The translations under genes were made by a program, and so were the position numbers. From positions 1 to 64,000 of the forward strand of contig JABJQG010000013.1 of NCBI GenBank assembly GCA_018663505.1: a stretch of DNA of 64,000 nt, given 5' to 3'. The stretch comes from Pseudobdellovibrionaceae bacterium. GTDB taxonomy: Bacteria > Bdellovibrionota > Bdellovibrionia > Bdellovibrionales > UBA1609. Under the pieces are notes generated by a model. That model did not search any database. It saw only the letters and a program-made list of their open reading frames with translations, and was not told the DNA's origin. Every line of letters begins with the position of its first letter. The stretch's first letter is position 1. Positions 1-64,000 of this stretch are shown one piece after another.

Positions 1-16
1 GGGCTCCCATTGGCAC

Positions 17-204
17 CTTTCCATCCATGGGAGATCGGGCCTATGGCGGCCCGAGCCCACCAATTCCCCCACGTCGTGTGGGGGAATCTATAAAATAAAT
101 TCATATTGACCAGAAGGAATTTAATTACCTATAGATTCCTCAATACGATGTTGAAGAATTGTAGGTTTCAGGGGCGGCTAGCCTCTGATCTCCCAGGATG
201 GAAA
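17..204. repeat. Palindromic four-hairpin intergenic element, family A, copy 1
   Basis: About 188 bp bounded by inverted arms CTTTCCATCCATGGGAGATC and a slightly decayed partner ending near 204. Inside are four hairpins, with a GGGCC/GGCCC stem and a CCCCCAC/GTGGGGG stem in the left half, and a TTGAAGAAT stem and a GGGGC stem in the right half. It lies in the opposite orientation to the copies at 7765 and 33631. The right-half stems carry mismatches, so this copy looks partly decayed. It sits directly downstream of the asnS 3' end. The gene on its left lies outside the window. Confidence 0.85.
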
Positions 205-270
205 ACTATCAACTTTGCACAAAAGCTCCAAAACTCTTACTCATAAACCAATTCGTAATTTTTTGATATT

Positions 271-1659
271 TTAAAAATGACAATTGTTTGGAGTTCTTGG
301 GAATGGGATCACATCTCGAACATTTGCCATGCCTGTAATAAACATAACAGCGCGCTCGAAGCCTAAACCAAAACCAGAGTGCTCCACGGAACCGTATTTT
401 CTAAGGTCTAAAAACCAGCTCAGCTGCTCGGTGTCCATGTCCATTTCTTTCATGCGCTGGGTGATTTTCTCAAGGTTTTCTTCTCTTTGTGATCCACCCA
501 TAAGTTCACCCACTCCAGTGACTAAAATATCCATGGCTCTTACTGTTTTGCCATCATCATTTTGTTTCATGTAAAAGGATTTAATCTCTTTAGGGTAATC
601 CGTAACGATCACAGGGATTTTAAAATGCTCTTCGGTGAGATAACGTTCATGTTCTGTCTGTAAGTCAGAGCCCCATTTTGTTGGAAACTCAAATTTTTTA
701 TCAGTAGATTCTAGAATTTCAATGGCTTCGGTGTACGTGATTTTTTTAAACTCAGAATCTTTCACATGATTTAAAGTTTCAATAAGATCTTTTTTATATC
801 TAGACTGGAGAAACTCTAGGTCATCTTGGCAATGTTCTAAGGCCGCACTAATTAAATATTTTAAATAATCTGAAGCAAGTTCGGCGATATCATCCAGATC
901 AGCAAAAGCCACTTCAGGTTCTACCATCCAAAATTCTGCTAAATGTCTTGGGGTGTTTGAGTTTTCAGCGCGAAATGTAGGTCCAAATGTATATACTTTG
1001 CCTAAGGCTAAAGCGAAGGCCTCGGCGTTGAGTTGACCAGAAACAGTTAGGTTTGAAGCTTGTCCAAAATAATCCTGAGAAAAATCAACGTGGCCCTTAT
1101 CTGTTTTAGGCAGTTGGTTTGGGTTAAGAGTGCTTACTTGAAACATTTCTCCAGCGCCTTCAGCATCAGCACCGGTAATAATAGGAGAATGTAATTGTAC
1201 ATAACCTCGGTTTACAAAAAACTCATGGGTAGCAAAATTTAAACGGTTGCGCACACGAAAAACAGCACCAAAAGTATTTGTGCGTGGGCGTAGGTGGGCC
1301 ACCTCTCTTAGGTACTCTAAAGATGTGGCTTTCTTTTGCAGAGGATAGTCCTCAGGAGCCTCGCCTAAAATTTTACAGGCGGTAGCTTGCATTTCTACGC
1401 CTCCGTTTCGGCCACCAGATTTTACAACTTTTCCAGTAATTGCGATGGCGAAACCAGTACGCATGGAGGCCACTTGTTCGTAGTTAGGTAAATCAGCATC
1501 TGCAATAATTTGTAAATTGGCCTGGCAGGATCCATCATTCACCACTAAGAAAGAAAACTTTTTTGATTTTCTCACGGAACGGATCCAACCTAAAACTATT
1601 TGTGTAGTATCAATGGGTTCTTCTGCGATGATTTCTTTAATAGTTATGTTTTGGCTCAT
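271..1659 (-). CDS. asnS: Asparaginyl-tRNA synthetase
   Basis: Cytoplasmic class IIb aminoacyl-tRNA synthetase that charges tRNA-Asn with asparagine using ATP. The 462 aa match the usual AsnRS length. An N-terminal OB-fold anticodon-binding domain (about residues 15-105) is followed by the class II catalytic core. Motif 2 reads FRAENSNTPRHLAEF and motif 3 reads GFGLGFERAVMF, and the protein ends with the typical IPFPRTP tail. The start at 1659 is preceded by a GAGGAC ribosome site. It appears monocistronic, with repeat copy 1 just downstream. The family call is secure because the motifs distinguish AsnRS from AspRS and LysRS. Confidence 0.97.
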   Translation of the reverse strand: MSQNITIKEIIAEEPIDTTQIVLGWIRSVRKSKKFSFLVVNDGSCQANLQIIADADLPNYEQVASMRTGFAIAITGKVVKSGGRNGGVEMQATACKILGEAPEDYPLQKKATSLEYLREVAHLRPRTNTFGAVFRVRNRLNFATHEFFVNRGYVQLHSPIITGADAEGAGEMFQVSTLNPNQLPKTDKGHVDFSQDYFGQASNLTVSGQLNAEAFALALGKVYTFGPTFRAENSNTPRHLAEFWMVEPEVAFADLDDIAELASDYLKYLISAALEHCQDDLEFLQSRYKKDLIETLNHVKDSEFKKITYTEAIEILESTDKKFEFPTKWGSDLQTEHERYLTEEHFKIPVIVTDYPKEIKSFYMKQNDDGKTVRAMDILVTGVGELMGGSQREENLEKITQRMKEMDMDTEQLSWFLDLRKYGSVEHSGFGLGFERAVMFITGMANVRDVIPFPRTPNNCHF

Positions 1660-1762
1660 GTTATAGTCCTCATAAAATTGAAATGATTGTGTGAAGATAA
1701 CAAAAACTCCTGTAGGCGTCTATAGCCAAACTGGATAATTTGCTAAGTTCATTGGCAAAAAG

Positions 1763-2512
1763 TTAAGGTTGAAGGGTAAGCAGGTGATCTATAAAATTCT
1801 TAACTAAAATATTAGAGTGGGGGGTGGCCTGTGCGTTAGCGATGACATACTCAAACTGCTTGGCATTCTCGGTGTATCTTTCTTTGTAAACACCCAGTCG
1901 GTAAACTAAGGTTTCTTTATCTACCTCGGGGTGGAACTGGAAGCCCCAGAAGGGCTTGTCTTTAACTTTAAAAGCATGAATACATTGATCCGTATAAGCG
2001 AGAGATTCGCAGTTTTCAGGCAGTGTGGTGGCTTTTTCCTTGTGTACAGTAACAGCATAGAAACCATCAGGGGTGTGGCAAAGCAAAGGGTCGGATTTGG
2101 CTGATTTATTTAGAGATATGGGTAGAGTGCCCATTTCAAATCCATGAGCCTGGTGAGTGATTTCGCCACCCAAAGCCATAATAGCCATCTGAAAACCAAA
2201 GCATGAGGCAAATACAGGTTTGCTTACCTCTAAGCAATGTCTGATCAGTTTATAACAGTCTTGTAAATATGGATTTTTCTCAGGTTCCAGTACAGAGCTT
2301 TCACTAGTTCCGCCTATAAATAAAGCATGATAATTATCAACTTTACCACTGTTGATTTCCGTTGAATTAATTGCATTCAAACTGTGAATTTGATCAATAG
2401 GGAGACCAGAGTATTTGGCAAAAGCCATGTGTTCCTCGGCCCTTACGGCAGGGTCATGGCGAATTTGTAAGAGTAAGATTTTTAAGTTTTCTTTGTTCAT
2501 AAGTATATTCAT
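1763..2512 (-). CDS. Class I glutamine amidotransferase-like protein
   Basis: A free-standing GATase1 domain of 249 aa that would release ammonia from glutamine or act as a related C-N hydrolase. The nucleophile Cys104 lies in FASCFGFQ and the His194/Glu196 pair in FQFHPE, so the triad looks intact. No synthetase domain is fused, and no purine or anthranilate partner gene is adjacent, so the acceptor substrate is unknown. It resembles the GMP-synthase-like GATase group. Met1 or Met5 could be the start, and neither has a clear ribosome site. It reads the same way as asnS with about 100 bp between them. Confidence 0.85.
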   Translation of the reverse strand: MNILMNKENLKILLLQIRHDPAVRAEEHMAFAKYSGLPIDQIHSLNAINSTEINSGKVDNYHALFIGGTSESSVLEPEKNPYLQDCYKLIRHCLEVSKPVFASCFGFQMAIMALGGEITHQAHGFEMGTLPISLNKSAKSDPLLCHTPDGFYAVTVHKEKATTLPENCESLAYTDQCIHAFKVKDKPFWGFQFHPEVDKETLVYRLGVYKERYTENAKQFEYVIANAQATPHSNILVKNFIDHLLTLQP

Positions 2513-2566
2513 TTGACTAAAGTTTTATAGTTATGTGCCGATTAGATACACATAGAAGGTGTTACC

Positions 2567-2992
2567 ATGAAAATTGAAAAAATCTCAATCATAAATATTT
2601 TAATACCATTGGCTATACTTCCAGTTTTATTTCTTTTTAACAATTGTGGGAATTTAAATAAAGAGGCTTTGTCCTCAGGAAGTTTGGGTTCACAAAATTA
2701 CTTTCAAAGCACAGCTACGCCAGAGAACTTCTGTGGTGAACCCGGTTTTGAGTTTCTTATGGATAATTATTTTTCCGAATACTGTACAGACTGTCACACA
2801 GTGGGTGGTCTATCCATAGTGACTATTGATAATAAAGATATGGAAGGGAGCTTCTATAGCTTGGGAACTTTTGGTAAAGAAATTGTAATGGAAACGGTCA
2901 CTGAAAATCGATTTTGTGGTGATACCTGTAATTTGACTCCAGGTAGCGAAGTTTACAACGCTGTGAATGATTGGTTAGATTGTCCCTTCTAG
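2567..2992 (+). CDS. Small lipoprotein with a c-type heme motif (CxxCH)
   Basis: 141 aa. A hydrophobic N-terminus ends in LFNNC, which would make Cys27 the lipidated residue. The lipobox is atypical, with Asn before Cys. The sequence SEYCTDCHTVGG contains one CxxCH (Cys73, Cys76, His77), the covalent heme c attachment motif. Two further Cys pairs (FCGEPG and FCGDTC) may form disulfides. The ribosome site AAGGTG precedes the ATG. It is divergent from the amidotransferase gene. A periplasm-facing mono-heme lipoprotein is likely, but the axial Met ligand is not obvious and the redox partner is unknown. Confidence 0.65.
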   Translation: MKIEKISIINILIPLAILPVLFLFNNCGNLNKEALSSGSLGSQNYFQSTATPENFCGEPGFEFLMDNYFSEYCTDCHTVGGLSIVTIDNKDMEGSFYSLGTFGKEIVMETVTENRFCGDTCNLTPGSEVYNAVNDWLDCPF

Positions 2993-3123
2993 TATTAAAC
3001 AAATTGGATGACTTTTAATATTTAAAAAATATAAAATTTGTTTATAAAACATTGGGTAAAAATAAGGTGCTTCCGTAACCAAACTCGTAAAGTTTTGGAC
3101 CTCTAGTTGCATACTAGTATAGT

Positions 3124-4182
3124 ATGAATTTTGAATTATTCACATTAAAAGCGAGTTTATTAATTACTGTAAATGCTCTGTTTATAATATTGACAGTTGT
3201 TTATCCAAAATTGTTATCTGCAAGAGACTTACCTACAGTAACAAGCTCCAAAAAGTTAAGTTTAGTTGTCTCTGATCAAATTGATTTGGCAACCGGTGTT
3301 CGAAATATGGAAGTTCCATCTGAAGATGAATTTGGAAAACTAAAATTGATTATGGGAGACTATCTTTTAGAAACTACTAAAAATTTAGAAATGATTAATT
3401 TAGTTTTTACTCCTCAGGTAAAGTTTAAAAAACTATCGGAAAAACGCGGTTATGCAATTTCTATAGCAATAAATAGTACCAATTTAGAAGATGCAATTAA
3501 TTACTTTTCACTAGAACAAGGAAAGCTAGCTGTTGCCAAAAGGCTTTACAATGAAATTATTGGGGTGAGCCCGCCGAGCAGCTATGAATATTTAGAGATC
3601 ATTTCAAATTTGAGGGGACATATTAAAAAGCTAGGAGATGAACACTGGGTCAACTCATTGGCTTTCGTGCCCGAATTTGTAAAGTACATAGCCGGTAAGT
3701 ATCCCAGTGATCCCCTGGTAAAAGAAGACGGTTTTGACCCAACAACATTAAATTGCCACGCCACTACGGGACAATTTTTTAAAGGTATTTTTCCTAAAAA
3801 CTGGGGGTTTTCTCAAAACTTTTTAAAATTAGTAAGACGTAACTGGGAACCAGAAAAAATATCGGAACTTGAAGTTGCTGGGATGGGCTTAGCAAATAAA
3901 AACTATCTTATGGCCTTAATTGAAATGCAGTACTGTTCATTAGGCTCAGTAAATAGTGATTTAATAAATTGGCAACTTGGCGATATCCTATATAACTCTA
4001 CTCGAGACCACTCTGCCAGGGTGTTATTTAAAGACCAAACCGGAGTAATATGGGTGTTCGATAAAGCTAACTCAAAAATAAATCAGCCTTGGAGGATCAG
4101 ACCTTTTGCAGAAGCTTTCTCTCCAGGACCAAGACAGGGTGAGGGGTTTGAGCTAACAAAAATATTTAGAAAGTGTGATTAA
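3124..4182 (+). CDS. Exported Cys/His hydrolase-like protein of unknown family
   Basis: 352 aa with a hydrophobic N-terminal segment (about residues 9-32), so exported or membrane-anchored. The C-terminal half has NCH (Cys211), then GDI (Gly286-Asp287), then DHSARV (His296) followed by a hydrophobic strand and a Trp. This Cys...GD...His order resembles NlpC/P60 and other papain-fold hydrolases, and it recurs in the protein at 15521-16423. No named family was recognised. The ATG at 3124 has no evident ribosome site, so the start is uncertain. The gene stands alone between non-coding gaps. Confidence 0.6.
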   Translation: MNFELFTLKASLLITVNALFIILTVVYPKLLSARDLPTVTSSKKLSLVVSDQIDLATGVRNMEVPSEDEFGKLKLIMGDYLLETTKNLEMINLVFTPQVKFKKLSEKRGYAISIAINSTNLEDAINYFSLEQGKLAVAKRLYNEIIGVSPPSSYEYLEIISNLRGHIKKLGDEHWVNSLAFVPEFVKYIAGKYPSDPLVKEDGFDPTTLNCHATTGQFFKGIFPKNWGFSQNFLKLVRRNWEPEKISELEVAGMGLANKNYLMALIEMQYCSLGSVNSDLINWQLGDILYNSTRDHSARVLFKDQTGVIWVFDKANSKINQPWRIRPFAEAFSPGPRQGEGFELTKIFRKCD

Positions 4183-4448
4183 ATACTCTAGCCTTCTCAC
4201 TCATATATTCACCTTTAAAAGTTAATAATAAAATGGACATTCATACATTTTATCAGAACTCATTTTGCATTTCAGTCTAACTATAAAAGACTCACAGCCA
4301 GTAAATCAAGTAAGAATGTTCTTCTAGTCTTTGAACAAAACCTAACCTTAAAACTGCTCACTTAAGCGTTAATCCAGTATTCAATTGGTTGTTTTTATTA
4401 ATTTAGAAGATATCATAAATACCCTATATTGCATTAGCCTGTGGATAG

Positions 4449-5453
4449 CTAAGACCCAAATAGGTTTGAGCATCGAGCCCCTCGATTGGTAAAACTTTTG
4501 ATTCGATGAAGAAATTTCCTTAAGTATGACTCTTTATAGTTTTCACTCTCGTTAGAAATCTTCTCAGGCAGTCCAGTTAGATGCCTACTTCCTACTAAGA
4601 CCAAGCCATTTCCATTATATTTTTTAGAGGCTCTGACAACACTTTTTGCCATTTTTTTATCTCGTAAGTTCATTGCTGCTTGTCTATTTTTATATGAATA
4701 CAGAAATTTTTTAACTATGTTTCTGTAAACCTTATCAACTCTTTTGGAGCTAGCTTCAATCTGTTCTTTTGATATTTCTTTTCCTAAGTTGTCGAATAGT
4801 CGAATTAGACTTTCAAGGCTGTGTAAAATATCTATTGGAACAGAACTAATGGCTTTTAAGTTTTTATCATATTCTGTACTTGCTGCCTCAAATTTTTTTC
4901 TAGCAGAGGCGCTTTCTAGCGGAAGGATGTGGACTTGCTGCAAGGCTCTTCCTATGTTGGGGTTTACATTAGCCTCTACTAATTTTAAATATAATATGGG
5001 GCCCATTAGATAAACCATGGCTCTTTTGGCGCGGATATTTTTTGAAATATCTAGATTCAGTCGAAATACCACTACTTCTAAAAGATTTAATTGGCTTTCA
5101 AGGTGGAGACTACTGTTTTCTACGCCTAACCAAGAAATATTACTTTCTAAAACACGATTTTGAATATAATCATAGGAATGCATAATTTCAGTGAGTTGCA
5201 CCCCCTGTCTTGGATCTCCTAACTGGAGGAATATTTCTTTTTTTTCAGAATCAGTGTAGTCAGAACTAAAGAGTACATCTGAAATTATTGCAATTTCTAA
5301 ATTGTGCGAGTGAGGGGCTCCTACGACTTCTACATTACCACCATGGAATAAGGAAGCTTGTACACTTTTAATCTCAGCAAAGACGGAAACTGTCTGAAAA
5401 CAGGCAATGCTCAAGACAAAAGTGACAAAATATGGCTTTAGTAGCATTTTCAT
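4449..5453 (-). CDS. Exported Tiki/TraB/ChaN-superfamily-like protein
   Basis: 334 aa with a signal peptide ending near VSVFA (residue 26). Four spaced motifs match the TraB/PrgY/Tiki/ChaN fold: VGAPH (His48), LGVEN (Glu112), RDKKM (Arg264/Met268) and VGSRHLTGL (His291). In this superfamily the two G-x-x-H motifs and the Glu line the metal or active site. The ribosome site AAGGGA lies about 9 nt before the ATG. The protein probably acts in the periplasm or outside the cell, and its substrate is unknown. The assignment rests on motifs only, because overall similarity to well-known members looks weak. Confidence 0.55.
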   Translation of the reverse strand: MKMLLKPYFVTFVLSIACFQTVSVFAEIKSVQASLFHGGNVEVVGAPHSHNLEIAIISDVLFSSDYTDSEKKEIFLQLGDPRQGVQLTEIMHSYDYIQNRVLESNISWLGVENSSLHLESQLNLLEVVVFRLNLDISKNIRAKRAMVYLMGPILYLKLVEANVNPNIGRALQQVHILPLESASARKKFEAASTEYDKNLKAISSVPIDILHSLESLIRLFDNLGKEISKEQIEASSKRVDKVYRNIVKKFLYSYKNRQAAMNLRDKKMAKSVVRASKKYNGNGLVLVGSRHLTGLPEKISNESENYKESYLRKFLHRIKSFTNRGARCSNLFGS

Positions 5454-5742
5454 GAACAGTGATCCCTTAATGGTTTATAGACTAGAAGTATTCTAAGTAT
5501 CTACTTCAAATATTGTACCAATAATATTAACCTTTTTTGATATCACAATTTTGCTTTGTTACTGATGAGTCTAACCCAAGGGCTATATGACCACTAGTGA
5601 TGAGTCTGTATCACACTCGTCATAAGGAGAGCTGGCCTTTACTTAAATCTTAAAAGAACCGTTAACCCTTTATAAGGCTTGTGTTGTCGTTATAGTCAGG
5701 GAACTGGCCATGAGGGCTGGTTTATGAGCGCTAAGGAGGGTC

Positions 5743-7059
5743 ATGCAGCGATTAAACAGATTTATCATAATCTATCTATATTTTATAATTACAGTATCTT
5801 GTTCCACAGAGAACGAAATTTCCCAGAGGAAATCAGAGCCCCAGAAGAACACTAAAGTGGAAGCCAAGGTGGTCTATGGTGACGATAACCGCATTGACTT
5901 GTATGAAGTCACAAAACAAAAGCATTTGGAGCTCGCAGACTCTACTGTGGCCTTAATTAATCCCTTAGATGTGGAGGAAAAAGCAAGCTACTATAAGTTG
6001 AATATTATCCCATATGGTAAAGGCAATGGCCTTTGTAAAAGTGAACCTTTTTATAGTCAGAGTACACTTGCTTTTTGTTCTGGATTTTTTGTGGGGAAAA
6101 ATAGAATAGTTACGGCAGGGCACTGTATTCAAACTCAATTTGATTGTGATAACACAAAACTTGTATTTGGTTTTGGGGTTAAGAAAAAAGGGGTGGTGCC
6201 AGACCGAGTTGCTAAATCAGAAGTATATAGTTGTAAGAAACTCATTAAGCACAATCTCAATGCCACAGGTTCCGACTACTCCGTCATAGAACTAGATAGG
6301 GATGTTGAAGGACATAAAGCTTTGAGATTAAGACGATCAGGGACTTTAGCAGCGAATGATGAGCTACTAGTTATCGGTCATCCAGTGGGGTTACCTACAA
6401 AAGTTGCCGAGGACGCTCATGTAAGACGATTAGAAAATGGTTACTTTGTTGCTAATCTAGATACCTATGGGGGCAATTCGGGTTCTGCTGTATTTAATGC
6501 TAAGACCTTTGAAGTTGAGGGTATCTTAGTTCGAGGAGAAACGGACTACACTTTTTCTGGAAACTGTAGAAAGTCAAAAAAATGCAAAAACTCGGGGTGT
6601 CGTGGAGAAGATGCTACACTTATAGCAGAGGTCTTATCTGAGATTCCAGAACTTGTGGATGAAGAGCCTGTAGAAGAACTTGTGAGTGTAAGTTATGCTT
6701 CAGATAAGATTATTCGTATCCCAGATTCTCCCTTTGCTGGAATAGAATCTCATATTCAAGTGTTACAAGCTCCACAAGGCCGAGCTATTTCTGTCACGGT
6801 GGATATCACTCATTCATGGAGGGGGGATTTGGTTGTAAAGTTAAAGTCACCCAGTGGAAAATCAGTTGTGTTACAAAATCGTAAGGGGCGAAACCAAGAT
6901 GATATTAAAGGCGAATTTGGTGTAGACTTATTATCGCAAGATTCTCTAGAGGTGTTGTCAGCGGAATCGCAAGAAGGGCAGTGGTCCCTATCTATAGCTG
7001 ACAAAGCAAGATTTGATAAAGGTCAATTAAACTCCTGGTCCTTAAATTTTTCTAAGTAA
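5743..7059 (+). CDS. Trypsin-like serine protease lipoprotein with C-terminal P domain
   Basis: 438 aa. The N-terminus ends in IITVSC, making Cys20 a likely lipidation site. An S1-type protease domain (about 75-300) carries the full triad: TAGHC (His127), SDYSVIELD (Asp178) and GGNSGS (Ser246). Residues about 315-438 look like a P/homo-B domain (SHIQVLQAP, VDITHSWRGDLVVKL, GQWSLSIAD, LNSWSLNFS), the beta module found in proprotein convertases and many secreted bacterial proteases. It is probably tethered to a membrane with the protease facing outward, and may act on exported or prey proteins, which is inference. It is transcribed alone. Confidence 0.85.
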   Translation: MQRLNRFIIIYLYFIITVSCSTENEISQRKSEPQKNTKVEAKVVYGDDNRIDLYEVTKQKHLELADSTVALINPLDVEEKASYYKLNIIPYGKGNGLCKSEPFYSQSTLAFCSGFFVGKNRIVTAGHCIQTQFDCDNTKLVFGFGVKKKGVVPDRVAKSEVYSCKKLIKHNLNATGSDYSVIELDRDVEGHKALRLRRSGTLAANDELLVIGHPVGLPTKVAEDAHVRRLENGYFVANLDTYGGNSGSAVFNAKTFEVEGILVRGETDYTFSGNCRKSKKCKNSGCRGEDATLIAEVLSEIPELVDEEPVEELVSVSYASDKIIRIPDSPFAGIESHIQVLQAPQGRAISVTVDITHSWRGDLVVKLKSPSGKSVVLQNRKGRNQDDIKGEFGVDLLSQDSLEVLSAESQEGQWSLSIADKARFDKGQLNSWSLNFSK

Positions 7060-7068
7060 TAATAAAAA

Positions 7069-7099
7069 ATGCCTAGCCATAGTTTATATGGCTAGGCAT
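7069..7099. terminator. 13-bp stem-loop after the protease gene, A-tract on its left side
   Basis: Perfect 13-bp inverted repeat (ATGCCTAGCCATA and its complement) with a 5-base loop. The A-run lies on the left, so a T-run follows the stem only on the minus strand, where no gene reads towards it. It covers the ATG at 7098, so the GST gene more likely starts at the in-frame ATG at 7110. It may stabilise the 3' end of the protease mRNA. Confidence 0.6.
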
Positions 7100-7109
7100 G
7101 ATAGCAAAC

Positions 7110-7721
7110 ATGAATAATCTCACATTGTATTCCTTTCGTAGATGTCCTTTTGCCATTCGAGTGAGAATGGTATTGCATGAAAAAAAACTCCCTTTTAAAA
7201 CGGTAGATGAAGATTTAAAGAATTTTTCCGAAGGTTTATTAAAAATGCATCCGGAGGCCAAGGTTCCTGTGCTAATTCATAATGACAAAGTGATCTATGA
7301 ATCAGCAATAATTACTGAATACCTTGAGGAGCAATTTCCAACACCTTCGTTAATGCCAAAAGAGCCGAAAGCTCGTTGCGATGTGCGTCTTTGGACGTAT
7401 TGGAGTAATCAAATTTTTAAAGTGGCAGTGGATCAGGTAAAATATGGAACAAGCCGCTTTAGCGAAAAAGATTGTGAGGGGTGTGAAGAACGCCTCAAAC
7501 TATGTGTTATCAAAATTGAAGATCAGCTCCGAGACAATGACTGGCTGGTGGGGGATGAGTGTTCTCTAGCAGATATTCATGTGTTTCCCTTTGTAAGACA
7601 ATTGTGGAAAGTTTCAAAACGCCCAGAATTTCTTGAAGCTATGACAAAAACAAAATCTTGGCTTGATAGCATGTTGAATCGGCCTAGTTTTGTAAAGGCT
7701 ATGGATGTTACTAAAAAATGA
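7110..7721 (+). CDS. Glutathione S-transferase family protein
   Basis: 203 aa from the ATG at 7110. The N-terminal thioredoxin-fold domain begins LYSFRRCPFAIRVRM, with a single Cys12 in a CPF motif as in omega-class GSTs and SspA-like proteins. It continues with KVPVLIHNDKVIYESAIITEYLE, the usual cis-Pro and Glu-Ser glutathione site. The C-terminal half is the all-helical domain (LADIHVFPFVRQL). Starting at 7098 would overlap the preceding hairpin, so 7110 is preferred. It is a predicted cytoplasmic glutathione- or thiol-dependent enzyme of unknown substrate. It converges on the FAD oxidoreductase gene, with repeat copy 2 between them. Confidence 0.85.
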   Translation: MNNLTLYSFRRCPFAIRVRMVLHEKKLPFKTVDEDLKNFSEGLLKMHPEAKVPVLIHNDKVIYESAIITEYLEEQFPTPSLMPKEPKARCDVRLWTYWSNQIFKVAVDQVKYGTSRFSEKDCEGCEERLKLCVIKIEDQLRDNDWLVGDECSLADIHVFPFVRQLWKVSKRPEFLEAMTKTKSWLDSMLNRPSFVKAMDVTKK

Positions 7722-8004
7722 GTTTATGATGGGGTGGGTTTGAGGTTTTTCTTTCCATTGGCACCTTTCCATCCATGGGAGATCAGGGGCTAGCCGCCCC
7801 TGAAACCCGCAATTCTTCAACATCGTGTTGAAGAATCTATTGGTAATTAATTATATTCAGATCAATACGAAACTATTTTATTTAATAGATTCCCCCACAC
7901 GACGTGGGGGAATTGGTGGGCTCGGGCCGTCATAGGCCCGATCTCCCATGGATGGAAAGGTTCCAATTGAAAAAACAAAACCTCAAAGCCACCCCATCAT
8001 AAAC
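7722..8004. repeat. Palindromic element, family A, copy 2, with extended outer arms
   Basis: The core (7765-7959, 195 bp) has arms CTTTCCATCCATGGGAGATC and GATCTCCCATGGATGGAAAG. Hairpins are AGGGGC-tagcc-GCCCCT, TTCTTCAACA-tcg-TGTTGAAGAA, CCCCCAC-acgac-GTGGGGG and CGGGCC-gtcata-GGCCCG. Outside the core the inverted homology continues (GGTTTGAGGTT-like, then GTTTATGATGGGGTGG) to 7722 and 8004. The palindrome therefore begins at the base after the GST stop codon and ends 6 bases before the stop of the converging oxidoreductase gene. Confidence 0.92.
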
Positions 8005-8010
8005 CTAAAA

Positions 8011-9171
8011 CTATTTACGCTTTGCAGAGATAAACTCGGGAAATTCTTCACCAAAAATAAGCTGTGATAAACATTTACCTGTGTGGAAGGCCAGGCCTAG
8101 CCCATGGGCAGTAAACCCACCAAGGAAAAAGATCTGAGGATCACTGGGCAATACTCCAATAAATGGCTGGCCATCAAAAGAGAATCCCATAACACCAGAC
8201 CAGCGATGAGTGATGGATTTATTTTGAGCAGCGGGAAGATGGGTATTTATAAATTTCTCCAAAGCATTTTGTATCACTTTTGATGTATGATCAGAGTAAC
8301 CCACCTCCGTATCTTTTTCCAACTGTCGAAAACCACCAATAATGAGCTCACCAGAAGGAAGTTGTCTAAAGTAATCCAAAACAAAGTTGGCATAGCAAGG
8401 ACCTTCAAGAAATAAGGGTAATTTTTCTGTTATTAAAATTTGTCCTCGAGTAGCAGAAACTAAGTCCTCAAAGTAGGGATTTATCAGAGGCAGATAGCCA
8501 TTGGTTGCCAATACAACAAATTGGCAATGAAATTCATGTTGGTTGGTAAATAAAATGCGTTGGTCCCCAGAACTACTAATTTTAAAGAGTTCCGTGTTAG
8601 GAAAAAAATCAACATTTGGCATGGATGCTAAAAGTGTTTCACATAGTTTTCTTGGGTGGATAGAGGCATCACTGAGATATTTTATACCACCAACAAACCC
8701 ATCAGCATTTAATCGGGATTGTATTTGCTTTTCATCAAGGCTCTCTACTTGAATATTAAAATCTTCCATAAGTTGAGCTGATTTTTTAAGTTCAAGAAAC
8801 TCATTTTCTGTGGAGGCTAATGAGAAGCTCCCTTTTGTTTGGAAGTCCTCTTTGTCTCCAAGATTAAGCTCGCTTTTTAGAAGATCTAAGTTGTCCTCGG
8901 AAAATTGCCAAATTTCTTTTGCAAGCTGTGCACCCCACCTTTCATTTAATCGATTGAAATGCTCCACGGACCCGCAGGTGATAAAACCTGCATTACGACC
9001 AGTAGCGCCAGAGCTTAGGTGTCCTTTGTCAATAATAGCAATCTTTAGCTGGGGATCTTTTTTGTGTAACCAATAGGCACTAGAGAGCCCAGAGATGCCC
9101 CCACCCACAACAACAACGTCGTAGTTCTTTTTGGATGAAGCGGATTGATCTAACCAGTAGGAAATACTCAT
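8011..9171 (-). CDS. FAD-dependent oxidoreductase of the DAO family
   Basis: 386 aa flavoprotein of the D-amino-acid oxidase/glycine oxidase/gamma-glutamylputrescine oxidase group. The FAD-binding Rossmann motif is VVVVGGGISGLSSAYWL near residue 20, followed by the acidic IIDKGHLSSGATGRNAGF segment typical of PuuB-like enzymes. The C-terminus has GVMGFSFDGQPFIGVLP and GLGLAFHTGK, the second flavin-contact region. It probably oxidises a C-N bond in an amine or amino acid and reduces oxygen or a quinone. The exact substrate cannot be read from sequence. No polyamine genes are adjacent. Confidence 0.85.
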   Translation of the reverse strand: MSISYWLDQSASSKKNYDVVVVGGGISGLSSAYWLHKKDPQLKIAIIDKGHLSSGATGRNAGFITCGSVEHFNRLNERWGAQLAKEIWQFSEDNLDLLKSELNLGDKEDFQTKGSFSLASTENEFLELKKSAQLMEDFNIQVESLDEKQIQSRLNADGFVGGIKYLSDASIHPRKLCETLLASMPNVDFFPNTELFKISSSGDQRILFTNQHEFHCQFVVLATNGYLPLINPYFEDLVSATRGQILITEKLPLFLEGPCYANFVLDYFRQLPSGELIIGGFRQLEKDTEVGYSDHTSKVIQNALEKFINTHLPAAQNKSITHRWSGVMGFSFDGQPFIGVLPSDPQIFFLGGFTAHGLGLAFHTGKCLSQLIFGEEFPEFISAKRK

Positions 9172-9220
9172 AGGGAAATTCTAGAGGACAGCGGCAAAAA
9201 AAGAAATCCTTCCTCACATG

Positions 9221-9249
9221 TTGCGCATATGGTCGAATTTCAGTATAAA
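9221..9249 (+). promoter_or_regulatory. Predicted sigma-70 promoter of the opp operon
   Basis: TTGCGC (9221-9226) and TATAAA (9244-9249) are separated by exactly 17 bases. A strong AAAGGGG ribosome site lies just before the oppA start at 9285. The position is consistent with a short 5' leader. Confidence 0.6.
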
Positions 9250-9284
9250 TTCAAATCTATGAATAAAAATCAAAGGGGATAACA

Positions 9285-10889
9285 ATGTTAAAAGTTTTAA
9301 TTACATTTTTACTAGCTTTAAGTTTTTTGGCCTGTACTAAAAAAGACAAGCAATCTGGAAGTAATGAGTATGGTTTAAAAAATTCGGAAACCCTTAGGAT
9401 TGTTGTGGACAGAGAGCCGCCTTCGCTGGATTGGAGTATTGCCACAGATACAGAGTCGGCTTTAATTACTAATAATTTGATGGAAGGTTTAGTGGCCTAT
9501 AATTTAAAAGACCCTGAATTGAGTTTACAGCCTGCACTAGCGCTAAAATGGACGTCCTCAGAAAATGCAAAAAAGTGGACTTTTAAATTGCGACGTGGAG
9601 TGAAATGGTCAGATGGAGTGGAGTTTACTGCTCAGCAAATTGTGGATAGTTGGGTCCGTTTGCTTTCCCCTTTAACAGCTTCTGAATATGCTTATTTTTT
9701 ATTTGGAATTAAAAATGCAAAAGAATTCAATAAAGGAACCATTAAAGATTCAAAACAGCTGGGTATTAAGGTTTCTCCGCAGGGAGATATCCAAGTAGAA
9801 CTTGAATCCTCCATGAGCTACTTTCCTTACTTACTCACACACAGCTCTACCTTTCCAATACGTTTGGACCTTATTAAAAAACATGGTGTGAACAAATGGA
9901 CAGAAGCAGGTAATCATGTAGGATTGGGTCCATTTAACCTAAAAGTTTGGGAGCATGACAAAGTTATTATATTAGAACGTAATGAAAGGTATTACGGAGA
10001 AAAAGCTAAGGTTAAAAATGTACTAGGCTATATTGTTGGAGAAAAATCTACGGCATTAAATTTATTTGATAATGGCCAGGTGGATGCCGTTAAAGATTTA
10101 CCAAAATCAGAATTACGTTTTTTAGCTAAGAAAAAAGAGTTTATTAAAGAATCTATGCTAGGTATTTTTTATTTAGGTTTTAATGTTAAAAAAGCCCCCT
10201 TTGATAATGTGTTGGTGAGAAAAGCTTTTATACATGCCATAGATAGAAATGAAATTGTAAAAGTTCTAGGTGCTGGTGAGGTTCCACTTAAGGGCTGGGT
10301 GCCCCAAGGGATGTTTGGTCATAATAATAATGTAGGCTTAGCTTTTGATGTGGCTAAGGCAAAAAAATATTTAAATGAAGCGGGTTTTACGGATTTAACT
10401 AAATTTCCAAAAATTGAAATCGGATTTAACACAAACGAAAATCATCAGCGTGTTATTGAGAATGTTCAAGCACAGTTAAAACGTAACCTGGGAATCTCTG
10501 TAGATTTAAAGAATGAAGAGTGGAAAGTCTATTTAAACACCTTGAAGTCTAATGCACCTCATATGTTTAGAATGGGTTGGGTTGCAGATTATCCAGATCC
10601 AGACAACTTTTTAAATTTGATGACCTCTTATTCTGACAATAACCACACTGGCTGGGGAGATACACAGTATGATCATTATATTGAAGAGGCTGTGAGTGTG
10701 GCAGATAAAAGTGTAAGAAAATTGATTTATCAAAAAGCTCAAAAGATTTTATTAGAAAAAGGGGCGTCGGTATTCCCTACATACTCTATGGTGCAAACTC
10801 ATATGGTATCTCAAAGAGTGAAGAACTTCCCAGTAAACGCCGTTTATCAATTTTTATTTAAAGATGTTGAGTTAGAAAAAGCTAAATGA
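9285..10889 (+). CDS. oppA: Oligopeptide ABC transporter substrate-binding lipoprotein
   Basis: 534 aa member of the SBP_bac_5 family. The lipoprotein signal ends at FLAC (Cys17), so it is anchored in the periplasm. Family features are TLRIVVDREPPSLDWS at the start of the mature protein, WTFKLRRGVKWSDGVEFTA, and the late region MGWVADYPDPDNFLNL. It captures peptides or similar oligomers and delivers them to the OppB/OppC permease encoded directly downstream with a 4-base overlap. DppA- or MppA-type specificity cannot be excluded. It is first in a three-gene operon behind a good promoter. Confidence 0.93.
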   Translation: MLKVLITFLLALSFLACTKKDKQSGSNEYGLKNSETLRIVVDREPPSLDWSIATDTESALITNNLMEGLVAYNLKDPELSLQPALALKWTSSENAKKWTFKLRRGVKWSDGVEFTAQQIVDSWVRLLSPLTASEYAYFLFGIKNAKEFNKGTIKDSKQLGIKVSPQGDIQVELESSMSYFPYLLTHSSTFPIRLDLIKKHGVNKWTEAGNHVGLGPFNLKVWEHDKVIILERNERYYGEKAKVKNVLGYIVGEKSTALNLFDNGQVDAVKDLPKSELRFLAKKKEFIKESMLGIFYLGFNVKKAPFDNVLVRKAFIHAIDRNEIVKVLGAGEVPLKGWVPQGMFGHNNNVGLAFDVAKAKKYLNEAGFTDLTKFPKIEIGFNTNENHQRVIENVQAQLKRNLGISVDLKNEEWKVYLNTLKSNAPHMFRMGWVADYPDPDNFLNLMTSYSDNNHTGWGDTQYDHYIEEAVSVADKSVRKLIYQKAQKILLEKGASVFPTYSMVQTHMVSQRVKNFPVNAVYQFLFKDVELEKAK

Positions 10890-11968
10890 GTAGAGAGAGA
10901 AAAAGAAAACTCATCACATCTGTTTTAAGCATACTGTTTGCTGCTACGGTGCTTCTTAATTTTTTTAATTATGAAGTGCCCACTTTTCTATGGGCTTTAG
11001 ATGGTATTGTTTTGTTTGGATTACTCTCTTATTATATTATTACGCAAAAGCTTGTAACTTATATGGTAAAGCGGTCACTAGAAGCAGCTGTGGTTTTAGT
11101 CATTATTGCTACTATGACTTTTTTATTATTAAGGATCATCCCAGGTGGTCCATTTGACCAAGAAAAAGCTTTACCACCAGAGGTCATTGCAAATATTGAG
11201 GCTAAGTATCAGTTAAATGAGCCTGTGTATATGCAATATTATTATTATATATCAGGTTTACTTAGGGGTGATTTAGGCGAGAGCTATAAGTATGTTGGAC
11301 GATCTGTAACCGACATTCTTGCGGAAACATTACCAAACTCTATCCAACTGGGTTTTTATGCCTTGCTCATTAGTTTTTTAATAGGAATTCCCACAGGAGT
11401 TATTGCCGCCTCAAAGCACAATACTTGGATAGATAACTTATCTATGACCTTAGCTATTAGCGGGGTAAGTTTACCAAGTTTTTTGGTGGCTGCCATTTTT
11501 ATTTTAGTTTTTTGCTTTAGTTTAAATTGGTTACCACCAGCCCTGTGGGAAGGACCTGAATATTATATTTTACCTATTGTTGTATTAGGCATACGCCCAG
11601 CAGCAGTTATAGCTCGTTTAACTCGCTCAAGCGTTCTAGAAGTTATATCTTCTGATTATATAAGAACAGCGCGGGCAAAAGGTCTCAGTGAGAGATCAAT
11701 TTTATTTAAACATGTTCTAAAAAACTCTCTGATTCCTGTACTTACTTTTTCAGGTCCTTTAATTGCGGGGATTCTTTCGGGCTCCTTTATAATTGAAATG
11801 ATTTTTGCTGTTCCTGGTATGGGTAAACATTTGATTCAAAGTGTGTCTAACCGGGATTATCCCTTAGTTTTGGGAGTGACCTTGATTTTTTCTGTTTTAC
11901 TAGTTCTCAGTAACCTTGTGGTAGATCTACTGTATTCTTTTTTCGACCCAAGGATAAACCTGTCATGA
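10886..11968 (+). CDS. oppB: Oligopeptide ABC transporter permease, OppB-like
   Basis: 360 aa inner-membrane permease of the BPD_transp_1 family. The first 50 residues add about two membrane segments (ITSVLSILFAATVLLNFF and LWALDGIVLFGLLSYYI) before the normal OppB start (YMVKRSLEAAVVLVIIATM). This makes it longer than the usual 305-310 aa. The ATPase-contact EAA loop is visible as RTARAKGLSERSILFKHVLKNS. It overlaps oppA and oppC by 4 bases each, indicating translational coupling. Confidence 0.93.
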   Translation: MSRERKRKLITSVLSILFAATVLLNFFNYEVPTFLWALDGIVLFGLLSYYIITQKLVTYMVKRSLEAAVVLVIIATMTFLLLRIIPGGPFDQEKALPPEVIANIEAKYQLNEPVYMQYYYYISGLLRGDLGESYKYVGRSVTDILAETLPNSIQLGFYALLISFLIGIPTGVIAASKHNTWIDNLSMTLAISGVSLPSFLVAAIFILVFCFSLNWLPPALWEGPEYYILPIVVLGIRPAAVIARLTRSSVLEVISSDYIRTARAKGLSERSILFKHVLKNSLIPVLTFSGPLIAGILSGSFIIEMIFAVPGMGKHLIQSVSNRDYPLVLGVTLIFSVLLVLSNLVVDLLYSFFDPRINLS

Positions 11969-12870
11969 GTAATATTACACAACAGCAGATACGAACCCCT
12001 AAGAGTCTTTGGTCAGAGTCTTATGACCGCTTAAAGAAAAACAAAGCCTCCGTGGTCTCTTTTTGGTTTATTGTAGTTATCTGTTTAGTGGCCTTGTTTG
12101 CTGAAACACTAGCGCCATATCCATATTACGAGCAGTACATTGATGATATTTTAGCTTCACCAAATTCAAAATATCTTTTAGGTACGGATAGTTTAGGTAG
12201 AGATATGTTGTCTCGTTTAATATATGGTGCACGTATGTCCATGGCTGTTGGGATCTTTACAGCAATTATCTCTTTATTTATTGGTGCTACTTATGGGGCT
12301 ATTAGCGGTTGGTTTGGTGGAAAAATAGATGCTGTACTTATGCGTTTTGTGGATATTTTATACTCTATCCCTACCCTGGTGTTATTGATTCTTGTAAAGG
12401 TAATTTTTGACTCTTTAAATTTATTTGAGGACCCAGAACTCAAAGCATTAACAGGGATTTTATTGGCTCTGTCCGTTGTTGGTTGGGTAAACCTAGCTCG
12501 TGTTGTTCGTGGGCAGGTCTTACAGGTGAAAGAAATGACTTATGTTGAGGCTGCTAAGGCCATGGGTGCATCACATATTTGGATTTTAATAAAACACGTA
12601 TTCCCCAACATATTAGGCCCAGTTATAGTTCTTTTAACATTCCAAATTCCAGCAAATATTTTATTTGAAAGTTTTCTCAGTTTTATTGGCTTAGGTTTAC
12701 AGCCCCCCTTTAGCAGTTGGGGTGTGTTAGCTAACGAAGGTTGGCGCTCCTTGCGTTCTTTTCCCCACCTGATAGTTTCCCCAGGTATAGTTTTGTTCTT
12801 AGTCATGCTGTCATTTAACCTGTTTGGTGATGGCTTAAGGGACGCATTTGATCCAAAAATGAAAAAGTAA
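11965..12870 (+). CDS. oppC: Oligopeptide ABC transporter permease, OppC-like
   Basis: 301 aa permease with the N-terminal OppC region and the BPD_transp_1 core. The signature LLGTDSLGRDMLSRLIYGAR and the EAA loop YVEAAKAMGASHIWILIKHV are clear. It pairs with OppB to form the transmembrane channel for peptides. No oppD or oppF ATPase gene follows: the next gene is an unrelated exported protein. The transporter must therefore borrow ATPases encoded elsewhere. Confidence 0.94.
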   Translation: MSNITQQQIRTPKSLWSESYDRLKKNKASVVSFWFIVVICLVALFAETLAPYPYYEQYIDDILASPNSKYLLGTDSLGRDMLSRLIYGARMSMAVGIFTAIISLFIGATYGAISGWFGGKIDAVLMRFVDILYSIPTLVLLILVKVIFDSLNLFEDPELKALTGILLALSVVGWVNLARVVRGQVLQVKEMTYVEAAKAMGASHIWILIKHVFPNILGPVIVLLTFQIPANILFESFLSFIGLGLQPPFSSWGVLANEGWRSLRSFPHLIVSPGIVLFLVMLSFNLFGDGLRDAFDPKMKK

Positions 12871-12904
12871 AACACTGTATGCTAGCTTTTACATTGAGAA
12901 TGAG

Positions 12905-12932
12905 TTGACATTGAAGACCCCTAGGCTAAAAA
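12905..12932 (+). promoter_or_regulatory. Possible promoter of the gene at 12960
   Basis: A consensus TTGACA (12905-12910) is followed after 16 bases by a weak TAAAAA (12927-12932). A GGGGGG ribosome site precedes the ATG at 12960. Confidence 0.4.
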
Positions 12933-12959
12933 TGAAAAAAAATTCAATCTGGGGGGATT

Positions 12960-13778
12960 ATGAGATTAGGCAAATTATCTGTTTTAGTATTTTTGATGAG
13001 TGGCTATGTATACGGGAATAACGCAGACATAGGTGTTTCTTTACATGCAAAGCAAAAAGGTCATTTTATTATTGAGAAAGAGCAAAGTAGTGATAATTTG
13101 CCGGACGAGTTTACAAACCCTTATGGTTATTGTGACAATGTGGAATCGGTGGATCCCAGGTTACATGTTGGTTATAACGTAGAGTCTATATTAGCTTATA
13201 ATGATGGTTTTTATGATCATGCAAATTTAAATATGCGTTCTGTGATCACTAAAGTGGAAGAGGCTTCTTATATAAGGAAAATGGTCATAACAGGGGAAAC
13301 AAGAGGGGTGAATATTCCCAATGCAATTTTTGATTTTAAGCATAGCTATCAAAAATTGAGCGAACACAGTGATTGGACATCAAGCCTGTTGTCACAAATT
13401 GGTATTCCTGATTCCAATGTACTTCATTATTCAACTCATTGTGAATACACGGTGGTAAATACACCTGGGGTTTCTACCGTAAATTATTATACAGGTACTT
13501 ATGTATTAGATTCAGGCAAAAGGTTGAAAGCTGCAAGAACAGTGTGGAAAACAGCCCCTGGGGAATACAAATGTGTATTATTGGACGAGAATCAAATTGA
13601 AATTGACCAGTGGGTAGAGCAAAGTATCGCCGGGTACGATGAAAGTATTTCTACACAAGATCTTCCTAATACATCAGATAATTGTAGATCTGAAAACTTA
13701 TTCTCTGAATCTAAAAGAACAAATACAAGAGGTCGGGTTTTAACCTCATACCTAAGTGAAGTATTTAGCCACAATTAG
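12960..13778 (+). CDS. Exported protein of unknown function
   Basis: 272 aa with a signal peptide ending near GYVYG (residue 19). The mature part is polar and beta-rich. It has four scattered Cys (PYGYCDN, THCEYTV, EYKCVLLD, SDNCRSE), suggesting two disulfides and an exported location. No family motif was recognised. A strong GGGGGG ribosome site supports the start. It follows oppC by 89 bp but has its own likely promoter, so it is probably not part of the transporter operon. Confidence 0.75.
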   Translation: MRLGKLSVLVFLMSGYVYGNNADIGVSLHAKQKGHFIIEKEQSSDNLPDEFTNPYGYCDNVESVDPRLHVGYNVESILAYNDGFYDHANLNMRSVITKVEEASYIRKMVITGETRGVNIPNAIFDFKHSYQKLSEHSDWTSSLLSQIGIPDSNVLHYSTHCEYTVVNTPGVSTVNYYTGTYVLDSGKRLKAARTVWKTAPGEYKCVLLDENQIEIDQWVEQSIAGYDESISTQDLPNTSDNCRSENLFSESKRTNTRGRVLTSYLSEVFSHN

Positions 13779-14011
13779 AATAAATTTGAATACGTTCTAA
13801 ATAGTGCCGTTTATGAATTAAGCGGTACTACATTGCTGTTCGACTTACACTCTCACTGAGTGAGTTTTAAATTATTTAAATATATAATTCTAATTATGCT
13901 TGTTTACTTTAGAAGTATGTAAAAAGTATAAGTGTTCTTATGCACTAGGATTACCTTAAAACTTGATGTTACTAAGTAACCATAAATCATTATAACTTTG
14001 GGGGAAACAAT

Positions 14012-14431
14012 ATGAAAACTATATTGACTTTAATGAGCTTACTATTTTCATTAAATGCATTGGCTTTGATCGTACAAACAGATGATCGACTATCTAATGG
14101 CTTGCTTGTTTACCAGTCCGAGGAGTCTGCAAATATAGTTCTTATTGAAAAGTACTTACCTGAATCGGAAGGTTCTTTAGGTGTAGGAGAAGTTTCTCTT
14201 AAAGTTCAGAATGATAGTTATACTTTTAGTTATGATAAGGGTTTTTCTGTGGACCAACTTGCTAAAGTTATTTCTCAATCTCTAAAAGCTTCAGGCTTTA
14301 ATTTGAACCTTAAATTATTTTTATCTTCAGGCGAAATGGTCATGGATTGGAACGAGGAAGACGGCTTAGTTCAGGGCCAAGCCTACCTAGGACAAGTATC
14401 TCATGCCCAACTTATGGTCTTAGATAAGTAA
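14012..14431 (+). CDS. Small exported protein of unknown function
   Basis: 139 aa with a signal peptide (MKTILTLMSLLFSLNALA) cleaved near residue 18. The mature 120 residues lack Cys and alternate polar and hydrophobic positions as in a small beta protein. A GGGGG ribosome site lies 8 bases before the ATG. No family was recognised. It sits between another exported protein and a divergently oriented exported GNAT-like protein, in a run of genes that all encode signal peptides. Confidence 0.7.
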   Translation: MKTILTLMSLLFSLNALALIVQTDDRLSNGLLVYQSEESANIVLIEKYLPESEGSLGVGEVSLKVQNDSYTFSYDKGFSVDQLAKVISQSLKASGFNLNLKLFLSSGEMVMDWNEEDGLVQGQAYLGQVSHAQLMVLDK

Positions 14432-14518
14432 ATTAGGATAAACTAGATAAGGTGAGATGTTCGCACTGATATGGGTGGTCATAAATGTATCACACTCGTT
14501 TAACACATTTTGTATTTG

Positions 14519-15193
14519 TTATTGATGAACCTCACTATTGCGCTTTTTTGACTTGCTAGAAAAGTAAAGTATTATAGTTAGTTTTTTTGAATCATCAATG
14601 TATTTATAATGATCAGCTATAACCACCTGTACATTGTTAAAGCCATGCTTGATTAGAGTTTTTCCCCTTGGGGTGTCAAAAGCTGCTTGAGTTAAAATTT
14701 CATTGCGTAATTCTGTATGCATATTTTTTTCTTCTAGATTTTTAAAGTAATGCAGTAAATAGGCTTCACCAAGTTTAAATTGATCAGCATTTTTTTCATT
14801 GAAAGTTAGCTTGTTTTTAAATATTTTTTGGTGAACCTGTTGAGTTACAGATTTTAGAAACGTTTCTTTATTTGTACCAGCTAAAGTTGTCTCAACAAAA
14901 ATTGGTGATTCAATCTCCATAATTTTTCTCACTAGAGCTGTTTGAACTCCTTTTTTTCTCATTTCATTAAATGTATGTGATGTATCTATTTTTATTGTGG
15001 AACCATTGTTGTAGCGTGAGTAAACAATGAGCCCCCCTGGATTATTGTTATAAAGTGCCACTAATTGTGCAGAGTCATGGTTGAAACTTGTGTACTCCAC
15101 ATCAATTTTATTATTAGCATTTGCAAATATTTGAGGACAATATATTGAGTAAGCATTTGAGTGCAGAAGTATAAATAATGCAATAAGGGGCAC
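14519..15193 (-). CDS. Exported GNAT-like protein, paralogue of the gene at 16662
   Basis: 224 aa from GTG at 15193. It resembles a GCN5-type acetyltransferase core: a strand-rich N-terminus, then MRKKGVQTALVRKIME, which matches the acetyl-CoA-binding R-x-x-G-x-x motif A, and late TPRGKTLIKHGFNNV like the final GNAT helix-strand. It shares blocks with the product of 16662-17339 (GTN-E-F, VHQK, LG-YL--YFK, AAF-TP-GKTL). It has an N-terminal export signal. The signal would be more complete if translation began at an in-frame ATT at 15226, which has AAAGG nine bases upstream. An exported GNAT is unusual because acetyl-CoA is cytoplasmic. Its target is unknown. Confidence 0.6.
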   Translation of the reverse strand: MPLIALFILLHSNAYSIYCPQIFANANNKIDVEYTSFNHDSAQLVALYNNNPGGLIVYSRYNNGSTIKIDTSHTFNEMRKKGVQTALVRKIMEIESPIFVETTLAGTNKETFLKSVTQQVHQKIFKNKLTFNEKNADQFKLGEAYLLHYFKNLEEKNMHTELRNEILTQAAFDTPRGKTLIKHGFNNVQVVIADHYKYIDDSKKLTIILYFSSKSKKRNSEVHQ

Positions 15194-15520
15194 TTTTTGA
15201 ATAATATATGTATAAAAAAATCTAATCTCTCAGTGCCTTTGTTAGAATAAACATTGCAGTGAACTGCCATGTTAAGTTGTTCTTATATGAGCTTAAATAT
15301 GCAGATAACATAATACCACTAAGGAACGTGAGTATGTTATGATACATCAATTTTTGAAAAAACTAAAATGGGTGTGTAGAAGTTCGACGATCTAGAGTTA
15401 CACTTTGTTTAATAATTAGGCTACATAGTAATCGAAGTCCGTTTTTCATTGGGAATTATGCAATCACAGTAGTATTAACTAACAGAGTTAATTGGTTTAT
15501 TTATTGCACATGAATGGATT

Positions 15521-16423
15521 ATGAAGTTTTCAATAAATTTTAAATTAATCTTCAAAAATGCACACATAAAGTATGTTGTTTTATCAGTTCTCTTTATTAT
15601 TGTGGCACTGCCTGTGCGTGCCACAGAATTAGAGTCAATAATTAGAGAGCTTATGAGCTCACCAGTAAAAACTTATGGTCCAAATTGTTGGAATTCTGCT
15701 TTGAATGTGGTGGGAGCGAATGTTTCTGTGAGAAGCACCACTAAACCTGAATTTTGGTTTTGGATGAAGTCTCCTTTTTGTAAAAAACTTGGACCTGATG
15801 ATAAGTTAAAAAAAGGGGATGTTGGATCCTTGTTCTGGAAAAATCTAGGGAACTACCATAGTTTTATTAACCTAAACGAAAAGTATGTTTTTTCTAAAGA
15901 CAGTCCAGGTTTAGATGATAAATATGAAATAAAAAGATATGAGGAAATGTTTCATGAAACTAAGAGAAGGTATGCGCAGAGATGTCGTGGTACTGAGTAC
16001 TACCTCAAAAAAATAAATTGTGAATTAGAAATCGTGTACCACCGCTGTGAAGCATTGCCATTAGAGTTTATGTTAGGTAATGAATTATTATCTCAATTAC
16101 TAACAGATATTTCTGGATACGAAGATACCATTGAAAAATATGTACGTACGAATGATCATCAAATGATACCTTTAATTTCAAGTGCATTTGAGAAACTCGG
16201 ACTACGTCTTGTAGATTTGCTGAATGTTAAATACACTGGTAATGAGGAGTTCATGCGCAAGGCTATTACCCATCGAATTGTGGGGAATTTACTAGTAAAT
16301 TGGGGCAACATCGAGGGTCTTAGTGTAAAAGCATTGAATGCAGTAGAGGTAGCTGAGCTCACTCTTTTAGAAGGTCGTAAGCATGTTCCGCGCAAGGCCT
16401 CAGACCTGAACCTGAGTCGGTGA
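15521..16423 (+). CDS. Exported Cys/His hydrolase-like protein of unknown family
   Basis: 300 aa with an N-terminal membrane or signal segment (about residues 18-34, ending PVRA). It then has YGPNCWNSALNVVG (Cys56), KKGDVGSLFW (Gly99-Asp100) and NYHSFINL (His113). This compact Cys...GD...His order matches NlpC/P60-type thiol hydrolases and parallels the protein at 3124-4182. The C-terminal 150 residues are helical and contain a Cys-rich stretch (QRCRGTEYYLKKINCELE). It lies between two exported GNAT-like paralogues on the opposite strand. The catalytic assignment is inferred from motif order only. Confidence 0.6.
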   Translation: MKFSINFKLIFKNAHIKYVVLSVLFIIVALPVRATELESIIRELMSSPVKTYGPNCWNSALNVVGANVSVRSTTKPEFWFWMKSPFCKKLGPDDKLKKGDVGSLFWKNLGNYHSFINLNEKYVFSKDSPGLDDKYEIKRYEEMFHETKRRYAQRCRGTEYYLKKINCELEIVYHRCEALPLEFMLGNELLSQLLTDISGYEDTIEKYVRTNDHQMIPLISSAFEKLGLRLVDLLNVKYTGNEEFMRKAITHRIVGNLLVNWGNIEGLSVKALNAVEVAELTLLEGRKHVPRKASDLNLSR

Positions 16424-16661
16424 CAACTCTTGAAAGTTGCGATTTAGAGCCATTCAACGTTCCTATGTGAAAGAGGGCAAGACAGTATTGAAAACACATC
16501 CAGTTATTACGACTTGTGGCAAATTTTCTGACCATTCTTTTTACCCAGCCATTATCAATTTTATAACGGCGTATAATCATTTTTAAACCAATTTCTGCGA
16601 ATTTAGATTTATTTTCATCTTTTTCTATTTTGAGAAGATAGTTTAGGTGGTGCACTTATAG

Positions 16662-17339
16662 TTAAATATTTGGTTTTTCTTTAGAGAAGTATAAATAGAT
16701 ACTTAAATCTTTGCTCCCATCATCTGTTCGATGAAGTCCCTCGTAAGTTATATTTACACGGTCAAAGCCAGCCTTTTCTAATGTTTTACCTGTTGGAGTA
16801 TTAAATGCAGCATCCTCAATTATACTCTCCTGCATGGCTCTATAGAATTTATTTTGTTCGAGGGCTTTAAAGTAATTCATAAGATAGGTTTTTCCTAGTT
16901 GAGCTTGTTTTTTAATATCTATATGTTTTCTAATCACTTCATTAATTAATTTTTGATGAACACCCTCAGCAATGGCAAGGAAGAAAGCTTCTTGATTAGT
17001 CCCTTGAATGGAGTAGCTAACAATCTTTGGTTGCTCCGTTTCAATAATTTTTTCAACTAATTTTGATTGCACTCCTTTTCTTCTATGAGTTTTTTTCACT
17101 AATCCGGAAGTGAGAAAAACAACTTCTCCATTTTGGCCTGAAAGGTACTTTGCAAATCCAATAATTTTTGTGTTAACTTTTGCTATTAAGGTATTGCTAG
17201 AGGTTTGTGATTTTATGTAGGAAACTTCAACAGCTCTGGAGGAAAAATAGTTTGTGCAAACTGAGGCATGTGATTGAGTAGCGAAACAAAGAGCTACATT
17301 CACAAGGGTTATTTTAATTATATAATACTTCGATTTCAT
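16662..17339 (-). CDS. Exported GNAT-like protein, paralogue of the gene at 14519
   Basis: 225 aa. The signal peptide ends near QSHAS (residue 26). The GNAT-like core contains TSGLVKKTHRRKGVQSKLVE, with a good R-R-x-G-V acetyl-CoA loop, then a helical insert and TPTGKTLEKAGFDRV near the C-terminus. It is clearly homologous over its length to the product of 14519-15226, so a duplication is likely. The GNAT call is by motif. The presence of a cleavable export signal on such a fold is the odd point. A GAGA ribosome site precedes the ATG. Confidence 0.65.
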   Translation of the reverse strand: MKSKYYIIKITLVNVALCFATQSHASVCTNYFSSRAVEVSYIKSQTSSNTLIAKVNTKIIGFAKYLSGQNGEVVFLTSGLVKKTHRRKGVQSKLVEKIIETEQPKIVSYSIQGTNQEAFFLAIAEGVHQKLINEVIRKHIDIKKQAQLGKTYLMNYFKALEQNKFYRAMQESIIEDAAFNTPTGKTLEKAGFDRVNITYEGLHRTDDGSKDLSIYLYFSKEKPNI

Positions 17340-17546
17340 TAGTTCTCTGATTAAATAGGTTCAGAAGTAATTATATCATAAATTTAAAGTTCTCATTTTA
17401 ATTCTTCCTGCCTTGTAAATCCTACCGACTATGACTAGTTGTATGTCACTTTATTACAACCCATAGTTTGTGAATCTGGGAGTCTGATGATTGAGGTATA
17501 GGTTTTGAAAGAATTTCAGTTTTATAAAATCTTGTTTTCAATACTG

Positions 17547-17570
17547 TTCCAACGTGTTAACACGGTGGAA
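17547..17570. promoter_or_regulatory. 24-bp palindrome, candidate operator of the histidine operon
   Basis: TTCCAACGTGTTAACACGGTGGAA reads the same on both strands except for one symmetric mismatch. It lies 34 bases before the TTG start of the TrpR-like gene that heads the his operon. TrpR-family proteins bind such palindromes as dimers, so autoregulation by the first gene product is the natural reading. No His-codon leader peptide was seen here, so attenuation looks unlikely. Confidence 0.6.
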
Positions 17571-17604
17571 TGCGCAGTGGATTGATATTTCAAGGAGTTA
17601 GAGG

Positions 17605-17910
17605 TTGGCTAAAAACAAATTAAACAAAGAACTGGATATATATGCCACACTTGCTGGGCTCAAATCAGCTGTAGATGTCCAAGAATTTCTGGTGGATCTA
17701 TGTACACCATCAGAGTTACGAGCCTTGTCTGAACGCTGGAGGGTGGCACAGCTTGTAAACAAGGGAACGTCCTATCGTCAAATCAACGAAGAAACTGGTG
17801 TGAGTACCACCACTGTAACTCGTGTGGCTCGTATACTTGAAGATGGAGTTGGTTACCGAAAAATTTTAGATGGAATGACAAAAAATACTGTTGAAAGGGT
17901 GAGTAAATGA
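17605..17910 (+). CDS. TrpR-like transcriptional regulator, YerC/YecD (HisR) family
   Basis: 101 aa. Sequence SELRALSERWRVAQLVNKGTSYRQ followed by INEETGVSTTTVTRVARIL is the TrpR/YerC helix-turn-helix, and the length fits the family. A TTG start is supported by AAGGAG seven bases upstream. The stop overlaps the hisG start by 4 bases, so it is translationally coupled to the his operon. YerC-type TrpR relatives are known or predicted histidine-pathway regulators in some bacteria. With the palindrome just upstream, this is probably the histidine-responsive repressor. Ligand binding is inferred. Confidence 0.85.
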   Translation: MAKNKLNKELDIYATLAGLKSAVDVQEFLVDLCTPSELRALSERWRVAQLVNKGTSYRQINEETGVSTTTVTRVARILEDGVGYRKILDGMTKNTVERVSK

Positions 17911-18797
17911 GTAATGAAACCATACGTATAGCGATTCAAAAATCGGGGCGATTAACAGAAAAAACTCTGCAAATATTAAAGCAAAGTGGCTTAGAGTTTA
18001 ATTTGAGCAACAATGTTCTGTTTTCTCAGTGTGAGGCTTTCCCAGTGGAATTAATGCTAGTTCGAGATGATGACATTCCCGAGTATGTGGCCGATGGCAT
18101 TTGTGAATTAGGTTTCGTGGGTTTTAACGTACTACAAGAGAAAATCCTCAAAAAAGGGCAAAGCCCAGATAATATCCCTATATTAAAACACTTAGGTTAT
18201 GGTAATTGCAGACTTTCTTTGGCCATCTCTAAAGAGGAAGAGTACACAGGACTCAATTATTTTAATGGCAAAAAAATTGCTACATCTTATCCCAAGTCTT
18301 TGGGTGAATATTTTGCAAAGAACGATATCAATGCTGAAATTATTGAAATTAGCGGATCCGTAGAGGTGACTCCAAAGTTAAAAATAGCTGATGCCATTTG
18401 TGACATAGTCTCCTCAGGGGCTACATTGAAAGGGAATAACTTAAAAGAAGTGGATAAAATTCTAGATAGCGAAAGCATTTTAGTTAAAACTCCAAAAGAA
18501 CTAAAACCAGAACAAGAACAAACCATAGACAGACTCTTGGCTCGTCTAGAGGGTGTAATGAAGTCTCAACGTAATAAATATATTATGATGAATGCAGATA
18601 AAGACTCTCTAGCAAGAATAAAAGAAATCTTACCTGGGGTAGACGAGCCTTCAGTTATGCCTCTGGCTGGCGATGATGGCCGTGTGGCCGTGCATTTAGT
18701 CTGCGAAGAAAATGTATTTTGGGAAACCATGGAAAATTTAAAAAGCGTAGGGGCGAGCTCTATTTTGGTATTGCCCATTGAAAAATTTATCTCTTAA
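17907..18797 (+). CDS. hisG: ATP phosphoribosyltransferase, long form
   Basis: Catalyses the first step of histidine synthesis, ATP plus PRPP to phosphoribosyl-ATP. At 296 aa it is the long HisG form, with a C-terminal ACT-like regulatory domain (about 225-295) for feedback inhibition by histidine, and it does not need HisZ. Motifs include IRIAIQKSGRL at the start, GICELGFVGFNVL, and ADAICDIVSSGATLKGNNL for the PRPP site. It overlaps the yerC-like gene by 4 bases and leads directly into hisD. Confidence 0.97.
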   Translation: MSNETIRIAIQKSGRLTEKTLQILKQSGLEFNLSNNVLFSQCEAFPVELMLVRDDDIPEYVADGICELGFVGFNVLQEKILKKGQSPDNIPILKHLGYGNCRLSLAISKEEEYTGLNYFNGKKIATSYPKSLGEYFAKNDINAEIIEISGSVEVTPKLKIADAICDIVSSGATLKGNNLKEVDKILDSESILVKTPKELKPEQEQTIDRLLARLEGVMKSQRNKYIMMNADKDSLARIKEILPGVDEPSVMPLAGDDGRVAVHLVCEENVFWETMENLKSVGASSILVLPIEKFIS

Positions 18798-18809
18798 AGG
18801 TAGCAAATC

Positions 18810-20123
18810 ATGCAACAATTAATATGGTCAGAATTAAATGAACAAGAAAAACTGCTAGCTCTTAATCGTCCAGGAGTTTCACACAGTGATTCGTTGACAG
18901 AAAGTGTAAAGTCGATACTGCTGGAAGTTAAAAAGAATAAGCATAAAGCAGTTCAGCAATTTACTAGTAAGTTTGACTCTGTGAAATTAGAAGATATTCG
19001 TGTTTCGGTGCAAGAGTTCAAAGAGGCAGAGGAGCTTGTACCTGAAAATGTGGTAAAATCATTTGAATTAGCCATTGAAAATATTAAAAAGTTTCATCAT
19101 GCACAAAAGTTTTCAAATATTAAGTTAGATGTAATGCCGGGTATTCAGTGTGAGCAGGTGGCTAGAGCAATTGGTAAAGTAGGTCTCTACGTACCTGGCG
19201 GCACAGCACCTCTACCTTCCACAGTATTTATGTTAGCTATTCCTGCAGAAATTGCTGGATGTGGAAAAAGAGTGATATGCACTCCTCCACAATCTAATGG
19301 TAAAATTGATGCTAATATTCTAATGGCAGCTAAAATGGTTGGGGTCACAGAAATCTACAAAGTGGGTGGAGCACAGGCTATTGCAGCCATGGCTTATGGT
19401 ACGGAAATAATCCCTAAGGTAGATAAGATTTTTGGACCAGGAAATTCTTGGGTCACAGAGGCAAAAGTGCAGGTAGCTCAAGATCCCTCAGCAGCTGTGT
19501 GTGATATGCCGGCAGGGCCATCAGAAGTTTTGGTAATTTCTGATGAACAAGCAAACCCAGAATTTGTGGCCACAGATTTACTTTCTCAGGCAGAACATGG
19601 TGTGGACTCGCAAGTGATTTTACTAAGTACCTGTAAAAACCATATAGCTGCCGTAAAGACGGCACTGATGAATTTTACAGAGCAGCTCGATCGAAAATCC
19701 ATTATTGTGGAGTCTCTTAAACACTCAAAAATGATTTTAGTAAATAGTATAGATGAGGCTCTTGAAGTTTCAGAGCTCTACGCTCCCGAGCATCTCATTT
19801 TACAATTTCAAAATGCAGATAAATATTTAAACAGAATTAATAATGCAGGTTCAGTGTTTGTTGGTCCATGGACTCCTGAATCTGTGGGAGATTATGCCAG
19901 TGGTACTAATCATGTTTTACCCACATTTGGTTATGCAAAAAACTTAAGTGGATTAAATCTAGATAGTTTTTGTCGAAAGATGACCATTCAGACATTAACT
20001 CCTGAGGGAATTTTAGCAATAGGACCTACAGTAGAAACTCTAGCGGGAATTGAAGGTTTAAACGCCCATAAGTTAGCTGTTACGGTTCGCCTAAAGCAAT
20101 TAAACAAAAAAGGTGATAACTAG
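18810..20123 (+). CDS. hisD: Histidinol dehydrogenase
   Basis: 437 aa zinc enzyme performing the last two oxidations, L-histidinol to L-histidine with 2 NAD+. Signature regions are VGLYVPGGTAPLPSTVFMLA, KVDKIFGPGNSWVTEAK, DMPAGPSEVLVISDE and LLSQAEHGVDSQ, plus the late YAPEHL and GDYASGTNHVLPT containing His/Asp metal ligands. Length and motifs are complete. It lies 12 bp after hisG and 2 bp before hisC. Confidence 0.97.
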   Translation: MQQLIWSELNEQEKLLALNRPGVSHSDSLTESVKSILLEVKKNKHKAVQQFTSKFDSVKLEDIRVSVQEFKEAEELVPENVVKSFELAIENIKKFHHAQKFSNIKLDVMPGIQCEQVARAIGKVGLYVPGGTAPLPSTVFMLAIPAEIAGCGKRVICTPPQSNGKIDANILMAAKMVGVTEIYKVGGAQAIAAMAYGTEIIPKVDKIFGPGNSWVTEAKVQVAQDPSAAVCDMPAGPSEVLVISDEQANPEFVATDLLSQAEHGVDSQVILLSTCKNHIAAVKTALMNFTEQLDRKSIIVESLKHSKMILVNSIDEALEVSELYAPEHLILQFQNADKYLNRINNAGSVFVGPWTPESVGDYASGTNHVLPTFGYAKNLSGLNLDSFCRKMTIQTLTPEGILAIGPTVETLAGIEGLNAHKLAVTVRLKQLNKKGDN

Positions 20124-20125
20124 TT

Positions 20126-21196
20126 GTGGATTCAATAATAAACTTAGTTCGACCTAATCTTAGAGAGCTTAAGACTTACGTGTCAGCAAGATCTTTAAAC
20201 AAAAAGGGATCGGTGTATCTTGATGCTAATGAGTTGCCTTGGGATTCTTTGGGAGGAAAGTATAATCGTTATCCATCACCCCAGCCGAAAAAAGTGACTC
20301 AACAATTGGCAAGCTTCTACAAAGTGGATGAGAGTCAGTTGAGCTTATTACGAGGCAGTGATGAGGCCATCGATAATTTAATTCGTACCTTTTGTGAACC
20401 AGGTCGAGGGGGCATCCTAACTTGTCCGCCCACATATGGAATGTATGATATTTCAGCCAAAGTTCAAGGGGTAGTTAACATAGAAGTGCCCTTAGTTACA
20501 AAAAATAATCAGCATTTTCAATTGGATATGGACGGCATCATAAATAATTTAAGTTCAAAGGAGGGAGAACAGGTTCACCTGGTGTTTCTTTGTTCTCCAA
20601 ACAACCCCACTGGAAACTTATTGAATAAGAATGATATACTACAATTATGTGAACAGCTCTATGGCAAAGCACTAGTTGTTGTAGACGAGGCCTATGTTGA
20701 GTTTTCCTCGGATGCTTCTTTAACAAGTTATATTGAAACGTCATCCAATCTTGTGGTATTACGCACTTTATCTAAGGCGCACGGTTTAGCAGGTGTAAGG
20801 GCAGGTGTTGCTATAGCTCAAAAAAACATAATATCCTGTCTTGATAAAGTAAGGGCACCATACCCCATAGCTCAACCAGTGATTAATGTGCTAACTGATT
20901 ATTTTGCAGGTGGTGGATTTAAAAAGTTAAGTCAGAATATTGAAAATTTAATTTCTGAAAAAGAACGAGTCTCAATCAGTTTAAGCAAAATGTCCATTGT
21001 GCGTAAAGTATTTGCTAGTGATGCGAATTATTTATTAGTAGAGTTTTTAGATTCTCACTCGATCATAAAAAGCTTAGAGTCTCAGGGTATTATTATTCGT
21101 GATCGTAGCAGCATGTATAACTTAGAAAACTGTATACGTATAAGTATAGGTACAGAAGAAGAAAATAATTTACTTCTTAAAGCGTTAGAGGACTAA
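20126..21196 (+). CDS. hisC: Histidinol-phosphate aminotransferase
   Basis: 356 aa fold-type I PLP enzyme converting imidazole-acetol phosphate and glutamate to histidinol phosphate. Visible features are YLDANELPW and NRYPSPQP at the N-terminus, CSPNNPTGNLL, VVDEAYVEFS and the PLP-lysine motif LSKAHGLAGVRAG. Translation begins at GTG 20126, two bases after the hisD stop, with AAAGGTG upstream. The neighbours fix the role over other aminotransferases. Confidence 0.95.
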   Translation: MDSIINLVRPNLRELKTYVSARSLNKKGSVYLDANELPWDSLGGKYNRYPSPQPKKVTQQLASFYKVDESQLSLLRGSDEAIDNLIRTFCEPGRGGILTCPPTYGMYDISAKVQGVVNIEVPLVTKNNQHFQLDMDGIINNLSSKEGEQVHLVFLCSPNNPTGNLLNKNDILQLCEQLYGKALVVVDEAYVEFSSDASLTSYIETSSNLVVLRTLSKAHGLAGVRAGVAIAQKNIISCLDKVRAPYPIAQPVINVLTDYFAGGGFKKLSQNIENLISEKERVSISLSKMSIVRKVFASDANYLLVEFLDSHSIIKSLESQGIIIRDRSSMYNLENCIRISIGTEEENNLLLKALED

Positions 21197-21203
21197 AGTA
21201 TAT

Positions 21204-22301
21204 ATGGGTTTAAAAAAATATTTATTCATAGATAGGGATGGCACTTTAATTCAAGAGCCGGAAGATTTTCAAGTGGATTCTTTGGAGAAATTGCAAATTG
21301 TAGAAGGAGTAGTGCCTGCATTGCTTACTCTGCAAGACCACGGTTTTCACCTCATTATGATTACTAACCAAGATGGATTGGGCACAGATAGTTTTCCGCA
21401 GGAGGATTTTTCGCCAGCTCATAACAAAATGTTAAAAACCTTTTCCAGTCAGGGGGTTCAGTTTAAAGAAATCCTGATCTGTCCTCACTTTGAAACTGAT
21501 AATTGCTTATGCCGTAAGCCACATTTAGGACTTGTACGAGAACTTCTCACTCATGGTGAAATTGATTTTGAAAGGTCATTCGTCATTGGGGATAGAGACA
21601 CAGATATTCAGTTAGCTGAAAATATGGGATTAAATGGAATATTGTACTCTGAAAGTTTAAATCTTAGAAGTATGGAACCTCAATCCATGGGTTGGCCTCA
21701 AATTGTTGAGAAGCTCACAACTCTGCCAAGAGTGGCAAAGGTCACACGAAAAACCAATGAAACTCAAATTTCTTGCAGTGTGAATTTAGATAATAATAAA
21801 GATATTCTAATTAATACTGGCATTGGTTTTTTTGATCATATGTTAGAACAGATTTCAAAACATTCTGGTATAGGGTTACAGGTTCAATGTTCCGGTGATT
21901 TAATTGTGGACCAACATCACAGCATAGAGGATATTGCCATTGCCTTAGGACAAGCTATTAAACAGGCTTTAGGTGACAAGATTGGCATTGCTCGCTACGG
22001 CTTTACACTTCCAATGGATGAAGCTCTTTGTCAGGTGGCTATGGATTTATCTGGGCGAGCTCATTTAGAATTTTCATGGAATAATAAATGTGAAAAAATT
22101 GGTGAACTATCTGCAGAAATGGTGCCCCATTTTTTTCGATCTCTGTGTCAATCTTTGGAAGCGACTCTTCATATAAAATCTAAAGGTGAAAATAGCCATC
22201 ATATTGTTGAGGGTATGTTTAAAGCCTTTGCAAAAACCTTAAAACAAGCTGTTTTACAGACAAATAGTAATGAACTGCCAAGCACTAAGGGGGTTTTATG
22301 A
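21204..22301 (+). CDS. hisB: Bifunctional histidinol-phosphatase / imidazoleglycerol-phosphate dehydratase
   Basis: 365 aa fusion. Residues 1-165 are a HAD phosphatase (FIDRDGTLI, MITNQDG, CLCRKP, FVIGDRDTDIQLAENMG). The rest is the IGP dehydratase (GIGFFDHMLEQISKHSG, DQHHSIEDIAIALGQ, SHHIVEGMFKAFAKTL) with the His/Glu metal-binding repeats. It performs steps 6 and 8 of the pathway. The two-domain form is the Escherichia coli arrangement. Many other bacteria encode the activities separately. The stop overlaps hisH by 4 bases. Confidence 0.97.
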   Translation: MGLKKYLFIDRDGTLIQEPEDFQVDSLEKLQIVEGVVPALLTLQDHGFHLIMITNQDGLGTDSFPQEDFSPAHNKMLKTFSSQGVQFKEILICPHFETDNCLCRKPHLGLVRELLTHGEIDFERSFVIGDRDTDIQLAENMGLNGILYSESLNLRSMEPQSMGWPQIVEKLTTLPRVAKVTRKTNETQISCSVNLDNNKDILINTGIGFFDHMLEQISKHSGIGLQVQCSGDLIVDQHHSIEDIAIALGQAIKQALGDKIGIARYGFTLPMDEALCQVAMDLSGRAHLEFSWNNKCEKIGELSAEMVPHFFRSLCQSLEATLHIKSKGENSHHIVEGMFKAFAKTLKQAVLQTNSNELPSTKGVL

Positions 22302-22885
22302 TTACTATCGCTGATACTGGAGGGTCTAATATTTCCTCCATTCGATATGCACTAAAACGCCTGGGTGAGGATAGTGAGTTAATCGCTGATGCTGATAAAA
22401 TATATAATTCCAGTAAAGTGATTGTGCCCGGTGTTGGTGCCGCCAGTGATTCCATGCAGCGATTACAAAAACTAGAACTCGAGGACGTATTATTAAAACT
22501 AAAGCAACCCACTCTTGGCATTTGTATTGGTATGCATTTATTGTTTAACCATTCTCAAGAAGGTGATGTGGATCTACTAGGTGTGTTTGATGCAGAAGTT
22601 AAAAAAATTGTAAGTACAGAGCTAACGGTGCCACATATGGGATGGAATCAAGTCAATTGGTGTAAGGATGATTGTTTATTAATAAAAGATATACCCAGTG
22701 GTGAAAATTTTTATTTTGTCCACTCATTTGCCGCACCTGTGGGTGCCTGGACTGTGGGTGAAACAAAGTATGGAGAAAATTTTTCTGCAGTGGTACAACA
22801 AGACAATTATTTTGCCGTTCAATTTCATCCAGAAAAATCCTCAAAAATGGGTAGCCAGCTATTAAGGAATTTTGTGAAATTATGA
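22298..22885 (+). CDS. hisH: Imidazole glycerol phosphate synthase, glutaminase subunit
   Basis: 195 aa class I glutaminase that supplies ammonia to HisF. The nucleophile Cys is in LGICIGMHLLF and the His-Glu pair in AVQFHPEKSS. The oxyanion region is VPGVGAASDSM. It overlaps hisB and hisA by 4 bases each, consistent with coupled translation. HisH and HisF form a heterodimer with an ammonia tunnel. Confidence 0.97.
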   Translation: MITIADTGGSNISSIRYALKRLGEDSELIADADKIYNSSKVIVPGVGAASDSMQRLQKLELEDVLLKLKQPTLGICIGMHLLFNHSQEGDVDLLGVFDAEVKKIVSTELTVPHMGWNQVNWCKDDCLLIKDIPSGENFYFVHSFAAPVGAWTVGETKYGENFSAVVQQDNYFAVQFHPEKSSKMGSQLLRNFVKL

Positions 22886-23613
22886 AAATATATCCGGCTA
22901 TCGACTTAATTAATGGAAAATGTGTACGTTTGCAAAAAGGTGATTTTACAAAAGTCACAAAGTATATTGTAAGCCCTGTAGATGTGGCCCAACAATACCA
23001 ATCAGAAGGGGCAGAATATTTACATGTTGTGGATCTCGATGGCGCAAAATCTGGTGGAGTCAAGCAAACGCAAGTGATTTCAAAACTGGTTTCATCCTGC
23101 AATTTAAAAGTTCAAGCGGGTGGTGGTGTTCGTAGCCTAAAAGATGTTCAGTTATTACTTGATGCCGGTGTGGATAAAGTAATCATTGGTAGTTTAGCAG
23201 TTAAGGACATGGAGTTAACTAAAGCCATAATTAGTCAAGTTGGGGCTAAAGCCATAACCATTGCCTTTGACCTATTTGTGGATGAAGCAGGAGTTATGGA
23301 GATAGCCACTCATGGTTGGCAAAGTAAATCAGATAAAAATTTTAAAGAAGTGTTGGAAAACTATATTCATCAAGGTGTAGATCAGATTCTTTGTACTGAT
23401 ATTAGTAAGGATGGCATGTTAGTGGGACCAAACTTTTCTTTGTATGAACAGCTATCAAAAAAGTACCCCTCAGTTTGTTTTCTGGCTTCTGGTGGAATGT
23501 CTGAGGCCTCAGATATTACTCAACTAAAGGAGAAGGGTGTGAGAGGTGTGATCATAGGAAAAGCTCTTTATGAAAATCGTTTTTCCTTATCCGAGGTGAT
23601 TCATGTTAACTAA
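22882..23613 (+). CDS. hisA: ProFAR isomerase
   Basis: 243 aa TIM barrel. The N-terminus [15 protein letters not shown] supplies the first catalytic Asp, [13 protein letters not shown] and [12 protein letters not shown] are the two phosphate-binding loops, and [10 protein letters not shown] carries the second catalytic Asp. It catalyses the Amadori isomerisation of ProFAR to PRFAR. It is homologous to HisF, and its 3' end overlaps the hisF start by 11 bases. Confidence 0.97.
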
Positions 23614-24367
23614 AAGAATCATCCCTTGCCTGGATGTGAAAGATGGCCAAGTAGTTAAAGGTACAAAATTTAGAAATCATGAAGTGTTAGGCGACATTTC
23701 AGAACTCGCATTAAAGTATAGTGAGCAAGGTGCTGATGAACTTGTGTTTTATGACATAACGGCATCCAGTGACCAACGCACAGTGGATGCAAAGTGGGTG
23801 AAAGATATCGCTCAATTGATTGACATTCCATTTTGTGTAGCTGGTGGCATTATAAGTGTGGATAAGGCCCGGTTTATATTAAACTCAGGTGCAGATAAGA
23901 TTTCCATAAACTCACCAGCTTTAGAACACCCAAATCTCATAAGTGAAATGGCCAAGGCCTTTGGATCTCAATGTGTGGTGGTAGGTGTGGACTCTATCTG
24001 GCATAAAGATGACTATTATGTTTATAAATACACAGGCGATGAAGCTAAAACAGAAAACTCAAAATGGCGAACATTGGATTGGGTCAAGCAAGTGCAAGCG
24101 CTTGGGGCTGGGGAAGTGGTCCTAAACTGTATGTCTAGTGACGGCACCCGTGATGGTTTTGATGTAAAACAACTTAAATTGGTTCGTGAATTATTAAACA
24201 TTCCCCTGGTGGCATCGGGTGGAGCAGGAAAAGTGGAACACTTTAGTGATGTGTTCCAGAAAACAAATGTAGATGCGGCTCTAGCTGCAGGAATTTTTCA
24301 TCGCAATGAAGTATCAGTACAACAAGTAAAAGAGCATTTAAGCGAGAATGGACTTCCCGTACGATAA
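23603..24367 (+). CDS. hisF: Imidazole glycerol phosphate synthase, cyclase subunit
   Basis: 254 aa TIM barrel that uses HisH-derived ammonia to convert PRFAR to imidazole glycerol phosphate and AICAR. Diagnostic segments are [54 protein letters not shown] and [12 protein letters not shown]. Full length. The next gene, hisIE, follows after 56 bp with its own ribosome site. Confidence 0.97.
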
Positions 24368-24423
24368 TATAAAATTACAGTATTAGAGACGAGACTGATA
24401 AGCTCAGTAAAAAGGATAACAGA

Positions 24424-25044
24424 ATGACACAAAAATTAAAATTTGACCTGCAAAATGTAGATTGGGAAAAAGTAGACCAGCTCCTGCCTGTGGTAGTACA
24501 AGACAGTTCCACTTTACAGGTATTAATGTTGGGTTATATGAGTCCAGAAGCTTTAGAAAAAACCTTAGAGCTCAATAAAATTACATTTTGGTCACGCACT
24601 AAGAAACGCCTTTGGACAAAAGGGGAGTCTTCAGGAAATGCACTGATTCTTGAGAGCCTTGTTTTGGACTGCGATTCAGACACACTTTTAGCCACAGTGT
24701 CACCCATAGGACCCACTTGTCACTTAGAAACCACGTCTTGCTTTGGCGCAGATATAGCTCCAGGAATAGGCTTCCTTGCAAAGTTAAATAACCTAATTAT
24801 TGATCGCTATGAAAAGAAACCCAAAGACTCTTACACAACTCACCTTTTCAATAAAGGTTTAGATAAAATCGCCCAAAAAGTTGGGGAAGAAGCTGTGGAA
24901 ACAGTCATTGCTTCTAAAAATAAAAATGACGAAGAATTTATTGGCGAAGTTTCTGATTTAATATTTCATTTGTTTGTTCTACTCAAATCTAGAGATATAA
25001 AATTGTCACAAATTCTAGGTTGTTTAAGAGGGCGTCATAAGTAG
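24424..25044 (+). CDS. hisIE: Bifunctional phosphoribosyl-AMP cyclohydrolase / phosphoribosyl-ATP pyrophosphatase
   Basis: 206 aa fusion. The N-terminal cyclohydrolase domain has LMLGYMSPEAL, TFWSRTKKRLWTKGESSGN and zinc-site Cys (DCDSD, GPTCH). The C-terminal pyrophosphohydrolase helix bundle has KPKDSYTTHLFNKG and KVGEEAVETVIASKN followed by EVSDLIFHL. It carries out steps 2 and 3. A well-spaced AAGGAT precedes the ATG. It is the last gene of the operon, which therefore encodes the full pathway. Confidence 0.97.
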   Translation: MTQKLKFDLQNVDWEKVDQLLPVVVQDSSTLQVLMLGYMSPEALEKTLELNKITFWSRTKKRLWTKGESSGNALILESLVLDCDSDTLLATVSPIGPTCHLETTSCFGADIAPGIGFLAKLNNLIIDRYEKKPKDSYTTHLFNKGLDKIAQKVGEEAVETVIASKNKNDEEFIGEVSDLIFHLFVLLKSRDIKLSQILGCLRGRHK

Positions 25045-25445
25045 GTGATTTAGCAATATTCTCTACTTTATAATAAGCTTTTGAGGAGAAGTTCAAGTTT
25101 GATGGAGAATGAAAAAAATAACCATATTAGTTTCCTGAGGGTGAAGTTTTAGGGCTTTTTTACAAAGCACTATCACTTATATTTCAAATAGAATTACATA
25201 AATAATTGCAAATTATTGTCCAAAGTTTGCCAATAAGACAATGCAGATCTTTCATTTTTAATGGGTACACTAGGTCTGGTTTATTACCGAAATGATAATG
25301 ATAATGATAATTTAAGTATGTAAAAAATACATGTATCAATGTGAATTAGTCATAACATTGGATTTAATTATTAACTATTATGTGTGGTACTTGAGAACTT
25401 TAAAGTTTATTTGCTATACATACTTTATTCCAAAGGGGAGGTCAT
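25045..25445. other. 401-bp non-coding leader with a Fur-like site
   Basis: No convincing gene is present: the longest start-to-stop reading around 25101 is about 15 codons. The stretch separates hisIE from the ChaN-like gene. Its only clear signal is the triple GATAAT repeat at 25293-25311. The leader between that repeat and the GTG start is about 135 bases, long enough for additional regulation, but no structure was recognised in it. Confidence 0.6.
25293..25311. promoter_or_regulatory. Fur-box-like iron regulatory site
   Basis: TGATAATGATAATGATAAT contains three consecutive GATAAT hexamers, the hexamer unit of the classical Fur box. It lies about 135 bases upstream of the gene for a ChaN-like protein, a family tied to heme or iron. 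Iron-dependent repression of that gene is therefore likely. The promoter itself was not pinned down. Confidence 0.65.
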
Positions 25446-26360
25446 GTGAGAGCGATATTCAGTGGGTTGGTGTTAGTTATAAATATTAACATCTTTGCAG
25501 TCTCTAACATTGAAGCCAATAAGATTTATTCTGAGGGTGAAGAAGTTGAATTATCATTTGTACTCGAGCAAGTAAAATCAGGGAGTGTTGTGATTATTAG
25601 TGAGGATCATAACACATACCCTCATCAACAACGTCAGCTCTTGTTTTTAAACAAACTCAGGAAGATGTATCCTGATTATAAAATCAATGTGGGGTTAGAG
25701 TTTTTAAAATATCCAAACCAGGATGTTATTGATTCATACAAAGAAAATAAAATATCTGAAAGTGAATTTATAGTTAATGCCCATTGGCCAAAAAACAGAG
25801 ACTACTCTGATTACCGTCCATTAGTAAACTTTCCACAAGTGCACTTAGGCGAAACTACAGTTGGTTTAAATGCTCCTAAGTGGCTACCAAAAAAAATAAA
25901 AAATTATGGATTAGAATCTTTAAGTCACATAGAAAGATCTTATCTTCCTCCAAATTTTACATTAGGCAATAAACTTTACTATGAACGTTTAAAAGAATTT
26001 ATATTAAAGATTCATGATGCTCCTGAAGATATGCTGATAGACTATTTTACTGCTCAATCTGTTTGGGATGACTCTATGGCTTGGATGGTAAATCGATTTA
26101 TGAAAGCACACCCAGAAGAAATTCTTATAGTTATTGTAGGCGAATTTCATAGTATTTATGGTGGAGGATTACCTGATAGAATAAAAGCCAGGGGACATAA
26201 AGATGTCATTAATATTTCACAATTTGACATAGATGAATTAACTCATAAAGAAATACTCACAGATACTATATATCACCCAAGGTGGGGGCGTCGAGCGGAT
26301 TATGTATGGACTAGTGGCAGTAATGGCTCAAAATCTAAAGGGCGAGACAAAACACGCTAA
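25446..26360 (+). CDS. ChaN-like heme-binding-fold exported protein
   Basis: 304 aa with an N-terminal hydrophobic signal (about 1-24). The core follows the ChaN/DUF399 pattern: SVVIISEDHNTYPHQQRQLL (His55), NVGLEFLKYP (Glu85), FTAQSVWDDSMAWMVNRF and IVIVGEFHSIYGGGLPDRI (His235). Campylobacter ChaN binds heme at the cell surface. The first motif has SEDH instead of the usual G-E-x-H. GTG at 25446 is the start, with GGGGAGG a few bases upstream. A Fur-like site upstream supports an iron or heme role. The C-terminus is basic (KSKGRDKTR). Confidence 0.75.
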   Translation: MRAIFSGLVLVININIFAVSNIEANKIYSEGEEVELSFVLEQVKSGSVVIISEDHNTYPHQQRQLLFLNKLRKMYPDYKINVGLEFLKYPNQDVIDSYKENKISESEFIVNAHWPKNRDYSDYRPLVNFPQVHLGETTVGLNAPKWLPKKIKNYGLESLSHIERSYLPPNFTLGNKLYYERLKEFILKIHDAPEDMLIDYFTAQSVWDDSMAWMVNRFMKAHPEEILIVIVGEFHSIYGGGLPDRIKARGHKDVINISQFDIDELTHKEILTDTIYHPRWGRRADYVWTSGSNGSKSKGRDKTR

Positions 26361-26601
26361 GATACCCAACTCACCAATAGTTGTAGAGTAGTATTTTGTT
26401 TTAATTCGGACTCTTGTTTATCAAATATTTAATATAGAATTTGAAGCAAGATGTCTAAGCTTAGAATTAACTTTATTCTGATCTGACGGAATATGAAAGT
26501 ATGTAATGACTTATTTCCTGTAAATTGAATGTCTAGGTCTTGGGGATTGTTTCAACATAGCAATTTTGACTATTTTCATTTTCTGTTATAGTCATATAAA
26601 T

Positions 26602-26916
26602 ATGAAAAGCCCTTTTAGAAATTTGATAGATTTAAAAGTTGATAAAGTTGTACAGGTACATGATTATATTCAACTCCTTTTTGAAAGAGAATGGGTATTG
26701 AATGTATATAATGATTTTAAAGTAACCCCCAATGATGAGTTGAAGAAAATTCAACAAATGAAGTTATGTCAGTTTTCAGATGAATCAGACTTAATTAAAT
26801 TAGTTTTTTCTGAAGGGCAAACATTAATAGTGAAAATGTCGAAAGAAGCTTGGCACGGCCCCGAAGCAGTTAGTTTAAAAGGTCCCGACAACCAAACTTT
26901 TGTTTGGAATGAATAA
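26602..26916 (+). CDS. Small protein of unknown function
   Basis: 104 aa from the ATG at 26602. An upstream TTG at 26566 is in frame but adds an unlikely leader. The protein is acidic and has no signal peptide or membrane segment. Segments KVVQVHDYIQLLFEREWVLN and EGQTLIVKMSKEAWHGPE suggest a small alpha/beta cytoplasmic domain. No family was recognised. Family B repeat copy 1 follows downstream. Confidence 0.55.
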   Translation: MKSPFRNLIDLKVDKVVQVHDYIQLLFEREWVLNVYNDFKVTPNDELKKIQQMKLCQFSDESDLIKLVFSEGQTLIVKMSKEAWHGPEAVSLKGPDNQTFVWNE

Positions 26917-26944
26917 TATTTAAATAACACTCAAAATATAGAAG

Positions 26945-27128
26945 GTTAGTCCAATTGTTTGATTGGCCCACACTAACTGGTTCTTTCGCCAAGAGTGAGG
27001 CCCCCAAATAATTCTCTAGTGGCACATAACCCAATGAGTAGCTAGGTCTGGGGCCTTGGTGTTTCTTTGGAAAGGTCCTGGGTGCTTTTCAACTGCAAAT
27101 CACTGACTTATTGTGCAATTTTTATCCC
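26945..27128. repeat. Intergenic repeat family B, copy 1, with upstream hairpin
   Basis: A hairpin (GTTAGT-CCAAT paired with ATTGG and ACTAAC, 26945-26977) precedes a block of about 110 bases from GTGGCAC (27019) to TTTTTATCCC. The block contains GGAAAGGTCCTGG, TTTTCAACTG and CACTGACTTATTGTGCA, which recur in the other three copies. It lies between two plus-strand genes. Confidence 0.7.
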
Positions 27129-27177
27129 AAAATATTCCCAGAGTGAACAAAGTTGAAAAATAGGTTCTAATTATAAA

Positions 27178-27579
27178 ATGTTTTTAAAGATTTCCTGTTG
27201 CTTGATATTGGTTATTATTTGCTTTGGAGTAGTTATGTCTTTTTTTAATACTCAGGTTCTTGAGATTCACGAAATTACTATTTTAAATAATAGTTTTGCG
27301 CCAATTAAGAAACTGTATCTTAAAGAGGATCTTATCGCTTTCAATAATCATTGGGATACTAAAGGTAAACTTGAAGTTACTCCTGTCGATGCAACTTTTA
27401 GCGCAAAAGAAGAACATTATAAATTTGATATTGTGTATTCGATAAAGTCATCAAAATCTGAACAAACGAGATGGCTTTACCATCCAGATGGTAAAGTAGT
27501 CGTTTTGAGTAAGCAGCTCTCGCCTTTTTATCAGATTAAGGACGTGGCTAATTTTAATAAGTTAATTGGTGTTAATTAA
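27178..27579 (+). CDS. Membrane-anchored protein of unknown function
   Basis: 133 aa with one N-terminal membrane segment (ISCCLILVIICFGVVMSFF) and a soluble domain of about 105 residues predicted outside the cytoplasm. The soluble part is rich in short strands (HEITILNNSF, KLEVTPVDATF, KFDIVYSIKSS). No family motif was seen. It is flanked on both sides by family B repeats. Confidence 0.55.
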   Translation: MFLKISCCLILVIICFGVVMSFFNTQVLEIHEITILNNSFAPIKKLYLKEDLIAFNNHWDTKGKLEVTPVDATFSAKEEHYKFDIVYSIKSSKSEQTRWLYHPDGKVVVLSKQLSPFYQIKDVANFNKLIGVN

Positions 27580-27630
27580 TCCCTGGTCTAAAATTATATT
27601 TTGGTAAGGTTGCCTCAGTTAAATTAAACA

Positions 27631-27770
27631 GCATTAAAGATTAGTCTTGGTGACTAATTAAGATGCTGACGTGGCACTTATTTCCGTTCAGGCCTTTTGG
27701 CGCACTTACGAAAAGGTCGTGGTTGATTTTCTGCAGATAAAGCACTGACTCGTTGTGCAACTTTTATCCA
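27631..27770. repeat. Intergenic repeat family B, copy 2, with upstream hairpin
   Basis: An imperfect hairpin with ATTAGTC/GACTAAT at its top (27631-27666) precedes the repeat block from GTGGCAC (27671) to TTTTATCC. Shared words are GTTCAG, GAAAAGGTC, AAAGCACTGAC and TTGTGCAA. It lies between the convergent ends of the membrane protein gene and the antitoxin gene. Confidence 0.7.
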
Positions 27771-27783
27771 AAAATTGTTTAAA

Positions 27784-28191
27784 CTATGCCGCTTTAATTT
27801 GAATATGCTTAGCCTTATCATGACCTCGGAGTTCAGAAAGGCTAATGTCAATACTTACTCCCAGAGTTTCTGCCATTAAAATCCTAAAAAGCATTTCATA
27901 GGCTACCGGAAGCCTTTCCTCAGGCTTCTTACCCCATTTGAGAACTGTATTTCGACTTACTCCTAACTCATTGGCTATGGCCTCATTAGATAACCCAATA
28001 GCGCTCTTCATTACTCTAAACTCCACACCTCTTATAGGTATCTTGTTTTCAATAAGGGCTACTGAGACAAGTTGTTCAAGCTCTCCGGCCCCTAGATCAA
28101 TAACATCACCCACATCTGTCTTCTTAAGTGGAACATTAGTAATCGTTAAGTATGTTAATCCCGAAAAATTTTTAATCATGGTTTTTTTCAT
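27784..28191 (-). CDS. HTH antitoxin of a DUF4258-type toxin-antitoxin pair
   Basis: 135 aa. The C-terminal helix-turn-helix (EFRVMKSAIGLSNEAIANEL, then GVSRNTVLKWGKK) is like the XRE domain of MqsA/YgiT antitoxins. The N-terminal 60 residues sit where YgiT-type antitoxins have a zinc finger, but they contain no Cys. The gene overlaps the upstream toxin gene by 4 bases. The protein should neutralise the toxin and repress the shared promoter through the palindrome at 28467. Confidence 0.75.
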   Translation of the reverse strand: MKKTMIKNFSGLTYLTITNVPLKKTDVGDVIDLGAGELEQLVSVALIENKIPIRGVEFRVMKSAIGLSNEAIANELGVSRNTVLKWGKKPEERLPVAYEMLFRILMAETLGVSIDISLSELRGHDKAKHIQIKAA

Positions 28192-28457
28192 ATATCTCCC
28201 TCAAAATAAACTGTGACTACAATGACATTCTCTCTTAAAGCTGCAGATACGAATAAGTTATCTCCCCATTCACTTTTGCCTTTTAGCAAATATGTATCTT
28301 TATCAGACTGATAGCGTATAAAATTTATATTCTTTGCCATATAAATGATATCAGCTTCAGAAACCAATCTCTCATTCATTCGCTCTCGAGCATGGAGAGT
28401 TAGCTGAAAACGCCCTGCCTTTAATTCTTCAACAATAATTTTCTCACGACGCTTCAT
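28188..28457 (-). CDS. DUF4258-family toxin (RelE/MqsR-like)
   Basis: 89 aa, small and basic. LTLHARERMNERLVSEADIIYMAKN is the DUF4258 signature, followed by a compact beta sheet (YLLKGKSEWGDNLFVSAALR, VIVVTVYFEGD). The family is associated with RelE/MqsR-like RNA-cleaving toxins. It is first in a two-gene operon with toxin before antitoxin, the order also used by mqsRA and higBA. RNase activity is inferred from the family. Confidence 0.75.
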   Translation of the reverse strand: MKRREKIIVEELKAGRFQLTLHARERMNERLVSEADIIYMAKNINFIRYQSDKDTYLLKGKSEWGDNLFVSAALRENVIVVTVYFEGDI

Positions 28458-28466
28458 ACCTATTTA

Positions 28467-28484
28467 TTGCACAAATTTGTGCAA
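28467..28484. promoter_or_regulatory. 18-bp perfect palindrome upstream of the toxin gene
   Basis: TTGCACAAATTTGTGCAA is a perfect inverted repeat ending 9 bases before the toxin ATG (minus strand). It is a good candidate operator for autoregulation by the HTH antitoxin. The half-site TTGTGCAA also appears inside family B copies 1 and 2 downstream of the operon, though this may be chance. Confidence 0.65.
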
Positions 28485-28565
28485 ATGTCAATTTTCATTG
28501 AAAAACTAGAGCTTTGATCTCCAAATCAATTTAAACTCTAAATTGATTGAATAAATAATTGAAGT

Positions 28566-28662
28566 TGGCACTTCTATCTGTTCAGACTGGACTGGGGTTA
28601 TTCTGAAAAGGTCCTGGAGTGTCTTTCAACTGAAAAGCACTGACTTTTTGAGTAGTTTTTTT
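28566..28662. repeat. Intergenic repeat family B, copy 3
   Basis: The block from TTGGCACTT to AGTTTTTTTC contains GTTCAGACTGG, GAAAAGGTCCTGGAGTG, TTTCAACTG and AAAGCACTGAC, aligned with the other copies. It lies in the divergent gap between the toxin gene and the metallopeptidase-like gene. Confidence 0.7.
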
Positions 28663-28714
28663 CAAAACATTGGCTATTGTAGACAAAATAAATATTAGGT
28701 GTTAGTAGAAACAT

Positions 28715-29476
28715 ATGAGATTTATTCTTACAATTTTTACTTTTTTAAGTATTACTTTTGGGGTGGTTAACAGCTTTGGTCAAGAACTAGTCTCACATAG
28801 CAATAGTCGTGGAAAAATGTGGACATATGCCGATTACAATATTCAGGGGTGGAAGGTATATATTGAAGATAAATTATTAGGACAAGAAGCTCTTATTGAT
28901 GATCTCAAAACACAACTTCAAAATGATCTTACTAACTTAGTAAATATAATACCGAGTAGCGCTTTAAAAAAAATAAAGCAAATTCCAATTTGGGTTTCTA
29001 ATGAGGTAAACTACCCATTTAGACCTGGTGAAAAAGGTACTATTCCATTTCACCAGAGTGCAGAATGGTTAGATTCTAAAAACCTTAACCCTAAAATGGA
29101 GCATGGTGTTCATATAATAAACCCATATGAAGTATTGTATGTTCATAAAATATTCTCCTGGGGACCAATGACACTGCTTCATGAGCTCTCTCACGGTTAC
29201 CATACGCTATTCTTAAAAGATGATTATTTACCAGTTTTAAAAGCATATCGTTTAGCTTTAGCGAGTGGAAAGTATCTACAAGTTCCTTCCCGGAGAAATG
29301 AGAATATTCTAGTAAAAGCATATGCTGCAACAAATGTAAAAGAGTACTTTGCTGAAGTCACAGAGGCTTATTTTGGAATTAACGATTGGTTCCCAAAAAC
29401 AAAGCTTGAGTTAAGTCAATACGACCCAATTGGCTTTGGTGTTGTTGAAGAAGCCTGGGGCATTACCTCGAACTGA
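28715..29476 (+). CDS. Exported HExxH metallopeptidase-like protein
   Basis: 253 aa with a signal peptide cleaved near VNSFG (residue 22). LLHELSHGYHTLF gives the zinc motif His156-Glu157 and His160. About 50 residues on, KEYFAEVTEAYFG (Glu210-Glu217) can provide the third ligand, the arrangement seen in gluzincin-type enzymes related to anthrax lethal factor. A polar region (PIWVSNEVNYPFRPGEKGT) lies before it. It is a predicted secreted or periplasmic zinc protease whose substrate is unknown. It is a stand-alone gene between two family B repeats. Confidence 0.7.
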   Translation: MRFILTIFTFLSITFGVVNSFGQELVSHSNSRGKMWTYADYNIQGWKVYIEDKLLGQEALIDDLKTQLQNDLTNLVNIIPSSALKKIKQIPIWVSNEVNYPFRPGEKGTIPFHQSAEWLDSKNLNPKMEHGVHIINPYEVLYVHKIFSWGPMTLLHELSHGYHTLFLKDDYLPVLKAYRLALASGKYLQVPSRRNENILVKAYAATNVKEYFAEVTEAYFGINDWFPKTKLELSQYDPIGFGVVEEAWGITSN

Positions 29477-29500
29477 AAAAAATTAATACACAGATTTGGT

Positions 29501-29613
29501 AGTGGAGTGCGCCCCTGATACTAGACAAGTCGACCTGTTCAGAAAATATGGGGCCGAGCTGTCTAGTATCAGGGGCGCAGGTCAAAGCATTGACTTATTG
29601 AGCAGTTTTTTTC
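29501..29613. repeat. Intergenic repeat family B, copy 4, containing a 19-bp perfect hairpin
   Basis: The right half (GTTCAG, AGGTCAAAGCATTGACTTATTGAGCAGTTTTTTTC) aligns with the other copies. The left part carries a perfect 19-bp inverted repeat, GCGCCCCTGATACTAGACA at 29509-29527 and its complement at 29560-29578, with a 32-base loop. It lies between the convergent metallopeptidase and ychF genes. The T-run after it could help terminate plus-strand transcripts. Confidence 0.75.
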
Positions 29614-29682
29614 TTAAATATATTAGCTCTATTTTCAAATTGTTCGATAAAGTTAAAAATTCACTTATAGAATTATAATATT

Positions 29683-30780
29683 TTATACATTAAACAAAAA
29701 GTGCATAACATCACCATCTTTTACCACATACTCTTTACCTTCAGAGCGAAACTTTCCGGCTTCTTTAATAGCTTGCTCGCTATGGAGCTCAAAGAGGACG
29801 TCGCAGTGATAAACTTCTGCGCGGATAAAACCTTTTTCGAAATCAGTATGGATTTCTGCGGCAGCTCTTGGCGCTTTAGCATTGTGGGGGATTGTCCATG
29901 CTCGTACTTCTTTTTCACCAGCTGTGAAGTAGGTATCTAAACTTAAAAGCTCATAGGCTTTTCTGATTAAGCGATTTAGACCAGGTTCCGTTTGTCCGAT
30001 GCTTTCTAAGAACTCTAACTTTTCATCACCTTCAAGCTCAATGATTTCAGCCTCAAGAGAACTACAAATAGAAATACATTCGTTATTTTCTGAATTAGCA
30101 ATTTCACTCACTTTGGAAAAATGAGCATTACCCTCTTCGCCTTCTTCACCAATATTGCAAACATACAGCACAGGCTTGGAGGTAATAAGATGCAAACGTT
30201 TTAGTAGAAGGGTTTCTTCTTCATTATAGTCTACACTACGTGCGGGTTTACCATTTTCAAGAGCCTCTAAGGCTTTTTTCATTACAGCAGTTTCTTGTAT
30301 AAGCAATACATCCTTGCTATTTGCTCTTAAAATTTTATCATTTTTTTTCACTCGTTTTTCAAGGCTCTCTAAGTCTGATAAAAGAAGCTCAGTGTTGATC
30401 ACATCAATATCTCTAGCTGCATCCACGGATCCATCTACATGCACAACATTGTCATTTTCAAAACATCGCACCACATGAATAATGGCATCTGTTTCACGAA
30501 TATTACCTAAAAACTGATTACCTAAGCCTTCACCTTTACTGGCACCTGCAACAAGGCCGGCTATATCTACAAATTCAATGGCTGTTGGGATTACTTTTTG
30601 AGGTTTAATGTACTTTGTGATTTCATCTAAACGCTGATCAGGAACTGTGACAATGCCCACATTGGGGTCAATGGTACAGAACGGGTAGTTTGCAGCTTCA
30701 GCTTTAGCTTCCGTGAGGGCATTAAACAAAGTACTTTTTCCTACGTTGGGTAAACCCACTATTCCACATTTTAAACCCAT
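29683..30780 (-). CDS. ychF: Ribosome-associated ATPase/GTPase YchF (OLA1 family)
   Basis: 365 aa P-loop protein. G1 is GLPNVGKSTLFNALT, G3 is DIAGLVAGASKGEGLGNQFL, and the G4 position has NIGEEG instead of NKxD, as in the YchF/OLA1 family that prefers ATP. A C-terminal TGS-like domain ends GDVMHFLFNV. It binds ribosomes and is linked to translation and stress responses. It is immediately followed on the same strand by pth, a common arrangement. Confidence 0.95.
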   Translation of the reverse strand: MGLKCGIVGLPNVGKSTLFNALTEAKAEAANYPFCTIDPNVGIVTVPDQRLDEITKYIKPQKVIPTAIEFVDIAGLVAGASKGEGLGNQFLGNIRETDAIIHVVRCFENDNVVHVDGSVDAARDIDVINTELLLSDLESLEKRVKKNDKILRANSKDVLLIQETAVMKKALEALENGKPARSVDYNEEETLLLKRLHLITSKPVLYVCNIGEEGEEGNAHFSKVSEIANSENNECISICSSLEAEIIELEGDEKLEFLESIGQTEPGLNRLIRKAYELLSLDTYFTAGEKEVRAWTIPHNAKAPRAAAEIHTDFEKGFIRAEVYHCDVLFELHSEQAIKEAGKFRSEGKEYVVKDGDVMHFLFNV

Positions 30781-30781
30781 T

Positions 30782-31357
30782 TTATTTTCCTTTTACAAAA
30801 TTAAAATTTGTTGCAGCTTTTTGAAAACCATCACAGATGTAGGTTTCTAAAGACTTGCTTACAGTGTCTAAATAATCTTTAAGTTCTTCAACTTCAATAT
30901 CTAAAAAATTTTGCAATACATAACTGGCCACATCCATCTTAGGATTTTCCGGTCGACCAACACCTAATCTAAGGCGATCATATTTATTAGAGCTAAGCAT
31001 TTGATGAATATTACGAATGCCGTTATGTCCACCATGGCCTCTGGCTGTTTGGTAGCGAATGGACAAAAATGGAATTTCTATTTCGTCATGGATAACTAAG
31101 ATATTTTCGGGCTCAACATCATAAAAGCTCATAATCTTCTGAACAGACTCTCCAGAAAGATTCATAAATGTTTGAGGTTTAGCAATGAGAATTTGGTTAG
31201 AGCCCACGCGGATCTTTGCGATCTCTGCTTTGTGTTCTTTTTTATACTGACCGTCGCCAAAAGAATTGTTGAAGTGATCAGCTGCCATAAAACCAATGTT
31301 ATGGCGAGTCATCATATACTTTGAGCCCGGGTTACCGAGCCCTACAATTAGTTTCAT
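30782..31357 (-). CDS. pth: Peptidyl-tRNA hydrolase
   Basis: 191 aa. It releases tRNA from peptidyl-tRNA that has dropped off ribosomes. N-terminal MKLIVGLGNPGSKYMMTRHN contains the catalytic His, and KPQTFMNLSGESV, IHDEIEIPF and RGHGGHNGIRNI are the other family blocks. It lies between rplY and ychF on the minus strand with 1- and 9-base gaps, in an apparent prs-rplY-pth-ychF operon. Confidence 0.97.
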   Translation of the reverse strand: MKLIVGLGNPGSKYMMTRHNIGFMAADHFNNSFGDGQYKKEHKAEIAKIRVGSNQILIAKPQTFMNLSGESVQKIMSFYDVEPENILVIHDEIEIPFLSIRYQTARGHGGHNGIRNIHQMLSSNKYDRLRLGVGRPENPKMDVASYVLQNFLDIEVEELKDYLDTVSKSLETYICDGFQKAATNFNFVKGK

Positions 31358-31366
31358 AAAATAAAA

Positions 31367-32005
31367 TTACTTCTTTTCAGGTGCTGCTGCAGGAGCAACT
31401 TCAGTGGCCGCAGCTACAGGTGCAACTACTTCAGCTTCTTCTTCCACAACAGTTACGTTTGCTATAGTGATATTTTCAGCTGTCATCACTTTGTATTTAG
31501 AATCAATGCCAATGTCAGAAACATGAAGAGCTTGGTTAAGTTCTACATTATCAGTATTCACTATGAAAGACTCAGGAATATCTGTGGGTAAGCACTCAAT
31601 TTCCACTTCACGGCGAATAATATTAAATAGCCCACCGTCTTTAACACCTTTTGGCTTTCCTTCAAATTTCAATTCAATATTAACTCGAATAGTTTTATTC
31701 ATATCTGGAGCGTAAAAATCAATATGTTGTGCACGATGAGTAGCCACGGCTCTGGAAACAGATTTAATAATAACTCGTAAGCCATTAAGTGCTTTGTCTT
31801 CTGACTTTATTTCAAACATTGCATTTTCATAAGCTTTAGAACCAGTGTACCTTTCAGCTTCTAACTGACTAATGCACATATTTAAATTGCCTTTTAAACT
31901 TGGACCATAAATCACACCTGGGATTTTTTTATCCACACGGTAGGCCTTAGAGTTACCTTTACCAATATTTCTTGGAATTGCTGAAATTTCTATAGTTTTT
32001 TGCAT
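31367..32005 (-). CDS. rplY: Ribosomal protein bL25, long Ctc form
   Basis: 212 aa, about twice the length of Escherichia coli L25. It combines an N-terminal 5S-rRNA-binding domain (about 1-95) with the C-terminal TL5/Ctc beta domain (about 100-190), then a low-complexity Ala/Val/Pro/Glu tail. It binds 5S rRNA in the large subunit. The prs-rplY-pth order is widely conserved in bacteria and supports the call. Confidence 0.94.
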   Translation of the reverse strand: MQKTIEISAIPRNIGKGNSKAYRVDKKIPGVIYGPSLKGNLNMCISQLEAERYTGSKAYENAMFEIKSEDKALNGLRVIIKSVSRAVATHRAQHIDFYAPDMNKTIRVNIELKFEGKPKGVKDGGLFNIIRREVEIECLPTDIPESFIVNTDNVELNQALHVSDIGIDSKYKVMTAENITIANVTVVEEEAEVVAPVAAATEVAPAAAPEKK

Positions 32006-32029
32006 GAATTGCTCCCTTTTTCTTAAAAC

Positions 32030-32974
32030 TTAATTAAATAATGAAGATACAGAATCATGACTGTAAATTCGACTAATGGCTTCAGCAACAACCGGAGCCA
32101 CACTTACCACTTCAATTTTGTTACTTTTCTTAGCCTCTTCGTTTAAAGGGATGGTATCAGTAACAAAAATTTTCTCTATTGCGCTTTCATTTAAACGAGA
32201 CATAGCTGGTCCTGAAAAAAGAGGATGAGTTGCAACAGCAAACACTCTTTTTGCCCCATTCTTTAGCAAGCTGTCAACTGCTTGCACTAATGTACCCGCT
32301 GTATCAATCATATCGTCCACAATTACAGCAGTTTTGCCTTCAACATCACCGATTAGGTGTAAGGCTTTAGCTTCATTGGGGCCAGTTCGTCGTTTATCAA
32401 TAATAGCTATTGGTGCACCAATGCGCTTGGCAAAAGCACGAACTCTTTCTACGCCACCAGCATCGGGGCTAACAATGACATACTCATCGCTTTCTCCCAT
32501 TTTTTCCTTCCACATTTTTGCCAATGTGGGGATAGCATAAAGGTGATCAACGGGACAGTTAAAGAAGCCTTGAATTTGAGCAGAATGTAGGTCAATACTA
32601 ACAACACGGTCTGCACCAGCCGCAGTCACAAGGTCAGCCACACATTTTGCAGAAATAGGTGCACGTGGAGCCACCTTACGATCTTGCCTAGCATACCCAT
32701 AATAGGGAATTACAGCTGTAATGGAGTTAGCAGAAGCTCTTTGACAGGCATCTAGGATCAGAAAAAGCTCCATTAAATTATTGTTTGTGGGTGTACATGT
32801 ACTTTGGATAACAAAAACATCTTTTCCGCGAATACTCTCGTGGATTTCTACTTGAATCTCACCATCAGCAAAAGTTGAGATATTGCCATCACAAAGTGTA
32901 ACTCCGCAGTGTTCGGCCACTTTTGCGGCAAATACAGGGGAGGCATTTCCAGATATTAATCTTAAATTTTTCAT
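32030..32974 (-). CDS. prs: Ribose-phosphate pyrophosphokinase
   Basis: 314 aa. It makes PRPP from ribose 5-phosphate and ATP. PRPP is a substrate of the HisG encoded earlier in the window and of purine, pyrimidine and NAD synthesis. The PRPP-binding signature VIVDDMIDTAGTL is intact, and the catalytic flexible loop region includes YGYARQDRKVAPRAPISAK. VVSIDLHSAQIQGFF is the metal/ATP region. It appears to head the prs-rplY-pth-ychF operon. Confidence 0.97.
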   Translation of the reverse strand: MKNLRLISGNASPVFAAKVAEHCGVTLCDGNISTFADGEIQVEIHESIRGKDVFVIQSTCTPTNNNLMELFLILDACQRASANSITAVIPYYGYARQDRKVAPRAPISAKCVADLVTAAGADRVVSIDLHSAQIQGFFNCPVDHLYAIPTLAKMWKEKMGESDEYVIVSPDAGGVERVRAFAKRIGAPIAIIDKRRTGPNEAKALHLIGDVEGKTAVIVDDMIDTAGTLVQAVDSLLKNGAKRVFAVATHPLFSGPAMSRLNESAIEKIFVTDTIPLNEEAKKSNKIEVVSVAPVVAEAISRIYSHDSVSSLFN

Positions 32975-33233
32975 GAGCCATTTATACGTTATCTACAATT
33001 AAAGCGCAAGATGTAGAGCTGATATTATTGGGATTTTTGGGAGAGTTATAGATATTACATATTAAATGTGACAGATAATATGCGCTCTACAGCTGGGTTG
33101 AGCAAAAGACAAAAATAGAATTACTTTTAAAATGGGGTATTTCTTAATATTGCTTCATTTTAAGAGTGTGCCCATCTGGACCAAAAACCGGTCCCTATTG
33201 TCATCACATAGGTTCGAGGCCATAATTATATGC

Positions 33234-33572
33234 ATGGAAACACAAAAAATAAAGGATTCTGAAATTCGTCAAAACAATGATTGGCTGGTCTATTCAATTA
33301 AAGGGAGAGTGGATTCATTTAATTTCAATAGATATAAAACTGAAATGAATGACTGTGTTGAGAAGGGGACAAAAAACTTTGCTCTCGACTTATCTGGCAC
33401 TGAGTTTGTGAGTTTTTCTGGAATTAGATATATTTCAGATTTAGCAAAAAATATTGCTGACAAAGGGGGACACTTCGCCCTTTGTGCTCCCTCAGAGAAA
33501 ATCAAAAGGCAAATTTCAATATTTGCTTCTTTAAAAAGTATGGATATATATAGATCAGTTCAAGAATTATAA
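33234..33572 (+). CDS. STAS-domain protein (anti-sigma factor antagonist-like)
   Basis: 113 aa from the ATG at 33234. An ORF from 33132 would add 34 residues with no STAS similarity, so the later start is preferred. The STAS fold shows the early strand WLVYSIKGRVDSFN, the helix YKTEMNDCVEKG, and FALDLSGTEFVSFSGIRYI with Ser where SpoIIAA-type proteins are phosphorylated. It could switch a partner anti-sigma kinase, but none is encoded nearby. It is transcribed alone. Confidence 0.8.
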   Translation: METQKIKDSEIRQNNDWLVYSIKGRVDSFNFNRYKTEMNDCVEKGTKNFALDLSGTEFVSFSGIRYISDLAKNIADKGGHFALCAPSEKIKRQISIFASLKSMDIYRSVQEL

Positions 33573-33630
33573 AACTGAACTTATGGGTTTTTGAGCAAGA
33601 ACTTATGAGATTTTAGCGCAAAGTTGAGAG

Positions 33631-33820
33631 CTTTCCATCCATGGGAGATCAGGGGCTAGCCGCCCCTGAAACCCGCAATTCTTCAACATCGTGTTGAAGA
33701 ATCTATAGGTAATTAAGTTTCTTCAGGTCACAATGATTTTATTTTATACATTCCCCCACACGACGTGGGGGAATTGGTGGGCTCGGGCCGCCATAGGCCC
33801 GATCTCCCATGGATGGAAAG
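33631..33820. repeat. Palindromic four-hairpin intergenic element, family A, copy 3
   Basis: 190 bp with intact arms and all four hairpins, nearly identical to copy 2, including the central 50-base AT-rich spacer. The right flank continues with GGCGCCAATGGAAACCC and a CCTCAAACTC word shared with copy 2. The left flank (GCGCAAAGTTGAGAG) matches instead the right flank of copy 1. It fills the 350-bp convergent gap between the STAS gene and rdgB, in which no other feature was seen. Confidence 0.92.
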
Positions 33821-33923
33821 GCGCCAATGGAAACCCAATACCTCAAACTCACACTCTCCAAACCTGGATTTTAATACGTATAATTAGAAAACCAACACAA
33901 GATTAATTGGTCCTAGAGAAAGT

Positions 33924-34508
33924 TTACAAAACTTCTTTTAATTTAAATATTGCTCGGGCTCGGTGAGAAGTTTTATTTTTAAAAGCCATTCCTAGCTCTG
34001 CAAAAGTTTTGCTTTCACCTTCAGGGATAAAACAAACATCGTAGCCAAAACCTTCAGAACCACTAACTTTTTTAGATATTTCACCCTCCACAGTGCCTTC
34101 GCAAACATACTCTTCTCCGCTTGGGCTAATAGCCACAATACAAGAAACCATTTTTGCTTTTCTGTTTTGCGGAGATCTAAGGCCTAGCATTTTTAATACC
34201 TTAGCTACATTTTCTGAATCTCCAGCATTATCACCAGCATATCTGGCAGAAAATATTCCTGGGTAGCCTTCAAGGCCATCAACCACTAAGCCAGAATCTT
34301 CACCAATAACCCAGCAGTCAGATTTAACGGAATTTAAAGACTTAGCTTTAATTCTCGCATTCTCTTCAAAGGTTTTCCCTGTTTCCTCGGGGGAGTAATA
34401 TGTTTTTAATTCGGCAGGGGATTTGAACAGAAAATTGCTATTGTTTAATAGTGTTTTAAACTCTACAAGTTTACCTTTATTGGAGGTAGCTATCCAAAGT
34501 TCATTCAT
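33924..34508 (-). CDS. rdgB: dITP/XTP pyrophosphatase (Ham1/RdgB family)
   Basis: 194 aa. It hydrolyses non-canonical purine nucleoside triphosphates to keep them out of DNA and RNA. Family motifs are WIATSNKGKLVEF at the N-terminus, VIGEDSGLVVDGLEGYPGIF and SARYAG, and GSEGFGYDVCFIP with the late TFAELGMAFKN. It lies 8 bp after rph on the same strand, a frequent bacterial pair. Confidence 0.96.
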   Translation of the reverse strand: MNELWIATSNKGKLVEFKTLLNNSNFLFKSPAELKTYYSPEETGKTFEENARIKAKSLNSVKSDCWVIGEDSGLVVDGLEGYPGIFSARYAGDNAGDSENVAKVLKMLGLRSPQNRKAKMVSCIVAISPSGEEYVCEGTVEGEISKKVSGSEGFGYDVCFIPEGESKTFAELGMAFKNKTSHRARAIFKLKEVL

Positions 34509-34516
34509 AATGGCTC

Positions 34517-35242
34517 CTAGTTGAGAGGGAAAAAATCACCAATCAGATCCTGCTGTTTTTTAAAAAGCTTTTCACATCCTAGCTGAGCCAGCTTAATCAT
34601 GGACTGTAGCTGCTCATTATCAAATGGTTCGGCTTCGGCTGTACCTTGAATTTCTACAAATTTATTGTGGCTTGTTAATACAAAATTCATATCGGTTTCA
34701 ATAGTAGAGTCTTCGTCGTAGTTGAGGTCTAAAAAAGCCTCATTAGCTTTCAACCCAACACTTACTGCCGAAAGGTAGGACTTTAAAGGAATTGTTTTTA
34801 ACTCACCTTTATTTTTAAGAAAATTTAAACAAAAAGCCAAAGCTACAAAGCCACCAGTAATGGCAGCTGTGCGTGTTCCACCATCGGCTTGAATCACATC
34901 GCAATCTATATATATTTGTTTTTCACCTAGGGCTTCCATATCTAAAACCGCTCTCAAACTTCTGCCGATTAATCGTGAAATTTCTTGAGTGCGCCCTGAA
35001 TTTGCAGCCTTATCTCGTCTCATACGGCTGTGAGTTGATCTTGGGAGCATTCCGTATTCTGCGGAAAGCCAACCTTTGCCACTGCCCTGCATCCACTTAG
35101 GTACTTTTAGTTCTACTGAAGCTGTGCAGATAACATGTGTGTGGCCATACTTTATGAGTACGCTACCTTCACTATTGCGAATAATATCCGCCTGAATTTC
35201 CACATCTCTAGATTGATCAAGGGTTCTTCCGTCGGTTCTCAT
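34517..35242 (-). CDS. rph: Ribonuclease PH
   Basis: 241 aa phosphorolytic 3'-5' exoribonuclease that trims tRNA 3' ends. Diagnostic blocks are RTDGRTLDQSRDVEIQAD, GWLSAEYGMLPRSTHSRMRR, IYIDCDVIQADGGTRTAAIT and VEIQGTAEAEPF. The length is typical. It is coupled to rdgB downstream. The gap upstream towards the amidase gene holds a half copy of repeat family A. Confidence 0.97.
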   Translation of the reverse strand: MRTDGRTLDQSRDVEIQADIIRNSEGSVLIKYGHTHVICTASVELKVPKWMQGSGKGWLSAEYGMLPRSTHSRMRRDKAANSGRTQEISRLIGRSLRAVLDMEALGEKQIYIDCDVIQADGGTRTAAITGGFVALAFCLNFLKNKGELKTIPLKSYLSAVSVGLKANEAFLDLNYDEDSTIETDMNFVLTSHNKFVEIQGTAEAEPFDNEQLQSMIKLAQLGCEKLFKKQQDLIGDFFPLN

Positions 35243-35327
35243 AGGGCCTCATTTCATAGGGAATTAGATTTTTGCTAAGCATAGGTGATACAATTATTCT
35301 ATAAAAATAACAAAGACTTTTATGTAT

Positions 35328-35401
35328 AGATTCTTCAACACGATGTTGAAGAATTGCGGGTTTCAGGGGCGGCCAGCCCCTGATCTCCCACGGACGGAAA
35401 G
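35328..35401. repeat. Half-unit of palindromic element family A (copy 5)
   Basis: On the minus strand this reads CTTTCCGTCCGTGGGAGATC, then the AGGGGC-tggcc-GCCCCT hairpin, then TTCTTCAACA-tcg-TGTTGAAGAA. That is exactly one half of the full element, with no inverted partner. In the arm two changes (ATCCATGG to GTCCGTGG) remove the CCATGG word. It lies between amiC-like and rph genes that both read on the minus strand. Confidence 0.9.
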
Positions 35402-35436
35402 ACAACAATCGGGCGCTATAATACCAATTATAGAAG

Positions 35437-36216
35437 TTAAAGAAGAAGTCTCTTCTGGTACTCTTTAATACCATTATAGATGCTCTTTACCACTTTAGAT
35501 TGAAATCCTTTGGATCTCAGTTTTCGCATATCTTTTTTATTCGTGATATAGCCGAGTTCGATTAAAACAGATGGCATATTAGAGTTAGAGATAACATAAA
35601 ATGGAGCCTGTCGTAAACTGACTGATTTTCGTCGCCTTTTAGGCTGCCAGTTCATATAGAGTTGTTGTGCAAACTTGGAACTTTTTTTGATATGGGAGAT
35701 TCTTTGCATATCAAAGAGAATATTCCTTAGGTCGCCCTGAGCTGTTTTAATGGCAGGCCAGCTATTTTCCTCCCAATTTCGAATTCTCAGCTTATCTGAG
35801 AGTTCTTGGTTTTCAACTCCAGCAAGGTAGAGGGCCTCTTTGTCCGGACTCAATTGGCTTTGAAAATAAAATTCGGGTCCGTAGATACTTCTATTTCTAT
35901 TGGCATTTACGTGGATACTTATATATAGATCTCCAGATGCCTCCTGAGCTTTACTCACACGTTCTGGTAGGCTGAGGTTGTTGTTTTTTGAGCGCAGAAG
36001 CGAGGACTGGAGCTTATTATCTTTAGTTATTAGGGCATGTAATTTTTTCGCAACAGAAAGAGTAATGTCAGATTCTTTTATGCCGTAATAATTGGCTCCC
36101 TTGTCGGATCCTCCATGACCAGGATCAATAATGATATGTAACTTTGCATATGCCGACGAGGAGAATGATATTAGGTAAGCAGTTAAGATAACAAAGGAAA
36201 GGTCTTTAAAACGCAT
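35437..36216 (-). CDS. N-acetylmuramoyl-L-alanine amidase (Amidase_3)
   Basis: 259 aa with a signal peptide ending near SSAYA (residue 24), so periplasmic. It cleaves the bond between MurNAc and L-Ala in peptidoglycan. The zinc site is visible as IIIDPGHGGSDKGA (His34), GIKESD (Glu48), LYISIHVNAN and the late VLIELGYITNKKD Glu. There is no AMIN or LysM domain, so it is a minimal amidase. In this type of organism it could act on its own wall during division or on prey wall, which cannot be told from sequence. Confidence 0.92.
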   Translation of the reverse strand: MRFKDLSFVILTAYLISFSSSAYAKLHIIIDPGHGGSDKGANYYGIKESDITLSVAKKLHALITKDNKLQSSLLRSKNNNLSLPERVSKAQEASGDLYISIHVNANRNRSIYGPEFYFQSQLSPDKEALYLAGVENQELSDKLRIRNWEENSWPAIKTAQGDLRNILFDMQRISHIKKSSKFAQQLYMNWQPKRRRKSVSLRQAPFYVISNSNMPSVLIELGYITNKKDMRKLRSKGFQSKVVKSIYNGIKEYQKRLLL

Positions 36217-36533
36217 AATAATATACTAACCCTTGGGGATTTTTTTTACTATATCTGTTTGGAAAACTGTGCCAAAGGCAAAAAAAATGACGACCTGGAA
36301 AATTAGGAGGGGGACCAGGCCGCCAAGGGGGATATCAACCCTATAGCAATAGGGATGCCAACTTTTATAGGCCCTAAGTGTAATTAAATAAGGTTTGAAT
36401 ATTATAATATTTGAATATAGTGAACTTTTTTCACTTGTGGTCTTAAATTGAGACTTTTTTTTCAAAAACTTACGGACCTAACTCCAGGTACCGATAGAAG
36501 GTCTAGAATTGCAGAAATAATAAAGGGGCATAG
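36217..36533. other. 317-bp intergenic region, no gene supported
   Basis: This is the divergent gap between the amidase gene and the coiled-coil protein gene. A 79-codon minus-strand reading frame exists but has no recognisable domain or good start. A short CCCTA-tagcaa-TAGGG hairpin near 36340 is the only structure noted. Promoters for both neighbours must lie here but were not pinned down. Confidence 0.5.
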
Positions 36534-37553
36534 ATGAAAATTTTGGTGATAATTTCAGCGGTGATATTCTTCAGTGGGCAGGTCTTTGCTCAGTTTCCAG
36601 GGGTTTTGGTTGCAAATCTAGAGTCGGCTGAACTTGAGTTAGAGGATGCTAAGTCAGATTCAGAAGCTGCCATTAATGAAGCACAGGAAACCAAAGAAAG
36701 AGAAAAGGAAGAACAAGCCAAACGTGAGGCTAGTGAAAAAGAGGCCCGTGATGAGCTAGCAAGAGCAAGAGCCAAAGAAAGAGATGCTAAGGATGAAATT
36801 AAAGTTTTAGACAAAAAAATTATTGGTGCAAAAAAACAAACAGTGAAATTTGAGGCTGCAACAGTACAGCATAAAAAAAGATTTACTGAAGCCGAAAAAA
36901 GAATTGAGGCCACCAGGCGTAAACTTGAAATTCAAGAGCAGGCTTTAGAGAAAGTAAAACAGCAAAATGAGCAAGCTCTGGACCAGTTAGAGCAAAGATT
37001 GTCTCAGGCTCGTGAAGTAGAATCAGAAATGAATGATCTTGAAATGAAAAAAACAGATCAGCAAAATAAGCTACGATTAAACAAGAAAAAACTAGTAGCA
37101 AGTAAACTGAAATTAAAAAATTTAAAAAATAAAGCTAAGAAAAAAAGAAAAGTAACCTTATCTAAAATTGATAAATTTAAAGGACAAATTAAATCTAATA
37201 ATCGAAAAATGACAAAAAATGAAACTGCCATTCGTAACTTTAATAAAAGACTTAAACAAGAAGAAGAAGAAATTGCTATTGCTGAGTCAGAAGCCAAGCA
37301 ATCTAAAGAGCGAGCTCTTGAAACTAAAAAACGTCTTTTAGAAGTAAAAAGAAATGCTAAGAAAAAAATGAAACGAATGAAGGCAAAGAAGAAGAAAGCC
37401 GTAAAAGAGAAAAAAAAATATGACAAGTTAGCACTTCGTTATGGAATTGAGCTAAAGAGATATGGATACAGAGTGGAATACTCCAATCGATCAACGGCCT
37501 CTGTGGGTGGATTAAAAGTAAAACTGACCCCCATTAAAAGAAGAAAAAGGTAA
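36534..37553 (+). CDS. Exported, highly charged coiled-coil protein
   Basis: 339 aa. A signal peptide ends at GQVFA (residue 19). Residues about 30-305 are an almost unbroken coiled coil dominated by Lys, Glu, Ala and Gln heptads, acidic and mixed at first and strongly Lys-rich after about residue 165. The C-terminal 35 residues (YGYRVEYSNRSTASVGGLKV) are different and may form a small wall- or membrane-binding tail. It resembles periplasmic structural proteins, but no family was recognised. An AT-rich leader with AAAGGGG precedes the ATG. Confidence 0.75.
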   Translation: MKILVIISAVIFFSGQVFAQFPGVLVANLESAELELEDAKSDSEAAINEAQETKEREKEEQAKREASEKEARDELARARAKERDAKDEIKVLDKKIIGAKKQTVKFEAATVQHKKRFTEAEKRIEATRRKLEIQEQALEKVKQQNEQALDQLEQRLSQAREVESEMNDLEMKKTDQQNKLRLNKKKLVASKLKLKNLKNKAKKKRKVTLSKIDKFKGQIKSNNRKMTKNETAIRNFNKRLKQEEEEIAIAESEAKQSKERALETKKRLLEVKRNAKKKMKRMKAKKKKAVKEKKKYDKLALRYGIELKRYGYRVEYSNRSTASVGGLKVKLTPIKRRKR

Positions 37554-37600
37554 AATAAAGAGATTAAATAAAACTCTATGGTAAGAACAGGTGTTTAAAT

Positions 37601-38311
37601 ATGACAAATTTTAACTTATATTCTTATTGTTTGTTTAATGAAGAAACAAAAATTTTATTAAATGGATTAACAGTTGAGCAAGTGAGTGTGTTTGCCCACT
37701 CGGTGCGCGATATAGACAATGATTGGTATGTGTGGGAGCTCAGTTGGGATCAATGGAAGTCCTTAAGTTCTTGTGTAGAATTTATGGAATGGCCTATGCC
37801 AGAGCATTTAGAGCCTCCAGAATTTAGTTTAGAAGATTCAGTTGTTCCAGAACTTAATGTGGCAAAAATGTCTTCATACATAGATGAGAAAAATAATTTA
37901 AATAAAGCAAAAGCCGGCCCCTCCTATGGGTATCAAAGTAGTATTACCAATGTGGGAGAGATCCCTGATTTAACGGTGGAAGAAGAGAGATCCGTGGCGG
38001 ATTTTATGAACCGTGCTCATGAAAGGTTAATACTTGCCTATGATGTGGAGATCGAAGTAGATAAACAGATTTTTAGAACTCAAACAGTGGATGTATCCAT
38101 AGGTGGTATTCGAGTAAAAGACCCACTTCCAGATTGGGTGGTGGGGTATTGTCTATTAAGAATTATTAAAACCGATAAGCAAGAAGAAGTTGAGCTTATG
38201 TTTTCTGTGGTAGAAAATCAAAGCCCCAGTGAAAAGTACCGTATTGAGTTCTCGCAAATGAGTGATAAGAAGAAAGAACTCAAGCTGGGAAAGTGGTTAG
38301 CTGCGGCTTGA
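37601..38311 (+). CDS. PilZ-domain protein with a GYF_2-like N-terminus
   Basis: 236 aa cytoplasmic protein. The first 60 residues include a W-x-W-x-x-S-W-D-x-W segment, as in GYF_2-type domains often joined to PilZ in Bdellovibrio-like bacteria. Residues about 135-235 form a PilZ domain with TVDVSIGGIRV matching the D-x-S-x-x-G cyclic-di-GMP motif. The preceding R-x-x-x-R motif is degenerate (HERLILAYD), so nucleotide binding may be weak or lost. It follows the coiled-coil gene by 47 bp and may be cotranscribed. Confidence 0.75.
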   Translation: MTNFNLYSYCLFNEETKILLNGLTVEQVSVFAHSVRDIDNDWYVWELSWDQWKSLSSCVEFMEWPMPEHLEPPEFSLEDSVVPELNVAKMSSYIDEKNNLNKAKAGPSYGYQSSITNVGEIPDLTVEEERSVADFMNRAHERLILAYDVEIEVDKQIFRTQTVDVSIGGIRVKDPLPDWVVGYCLLRIIKTDKQEEVELMFSVVENQSPSEKYRIEFSQMSDKKKELKLGKWLAAA

Positions 38312-38335
38312 TTGAGATGAATGTGAAAACAATTT

Positions 38336-39616
38336 TTAATCGAACCCAATTGGGATTGAAATGCCCATGGATGTGTGTGAAAAATAATTAATTTCATCTA
38401 AGACTTCAATACCGTCAACTTGTATTTCCGTGGATTTATATGTACATCTTTCACCAATATGATAATCAAACATGGTAAATGTAGCTATTAAAAACTTCAT
38501 TGGAGGGAGATCTGTAAACTGTTTACTTAAATTAATTATTACAGAAGGTGAGTACTCAAATCTATTATCTTTAAATAAATTGTCTTTATAAGTAAAGTTT
38601 GATTCAACAAAAGGTATAAGGTTACTACTATCGTATAAGAATTTTGTAAGTAACCTTTTTTGAAAAATAGATTCATTTTTCTCAGGATCAAGATCTGTTG
38701 TCATGATAATCTGTTGATCATTATTCAGTCGGTTTTCGCTATGAAATTTACAGTTAAAATTCACTTTAATACTGACCTCTGAACCTGTACTAACTAGATC
38801 GTTACTATAGAGATTGTATTCAGTATCATTTTTGACATCTAAGTAATCACGAAGTACTTGGCGTAATCCCTGGTAGTTTTTTTCTATATAATTTTGTAAA
38901 TCTGTGGCGTCTTTTTCTTCAAAACCAAAATGATGGGCTCTCTCATGGGCGTCGATAGCGTAGAAGTGAGGACCGTCTGAATCTTTTGACTTTACAGCAA
39001 TTTTTGAAGCACTTAGGCAGATCTCACCCTTAAGGTCATTTATTATAGAACTACCCGCATGATTTTTCTTTTCTCCAGAGTCTCCATGTATTGCATAACA
39101 GTGACCATGTTTATATTCAGGACCAAGTTCATAATCTATCAGGTTTTTATCCAGCACTACATTGAGTGGACTATCTTTAAGGTCTTCAAAAATATTTACC
39201 TTTTTTTGGTTTCTTTTATCAATTTTTCCATTCACCATAAGTGTAAGCATCTCTAGTACTCTTGTATTTTTTGGATTTTGTATAAATTCACCTCTTAAGG
39301 AGATTTTTATTCCTTTCCACATCTGAGCTCTCTTTTCAGCAAAAGAATAGATGGGGTCATTCCCTCTATTATAATTAATATACCCTTTTTTAGTGTCACT
39401 TAAATTTTGAGTTAAAAAATTGTATGCTTGAATGATAATGGAGGGGGTAATCTCTCCACCATGAGCCTCGGTGCCATTAAGCTGTTCTTTCTTGTTTTTG
39501 CCAGAATCACTTTTTGTTTCTGTAACATTGGTATAGTATTTATTAGTAACTGGTTTTTGGCAGCTTATTGTAACTAGGCTGCTCATGATTATTAAACTTA
39601 GTATTGAATATTTCAT
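38336..39616 (-). CDS. Lipoprotein with an HExxH zinc-protease-like motif
   Basis: 426 aa. The lipobox VTISC gives Cys19. The central part has YAIDAHERAHHFGFEEKD: His224-Glu225, His228, then Gly231 and Glu233, close to the HExxHxxG(x)E pattern of zincins. Regions HCYAIHGDSG and LKGEICLSASKIAVKSKD precede it. The C-terminal 180 residues look like a beta domain. It could be a membrane-tethered metallopeptidase, but no known peptidase family was recognised and the third ligand is uncertain. It lies downstream of the TIGR02147-type regulator on the same strand with a 27-bp gap, so the two may form an operon. Confidence 0.6.
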   Translation of the reverse strand: MKYSILSLIIMSSLVTISCQKPVTNKYYTNVTETKSDSGKNKKEQLNGTEAHGGEITPSIIIQAYNFLTQNLSDTKKGYINYNRGNDPIYSFAEKRAQMWKGIKISLRGEFIQNPKNTRVLEMLTLMVNGKIDKRNQKKVNIFEDLKDSPLNVVLDKNLIDYELGPEYKHGHCYAIHGDSGEKKNHAGSSIINDLKGEICLSASKIAVKSKDSDGPHFYAIDAHERAHHFGFEEKDATDLQNYIEKNYQGLRQVLRDYLDVKNDTEYNLYSNDLVSTGSEVSIKVNFNCKFHSENRLNNDQQIIMTTDLDPEKNESIFQKRLLTKFLYDSSNLIPFVESNFTYKDNLFKDNRFEYSPSVIINLSKQFTDLPPMKFLIATFTMFDYHIGERCTYKSTEIQVDGIEVLDEINYFSHTSMGISIPIGFD

Positions 39617-39643
39617 TGTTTTATTCTCCGTATTTTTAAAAAA

Positions 39644-40468
39644 TTATTTAGTTATTGGGAAAAGAGAAAGGCTGACTTGATAGATGTCATCTTTCTCTTC
39701 GTTGCTTTCCACAAAGGCATTAAGCTCTCTACGAAAACGGTGGATCATGCTTTTAACAGTTTCCAGGTCTTCTTTGTTAATACCCACGGTGAGCGAACTT
39801 TGGCTTCTTTGCTCCATGGGTATGTTAGCTAATGCATCTGTGGCTTGTCCAAGGATTTGCGTTTGTAACTTTCTAAGAGCTACAGTGGAAAAATCATTGC
39901 TTAGAGTACTTAGATTTGTATTTTTCACAGTCCATACGCCACCCAAATCAATCTCTAAGGCATTCACCCTAATTAATCGCTCTATGGCAGCATTAACTTC
40001 TGTGACATTAAGGCTGAGTTTTTTAGCAATCCAGTGTGAATCACCTTGAAAACCTTTAAGCTTTGGAAGTTCTAATATGGCAAAATGGTACCAGTCACTA
40101 ATTACAGTGAATGTGTCCATAGTCAGTTGTTCCAATTTTTGAGCCTTATGTTGAGGCTCAGTTGGTTTTGTTTTATTTTCATGTGATTCTATGATTTGTT
40201 GAACAATGTCTGGTGACAGGTTAAGTTGTTGCGCCATTTTTTCTATGGAACTTTTGCCCAAAGCTCTTTTACCTCTTAATATCTGAGATAGAGATCCAGA
40301 ATTCATTTTAAAAAACTGTGCATAAGCACGAACCGAATACTGTGGATTCATTTTTAATCTTCGTAAGAACTCTTCTTGTAAAAACAGCCGGAAATCTATG
40401 ATTTCAGGTTTTTTGTCTGTTTTTGCCAGAGGAGTGCTCTGTTTATTTTTGTTGATTTGATTTTCCAT
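39644..40468 (-). CDS. TIGR02147/DUF4423-family HTH regulator
   Basis: 275 codons from the ATG at 40468, supported by AAGGAAAG. The longer frame from 40528 adds 20 residues without a ribosome site. The N-terminal FLQEEFLRRLKMNPQYSVRA leads into an HTH (FFKMNSGSLSQILRGKRALG). Then comes the family C-terminal region with WYHFAILEL, IAKKLSLNVTEVNAAIERLI and RRELNAFVES. The family is abundant in Bdellovibrio and Fibrobacter and is thought to be regulatory. It may control the lipoprotein gene just downstream. Confidence 0.88.
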   Translation of the reverse strand: MENQINKNKQSTPLAKTDKKPEIIDFRLFLQEEFLRRLKMNPQYSVRAYAQFFKMNSGSLSQILRGKRALGKSSIEKMAQQLNLSPDIVQQIIESHENKTKPTEPQHKAQKLEQLTMDTFTVISDWYHFAILELPKLKGFQGDSHWIAKKLSLNVTEVNAAIERLIRVNALEIDLGGVWTVKNTNLSTLSNDFSTVALRKLQTQILGQATDALANIPMEQRSQSSLTVGINKEDLETVKSMIHRFRRELNAFVESNEEKDDIYQVSLSLFPITK

Positions 40469-40837
40469 ACTTTCCTTAACTGTTATTTTGCAGCGAACTG
40501 CTTCATATCTTTGCAATCTTAAAGCCAACCTCTGATTAATGAGGTAAATAATGACTCTGTTTATTTAGTTAGTAATTTCATGTCTTTACTCCTTTCTTAA
40601 TTTCATTCATCGACAAATGCCGCGATGCATAATTTGGTTTTACAGTAAAATTGAAGAAAACAAAAGAATATATGCCGCAAAGTGCGGCACTTTTAGTGCA
40701 GCATGAACTTTTTACACTTGGACCAGTGTAGGCCCGCAATTGAGTTTAATATATTGTGGCATAGGTTTTGTATATTTTTGGATATGGATCTCAATCATAA
40801 ATTTAACTACTTCGTAAGTAGCCCTGGAGTTTATTTT
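40469..40837. other. Divergent intergenic region with a short hairpin
   Basis: About 370 bp between the regulator and the exported protein at 40838. It contains TGCCGC-aaagt-GCGGCA (40673-40689) followed by CTTTT, which could be a weak terminator or an operator. The upstream part of an ORF reaching back to 40703 has no signal or domain and is probably not translated. Confidence 0.45.
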
Positions 40838-41998
40838 TTGTCAAAAATTGCTCGAGTGCTTAAGGTATCTACAGTGCTAGTTTTAGTATTAATCTGCACT
40901 CAATTACTGGCTGCTGATCATCTGTTAGATCCTCCAAATAATGAAGTTGGGGCCAATTTTGAAGTTCTTAAGCAAAGCTATGTGGAAAATGGATTCACTC
41001 ATCAATTTTTTGAAGTTTTGAATAATGTTATGAAAGATGTAGATGCTTCTAGTTTTGATTACTATGTAAATGCATTAGAAGGTTTATTGTCAGAAGCGAA
41101 TTTCAAAATTTTAAAATCCTCAGTTCTTAAAGCTGAGATCCTATTATATCAATTGTCTATAGATGTTTCAAATCCAGATCGAAATGCTCTGAAGCTAAAA
41201 AAAGATGGATTTACAGCATATATCAATAATCAAGATCCAAGCACTTTTGAAAAAGGGAAAATAATTGATTATATTTGTTATTACACTGAAAATCCACCCG
41301 TATTATTAACGGGCTATCAAGAAGTAGGATTCTGGCATAACACAGCCGGTGAAGATATAAGAAGAGTACAAAAAGGCTTCGATAACTTAAACAAACTTCA
41401 AAGCGCTTTGTCTGATAGTGAGGAGTGTAAGCGTAACATAAGCTTCGAATTAGTAAAATATTTAAATTTAAAGGATGAGCTCAGTCAGCTTATATCGACC
41501 ACTGCTATTGAACAACTTTGTTATTCCAAAGAGAAAGATTATTATATGAGTGCGCAAATGTATTTTGATTTAAAACACTACAAGAATATCGGCTGCTATT
41601 TAGATCTTAATGCTGCTGATTATATAGAGTCTCTTCCCGATATGAATGATTACGACACTGCAGGCACCAATTTACATAGAGATAAGCGCGTTCAAAAGCA
41701 GAGTAAAGATATTCTTACTAATACTATGGATTTGTCTGGAAAAAAAATACTTCAAATTAAGGACCGTTACTTTGTTGTAATCCCTGGTTTTAATGAAGCT
41801 TTTCACAATCAGTGTAACTTGAATATAGTTAAAGACATTGAATGGGGTATATTAAGTACGCACCTCCAAAAAGAGGCGAAGTCTGTAGGCCGGCGGTTTA
41901 ATTTCATCCGCAAAGGTCCTGACTGTAGTTATAACAAGACATTTATTGAGTTGTCCAGGGCTCAGGCCAAGGGTATATCAACGAAAACTCAGGACTGA
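40838..41998 (+). CDS. Exported protein of unknown function
   Basis: 386 aa from a TTG at 40838 with GGAG nine bases upstream. This start gives a clean signal peptide ending QLLAA. An ATG at 40784 is the alternative. The mature protein is mainly helical in its first half (FEVLKQSYVENGFTHQFFEV). It has Cys residues in DYICYYTENP, EECKRN and QLCYSKEKDY. No motif was recognised. It is followed at 42059 by another small membrane protein gene. Confidence 0.6.
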   Translation: MSKIARVLKVSTVLVLVLICTQLLAADHLLDPPNNEVGANFEVLKQSYVENGFTHQFFEVLNNVMKDVDASSFDYYVNALEGLLSEANFKILKSSVLKAEILLYQLSIDVSNPDRNALKLKKDGFTAYINNQDPSTFEKGKIIDYICYYTENPPVLLTGYQEVGFWHNTAGEDIRRVQKGFDNLNKLQSALSDSEECKRNISFELVKYLNLKDELSQLISTTAIEQLCYSKEKDYYMSAQMYFDLKHYKNIGCYLDLNAADYIESLPDMNDYDTAGTNLHRDKRVQKQSKDILTNTMDLSGKKILQIKDRYFVVIPGFNEAFHNQCNLNIVKDIEWGILSTHLQKEAKSVGRRFNFIRKGPDCSYNKTFIELSRAQAKGISTKTQD

Positions 41999-42058
41999 AG
42001 TCTGTTGAAGATCATCTAAAATGTTAATTAAAAAAAACTACAGTGTTATGATATTTCT

Positions 42059-42448
42059 ATGAGAAGTGTAAATAAAATAAATATGGCTGTTTTTTTAATT
42101 GTAGGTGGGTACTTTGCGTTTAGGGGAGTGCAAGCTGATTATCAGCTTCTTAAGCAAAGTGAGCTTCAAGAGTCTTTAGCTAATATTCTTAAAATTTCTG
42201 AGTATAAAAAGCAAGTTCAGGTAGAAAATGTAATTCTAGGTAGCAGCTCTATTTATGTGTTGGTGAGTAAAAAAAGAATTCAAGGTGTTAAAGGCAATAC
42301 TGTAGATCACGTTTCGGCACGAAAGAGTATTAACGATCTCTTTGCCGCGTGGATTTTTGCAAAACCTAAATATAAGAATTACTTTTTACAGGTGACCTTC
42401 CCCGAAAAACTTCATAGAGCTGGTAAACGAATACCTAAAGGCTTGTAA
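42059..42448 (+). CDS. Small membrane-anchored protein of unknown function
   Basis: 129 aa. One N-terminal membrane segment (INMAVFLIVGGYFAF), then a basic soluble domain of about 105 residues (VQVENVILGSSSIYVLVSKKR, SINDLFAAWIFAKPKYKNYF). No family was recognised. It reads in the same direction as the exported protein before it and the membrane protein after it, each separated by about 60 bp, so an operon is possible. Confidence 0.6.
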   Translation: MRSVNKINMAVFLIVGGYFAFRGVQADYQLLKQSELQESLANILKISEYKKQVQVENVILGSSSIYVLVSKKRIQGVKGNTVDHVSARKSINDLFAAWIFAKPKYKNYFLQVTFPEKLHRAGKRIPKGL

Positions 42449-42515
42449 AAAGACATTTGTATATTATGCTCAGTTGAAGCTATTTTCTTTTTAACATATC
42501 ACCTATGGTAAAATT

Positions 42516-44027
42516 ATGTTTTTACAGATACCTGAATACTTTAGAATTTTAATTAGTACGAACTTAGGGTATTACCTCAATGATACTGAGTCTCTTGTTT
42601 ATACCATTTTCATTACTGGCCTGATTTTTGTGTGTCCCGCCTTTTTAATATTTCAAGCTCGTGGAGCTATCATTGTTTCTATTCTAGTAAGTATTCCAAT
42701 ATTGTTTATTACATTGTATGGTCTTTCATGGGGAAAACCAGAGTTGCAATTGTTTAACATTCGTATGTTGGCGGCTATTTTAGCTTGTATTCTTATTTAT
42801 GGTTCTTATATTTTCTTTCTTAAATCAATATATCTATATTTTGAGACTAAGCAAAATTCCATGAACACAATGACATTGATTTATATGCTGATCTTCATTG
42901 TTTTGCCAATAGGATATTATGTTAATGCTTTTTTTCAAGATGTAAATAGAGCAACAGAATCTGTTTCTATGGATGTTCAGGTGAGTTATGATTTTCGTAA
43001 TCCAGTGTACATAAATGAATTAAAATTTATAAATTCTAAAAAAAATATTACTAATGAGTATCCTTATATAAATGGAGTGGGGGGACCGAAGCCATTTATT
43101 GCAAAGAGCACCTACAAGGGTTTGTCTCTAAAAGATAGATTTTTAAAAAATAAAGTCACTCTACATGATGGCTCAAAGGCAGGTCATGGTCGTAAATCGG
43201 ATAGTCACAAATATCAAATTCCTTTGGGAACGGATAAGTTTATTTTATCTTGGTACTCATATATTGAAGACAAATATTATTCTGATGAATTCCCCTTTCC
43301 ATATGAAAAAATGAAAATTGAAAGAAAATATAATTTAGCATATGATAGGTATACAAGAATTATCGAAGATCCAGTGACTCTGCATTTATGGCCTGGGGGG
43401 AGTGTCTCATTATATCAACCATCAGAATCCATATTAAATGGGCTAGGTGATGGACAAAAGGGCTTAGCAAACTATGTAAAAGTGGTCACCAAAAATATTG
43501 ATGTCCCCCAGAAAGAGCAATACTTTGATTACATTATTAATAACACTGAATTTCAAGGAACGCCTTTGGAATTAAAATCTGAATTAGAAGAGTTAAAAAA
43601 TGAGAAGTTTGACAAAAAGTTCATTGATCGTATTGTTTTCTATGATTGGACTCTGATTATATCAAATGTAGAAGACTCAAAAAGTGACTCTAAAGACACC
43701 TCAATGAATGTTAAATTTCTTGATAGCCACTATAATCACATAAAGACAGTTACTGGGAAGAACTATCGATCATCCCTTCCACAGGTTGTTGTCTTTAGAG
43801 CCAATCGTAAGGAATATGCTATTTATTTTGATATGATTCAGTTAGTAAGTATTGTCAAAAAACATGTGCAACCAACAAGCAAAACTCAAAATAAGCCAGC
43901 TATAAGTTTTGAAATTATCTACGGTAAAGAAAACTATCAACATACAAAAATTAATCTTATTATGGGCGAAACCAAAGTTAATTTCGAATATTGGCAAATT
44001 GAAATTACGTATGATTGGGATAAGTAA
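42516..44027 (+). CDS. Multi-pass membrane protein of unknown function with a large C-terminal domain
   Basis: 503 aa. Residues 1-145 contain about four to five membrane segments (YTIFITGLIFVCPAFLIF, AIIVSILVSIPILFITLYGL, MLAAILACILIYGSYIFFL, MTLIYMLIFIVLPIGYYV). The remaining 350 residues are soluble and beta-rich, including YINELKFINSKKN and VTLHLWPGGSVSLY. No conserved family motif was seen. Codon use is as AT-rich as in its neighbours. Confidence 0.65.
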   Translation: MFLQIPEYFRILISTNLGYYLNDTESLVYTIFITGLIFVCPAFLIFQARGAIIVSILVSIPILFITLYGLSWGKPELQLFNIRMLAAILACILIYGSYIFFLKSIYLYFETKQNSMNTMTLIYMLIFIVLPIGYYVNAFFQDVNRATESVSMDVQVSYDFRNPVYINELKFINSKKNITNEYPYINGVGGPKPFIAKSTYKGLSLKDRFLKNKVTLHDGSKAGHGRKSDSHKYQIPLGTDKFILSWYSYIEDKYYSDEFPFPYEKMKIERKYNLAYDRYTRIIEDPVTLHLWPGGSVSLYQPSESILNGLGDGQKGLANYVKVVTKNIDVPQKEQYFDYIINNTEFQGTPLELKSELEELKNEKFDKKFIDRIVFYDWTLIISNVEDSKSDSKDTSMNVKFLDSHYNHIKTVTGKNYRSSLPQVVVFRANRKEYAIYFDMIQLVSIVKKHVQPTSKTQNKPAISFEIIYGKENYQHTKINLIMGETKVNFEYWQIEITYDWDK

Positions 44028-44357
44028 GCAATATTGCATAGGTGGTCAGAGTAGTGGACTTTAGCTTATTTGAGGTTAGCTCCTGATACTTAGGTGATCC
44101 GTTTTACTTCAGTGATTCTGTCACCTTTGTTGGTATGGCACTTTCAGCAAGCTTCCAGTTTTTAAACAATTCAATAATGCTAATCAGTTGTCCCTTTAAG
44201 CCAAGACCTTAGGTAATAGTGAAGACTTATCTGCTGTTTATAAGTTAGACATTAAAGTGAACTTTGTGGATATCAAAATTTTGCATAGAAATGTATCATA
44301 ATTGTAAATTTTTCTTGTACATGACCGATATAGAATACATTTGGAGGAGGGTTTTTA
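44028..44357. other. 330-bp intergenic region, no gene supported
   Basis: AT-rich gap between two plus-strand genes. AGGTGA (44092) pairs with TCACCT (44121) in a possible hairpin. A GGAGGAGG ribosome site at its right end belongs to the next gene. No promoter could be fixed with confidence. Confidence 0.45.
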
Positions 44358-46718
44358 TTGAAACATTCTGATTTGAAGCATTATAAATATCAATTTTTTA
44401 TTTTTTTTCTCTTACTGTTAAGTACAATGGTTTTATTTCAAAATTGTAGCGAAGGATTTCAATCCAAGACGGTTACTCTCCCAAGTCCTGAACCTGTTGT
44501 CATAACAAAAAATAACCCATCCGGTTGCGGAAGTTCAAGTATTTATAAATTACACTCTGAACCAATGGAATATGTGACGGCATCAATAATGAGTCTAGAG
44601 TTAGAATATGGGGGGGGATCAACAGTTTTACCTATTGATGAAGTAGATAGGTTTAAATGTCTCGATTCTCCTTATTTTGCTACTTATGGGAATGAACTTT
44701 ATTCCAACGGTAGAGTTATATCAAAAAAAGTAAAAATTAGTGATTTAAAAAAAATTAATGATTTTTATTATTCAGACGGTATTGTGATTTTTTCAGATGA
44801 TAGATCAACTACAGCACACTTAGGAACATTTGAAATTATTAGTCCTCTCTCTCAAGTCTTTGCAAAAGATAAAGATAATTTTTATTTCCACTCCCGAGTG
44901 TTAGAAAACGTACTAAAGGGCAGTTTTAAAGTTCTTAGTGAGGAATTAGCTTGGGATAGTCAGGCTATTTATAGTGGTTCTTTTCGAATACCACATGAAC
45001 AGCTGAGTCAATACACTCATGAGGGTGAAATTTTCTTCTCAAATTCAAGTAACGAATATTTCTATGGAGAAAATTTGTCTTCAATGCCAGCATCAGATGG
45101 AGTGTTGAAACCACTTTTTAAAAATTATGCAAAAGATGATAAAGCTTATTACTGGCAAAGAATTAAGTTTGGGGATACCGATCGTAACCTCACTATTCTG
45201 AATGAGAATTACGCCACGGATAGAGTTAATGTATATTATCAAGGAGTTATTGTTCCGGACGTTAGCCCAGATTATTTTCAAGTTATGCATCCAGGAGGTG
45301 TTGCACACGATGATAAAGCTGTTTATTTTAGAACAACTCGTGTGCAAGCAACAGAGCCATCATTGGTAAAAATGCATCTAGATAAATTTATATTATTTGA
45401 TAATAAAGTCTATAATATTAAGGGAGATCTACTTTCCACTCAAGGCGATCAGCTTGTTGACCTTGGTGGTGGATATATGAAGGACAACAACAAGGTCTTT
45501 TTATTTGGTGGGGAATTAACGGGTGTAAATCCGGATGGTTTTAAGTACCTGGGCATGTTATTTTTTCCTATTGCAGGGTACGAAGTTCCAATGTCAAAAA
45601 ATATTGAGGACCTCTTTTTCTACAAAACTTCACTTACTGATTACAATAGTAGACTTAATTATATGTTTAATCCACATATACCGAGCTTTGAGGTGTTAAG
45701 CTCCTATTATGCAAAAGATGAAAATACTGTTTACGCTGGTAATGGAGATATGAGTATTGCTCCCCAGGACTTTCAAATTATTTCAGGAGAATATGCTCGG
45801 CAAGGAGAGAGTGTTTATTATAAACAGACTTCTTTTATTAGTAATGATGTTGATGCTAGTTCATTGACAGTCATTGATGACGATTATTCAATGGATGCTA
45901 ATTACTATTATTATAGAGGAGCGCAGCTAGCCCCGGTTTCTGATGGAGAGCTTACTCTCTTGCCTGCTGACTATTCAGTTGTTGGTAAGACTGTCTACTG
46001 CCACTCAAACTCATTTCCAGAAATAGATTTTACAAGTTTTAAAGTCATTGCTTACAAGCTATTCCTACTGGCAAATACATCCGATGGCTTGTATTTAGGT
46101 TGTACGAAAATCTCTGATTCACCTTTGGATGTTAATACCCTTAAATATTTTAGTACAGGAAACTCATTATCCAATAATTACGAGTTTTTTGGGGATAATC
46201 AAAATATCTATGACAAAACCGGCTGGGTTTCATTAGCCTCAGGCTTTAAGGCATTTCCAGGACGATACTTTAAAAACTCTCAAAATGTGTACTTTCGAGA
46301 GTTTGACAACTCTACGAACACCATGCTTCCTTCAGCTGACCCAGATACATTTGTAGTACTATCAGAAGGAACAGATTTGAGTAGTCAAATATACGCTATG
46401 GACATGGATGAAGTTTTCCATTTAGGAATCTCCCTGCCTCATTTGGACCCAACAAACATTAGTCGTCCAGAAGGTCAGCAGGGTTTTATACATGACACAG
46501 ATACGCTCTACCGGTTTGGTAAAATCATAAATGGCGTGGATGTGAGTACGGTGAGCTTCTTTACAGGCAGCATCAAATACTTTAAAGATGCTACAAATGT
46601 TTATTATGAAGAAACTATTATTGAGGAAGCTGACCCAGGTAGTTTTATTGTGTTAAGCTATAATACAGCTGAGGATGATAGTTATACTTATTTACGTGAC
46701 GTGGCCACTGTCAAGTAA
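44358..46718 (+). CDS. Large DKNYY-repeat lipoprotein
   Basis: 786 aa. TTG start with GGAGGAGG seven bases upstream. The signal ends LFQNC, an atypical lipobox with Asn before Cys like that of the lipoprotein at 2567. The mature protein is built of many imperfect units of about 45-60 residues. Each has an Asp-Lys/Asn-x-x-Tyr/Phe-Tyr core and a following -G-x-x-L/V-x- turn, for example DKDNFYFHSRVL, DDKAVYFRTTRV, KDENTVYAGNGDM, MDANYYYYRGAQL and KDATNVYYEETI. These match the DKNYY repeat. It is probably a surface beta-repeat protein for binding or adhesion, which is inference. Confidence 0.82.
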   Translation: MKHSDLKHYKYQFFIFFLLLLSTMVLFQNCSEGFQSKTVTLPSPEPVVITKNNPSGCGSSSIYKLHSEPMEYVTASIMSLELEYGGGSTVLPIDEVDRFKCLDSPYFATYGNELYSNGRVISKKVKISDLKKINDFYYSDGIVIFSDDRSTTAHLGTFEIISPLSQVFAKDKDNFYFHSRVLENVLKGSFKVLSEELAWDSQAIYSGSFRIPHEQLSQYTHEGEIFFSNSSNEYFYGENLSSMPASDGVLKPLFKNYAKDDKAYYWQRIKFGDTDRNLTILNENYATDRVNVYYQGVIVPDVSPDYFQVMHPGGVAHDDKAVYFRTTRVQATEPSLVKMHLDKFILFDNKVYNIKGDLLSTQGDQLVDLGGGYMKDNNKVFLFGGELTGVNPDGFKYLGMLFFPIAGYEVPMSKNIEDLFFYKTSLTDYNSRLNYMFNPHIPSFEVLSSYYAKDENTVYAGNGDMSIAPQDFQIISGEYARQGESVYYKQTSFISNDVDASSLTVIDDDYSMDANYYYYRGAQLAPVSDGELTLLPADYSVVGKTVYCHSNSFPEIDFTSFKVIAYKLFLLANTSDGLYLGCTKISDSPLDVNTLKYFSTGNSLSNNYEFFGDNQNIYDKTGWVSLASGFKAFPGRYFKNSQNVYFREFDNSTNTMLPSADPDTFVVLSEGTDLSSQIYAMDMDEVFHLGISLPHLDPTNISRPEGQQGFIHDTDTLYRFGKIINGVDVSTVSFFTGSIKYFKDATNVYYEETIIEEADPGSFIVLSYNTAEDDSYTYLRDVATVK

Positions 46719-46745
46719 AGGATTTGTAGTTGTATATAATAATTC

Positions 46746-47273
46746 CTAAGAAAACAAATCACCTAAGGCTTTGTTTATAACTTGATCTACACTTAAAGAG
46801 TTAATTTTAGAATATTTAACTAGGTTTTCAAATATTGTAGGTTCTAGTTGTGTAGTAATAATGTTTGTATTATTTTTTTGGCCCATGTTTTTTCGTTGAT
46901 TCATATGAGCATCATAATTAAGTAAGGCAGAGCTTACAACTTCAAGAAGATTTGCCGATTCTAAAGGCTTTTCAATAAAATCATAGGCCCCTAGTCGCCA
47001 GGCGTCGTTTAACATTTTTTTGTCAGCATAACCGGAAACAATGATTACGGGGGTATTGATGTTTTTTTCTTTTAACTGACCTAAAAATCCAAGACCATCC
47101 AGCTCGGGCATATTTATGTCACTTATAATGAGTTTTACATCTTCTTTCTCTAGAACGGCTAAGGCTTCTATGCCATTGGAAGCTCTAAAAGTGTTATTAG
47201 AAATATCGCCTAAAAACTCTTCTAAAATATCTAATATACCAGCTTCATCATCTACGATTAAAATATTATTCAT
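46746..47273 (-). CDS. Response regulator with a receiver domain and short C-terminal tail
   Basis: 175 aa from the ATG at 47273, which has AAAGGA nine bases upstream. A start at 47294 would overlap more of the channel gene. The REC domain shows ILIVDDE, the phospho-acceptor Asp52 in LIISDINMPELDG, VIIVSGYADKK and FIEKPL with the conserved Lys. The C-terminal 50 residues (EPTIFENLVKYSKINSLSVD, then QVINKALGDLF) resemble a ribbon-helix-helix unit rather than a standard DNA-binding output domain. No histidine kinase is adjacent. It overlaps the 3' end of the MscS gene. Confidence 0.85.
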   Translation of the reverse strand: MNNILIVDDEAGILDILEEFLGDISNNTFRASNGIEALAVLEKEDVKLIISDINMPELDGLGFLGQLKEKNINTPVIIVSGYADKKMLNDAWRLGAYDFIEKPLESANLLEVVSSALLNYDAHMNQRKNMGQKNNTNIITTQLEPTIFENLVKYSKINSLSVDQVINKALGDLFS

Positions 47274-48873
47274 TAAGAAGTTCCTTTTTTTCATGGTAAA
47301 TAGTTTGTGTTGGGTAAGCGAAATTCACACCTAATTTATCTGCTAAAGCATAAATCTCAAAATAGATATTTTCTCTTTCTTTGAGTTCTAAAGACCAATC
47401 ATCGGTTTTTATAAAGTAATAAAGCATAATATTTAAACTAAAATCGGCGTAGCTTTTAAATACAACATGAAAATAATCCTTACGTGTATGAGGGTTACTT
47501 TTTATAATTTCTTTAATGCCTTCTATAAAGCTTTGAAGACTTTTTGGTGATGTTTCGTAGGTGACTCCAAGAGTCACTAAATCTCTTCGGTACTGTCTTT
47601 CCCCCATATTATCAATTTTTGTAGTGGCCAATATGGAGTTGGGTACAGTGACTAGTGAACTGTAAAATGTTCGAATGCGTGTGGATCGAAAGCCAACTTC
47701 TTCTACTGTGCCTTCTACTCCATTGGCTACGATCCAGTCTCCCACACGAAAAGGGCGATCAATGATAATCATTATAGAGCCAAATAAGTTGGCGGCAGTA
47801 TCTTTAGCTGCTAATGCAAATGCTAAACCCCCTAGGCCTAGCCCTGCCATCAATGACATGACATTAAATCCTAAGTTTTGAATGGTCATTAAGAGTCCAA
47901 AAATAACAATAAAAACACGTAATGCTTTTGTTACTAATGGAACAAGTTGGTCGTCTAGGGTGTTTTCTGTTTTTTGAGTCAAGCGATCCAGGTATGAGGC
48001 TATGATGTCAGTGAAATTATAGGCTGCCCATATAAAACTTATAGAAAAAGTGACCTTAATCAGTACCAACAGGGTTGCCAACAGGGTGCCTTCAATTTCT
48101 AAAAGGTGTACTGTCCCCAACCAAAAGAAAGTAGCGGCGATTAGGCCTGAGGGTTTTTCTATGGCCAATATACTTTTGTGGCGTAAGGAGGCATCTTTTC
48201 TCTCAGTTAGTTTTTTAAACAAGTGAATCAGATTTTCCACTAAAAACTTAATAAAAAAACCAAACAGTATTGAAATGAGTAATCCTAGCCATTGCCAGTT
48301 AGGTACATTGACAGTTTCCCCCTGTGTCCAAGCTGGTAAGTTTTTTTCCCAAAAAGCTGTGGTGAGGTGAGCACCATTGCCGGAACCTTTTAGGTAAGGA
48401 AGGTGTTTGACCTTGTTGTAGAATTCTTGAGCCCGTAAAACAGTTTCAGAAGTAAATAAGTATTCTCCCGTATGATCCCCTTCTTTTATATAAGATATGG
48501 TGATTTCAGTGTCCTTTAAACGCCATCGCTTTACATCTTGAGAGTCAGGGATTAATTCAGGCTTAATAATAATCACTCGATCAATCACTTCTTTAATTTG
48601 TTGCACAGCTTTCATGGAGTACTTATCGCGAATCACAGGGTTAACCTGTGAGAGATCAAAACAGCGTGAGGCTTCCATAAGGAGCTGTGCGGCGTTTTCA
48701 TCCTTATTCGTGATGGCTGCATTGTATTTCGCCATTATGCTCAAATAGGAAGTCATTGTGTCCCTGGCGTGATCCAACTTTAAGGGGGAGAGAATGGATG
48801 CATTTAAGTTGAAGCAAGGGATGAGCACTGCAAGAGTAATGAAAAGTAGAAGATGTTTTGATTTTTGTATCAT
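47266..48873 (-). CDS. MscS-family mechanosensitive channel with a periplasmic N-terminal domain
   Basis: 535 aa. The first 25 residues form a signal or membrane segment, followed by about 150 exported residues. Several membrane segments then span about 178-330, and the pore helix LMAGLGLGGLAFALAAKDTA has the Gly/Ala packing typical of MscS TM3. The MscS beta domain follows (FRVGDWIVANGVEGTVEEVG, RTFYSSLVTVPNSIL) and then the C-terminal vestibule. It probably relieves osmotic pressure. It overlaps the methyltransferase-like gene upstream by 4 bases and the response regulator gene downstream. Confidence 0.92.
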   Translation of the reverse strand: MIQKSKHLLLFITLAVLIPCFNLNASILSPLKLDHARDTMTSYLSIMAKYNAAITNKDENAAQLLMEASRCFDLSQVNPVIRDKYSMKAVQQIKEVIDRVIIIKPELIPDSQDVKRWRLKDTEITISYIKEGDHTGEYLFTSETVLRAQEFYNKVKHLPYLKGSGNGAHLTTAFWEKNLPAWTQGETVNVPNWQWLGLLISILFGFFIKFLVENLIHLFKKLTERKDASLRHKSILAIEKPSGLIAATFFWLGTVHLLEIEGTLLATLLVLIKVTFSISFIWAAYNFTDIIASYLDRLTQKTENTLDDQLVPLVTKALRVFIVIFGLLMTIQNLGFNVMSLMAGLGLGGLAFALAAKDTAANLFGSIMIIIDRPFRVGDWIVANGVEGTVEEVGFRSTRIRTFYSSLVTVPNSILATTKIDNMGERQYRRDLVTLGVTYETSPKSLQSFIEGIKEIIKSNPHTRKDYFHVVFKSYADFSLNIMLYYFIKTDDWSLELKERENIYFEIYALADKLGVNFAYPTQTIYHEKKELLNE

Positions 48874-49634
48874 TTTTTTTCCTCGTAAAAGACACCCTCA
48901 ATGAGGTGAAAGTAGTTTTTATGAATATGCCATAAAAATAGCTTTTTATTGAGTCCTATGGCGTCTTGAAATAAATCAGTGGTGTAGTGGTCTGTAGCTT
49001 GGCAAAGAGCTTCTTTTTTAGCAGGACTATGAGCAATGAAAAAGTCCTGTTGGAAGGTAGCAGAGAGGCTCGGGTAATGTTGTTTAACTAATTGGAAGAG
49101 TGCTTCAGGATTTTCTGAAGAGTATAAATCATGATAGCTGGCCCACAAAGCTGAGGAGAAGGTATAAGACACTTGCATTTGTAGTTGAGCGAAGAGGTTT
49201 TCCAGTTGAGAGGTAGATCTTTTTTTTAATACAGGTATTTGGCCTAAAAAATTACATAAAAGGTATTGGGCATGGGGGAAGTCCTTAGAAATGTGGTTGA
49301 GTGCAGACTCATTCCATTTGTTATTCATAAAGAAATAGTCCTTACGGATCCACTGAATATTGGGATGGGAAAGTCTGTGCTTAAAAATTAGTGGGCTTAT
49401 GGGATCTGGGTCTATTGCTATAATTTTGTGAAATTGGTTTAGGAACTCATTGGTCAATGAGTAGCCAGCACTAGGAGCAATAAGCACTAGTTGCTTTTTT
49501 TTAACAGGCCAGCTCATGAGCCATTTATTGAGAGGAATAGTATAGCTATTCCAATTTTTTTTTTGAGAAAAAGATTTTAGGTGGTAACTTAAACCACCGG
49601 ACTTAGAAAGTAGAGCATTGAATTTAGTTATCAT
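48870..49634 (-). CDS. SAM-methyltransferase-like protein
   Basis: 254 aa from the ATG at 49634. A longer frame from 49703 would overlap the divergent gene. Segment KKQLVLIAPSAGYSLTNEFL followed by KIIAIDPDPISP looks like motif I and the acidic end of strand 2 of a class I Rossmann methyltransferase, although the glycine-rich loop is weak. No catalytic motif identifies a substrate. It is the first gene of a run with the MscS channel (4-base overlap) and the response regulator. Confidence 0.5.
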   Translation of the reverse strand: MITKFNALLSKSGGLSYHLKSFSQKKNWNSYTIPLNKWLMSWPVKKKQLVLIAPSAGYSLTNEFLNQFHKIIAIDPDPISPLIFKHRLSHPNIQWIRKDYFFMNNKWNESALNHISKDFPHAQYLLCNFLGQIPVLKKRSTSQLENLFAQLQMQVSYTFSSALWASYHDLYSSENPEALFQLVKQHYPSLSATFQQDFFIAHSPAKKEALCQATDHYTTDLFQDAIGLNKKLFLWHIHKNYFHLIEGVFYEEKK

Positions 49635-49666
49635 TGGGTTTAAGCTTAGTGTATTTGGAGATGAAC

Positions 49667-50350
49667 ATGAAGAAGAAATTAACACAATTGTACATGTCAG
49701 CAATGTTTTTGGTACCTCTCACAGAAAAAGGTGACTTTAAAGAGTTGGTCTATAGAAGTATCCCTAAACATAATATTGATTTCACAAAACAAGGAATGAA
49801 GGTTCAGGTCAATAGTTCGGCCATGCCTTTGATATACCCCTTAAAGGAAAAAGTACGAGTTAGTGGCATTGAGCTCAAAGGCAATGTGGATAAATTGGTG
49901 CAGTTTAAACAAGGTATCTCACAAGGCACCATAAAAGGGAAAAGTCACAAGGACGATTATATTTTAAGAATTGGCTTAGTCTTAGACGGGGACAAGAGGT
50001 TGAATTGGTTTCAAAAAAAGATTTCTCCAGCCTGGGTTTTAAAACTATATGCTCTCGCCCCTGAAGGAGAAGGCATAGAGCGCATTCAATTTTATAATGT
50101 CACCCAGCAGAAAGAAGAGCTGGGAAAAGGTGGAGTTCATCCTCTGGGAAAGGGGCTGATTCATGATAAAAACCAGTGGTTATTGAGCCAGGCTGGGGAT
50201 TTTTCTTTTTCTATGAAATTGAATGAGGAACGCAAAGTGCATGCACTTTGGATATCAATTGATGGGGATGATACTCAGTCTAAGTACACTCTTACTTTAA
50301 AGGAGCTTAAGCTTTCTTTACATGAGTCAAAAGTGAAAACATCAAAATAA
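49667..50350 (+). CDS. Exported or secreted beta-rich protein of unknown function
   Basis: 227 aa from the ATG at 49667, which has GGAG six bases upstream. The N-terminus (LTQLYMSAMFLVPL) is mildly hydrophobic and may be a short signal. The body has DKLVQFKQGISQGTIKGKSH, DDYILRIGLVLDGDKRLNWF and QFYNVT. The layout is vaguely reminiscent of DUF3047 carbohydrate-binding-like proteins, but the match is too weak to assign. It is divergent from the methyltransferase-like gene, and its 3' end overlaps the convergent membrane protein gene by 44 bases. Confidence 0.55.
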   Translation: MKKKLTQLYMSAMFLVPLTEKGDFKELVYRSIPKHNIDFTKQGMKVQVNSSAMPLIYPLKEKVRVSGIELKGNVDKLVQFKQGISQGTIKGKSHKDDYILRIGLVLDGDKRLNWFQKKISPAWVLKLYALAPEGEGIERIQFYNVTQQKEELGKGGVHPLGKGLIHDKNQWLLSQAGDFSFSMKLNEERKVHALWISIDGDDTQSKYTLTLKELKLSLHESKVKTSK

Positions 50351-50774
50351 AACCTAATAGGCGAAATAAGAAAGCGGCTCTAGCTACTATCATATGTTTT
50401 GAAAACACTTTGGGGTCTCTTTTTTTACTCTTTAGAAGTTTTTGCCCATAATATAAAGTAGGGAAATAAAGCAACATAGCAAGTGTGGAAAAAATAATAT
50501 GCATTATCTGCAATGGTTCTAAATTAAAACCGGCAGCAGTTTCTATGGCAGATCGCTGTAGTTCCAGTACAAGAACCAAAGCTAAATCACCAATAATAGC
50601 AATTTTCATAATATTTGCATGAATATGTTTACTAATCTTTACATACAAAAGGCCAATTACGAGCAACAAAAGTGTAAATGTGGCAAAGCCCATATAAGCA
50701 GTTGTGATAAATGCTATGGCTGAACTGATAAGAAAGGCAACTAGAATATAGATAATGTAAGCTTTGTTTTGCAT
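50307..50774 (-). CDS. DUF420-like small integral membrane protein
   Basis: 155 aa with about five membrane segments. Conserved-looking polar positions within helices are KHIHANIMK (His50, His52), LQIMHIIFSTL (His92) and SKHMIVARAAFLFRLLGFI (His127), spaced like the heme or metal His residues of DUF420/cytochrome-associated membrane proteins. Its role is unknown. A redox or heme function would suit the oxidase cluster further along, but it is 6 kb away. Confidence 0.6.
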   Translation of the reverse strand: MQNKAYIIYILVAFLISSAIAFITTAYMGFATFTLLLLVIGLLYVKISKHIHANIMKIAIIGDLALVLVLELQRSAIETAAGFNLEPLQIMHIIFSTLAMLLYFPTLYYGQKLLKSKKRDPKVFSKHMIVARAAFLFRLLGFILMFSLLTHVKKA

Positions 50775-50970
50775 TGGGAGACTATAGAAAAAAACTCATG
50801 GTCTGTATACCAATTTACGTCAAAAGTGACTAAAATTGTCATGTAATCTTTAAATTAGGCTTTGTTTCAACTTGAGAATGGTGAAAATCAGCCTATATTC
50901 GGTGCTTTAAGCTGGCACAAATATTGGAGTAAGGAAGTTAAGAAATTTAAAACTTAAAAGGGATAGCTTT

Positions 50971-51609
<639 letters not shown>

Positions 51610-51634
51610 TTCTTAAGTTTTAAATTTCTAAAGC

Positions 51635-51690
51635 GCAAACTGCCAAGCCCCTAAGTAAGTTCAATCTTGCTTAGGGGCTTGGCAGTTTGC
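51635..51690. terminator. 21-bp perfect inverted repeat downstream of the poly-Asp lipoprotein gene
   Basis: GCAAACTGCCAAGCCCCTAAG (51635-51655) pairs perfectly with 51670-51690 across a 14-base loop. No T-run follows on either strand, so a simple intrinsic terminator is doubtful. It directly abuts repeat copy 4 and may be its outer arm, as copy 2 also carries extra outer inverted sequence. Confidence 0.65.
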
Positions 51691-51698
51691 ATTGGGAC

Positions 51699-51884
51699 CT
51701 TTCCATCCTGAGAAATCGAGGCTGGCCGCCTCGAGCTCCGCAATCTAATGGCATCGTGCCATTAGATCTAAAAAAATAATATCTAAGATAATCTGAGGTT
51801 GCTTTTTATATTAGATTCCCCCACACGAAGTGGGGGAATTGGCAGGCTCGAGCCTCCCAGGCTCGATCTCCCATGGAAGGAAAA
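51699..51884. repeat. Palindromic four-hairpin intergenic element, family A, copy 4 (diverged)
   Basis: 186 bp with the same plan as copies 2 and 3 but different stems. Hairpin 1 is TCGAGGC-tggcc-GCCTCGA in place of CAGGGGC/GCCCCTG. Hairpin 2 is ATCTAATGGCA-tcg-TGCCATTAGAT in place of ATTCTTCAACA/TGTTGAAGAAT. Hairpin 4 is CGAGCC/GGCTCG in place of CGGGCC/GGCCCG. Hairpin 3 is unchanged in its stem. Loop words and spacing are kept. It lies between convergent genes. Confidence 0.9.
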
Positions 51885-51932
51885 ATCTCAGCGGGCCACC
51901 CATCCCTGCAATTAATAAAAATAGAAAGACCC

Positions 51933-54263
51933 CTACAAACTAGTATGAATATCCACAACGGTAATGCCATCTCCACCCTCATTAGAATGACCGGGCTTCC
52001 AAGAGCTCACGTAAGCGCTTCGTGATAAATAACTGCGAATTGCTTTTTTTAATGTATCTGTGCCATGACCATGCACTACTTTTAACTGAGCTGTGTTGTC
52101 CATGGCTGCGCGATCCAAAGACACTTCTAATTCAGTAAGTGCTTCGTCAACATTCTTTCCTCTTAAATTCAAATTTGTGGAGCCGGCAGAATATAAAACT
52201 CTTTGGTTACGCTTCTGGTCCTGAATTCTTTTAGCATTGGGACTTATGTTTTCTTTTAGTTCACATAATCGCCAATGCACACTGAGGCGAATGGTGTCAC
52301 ACAAGATAGTGACATCTCCCTTTGAATTTAAAGGACTTTGGATGACACCAGATTTATTTAGAGTAGGGATATTTACAGGGGTCCCAGGGCAAAATCGTTT
52401 TTTAAAGTCCTCCTTGTCATCTGCAATATTGGAGGCGGTGTTCCTGGATTTAATAACTTTAGGAATAAGGGCTTTTGTGTTTTCAAAGTGATCAAATTTT
52501 TTAAAAGTATCTTTCACTCGTTCACGTTGTAACATTTCTTGTAGTTGGTCTTCGGCTTTTGCTTTTACTTTAAATAGAATTTGCTCTTTGTCTTTCTCTA
52601 ATGTTTCTAAAGATTCTTCGTATTTTTTTTGTGCCTTGGATTGTTCATGAATGGAGTTGTTGTATTTAGCTTTTATTTTGAGAAGATCTTCTTTTAAGGA
52701 CTCAATTTGCTCGTAGTTTTTAAAATGATTTTTAAGTTCAGGACTTAAATAACTAATGGCACGATCAATAATATTTTTATCAACTCCAACTCTTTGGGCT
52801 GTTTTTATGGCTAAGGATTCACCAGGGATTCCGAGTATAATCTGAAACAATGGTGTGTTGGTTTTGTTATCATATTCCATGCTGCCATTAATGAGGCCAG
52901 ACTCTTTGTCCCAATTATGTTTCAAGGGATTCAAGTGAGAAGTAAGCACAGCAAAAATATTATTATCTAAATAGGATTGGATAAAGCTACGAGCCAGGGC
53001 TGCTCCTTCTTCTGGTTCGGTAGATCCACAAATTTCATCTATAAAAATAATCTCTTGAAGTCCCTTTGTATTTAAGGAACTGTTTAAAACTTTTAAGTGA
53101 GCAGCAAAAGTAGAGAGTTGGTTATCCACTGACTGTAAATCACCAATAGCCACATGCAGGGCATTAAAGAAAGGGAGTCTGGAGCCAGTGTCCGCACAAA
53201 CATAAAGTCCACATCGGGCCATATGCGCAGCAAGGCTAATGGATTTTAATAATACAGTTTTACCCCCAGCATTGGGGCCAGAAAGTAATAAAATTCGTTG
53301 TTTGGCGTTCAGCTCTATGGTGTTTGCAACGGGGTTCTCTTTGTTGATGACCATTTTAGGGTGAGTTAATTGTTTGAGAATGATTTCTTCTTTAGAAAAC
53401 TGTACAGGATTAGCATTTATACTTATAGCAAATTGAGCTTTAGCAAATAAAATATCAAGCTCTAAAAGTTGCTCGTTGGCTAAAGCTAATTTAGCTTTTT
53501 CTCCATGAAAGAAATAAGAAATTTGCCTTAATATGCGTTCAATCTCTTCTTCTATAAGGTAGTTAATTTCATTGAGTCGATTATTTAAAGGGATGACTTC
53601 ATCGGGCTCCATAAAAGCGGTTTGTTTGGAGTGACTAGAGGCGTGACGAACCCCTTGGAACTGTCCTTGGAAGCTACTGATTATAGGGATCACCCAGCGC
53701 CCTTGCCTAAGGGTGACATATTTGTCTTGGCGAATATTATCCAACTCATGTTTTTTAACTAATTGATCCAAAGTTTTTTGAATATTATTTTCTATTCGTT
53801 TTTGTTCTTGATGCAGCTTATAGAGTTCTTCGCTGGCATCTGTGCGAACAGTTCCGTCTTCATTAAAAATTTGTTCAATATATGCCAAGGCATCTTTGCT
53901 GTTAAATAAATTATGTAATCTATTTTTTGCCCAGGGCTGATTTAAGTTTTCAAGTGCCTCTTTGCACTCCAGAATATCAAGAAGGAAAAGTCGTATGTCC
54001 TTAAAGTCAATGCTCTTTAGAACCATTTTTTTTTGTACGCGCGAAGCCCACACAGGATATAAATCTAAGCTCTCCATTCGGGGGCGGAACTCTTTAACCA
54101 TTGTGTAGGCTTGTTCTATTTGAATAAACGAATTTTCTGCCTGTTTTTGAGATTCACAGGGAGCTAAGGTGGCTAAATGGTCTTTAGCAGGTCCACAGGT
54201 GGCAAACTTGGAAAGGTGTTTGGCTACTTCGGGCCAATCTATATTTATTAAATCTTTAGTCAT
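51933..54263 (-). CDS. mutS2: MutS2 family DNA mismatch/recombination protein with Smr domain
   Basis: 776 aa. Order of domains: core/clamp helices (1-300), ATPase with Walker A LLSGPNAGGKTVLLKS and Walker B IIFIDEICGSTEPEEG, a coiled-coil region (about 510-590), a KOW-like linker, and a C-terminal Smr nuclease domain (LNLRGKNVDEALTELEVSLD, VVHGHGTDTLKKAIR). It lacks the MutS mismatch-recognition domain, as expected for MutS2. The family suppresses recombination and rescues collided ribosomes in some bacteria. It overlaps lnt by 8 bases. Confidence 0.96.
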   Translation of the reverse strand: MTKDLINIDWPEVAKHLSKFATCGPAKDHLATLAPCESQKQAENSFIQIEQAYTMVKEFRPRMESLDLYPVWASRVQKKMVLKSIDFKDIRLFLLDILECKEALENLNQPWAKNRLHNLFNSKDALAYIEQIFNEDGTVRTDASEELYKLHQEQKRIENNIQKTLDQLVKKHELDNIRQDKYVTLRQGRWVIPIISSFQGQFQGVRHASSHSKQTAFMEPDEVIPLNNRLNEINYLIEEEIERILRQISYFFHGEKAKLALANEQLLELDILFAKAQFAISINANPVQFSKEEIILKQLTHPKMVINKENPVANTIELNAKQRILLLSGPNAGGKTVLLKSISLAAHMARCGLYVCADTGSRLPFFNALHVAIGDLQSVDNQLSTFAAHLKVLNSSLNTKGLQEIIFIDEICGSTEPEEGAALARSFIQSYLDNNIFAVLTSHLNPLKHNWDKESGLINGSMEYDNKTNTPLFQIILGIPGESLAIKTAQRVGVDKNIIDRAISYLSPELKNHFKNYEQIESLKEDLLKIKAKYNNSIHEQSKAQKKYEESLETLEKDKEQILFKVKAKAEDQLQEMLQRERVKDTFKKFDHFENTKALIPKVIKSRNTASNIADDKEDFKKRFCPGTPVNIPTLNKSGVIQSPLNSKGDVTILCDTIRLSVHWRLCELKENISPNAKRIQDQKRNQRVLYSAGSTNLNLRGKNVDEALTELEVSLDRAAMDNTAQLKVVHGHGTDTLKKAIRSYLSRSAYVSSWKPGHSNEGGDGITVVDIHTSL

Positions 54264-55797
54264 CTGCTTTTTTTAGGCCCAAAAATAGAAAAATGCAAAG
54301 TAAAATCACAAGTATGGACTCCACTAGGTAAAAGTATTTCTCATATAATGTGGTTTTAGGAGTTTTATGGTAATCCACTTCGAAGATGTGAGACCATTCT
54401 TTAAATATTGGAGAAGTGTTAAGTAGTTTGCCGTTGGCTAGCATAACTGTGGAAATGCCAGTGTTGGTTGAGCGTATAACAGGGCGTCTAAACTCAATGG
54501 CTCTAGCAAGTGTAATATATTGGTGCTGGTAAGGTTCAGAATAGGGGCCGTACCAAGAGTCGTTTGTTAAGTTAATTATAAACTGAGCTTTGCCTTTAGC
54601 CAGAGCTTGTGAAAACCTGGGGAAAAGGCTTTCATAACAAATTTGTGGTCCTAAAGTATAATCTTTATATTTAAGCACATGCGATTTTTCTCCGGCTTCA
54701 AAGCCCGCTACGCCAGGGAACCATTTAAGCAATATGGGAAAGGCTTGGGAAAATGGTAAATACTCACCAAATGCTAAGAGTTGGTGTTTTCTATAAGGTG
54801 TACTTTTTACTTTTCCCTGATCATCAAAAACAAAAAAAGCATTAGAGATCCGTCGAGATTCTGGATTTTTGTAGTAGCCACCAGAAAATAAAGGGAGATT
54901 GTTGTTTTTTAAAAACCCTTCAATTTTTCTTTGTCGAGAATCAGAGCTTCCATTGACCTTAATGTTTATGGGGATGGCCGTTTCTGGCCAAACCATAAAA
55001 TCTACAGGGTCGTCATTTTTGTTACTACTCAAAGCCTTTTTGCTTACACTAATATACTTATTTATAATGTGGTTAACAAACCCATGCCCTCGCTGAGCAT
55101 ACTCTTTCTCTAAGTTGCCAATGTTTGCCTGCACAATAAGGACACGGGATTTTTTGTCAAAAGGGGCCAGGTTTGAGGCTGTAAAAATCCCTAGTATATT
55201 TAAGATAGTAAAAAAGATCCCAAAGGCTATGAGTCCAAATTTAAACTTTCGAGCTTTCCAAATGTAAATAAAATAAACATTAGATAGAATACATAATGCG
55301 CTAATGCCTGTGAACCCAACGTATTCTGCTAATTGAAAAAGCGGAGTTTTTGACCACAAAAAAGAGTAGCCAAAGTTCCAAGGAAAAATTGTTGGGGTAA
55401 AGCGTTCAAGTATGGCTGTGATTAGAGCAAGTACTGCAAATGAGCTCATCGGTGAAAAATTAAGTTTTTTTCTCAGCTGAAACCACAGAAAACCCGCTAA
55501 TGGCAAATAATAGGCTGCAAAAGCACAAAATAGTAATAAAGCAATAACCGCAACCGGGTAGGGCAAGTGTCCATGTTCATAGGCGACGTTGGCCACCCAA
55601 AATCCGCCAATAAGTGTGAAAATAAATTGAGTGAGCCAGCCTGTGAAAATTATTTTTTTTAATTGGGTTTCCTTTTCCCAAGAAAGCCAAAGGGGAACCA
55701 AGGCGAAGAAAACAGCCCAGGGAGGAAAGGGAATAAAGCTTGTACCTATAAATAATCCTGATAATATTGCAGGTAGGAAGGGTTTAACTCTTTGCAT
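54256..55797 (-). CDS. lnt: Apolipoprotein N-acyltransferase
   Basis: 513 aa inner-membrane enzyme that adds the third acyl chain to lipoproteins. About seven N-terminal membrane segments are followed by a periplasmic nitrilase domain with the catalytic Glu in MVWPETAIPI, Lys in YRKHQLLAFGEYLPF and Cys in GPQICYESLFP, then a C-terminal membrane helix. The triad appears complete. The many lipoproteins in this window are its substrates. It is cotranscribed with mutS2. Confidence 0.96.
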   Translation of the reverse strand: MQRVKPFLPAILSGLFIGTSFIPFPPWAVFFALVPLWLSWEKETQLKKIIFTGWLTQFIFTLIGGFWVANVAYEHGHLPYPVAVIALLLFCAFAAYYLPLAGFLWFQLRKKLNFSPMSSFAVLALITAILERFTPTIFPWNFGYSFLWSKTPLFQLAEYVGFTGISALCILSNVYFIYIWKARKFKFGLIAFGIFFTILNILGIFTASNLAPFDKKSRVLIVQANIGNLEKEYAQRGHGFVNHIINKYISVSKKALSSNKNDDPVDFMVWPETAIPINIKVNGSSDSRQRKIEGFLKNNNLPLFSGGYYKNPESRRISNAFFVFDDQGKVKSTPYRKHQLLAFGEYLPFSQAFPILLKWFPGVAGFEAGEKSHVLKYKDYTLGPQICYESLFPRFSQALAKGKAQFIINLTNDSWYGPYSEPYQHQYITLARAIEFRRPVIRSTNTGISTVMLANGKLLNTSPIFKEWSHIFEVDYHKTPKTTLYEKYFYLVESILVILLCIFLFLGLKKADD

Positions 55798-55939
55798 TTT
55801 TTTATTTAAGCATTAATACTTAACTTTGACCAAGAGTTAAATTGAGTATCATTTAAAAAAATAAATATGCTCGATTAAGCTTATTGGGTCAATTTAATAA
55901 AGCCAGTGTTGGTGAAATAGAAAAAGGAGTTTCTATTTA

Positions 55940-56812
55940 ATGTTAGATCAATTTGACAAAAATAAAGAAGAATCAACTCTCGGTAATCATCAAGAGCATT
56001 TGCGGATTCGTTGTCCAAAATGTTTTAAGCCATTTTTGGTGCGAGAAGCATTAATTACTTATGATGAACCACAATTTGCTTGTAACCAATGTGACACCCA
56101 GTTTTGGATTCCCTATAAGGAATCTAAAGGGCTTGATGAGTTTTTAGGCATCGAGCTAGCTTTGAATCATTTAGAAATTGAAGAAGCTCCTCAGGTTTCA
56201 ACCTCAATAACAGAGTCTATGGGCAAAACTAACATAGAAAAAACATCCACAGAAGCATTTCAGTTTCGTGGTGAGCGCGCATGTCCAAAATGTGGGCGGG
56301 CCAATAGTTTTCAAACTGAAGAATGTACCAATTGTGGAGTGATCATATCCAGATATGAGTTGATCAGTAAGGAAGATAACCCTCATGTTCCAGTGCATCT
56401 CATGGAGTCTTGGCAGGCGGTGATGGATGATTACGAAAATGAGCAGGTGCACACTAGCTTTCTTAATAAATGCCAGAAGATAAGGCAGTTACAATATGCT
56501 TCAAAAAAATACTCCTCAATACTTAATGTGTATGGGGGCGATGAGCGCGCTTTAAATATGAAAAAGCAAGTTGTGGCTTTAGCGCAAACAGATGCTGGCC
56601 TAACTAGGCCTCAAAAGGTAGAGACTAAAGGGATAGCTTTTAAACCAAGGAAACGTAAAACCGGTATATTTGCAAAACTTCTGTTGTCTCTTGTTGGGGT
56701 GGGTATGGTTTTGTTTTTTGCGGGTCAGTTTTTCCCCGAGCTAAGAAACTTAATGGGGCTTGGAGCTTCCTTAATATTCATTAGCCTTACGCTGTTGATT
56801 TACACGCGTTAA
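55940..56812 (+). CDS. Zinc-ribbon protein with two C-terminal membrane helices
   Basis: 290 aa. A first zinc ribbon uses Cys25, Cys28, Cys48 and Cys51 (RCPKCFKPF, ACNQCDTQF), like the MJ0042 finger common in delta-type bacteria. A second uses Cys115, Cys118, Cys129 and Cys132 (ACPKCGRAN, ECTNCGVI). A helical linker follows, and residues about 246-290 form two membrane helices (FAKLLLSLVGVGMVLFFAGQ, LGASLIFISLTLLIY). The topology suggests cytoplasmic zinc domains tethered to the membrane. Its function is unknown. It is transcribed divergently from lnt. Confidence 0.7.
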   Translation: MLDQFDKNKEESTLGNHQEHLRIRCPKCFKPFLVREALITYDEPQFACNQCDTQFWIPYKESKGLDEFLGIELALNHLEIEEAPQVSTSITESMGKTNIEKTSTEAFQFRGERACPKCGRANSFQTEECTNCGVIISRYELISKEDNPHVPVHLMESWQAVMDDYENEQVHTSFLNKCQKIRQLQYASKKYSSILNVYGGDERALNMKKQVVALAQTDAGLTRPQKVETKGIAFKPRKRKTGIFAKLLLSLVGVGMVLFFAGQFFPELRNLMGLGASLIFISLTLLIYTR

Positions 56813-56829
56813 TATTGGCATCTGTGCTA

Positions 56830-56972
56830 GTGAGCTTAAATAACAATCAAAAAGGCCCTTAATCTTTAGCGCCACAAGCGAGTTCAGCGCGGAGGCCGAA
56901 GGCCGAGCACTGCCTGTTTGAGCCTTTTGGTGTTAAAGATTAAGGGCCTTTTTGATTGTTATTTAAGCTCAC
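56830..56972. repeat. 39-bp perfect inverted repeat with a structured 65-base loop
   Basis: The left arm 56830-56868 (GTGAGCTTAAATAACAATCA...) pairs without mismatch to 56934-56972. In the arms, five A precede GGCCCTTAATC and five T follow its complement, so both strands resemble an intrinsic terminator. The loop is GC-rich and contains a GGCC-gaa-GGCC mini-hairpin plus further partial pairing next to the stem. It separates the zinc-ribbon gene from the cco cluster. Confidence 0.9.
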
Positions 56973-57009
56973 CGACTATTAGTAATAGAATTTGCGAACC
57001 AACATTTAT

Positions 57010-57023
57010 CTGACATAGATCAC
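57010..57023. promoter_or_regulatory. FNR/CRP-type site upstream of the cbb3 oxidase cluster
   Basis: CTGACATAGATCAC matches the FNR consensus TTGAT-N4-ATCAA at 7 of 10 positions and is near-symmetric. Its centre lies about 62 bases before the predicted transcription start, the classical class I activator spacing. FNR-like control of cco genes is well established. Confidence 0.5.
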
Positions 57024-57044
57024 ATTTTGTCATGCGAATTAATG

Positions 57045-57072
57045 TTGACCTATTACTGTAATATTCTATGAT
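57045..57072 (+). promoter_or_regulatory. Predicted promoter of the cco cluster
   Basis: TTGACC (57045-57050) and TATGAT (57067-57072) with a 16-base spacer. Transcription would begin near 57079, about 43 bases before the ccoI start. Confidence 0.6.
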
Positions 57073-57121
57073 CAACTCCATGAAAACATTAGTTAATTAA
57101 GTATATTCTGCTTTAGAATTG

Positions 57122-59329
57122 GTGAATACGTTGTTGTCAAAATATTCTTTTTATATTGAAGGTGTAAGTTGCTCGGCATGCTTACGTAAAATTTATGATC
57201 TGCGTTCTGAGAACAAGGGTATTGAGCTTTCTGTGAATATGAGTCAGAGCCTTTTAGATGTAAGCCTCAAAGACTCTAAGGACTTGCAAGAACTCGTTCG
57301 TGATATAGAAATGCGTGGATTTAAGTTACACCCCATGGATGATAAGAAAAAAGCTATTCAGAAAAAAAACAGGGAGAATCAGGCGGATCTTATTAAAATT
57401 GCCACTGCGGCCATCTGTGCCGGTAATATCATGTTATTTTCTGTATCTATTTACTCTGGAGCTAAGGGAGATTTAGGTAAGTTTTTTGAATGGCTTTCTT
57501 TATTTTTATTTTTACCGGTTTTATTTTATTCAGCAATTCCGTTTTATAAGAATTCACTGGTAGCCATTCGCCAAAAAAAGCTATCCATAGATATCCCTTT
57601 AGCTGTAGCTATTGTTCTAGGTGCTGGTTTAAGTGCTTATAATATTTTATACCAAATGGGGCAGACCTATTTTGATTCCTTGGCCATACTTGTATTTCTT
57701 ATTCTGTCCTCTCGTTATTTTCTTAAAAAAGTGCAACAAAAGTACCTTGGAATCTCTTATTTAAAAAGTTTTCTTCCACAGCAAGTGAATGTGCGTTCTC
57801 AGTGTGAGGATAGTGTGGAGCTTAAAGATGCTGATCAGGTGCAATTAGGGGATGAAGTGATTTATTCTAAAGGAAATGTTGTTTCTTTGGATGGTCAGCT
57901 TATATCGCAAAAAGTACTACTCAATAACTCTGTAATCACAGGGGAGTCCTTACCTGTGGAGATAACGGAAAATCAAACTTTATTTGCAGGAGCTATGGTT
58001 TTATCTGATCAGGCAGTAGTTAAGGTGACTAAAAAATATGAAGATTCACGGATTTCTAAACTTCTTGCACAGTTAGAAACGGAAATGCAAAAGCCCTCAC
58101 AGTTAACCTCTTTTACTGACAGAGCCTCGAGTTTATTTGTAATAAGCTTGTTTATTATTGGTATTTTATTTAGTGCATATTATGTTAATATTGATCCGCA
58201 AGAAACTATAAATCGATTTTTGGCATTAATCATTTTAGCCTGCCCTTGTGCTATTGCCCTAGGGGTCCCTTTGGTACAAAGCCTCTCACTAATGAAATCA
58301 GCGAAAAACGGAATTATAATTAAAAACGCTGAAGTATTTGAACGTTTTTTAAAAGTTAAAAATGTTGTTTTTGATAAAACAGGAACTTTGACTTCTGGTC
58401 AGTTTCGGCTCATAAAATGGGAAAAGGCTGAGGTGAGTGATACATCAAAGGCTGTGCTTTTCCAGCTAGAGGAACAGTCCTCTCACCCACTTGCCAATGC
58501 GGTAAAGGACTATGTATGGGAAAATAATTCCAATGAGACATTGCGCCCTTCTGATCTTCAGTTAACTCGGATTAAAGAAGTTCCTGGGGAGGGTGTCTCG
58601 GGATATTTAGGTGAAGATTTTTATGAATTTAAATCCTATCGCTCAAACAAAGAAGAATATACTGCTGTTGGTCTATATAGAAATGCAAAACTTGATAACG
58701 TAGCATACTTTGGTGACGAAATTAAAAGCGATGCTGCAGAAACAGTAGCTCAGTTAAAAAGCTTAGGCTTAAATGTATTTATGTTATCAGGAGACAATGC
58801 TTCTGCCGCTCTTAATGTAGCTCATAAAATCGGGATTTCCTCCAAGAATGTTATGGCTGATTTAACCCCAGAACAAAAAAACCAGTGGATTAAAAGCCAT
58901 CCCTATACGTTAATGATGGGGGATGGGGTGAACGACTCCTTGGCAATGGCAAGTAGTTACTTATCTGTGGCCGCCACAGGCTCTATGGAGTCCACCTTAA
59001 AGGCTAGTGATGTATTTTTAGTCACACCTAGGTTGAATTCTATCTTTGAATTAAGAATGATGTCTCAGGAAACCCTTAAGGTAGTTGTGCGTAATTTAGT
59101 TTTATCTGTGATTTATAACTTGGTAGGCGCAAGCCTGGCTTTGTTGGGATTTATATCCCCACTAGTTGCTGCTGTTTTAATGCCCATTAGTTCAATGGTG
59201 GTTTTGGCCTCTAGCCTATTGGGCACCTCGAAATTAAGAGAGATTTCTCGTTTGTATAAAAAGAACCCAAGTACTGAAGCGCAAGGTTTTGACCTTTCCA
59301 ATAAATTGAGCGAGGCTAAAGTTATATGA
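57122..59329 (+). CDS. ccoI: Copper-exporting P1B-type ATPase for cbb3 oxidase assembly
   Basis: 735 aa from GTG 57122; TTG 57119 is an alternative and neither has a strong ribosome site. A short heavy-metal-associated domain with CSAC is at the N-terminus, followed by eight predicted membrane segments. The ion-binding CPC motif (ILACPCAIALGVP, about residue 373), DKTGT (about 418) and GDGVNDSLAMA are present. CcoI/FixI delivers copper for the CuB site of cbb3 oxidase. It overlaps ccoS by 4 bases and is the first gene of the cluster. Confidence 0.94.
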   Translation: MNTLLSKYSFYIEGVSCSACLRKIYDLRSENKGIELSVNMSQSLLDVSLKDSKDLQELVRDIEMRGFKLHPMDDKKKAIQKKNRENQADLIKIATAAICAGNIMLFSVSIYSGAKGDLGKFFEWLSLFLFLPVLFYSAIPFYKNSLVAIRQKKLSIDIPLAVAIVLGAGLSAYNILYQMGQTYFDSLAILVFLILSSRYFLKKVQQKYLGISYLKSFLPQQVNVRSQCEDSVELKDADQVQLGDEVIYSKGNVVSLDGQLISQKVLLNNSVITGESLPVEITENQTLFAGAMVLSDQAVVKVTKKYEDSRISKLLAQLETEMQKPSQLTSFTDRASSLFVISLFIIGILFSAYYVNIDPQETINRFLALIILACPCAIALGVPLVQSLSLMKSAKNGIIIKNAEVFERFLKVKNVVFDKTGTLTSGQFRLIKWEKAEVSDTSKAVLFQLEEQSSHPLANAVKDYVWENNSNETLRPSDLQLTRIKEVPGEGVSGYLGEDFYEFKSYRSNKEEYTAVGLYRNAKLDNVAYFGDEIKSDAAETVAQLKSLGLNVFMLSGDNASAALNVAHKIGISSKNVMADLTPEQKNQWIKSHPYTLMMGDGVNDSLAMASSYLSVAATGSMESTLKASDVFLVTPRLNSIFELRMMSQETLKVVVRNLVLSVIYNLVGASLALLGFISPLVAAVLMPISSMVVLASSLLGTSKLREISRLYKKNPSTEAQGFDLSNKLSEAKVI

Positions 59330-59544
59330 ATATTTTGATGTTTATGATTCCTGTGACTTTGATTATGGCTTTTTTGTTTTTGGGCTTTTTTATATGGGCT
59401 GCTAAATCGGGTCAATTTGATGATCTGGTGACTCCATCGCATGAAATATTATTAGAAGATGAAAATGTAAATGAAAGTAAAGAAATAAAACAACAAGAAA
59501 CAAGTGGAGACAAAAAGAATGAACAACAATCAAAACGTTTATAA
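59326..59544 (+). CDS. ccoS: cbb3 oxidase maturation protein CcoS
   Basis: 72 aa. One N-terminal membrane segment (LMFMIPVTLIMAFLFLGFFI) followed by WAAKSGQFDDLVTP, the characteristic CcoS juxtamembrane motif, then a Glu/Lys-rich tail. It is needed for insertion of redox cofactors in cbb3 oxidases. Its 3' end runs into the start region of the ccoNO gene. Confidence 0.92.
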   Translation: MNILMFMIPVTLIMAFLFLGFFIWAAKSGQFDDLVTPSHEILLEDENVNESKEIKQQETSGDKKNEQQSKRL

Positions 59545-61648
59545 CGATAAGATAGTAAAAGCGTTTCTGTTGGCTACAATGGTATGGGGAGTGGTAGCAC
59601 TTCTTGTGGGCGTTATTGTGGCCTATGAATTAGCTTACTGGCAAGCGAACTTTAATTTGGAATGGTTGACCTTTGGGCGACTAAGGCCCTTGCATACTAA
59701 TGCCGCAATTTTTGCCTTTGCTGGTAATATTGTGTTTGGGGGGATCTATCACTCCACTCAGCGATTATTAAAAACCAGGTTGTTTTCTGATACCCTCGCA
59801 AATATTCATTTTTGGGGTTGGCAGTTAATTATTGTGGCAGCCGCAATTACTTTACCTTTAGGTTTTACGGCAGGTAAAGAATATGCAGAGCTTGAGTGGC
59901 CAATTGATATCGCAATTACTCTTATTTGGGTTGTTTTTGCTGTAAACTTTTTTGGTACAATAGCTATAAGAAGAGTTAAGCATCTTTATGTGGCACTTTG
60001 GTTTTATATAGCAACAATTCTTGCTGTGGCAGTTTTACACATTGGAAACTCAATTGCCATTCCAGTAAGTTTTATGAAGGCTTATCCAGTGTACGCGGGG
60101 ATTCAAGATGCCTTGGTGCAGTGGTGGTATGGACATAACGCTGTGGCTTTCTTTCTGACTACCCCATTTTTAGGTTTGATGTACTACTACTTACCGAAAT
60201 CTGTGAATAGACCTGTATATAGCTATCGTTTATCTATTATTCACTTTTGGGCACTAGTATTTATATATATTTGGGCGGGGCCTCATCATCTTTTATACAC
60301 AGCTCTTCCAAACTGGTTACAAACTTTAGGTATGGTATTTAGTTTAATGCTTTGGGCTCCAAGTTGGGGGGGGATGATCAATGGTCTTCTTACCTTGAGG
60401 GGTGCCTGGGATAAATTAAGAACAGAACCTATTGTTAAATTTTTAGTAACTGCGGTTACCTTTTACGGGATGTCTACATTTGAAGGTCCTTTATTATCAA
60501 TTAAATCTGTGAGTTCTTTGGGTCATTACACCGATTGGATTGTGGCACACGTTCATGCAGGTACTTTAGGTTGGAATGGCTTTATGGCTTTTGGTATTAT
60601 GTATTACATTGTACCTAAAATTTATAAAACAGAGCTTTTTAGTAAAAAGCTAGCTAACATTCATTTTTGGACAGGGATATTTGGTATTCTAGTTTATTAT
60701 ATTTCTATGTGGGCTGCTGGAATTACTCAGGGTCTTATGTGGAGAAACGTAGATGCTGCTGGACAATTGGTATATCCTGATTTCGTTGAAACAGTAACTC
60801 GAATAGTTCCCCTATATCATGTTAGAGCCTTCGCTGGACTTGTGTATTTCACTGGTGCTTGTATTATGGCCTACAATATTTATGTAACCATTAAAAATGC
60901 TCCTAAAGATCAATCTGAAGAAACTTTTGTTGCACCTGCATTTGAAAGAAAGCCAATTAAATTTTTTGCTTCAACTCATAGAGGCTTAGAAGGTTTAGCT
61001 ACTACATTTACTGTATTAGTATTGGTTTCAGTTTTAGTAGGATCACTAATAGAAATAATTCCAATATTGTCTATGGATAATTTTGTAAGTGCAGAAAAGA
61101 AAATCAGACCTTACACAGGACTTGAACTTGCTGGTAAAGATATTTATCAAACTGAAGGTTGTTACACATGTCACTCGCAGATGATTAGAAAGTTATCTTT
61201 TGATGTGCAGCGGTTTGGTCCAGCATCTACCATTGAGGACAGTATGTACGATCATCCTCACCAATGGGGATCTAAACGAACTGGTCCTGATCTAGCTCGT
61301 GTTGGAAAAAAATACCCTGATATTTGGCATTATAAACATATGATTAACCCAAGAGAATTGGTTGAGCAGTCTATTATGCCTAACTACCCTTGGTTAAGAG
61401 ATAAAAAGACAGATTTTTATGTGTTAAGAAAAAAATTCTCTGTGATGCGTAACTTAGGAGTTCCTTATACAGATGCTCAGGTGGCTAATGCTGATATAGA
61501 TGCAGGGAAACAGGCCATAGAAATTGCCAAAGGCTTAGTGGCTGATGGTGAGCTTAATATAAAACCTGAAGTTTTAGCTAAGCGCCAAATTGTAGCATTA
61601 ATAGCCTATTTACAGTCTTTAGGTAGAAAACCTATGGGGGCACAATGA
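59519..61648 (+). CDS. ccoNO: Fused cbb3 cytochrome c oxidase subunit I/II (CcoN-CcoO)
   Basis: 709 aa from the ATG at 59519, which has GTGGAG upstream; GTG 59504 is the alternative. Residues 1-475 are CcoN, the heme-copper catalytic subunit with about 12 membrane helices and His ligands in RPLHTNAAIFAF, WWYGHNAVAFF, GPHHLLYTALP and DWIVAHVHAGTLGWNG. Residues about 490-709 are CcoO, with a membrane anchor (LATTFTVLVLVSVLVGSLIE) and one heme c site GCYTCHSQM near residue 548. CcoN and CcoO are separate genes in most proteobacteria. It reduces oxygen with high affinity. Confidence 0.96.
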   Translation: MNNNQNVYNDKIVKAFLLATMVWGVVALLVGVIVAYELAYWQANFNLEWLTFGRLRPLHTNAAIFAFAGNIVFGGIYHSTQRLLKTRLFSDTLANIHFWGWQLIIVAAAITLPLGFTAGKEYAELEWPIDIAITLIWVVFAVNFFGTIAIRRVKHLYVALWFYIATILAVAVLHIGNSIAIPVSFMKAYPVYAGIQDALVQWWYGHNAVAFFLTTPFLGLMYYYLPKSVNRPVYSYRLSIIHFWALVFIYIWAGPHHLLYTALPNWLQTLGMVFSLMLWAPSWGGMINGLLTLRGAWDKLRTEPIVKFLVTAVTFYGMSTFEGPLLSIKSVSSLGHYTDWIVAHVHAGTLGWNGFMAFGIMYYIVPKIYKTELFSKKLANIHFWTGIFGILVYYISMWAAGITQGLMWRNVDAAGQLVYPDFVETVTRIVPLYHVRAFAGLVYFTGACIMAYNIYVTIKNAPKDQSEETFVAPAFERKPIKFFASTHRGLEGLATTFTVLVLVSVLVGSLIEIIPILSMDNFVSAEKKIRPYTGLELAGKDIYQTEGCYTCHSQMIRKLSFDVQRFGPASTIEDSMYDHPHQWGSKRTGPDLARVGKKYPDIWHYKHMINPRELVEQSIMPNYPWLRDKKTDFYVLRKKFSVMRNLGVPYTDAQVANADIDAGKQAIEIAKGLVADGELNIKPEVLAKRQIVALIAYLQSLGRKPMGAQ

Positions 61649-61812
61649 ACGCAAAGCATTTATCCGAGGCAATGGGAGGAGTAGGTTTTACTCCTTTTGC
61701 CCTTTTTATATTCTTAGTAGTATTTGTTGGCATTGTTTTTTTCGTACTGAATAAATCGCGTAAGGGTCATTACGAAAAAATGGCTAAATTACCATTTGAT
61801 AAGGAGAGTTAA
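61645..61812 (+). CDS. ccoQ: Small membrane subunit CcoQ
   Basis: 55 aa. It starts at an ATG overlapping the ccoNO stop by 4 bases and ends in TAA one base before the ccoP start. It has one membrane helix (FTPFALFIFLVVFVGIVFFV) and a basic tail (NKSRKGHYEKMAKLPFDKES). Position, size and topology match CcoQ/FixQ, which stabilises the oxidase complex. Confidence 0.85.
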   Translation: MNAKHLSEAMGGVGFTPFALFIFLVVFVGIVFFVLNKSRKGHYEKMAKLPFDKES

Positions 61813-61813
61813 G

Positions 61814-62380
61814 ATGAGTAATGAAATTGATAAAGAATTACTGTTAGATCACGAATATGATGGGATTCAAGAATATGATAACCCTCTGCCTAATTGGTGG
61901 CTGTTTACTTTTTATATTATGATAGTGTTTACACCTATATATATTTATCACTACCATTATGGTTCAGGCTTAAGTTTAACCGAGGAACTTAATGCAGATA
62001 TGGCTAAGATTCAGGCTGTGGCGGTGAAAAAAGAAGCTAAGCTCCAAGCAGTTTCTAATGAGGAGTTGCTGGCCTTAATGGGTGACAATGCTGCCTTAGC
62101 TGTAGGAAAAACTATGTATGCAAAAAACTGTGTGGCTTGCCATGGAGCTGTTGGAGAAGGTGGGATTGGACCTAATTTAACAGATAAATATTGGATCCAT
62201 GGTGGGAGTCTTAAGGACATAATGGTTGTGATCCAAAATGGTGCTCTGGATAAGGGGATGCCTGAGTGGAAAAATATTCTTAAGCCTAATGAGCTTCAGG
62301 CTGTAACTGCTTATGTTGGTACATTAATGGGGACTGACCCTGATAAAGCTAAGGCACCTCAAGGTGAATTAGTAGAGTAA
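61814..62380 (+). CDS. ccoP: Mono-heme cbb3 oxidase subunit CcoP
   Basis: 188 aa from the ATG at 61814, with AAGGAG seven bases upstream. The N-terminal YDGIQEYDNPLPNWWLFTFY and following membrane helix are the hallmark of CcoP. Only one heme c site is present, CVACHGAVGEGGIGPNL (Cys106-His110), with a likely Met ligand in KGMPEWK. Standard CcoP is about 300 aa with two hemes, so this form lacks one domain. It feeds electrons to the CcoO heme. Confidence 0.93.
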   Translation: MSNEIDKELLLDHEYDGIQEYDNPLPNWWLFTFYIMIVFTPIYIYHYHYGSGLSLTEELNADMAKIQAVAVKKEAKLQAVSNEELLALMGDNAALAVGKTMYAKNCVACHGAVGEGGIGPNLTDKYWIHGGSLKDIMVVIQNGALDKGMPEWKNILKPNELQAVTAYVGTLMGTDPDKAKAPQGELVE

Positions 62381-62401
62381 ATAAATTGATACAAAAATAA
62401 A

Positions 62402-62488
62402 GGGTACAGACATACTTTTTTCACCTTTAATATTATGATTTTGTCATATAAAATATTAAGGGTTATAAAAGTGTGCCTGTGCCTTTTT
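62402..62488 (+). terminator. Possible RNA hairpin between ccoP and ccoG
   Basis: GGGTACAGACATAC (62402-62415) can pair with GTGTGCCTGTGCCT (62471-62484) through Watson-Crick and G-U pairs, with one mismatch, followed by a T-run. The pairing works as RNA only on the plus strand, across a 55-base AT-rich loop. It could attenuate transcription into ccoG. Confidence 0.45.
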
Positions 62489-62552
62489 GCATTTAATTAG
62501 GTATAAGAGTATTAGGCCAATTATTTTAGGGATTTTTTGTAAGGAAATAAAT

Positions 62553-63950
62553 ATGAAAAAAGAAGTTATCACCCAACGTTTATCCACTATGAATGAAAAA
62601 GGGGAACGAGTATTTATTTATGCTGCAAAAATTAAAGGTCATTATCAAAGGCTTAAATTAAAAGTTCATGCATTTTTAATTTTACTATTTTTAATATTGC
62701 CCTGGATAAAGGTAAATGGTGAACAAAGTTTGCTTTTAGATATTGCAAACAGAAGATTTAATGTTTTTGGCTTAATTCTGTGGGCTCATGACGCCCCTTT
62801 AATATTTTTTATATTAGCAATTGTTGTTTTTGGACTAGCTCTGGCTACTGCTGTATGGGGTCGTGTTTGGTGTGGCTGGGCTTGTCCACAGACAGTGTTT
62901 CTAGATGGTATTTTTAGAAAAGTAGATGAGTTTATAGAGGGTAATCATTCCAAAAGATATAAGCTAGATAAAGCTCCTTGGGATTTTAGAAAAGTACGGA
63001 TTAAAAGTTTTAAGTATATGGTATATTTAATTTTATCTATGATTATAACTCATAGTTTTCTAGCCTATTTTGTGGGAGTGGAAGAGCTAAAAGATATGGT
63101 TAGGTCTCCCCCCTCTGAGAATTGGTTTAGCTTTATGTTTATCGTTCTCACCACGTCATCCCTTATGTTTAATTTTTTATGGTTTAGAGAGCAGTTTTGT
63201 ATCATTATGTGCCCATATGGAAGGTTTCAATCTGTGCTCATGGATGAAAACTCCTTGGCTCCACTTTACGATGCAAAAAGAGGGGAGCCTCGTCGACAGG
63301 GCAAAGGAGAAGAAGGTAAAGCTGAGGGCGACTGTATTGATTGTTTTAAATGCGTGGCCGTTTGTCCCACCGGTATTGATATTCGAAATGGAATACAAAT
63401 GGAGTGTGTGGCTTGCACAGCTTGTATAGACGCCTGTGATGGAATTATGGAGAAGGTAAAAAAACCTAAAGGTTTAATACGTTATAATTCTGAAGCGGGT
63501 GAGAACAAACGCAAAATGTTTGGTGCTCGATCTCTGGTGTATGCAATTTCTATAGTTGCTGCCATTGTAGGTTTGACCTTCTTTTTAAATAAAAGAACAC
63601 CTTATGCCATTTCTATGTTGAGGCAAAAAGGGATTCCTTTTAGACATGCTCAAGGCGAGGTCCTGGGTTACTCAAACTTTTTTAAGCTCTATGCTAAGAA
63701 CCAAGTGTCTAAAGAAATGAAGGTAACTGTAGCTTTGAGCGAACAATATAGATCGGACAACATAAAAGTGATCATACCGCAAAATCCTTTAGTTATTAAA
63801 CCTGAGGGGGTTCATCGTCTACCTGTTTTTGTGAAGTTTTCTAAAGACTATAAGTTTCTTAAAAATAGAGATCTCACTCTTGATTTTAAAATTGAAATTG
63901 AAGGTAAGGTTTATCTAAAGACAAAGAGCTTTCATCTGGCATTTGATTAG
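62553..63950 (+). CDS. ccoG: cbb3 oxidase accessory protein CcoG (ferredoxin-like)
   Basis: 465 aa from the ATG at 62553, with AAGGAA six bases upstream. A longer frame from 62487 lacks a ribosome site. There are several membrane segments, with the conserved periplasmic/membrane motif WGRVWCGWACPQTVF. Two 4Fe-4S clusters are indicated by CIDCFKCVAVCPTGIDIRNG and CVACTACIDACD, and a C-terminal Ig-like domain follows. CcoG is linked to copper handling and cbb3 assembly. ccoH would be expected next, beyond the window. Confidence 0.94.
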   Translation: MKKEVITQRLSTMNEKGERVFIYAAKIKGHYQRLKLKVHAFLILLFLILPWIKVNGEQSLLLDIANRRFNVFGLILWAHDAPLIFFILAIVVFGLALATAVWGRVWCGWACPQTVFLDGIFRKVDEFIEGNHSKRYKLDKAPWDFRKVRIKSFKYMVYLILSMIITHSFLAYFVGVEELKDMVRSPPSENWFSFMFIVLTTSSLMFNFLWFREQFCIIMCPYGRFQSVLMDENSLAPLYDAKRGEPRRQGKGEEGKAEGDCIDCFKCVAVCPTGIDIRNGIQMECVACTACIDACDGIMEKVKKPKGLIRYNSEAGENKRKMFGARSLVYAISIVAAIVGLTFFLNKRTPYAISMLRQKGIPFRHAQGEVLGYSNFFKLYAKNQVSKEMKVTVALSEQYRSDNIKVIIPQNPLVIKPEGVHRLPVFVKFSKDYKFLKNRDLTLDFKIEIEGKVYLKTKSFHLAFD

Positions 63951-64000
63951 TAAAGTAGGGGTAGGGCTCTGGTGTAAACTTGAGGCCAATAAAGTAAAAA

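What the first reader, a model, noticed from the sequence alone, without database searches (positions are those of the whole stretch)
14519..17339. Pair of exported GNAT-like proteins
Two homologous proteins carry a GNAT-type R-x-x-G acetyl-CoA motif behind N-terminal export signals. Acetyl-CoA is not available in the periplasm or outside, so they may be delivered into another cell's cytoplasm, or the fold may have been reused. They flank an exported Cys/His hydrolase-like gene, forming a small cluster of possible effectors.
Basis: partly seen in the sequence, partly recalled or inferred. Interest (0 to 1): 0.58.

Follow-up and report, generated by a model that had tools for sequence, protein, structure and literature searches.

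The report
Exported acetyltransferase-fold proteins of predatory bacteria
Two neighbouring genes encode exported proteins with the fold of acetyl-CoA-using enzymes, and they belong to an apparently undescribed family of exported proteins scattered through the Bdellovibrio phylum that may act inside other cells.

Summary
The proteins at 14519-15193 (-) and 16662-17339 (-) are paralogues (32% identity over 212 aa). The second passes Pfam's cut-off for Acetyltransf_1. Its AlphaFold2 model (pLDDT 77, pTM 0.74) matches GNAT structures. Both N-termini look like Sec signal peptides; the first protein has no ATG start. Close homologues are absent from 46 other genomes of its family. Iterated profile searches of 368 genomes of the phylum found 41 proteins in 33 genomes. 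They share RxxG-like motif A, an invariant Asn and a TP-x-x-[KR] ... GF motif after a helical insertion. 39 of 41 have a signal-like N-terminus; 0 of 12 ordinary GNATs do. Named relatives are Bdellovibrionales. Some members are large multidomain proteins: one also carries CdiA_C, one Gln_deamidase_2, and one has a close relative with a different C-terminus. No conserved partner gene was seen. Best reading: Sec-exported effectors, probably acyltransferases, working where acetyl-CoA exists (prey cytoplasm or leaked contents). Delivery and catalysis are inferred. Main rival: a reused GNAT fold. The middle gene is a separate, widespread exported family.

The parts
16662..17339 (-). gene for exported GNAT-fold protein, 225 aa (P0002)
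17265..17339 (-). predicted Sec signal peptide, residues 1-25 (MKSKYYIIKITLVNVALCFATQSHA)
   Evidence: read; heuristic
17067..17084 (-). motif A RRKGVQ (R86-x-x-G89), CoA pyrophosphate-binding motif
16995..16997 (-). Asn115, invariant in 41 of 41 family rows, end of the strand after motif A
16764..16799 (-). C-terminal family motif TPTGKTLEKAGF (residues 181-192)
14519..15193 (-). gene for the paralogue, 224 aa from GTG (P0001); start uncertain, open frame extends to 15229
14942..14959 (-). motif A RKKGVQ of P0001
14639..14674 (-). C-terminal family motif TPRGKTLIKHGF of P0001
15521..16423 (+). adjacent gene, exported Cys/His hydrolase-like protein, 300 aa (P0003); separate family, not shown to be a partner
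15686..15688 (+). Cys56 of P0003 (GPNCWN), conserved in 14 of 14 aligned homologues
15857..15859 (+). His113 of P0003 (YHSF), conserved in 14 of 14 aligned homologues

Best explanation
The two proteins are members of a family of Sec-exported GNAT-fold proteins of Bdellovibrionota, scattered in a minority of genomes. The signal peptide takes them across the inner membrane (predicted). A type II secretion system secretin is encoded on the same contig and such a system could carry them out (inferred). They then act as secreted effectors where acetyl-CoA or another acyl-CoA is present, most likely the cytoplasm of a prey bacterium or its leaked contents in the bdelloplast (inferred). There they would bind the CoA pyrophosphate through R-x-x-G and transfer an acyl group to an unknown acceptor, through an active site altered by the helical insertion and the TP-x-x-[KR] ... 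GF motif (inferred). Shown: homology, predicted fold, motif conservation and signal-like N-termini. Not shown: delivery, cofactor binding, catalysis, target.
For: Fold: Pfam; A8 profile against PDB sequences, best E 5.4e-6, the named matches shown being GNATs; hhalign to ordinary GNATs 96% probability; AF2 model pLDDT 77, pTM 0.74; Foldseek and VIA-align rows are GNATs, best Z 10.7, rmsd 3.2, 101 aligned. Motif A retained in both window proteins; R/Q/K at position 1 in 37 and G at position 4 in 31 of 40 rows with letters there. Export: 39 of 41 members against 0 of 12 distinct ordinary GNATs and 125 of 252 background ORFs under the same loose test. Effector context: CdiA_C in L064 and Gln_deamidase_2 in L073, both in proteins with signal-like N-termini; N-terminal part shared at 76% identity with a different C-terminus in L081; scattered distribution, 33 of 368 genomes. 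Route: GspD of the own genome scores 544 bits, cut-off 351. B. bacteriovorus Sec leaders secrete NanoLuc into the supernatant, and Bd0468-mCherry reaches the bdelloplast (PMC12622784, passages).
Against: No experiment. It is not known that the source organism is a predator. 9 of 40 rows lack the Gly of motif A, so part of the family may not bind CoA in the usual way. The Tyr that many GNATs have four residues before the G of GF (recalled) is Leu in both window proteins and mostly Arg in the family. No immunity-like or other partner gene is conserved. The window proteins stand alone and carry no known toxin domain. How they would enter a cytoplasm is unexplained. P0001 lacks a good start codon.
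Confidence: 0.5

Rival explanations
1. The GNAT fold was reused outside the cytoplasm for another task, such as binding peptidoglycan fragments, peptides or another nucleotide, and no longer uses acetyl-CoA.
For: Acetyl-CoA is not expected outside cytoplasms (general knowledge). 9 of 40 rows lack the motif A Gly and the usual Tyr is absent. A family-specific TP-x-x-[KR] motif points to a changed site.
Against: R-x-x-G is retained in both window proteins and in most rows, which is hard to explain without CoA binding.
Confidence: 0.27
2. They are enzymes of the organism's own periplasm that use a non-CoA or locally supplied acyl donor to modify envelope components.
For: Signal peptides with no known dedicated secretion signal. 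GNAT-like enzymes with other donors are known (FemX-type, recalled; tRNA-linked donors are discussed in PMC12419801, passages).
Against: Scattered distribution (33 of 368 genomes), shared polypeptides with CdiA_C and Gln_deamidase_2 and a swapped C-terminus fit conflict proteins better than a housekeeping role.
Confidence: 0.13
3. The N-terminal hydrophobic stretches do not export the proteins, or one or both genes are decaying, so nothing special happens.
For: P0001 lacks an ATG and lacks a positive n-region from its GTG. The signal-peptide test used here is loose: 125 of 252 background ORFs pass.
Against: 39 of 41 members pass against 0 of 12 ordinary GNATs. 19 of the 21 members that were not used to build the search profile also pass. 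Motifs are conserved between paralogues only 32% identical.
Confidence: 0.1

Closest known systems
GNAT superfamily (Pfam PF00583 and its clan); nearest solved folds include EctA (6sjy), nourseothricin acetyltransferase (5c82) and aminoglycoside acetyltransferases
   Same: fold, order of elements, motif A R-x-x-G, Asn after the following strand, GF motif
   Different: exported; helical insertion between the Asn and the GF motif (66 residues from Asn to TP in both window proteins, 19-79 in the family); TP-x-x-[KR] motif; usual Tyr missing
VipF (Lpg0103), Legionella GNAT effector
   Same: GNAT-fold protein delivered into another cell, where acetyl-CoA is available (PMC10936415, passages); appears in the VIA-align list, 7wx6, Z 9.2, rmsd 2.9, 102 aligned
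   Different: tandem GNAT delivered by a type IVB system into eukaryotes; no sequence relationship was shown here
Polymorphic toxin / CDI proteins (CdiA_C, PF18451)
   Same: one family member carries CdiA_C; another has a close relative sharing its N-terminal part with a different C-terminus
   Different: no immunity gene found; window proteins are single-domain; GNAT and acetyltransferase are not mentioned in the held text of the 2012 survey (PMC3482391, word search of the first 300,000 characters)
GNAT toxins of type II toxin-antitoxin systems
   Same: GNAT fold (recalled; an abstract on the class is in the listing)
   Different: those act in the cell that makes them and have an antitoxin gene (recalled); these are exported and no partner gene was found

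Membership tests
GNAT superfamily | significant match to a curated GNAT model | tested here: met
   P0002 Acetyltransf_1 26.8 bits, cut-off 20.7; P0001 alone is below cut-off at 14.2 bits
GNAT superfamily | motif A, R/Q-x-x-G (the sixth place, G/A in the textbook form, is not strict; recalled) | tested here: met
   RRKGVQ and RKKGVQ; sixth residue is Gln in both; family counts
GNAT superfamily | GNAT fold | tested here: met
   AF2 model pLDDT 77; Foldseek best E 2.5e-5; VIA-align best Z 10.7, rmsd 3.2, 101 aligned
GNAT superfamily | acyl-CoA binding and acyl transfer | not testable with these tools
   needs biochemistry
Sec-exported proteins | N-terminal signal peptide with a cleavage-like site | tested here: inconclusive
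   P0002 clear by eye and by a home-made test; P0001 start uncertain; SignalP not available
Polymorphic toxin systems | shared N-terminal region with exchanged C-terminal domains | tested here: inconclusive
   seen in one relative's locus (L081), not for the window genes
Polymorphic toxin systems | cognate immunity gene next to the toxin | tested here: not met
   no conserved neighbour in the family loci beyond two closely related genomes and a housekeeping gene
VipF-type GNAT effectors | tandem GNAT domains and a type IVB delivery signal | tested here: not met
   single GNAT domain with a Sec-type leader
Type II TA GNAT toxins | cytoplasmic toxin with an adjacent antitoxin | tested here: not met
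   signal-like leader; neighbours are P0003 and a regulator-like gene before the his region, both on the other strand (his names recalled)

The most novel reading that the evidence does not exclude
Predatory Bdellovibrionota own a family of exported acyltransferase domains, mobile between single-domain proteins and giant multidomain toxins, that chemically modify targets in the prey using the prey's own acetyl-CoA. GNATs would then be a recurrent, Sec-delivered warhead of bacterial predation.
Probability: 0.33. Interest if true: 0.8.

Novelty: new variant of a known kind. Interest (0 to 1): 0.57.

Why it matters
GNATs are regarded as cytoplasmic enzymes because acetyl-CoA is cytoplasmic. A family whose members nearly all carry export-like signals, and which shares polypeptides with known interbacterial toxin domains, gives a direct test of whether a predator draws on its prey's acetyl-CoA. 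It also adds a candidate catalytic domain to the poorly known secreted arsenal of Bdellovibrio-like bacteria.

Tried and rejected
First AF2 model on two rows had pLDDT 40 and was not used beyond a hint of element order. Close-homologue searches: nothing in plasmids or phages with P0002, in plasmids with L084, or in viral contigs. The first genome-contig scan found nothing; the second found three loci, all Bdellovibrionales, and they turned out to be proteins already in hand. Chance or unrelated hits dropped after reading: L012, L013 (a DinG-like protein), L014 and L016 (ParB-like). L033 was dropped as a solute-binding protein. Ordinary GNATs kept only as controls: L009, L015, L018, L031, L038-L047. 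G192:C1:1906061 (E 8.1e-7) was dropped as an ordinary GNAT lacking the TP motif. L011, an exported protein of the same taxonomic family sharing only the C-terminal motif, was left out of the counts. L052-L055 showed no convincing member. A conserved partner gene was sought and not found; the SufE-like gene beside two members is housekeeping (name recalled). PADLOC gave no match. Gln_deamidase_2 in the own genome: none found, but the controls did not ring either, so this is uninformative. Distribution outside the phylum is untested except for the narrow pattern scans, because the wider search needs a genome handle from another phylum.

Papers: PMC12419801, PMC12546842, PMC12622784 and PMC10936415 were seen as passages only; PMC3482391 as a word search without hits; others only in search listings. 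Phrase search for exported, secreted or extracellular GNAT and periplasmic acetyl-CoA: 0 papers in the held library. Bdellovibrio with GNAT: 14 papers, none of which by title describes this family. Further searches. Most subscription papers are not in that library.

Full report
What is there. The minus-strand ORFs 16662-17339 (P0002, 225 aa, ATG) and 14519-15193 (P0001, 224 aa from GTG) are paralogues, 32% identical over 212 aa. Between them, on the plus strand, lies P0003 (15521-16423, 300 aa). P0002 matches Pfam Acetyltransf_1 at 26.8 bits, above the curated 20.7. P0001 alone reaches only 14.2 bits. P0002 has a normal-looking leader ending SHA|SVC. P0001's leader from GTG has no Lys/Arg before its core, and no ATG/GTG/TTG occurs upstream in the open frame, which begins at 15229. 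Its start, and perhaps its health, is uncertain.

Relatives. Protein searches found no homologue in the 46 other genomes of the taxonomic family (47 searched with the own one), and none in plasmids, phages or viral contigs. A two-row profile over 368 genomes of the phylum pointed to two proteins with the same architecture, L008 and L010. Adding them (A3) and then going to 20 rows (A7) uncovered a family. I count 41 proteins in 33 of 368 genomes at E up to 2.4e-7, in ten taxonomic families of the phylum. The next match (8.1e-7) is an ordinary GNAT and was dropped. Twenty-one of the 41 were not used to build the profile. A named-genome scan returned three of these proteins, from records titled Bdellovibrionaceae or Bdellovibrionales. 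One of them, L062, is the same protein as L026 from G041, which the search places in the window's own family. The own genome has just these two members.

Anatomy. In the 41-row alignment A8, the Asn after the strand that follows motif A is invariant (41 of 41). Motif A has R/Q/K at position 1 in 37 and G at position 4 in 31 of the 40 rows with letters there. A C-terminal motif follows: T 37, P 37, K/R 40 of 41, then G 39 and F 33 of 41. From the Asn to the T of TP are 19 to 79 residues (66 in both window proteins). Textbook GNATs run from Asn to GF in about a dozen residues (recalled), so this family carries a helical insertion there. The Tyr that many GNATs place four residues before the G of GF (recalled) is Leu in both window proteins and Arg in 21 of 41 rows.

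Fold. The A8 profile against all PDB sequences found 80 sequences up to E 1. The 60 shown are acetyltransferases, other GNATs (some recognised from memory) or unnamed proteins; the best is nourseothricin acetyltransferase, E 5.4e-6, which also pairs its APAIHAYRRMGF segment weakly with the family motif. Only 11 of 41 members match Acetyltransf_1 on their own at E 0.01. hhalign to three ordinary GNATs of the same phylum gave 96%. AlphaFold2 on P0002 with five rows gave pLDDT 77 and pTM 0.74, with strands and helices in GNAT order plus two extra helices. Foldseek and VIA-align listed GNAT structures (best E 2.5e-5; best Z 10.7, rmsd 3.2, 101 aligned). TM-scores normalised to the model are modest (0.30-0.44 in the rows shown), as expected with the insertion and a shallow alignment.

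Export. A home-made leader test was met by 39 of 41 members. The two misses are L063, whose frame is cut by a stop, and L078. The test is loose: 125 of 252 other ORFs in the same loci pass it. Of ordinary GNATs from the same searches the script listed 15 rows with none passing. One row (L049) is a cut piece of family member L064 and two are duplicates, which leaves 0 of 12. Fisher p is 3.4e-10 for 39 of 41 against 0 of 12, nominal because the sequences are related. Among the 21 members outside the profile, 19 pass.

Context. Ten large proteins of the family loci were scanned with Pfam (nine members and the 911-aa relative in L081) and nine further proteins (eight members and L011). L064 (1864 aa, cut by the contig end) carries CdiA_C at 1675-1764 (43.6 bits, cut-off 26.6) after the family domain at 1345-1456. 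L073 carries Gln_deamidase_2 at 94-194 (96.7 bits, cut-off 25) before the domain at 317-418. Both family domains were found only with the family profile, not with Pfam GNAT models, and L064 has a degenerate motif A. L088 carries DUF7790. L062 has a HEYQH zincin-like motif by eye, with no Pfam match. Most of the others had no known second domain. In L081 a neighbouring 911-aa ORF shares 361 aligned positions at 76% identity with the 702-aa member but ends differently. No gene is conserved beside the family apart from the two closely related genomes G250/G251 and a few pairs such as a SufE-like gene.

The middle gene. P0003 has homologues in 40 of 140 genomes of the order, the own one included. 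Cys56 and His113 are conserved in 14 of 14 aligned homologues, so 'Cys/His hydrolase-like' is fair. It is a separate and commoner family, and its neighbourhood with the GNAT pair looks incidental.

Mechanism. Sec export of such leaders is documented in B. bacteriovorus: native leaders secrete NanoLuc, and Bd0468-mCherry enters the bdelloplast (PMC12622784, passages). The own genome has a GspD on the same contig (544 bits). With R-x-x-G kept and acetyl-CoA available only in a cytoplasm or its leaked contents, the most economical reading is a secreted effector acting in or on prey. Each step after export is inference. The main alternative is a reused fold, favoured by the missing Tyr and by the 9 of 40 rows without the motif A Gly.

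Known or new. No paper in the held library uses the phrases exported, secreted or extracellular GNAT. The 2012 polymorphic-toxin survey does not mention GNAT, acetyltransferase or Bdellovibrio in its held text. I file it as a new variant of a known kind: GNAT superfamily by fold and motif, unusual by export, insertion and context. It is not filed as a polymorphic toxin system, because the immunity gene was looked for and not found.

Noticed in passing
15521-16423: P0003 is a member of a widespread exported family with GPNCWN Cys and YHSF-like His; 40 of 140 genomes of the order have relatives. Nature of the hydrolase unknown, no Pfam match.
   Followed up: partly
12960-13778 and 14012-14431: Two further plus-strand ORFs with signal-like N-termini and no significant Pfam or NCBIfam match, so five consecutive genes between a transporter operon and the his region look exported.
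   Followed up: no
L064 1486-7077: Protein of at least 1864 aa with a signal-like N-terminus and a CdiA_C domain, a candidate contact-dependent toxin in Bdellovibrionota.
   Followed up: partly
L081 2-10024: Group of large exported proteins in G250; two share 76% identity over 361 positions but differ in their C-terminal parts.
   Followed up: partly
L062 2612-5335: 908-aa exported protein with the GNAT-like domain in the middle and a HEYQH zincin-like motif after it; no Pfam match.
   Followed up: no
L011 1465-2043: Exported 193-aa protein of the same taxonomic family sharing only the C-terminal motif (AAFDTWSGKQAQRYGFDKVNI), perhaps a more divergent branch.
   Followed up: no
16359-16655: A 98-aa minus-strand ORF overlaps the end of P0003; probably spurious.
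   Followed up: no
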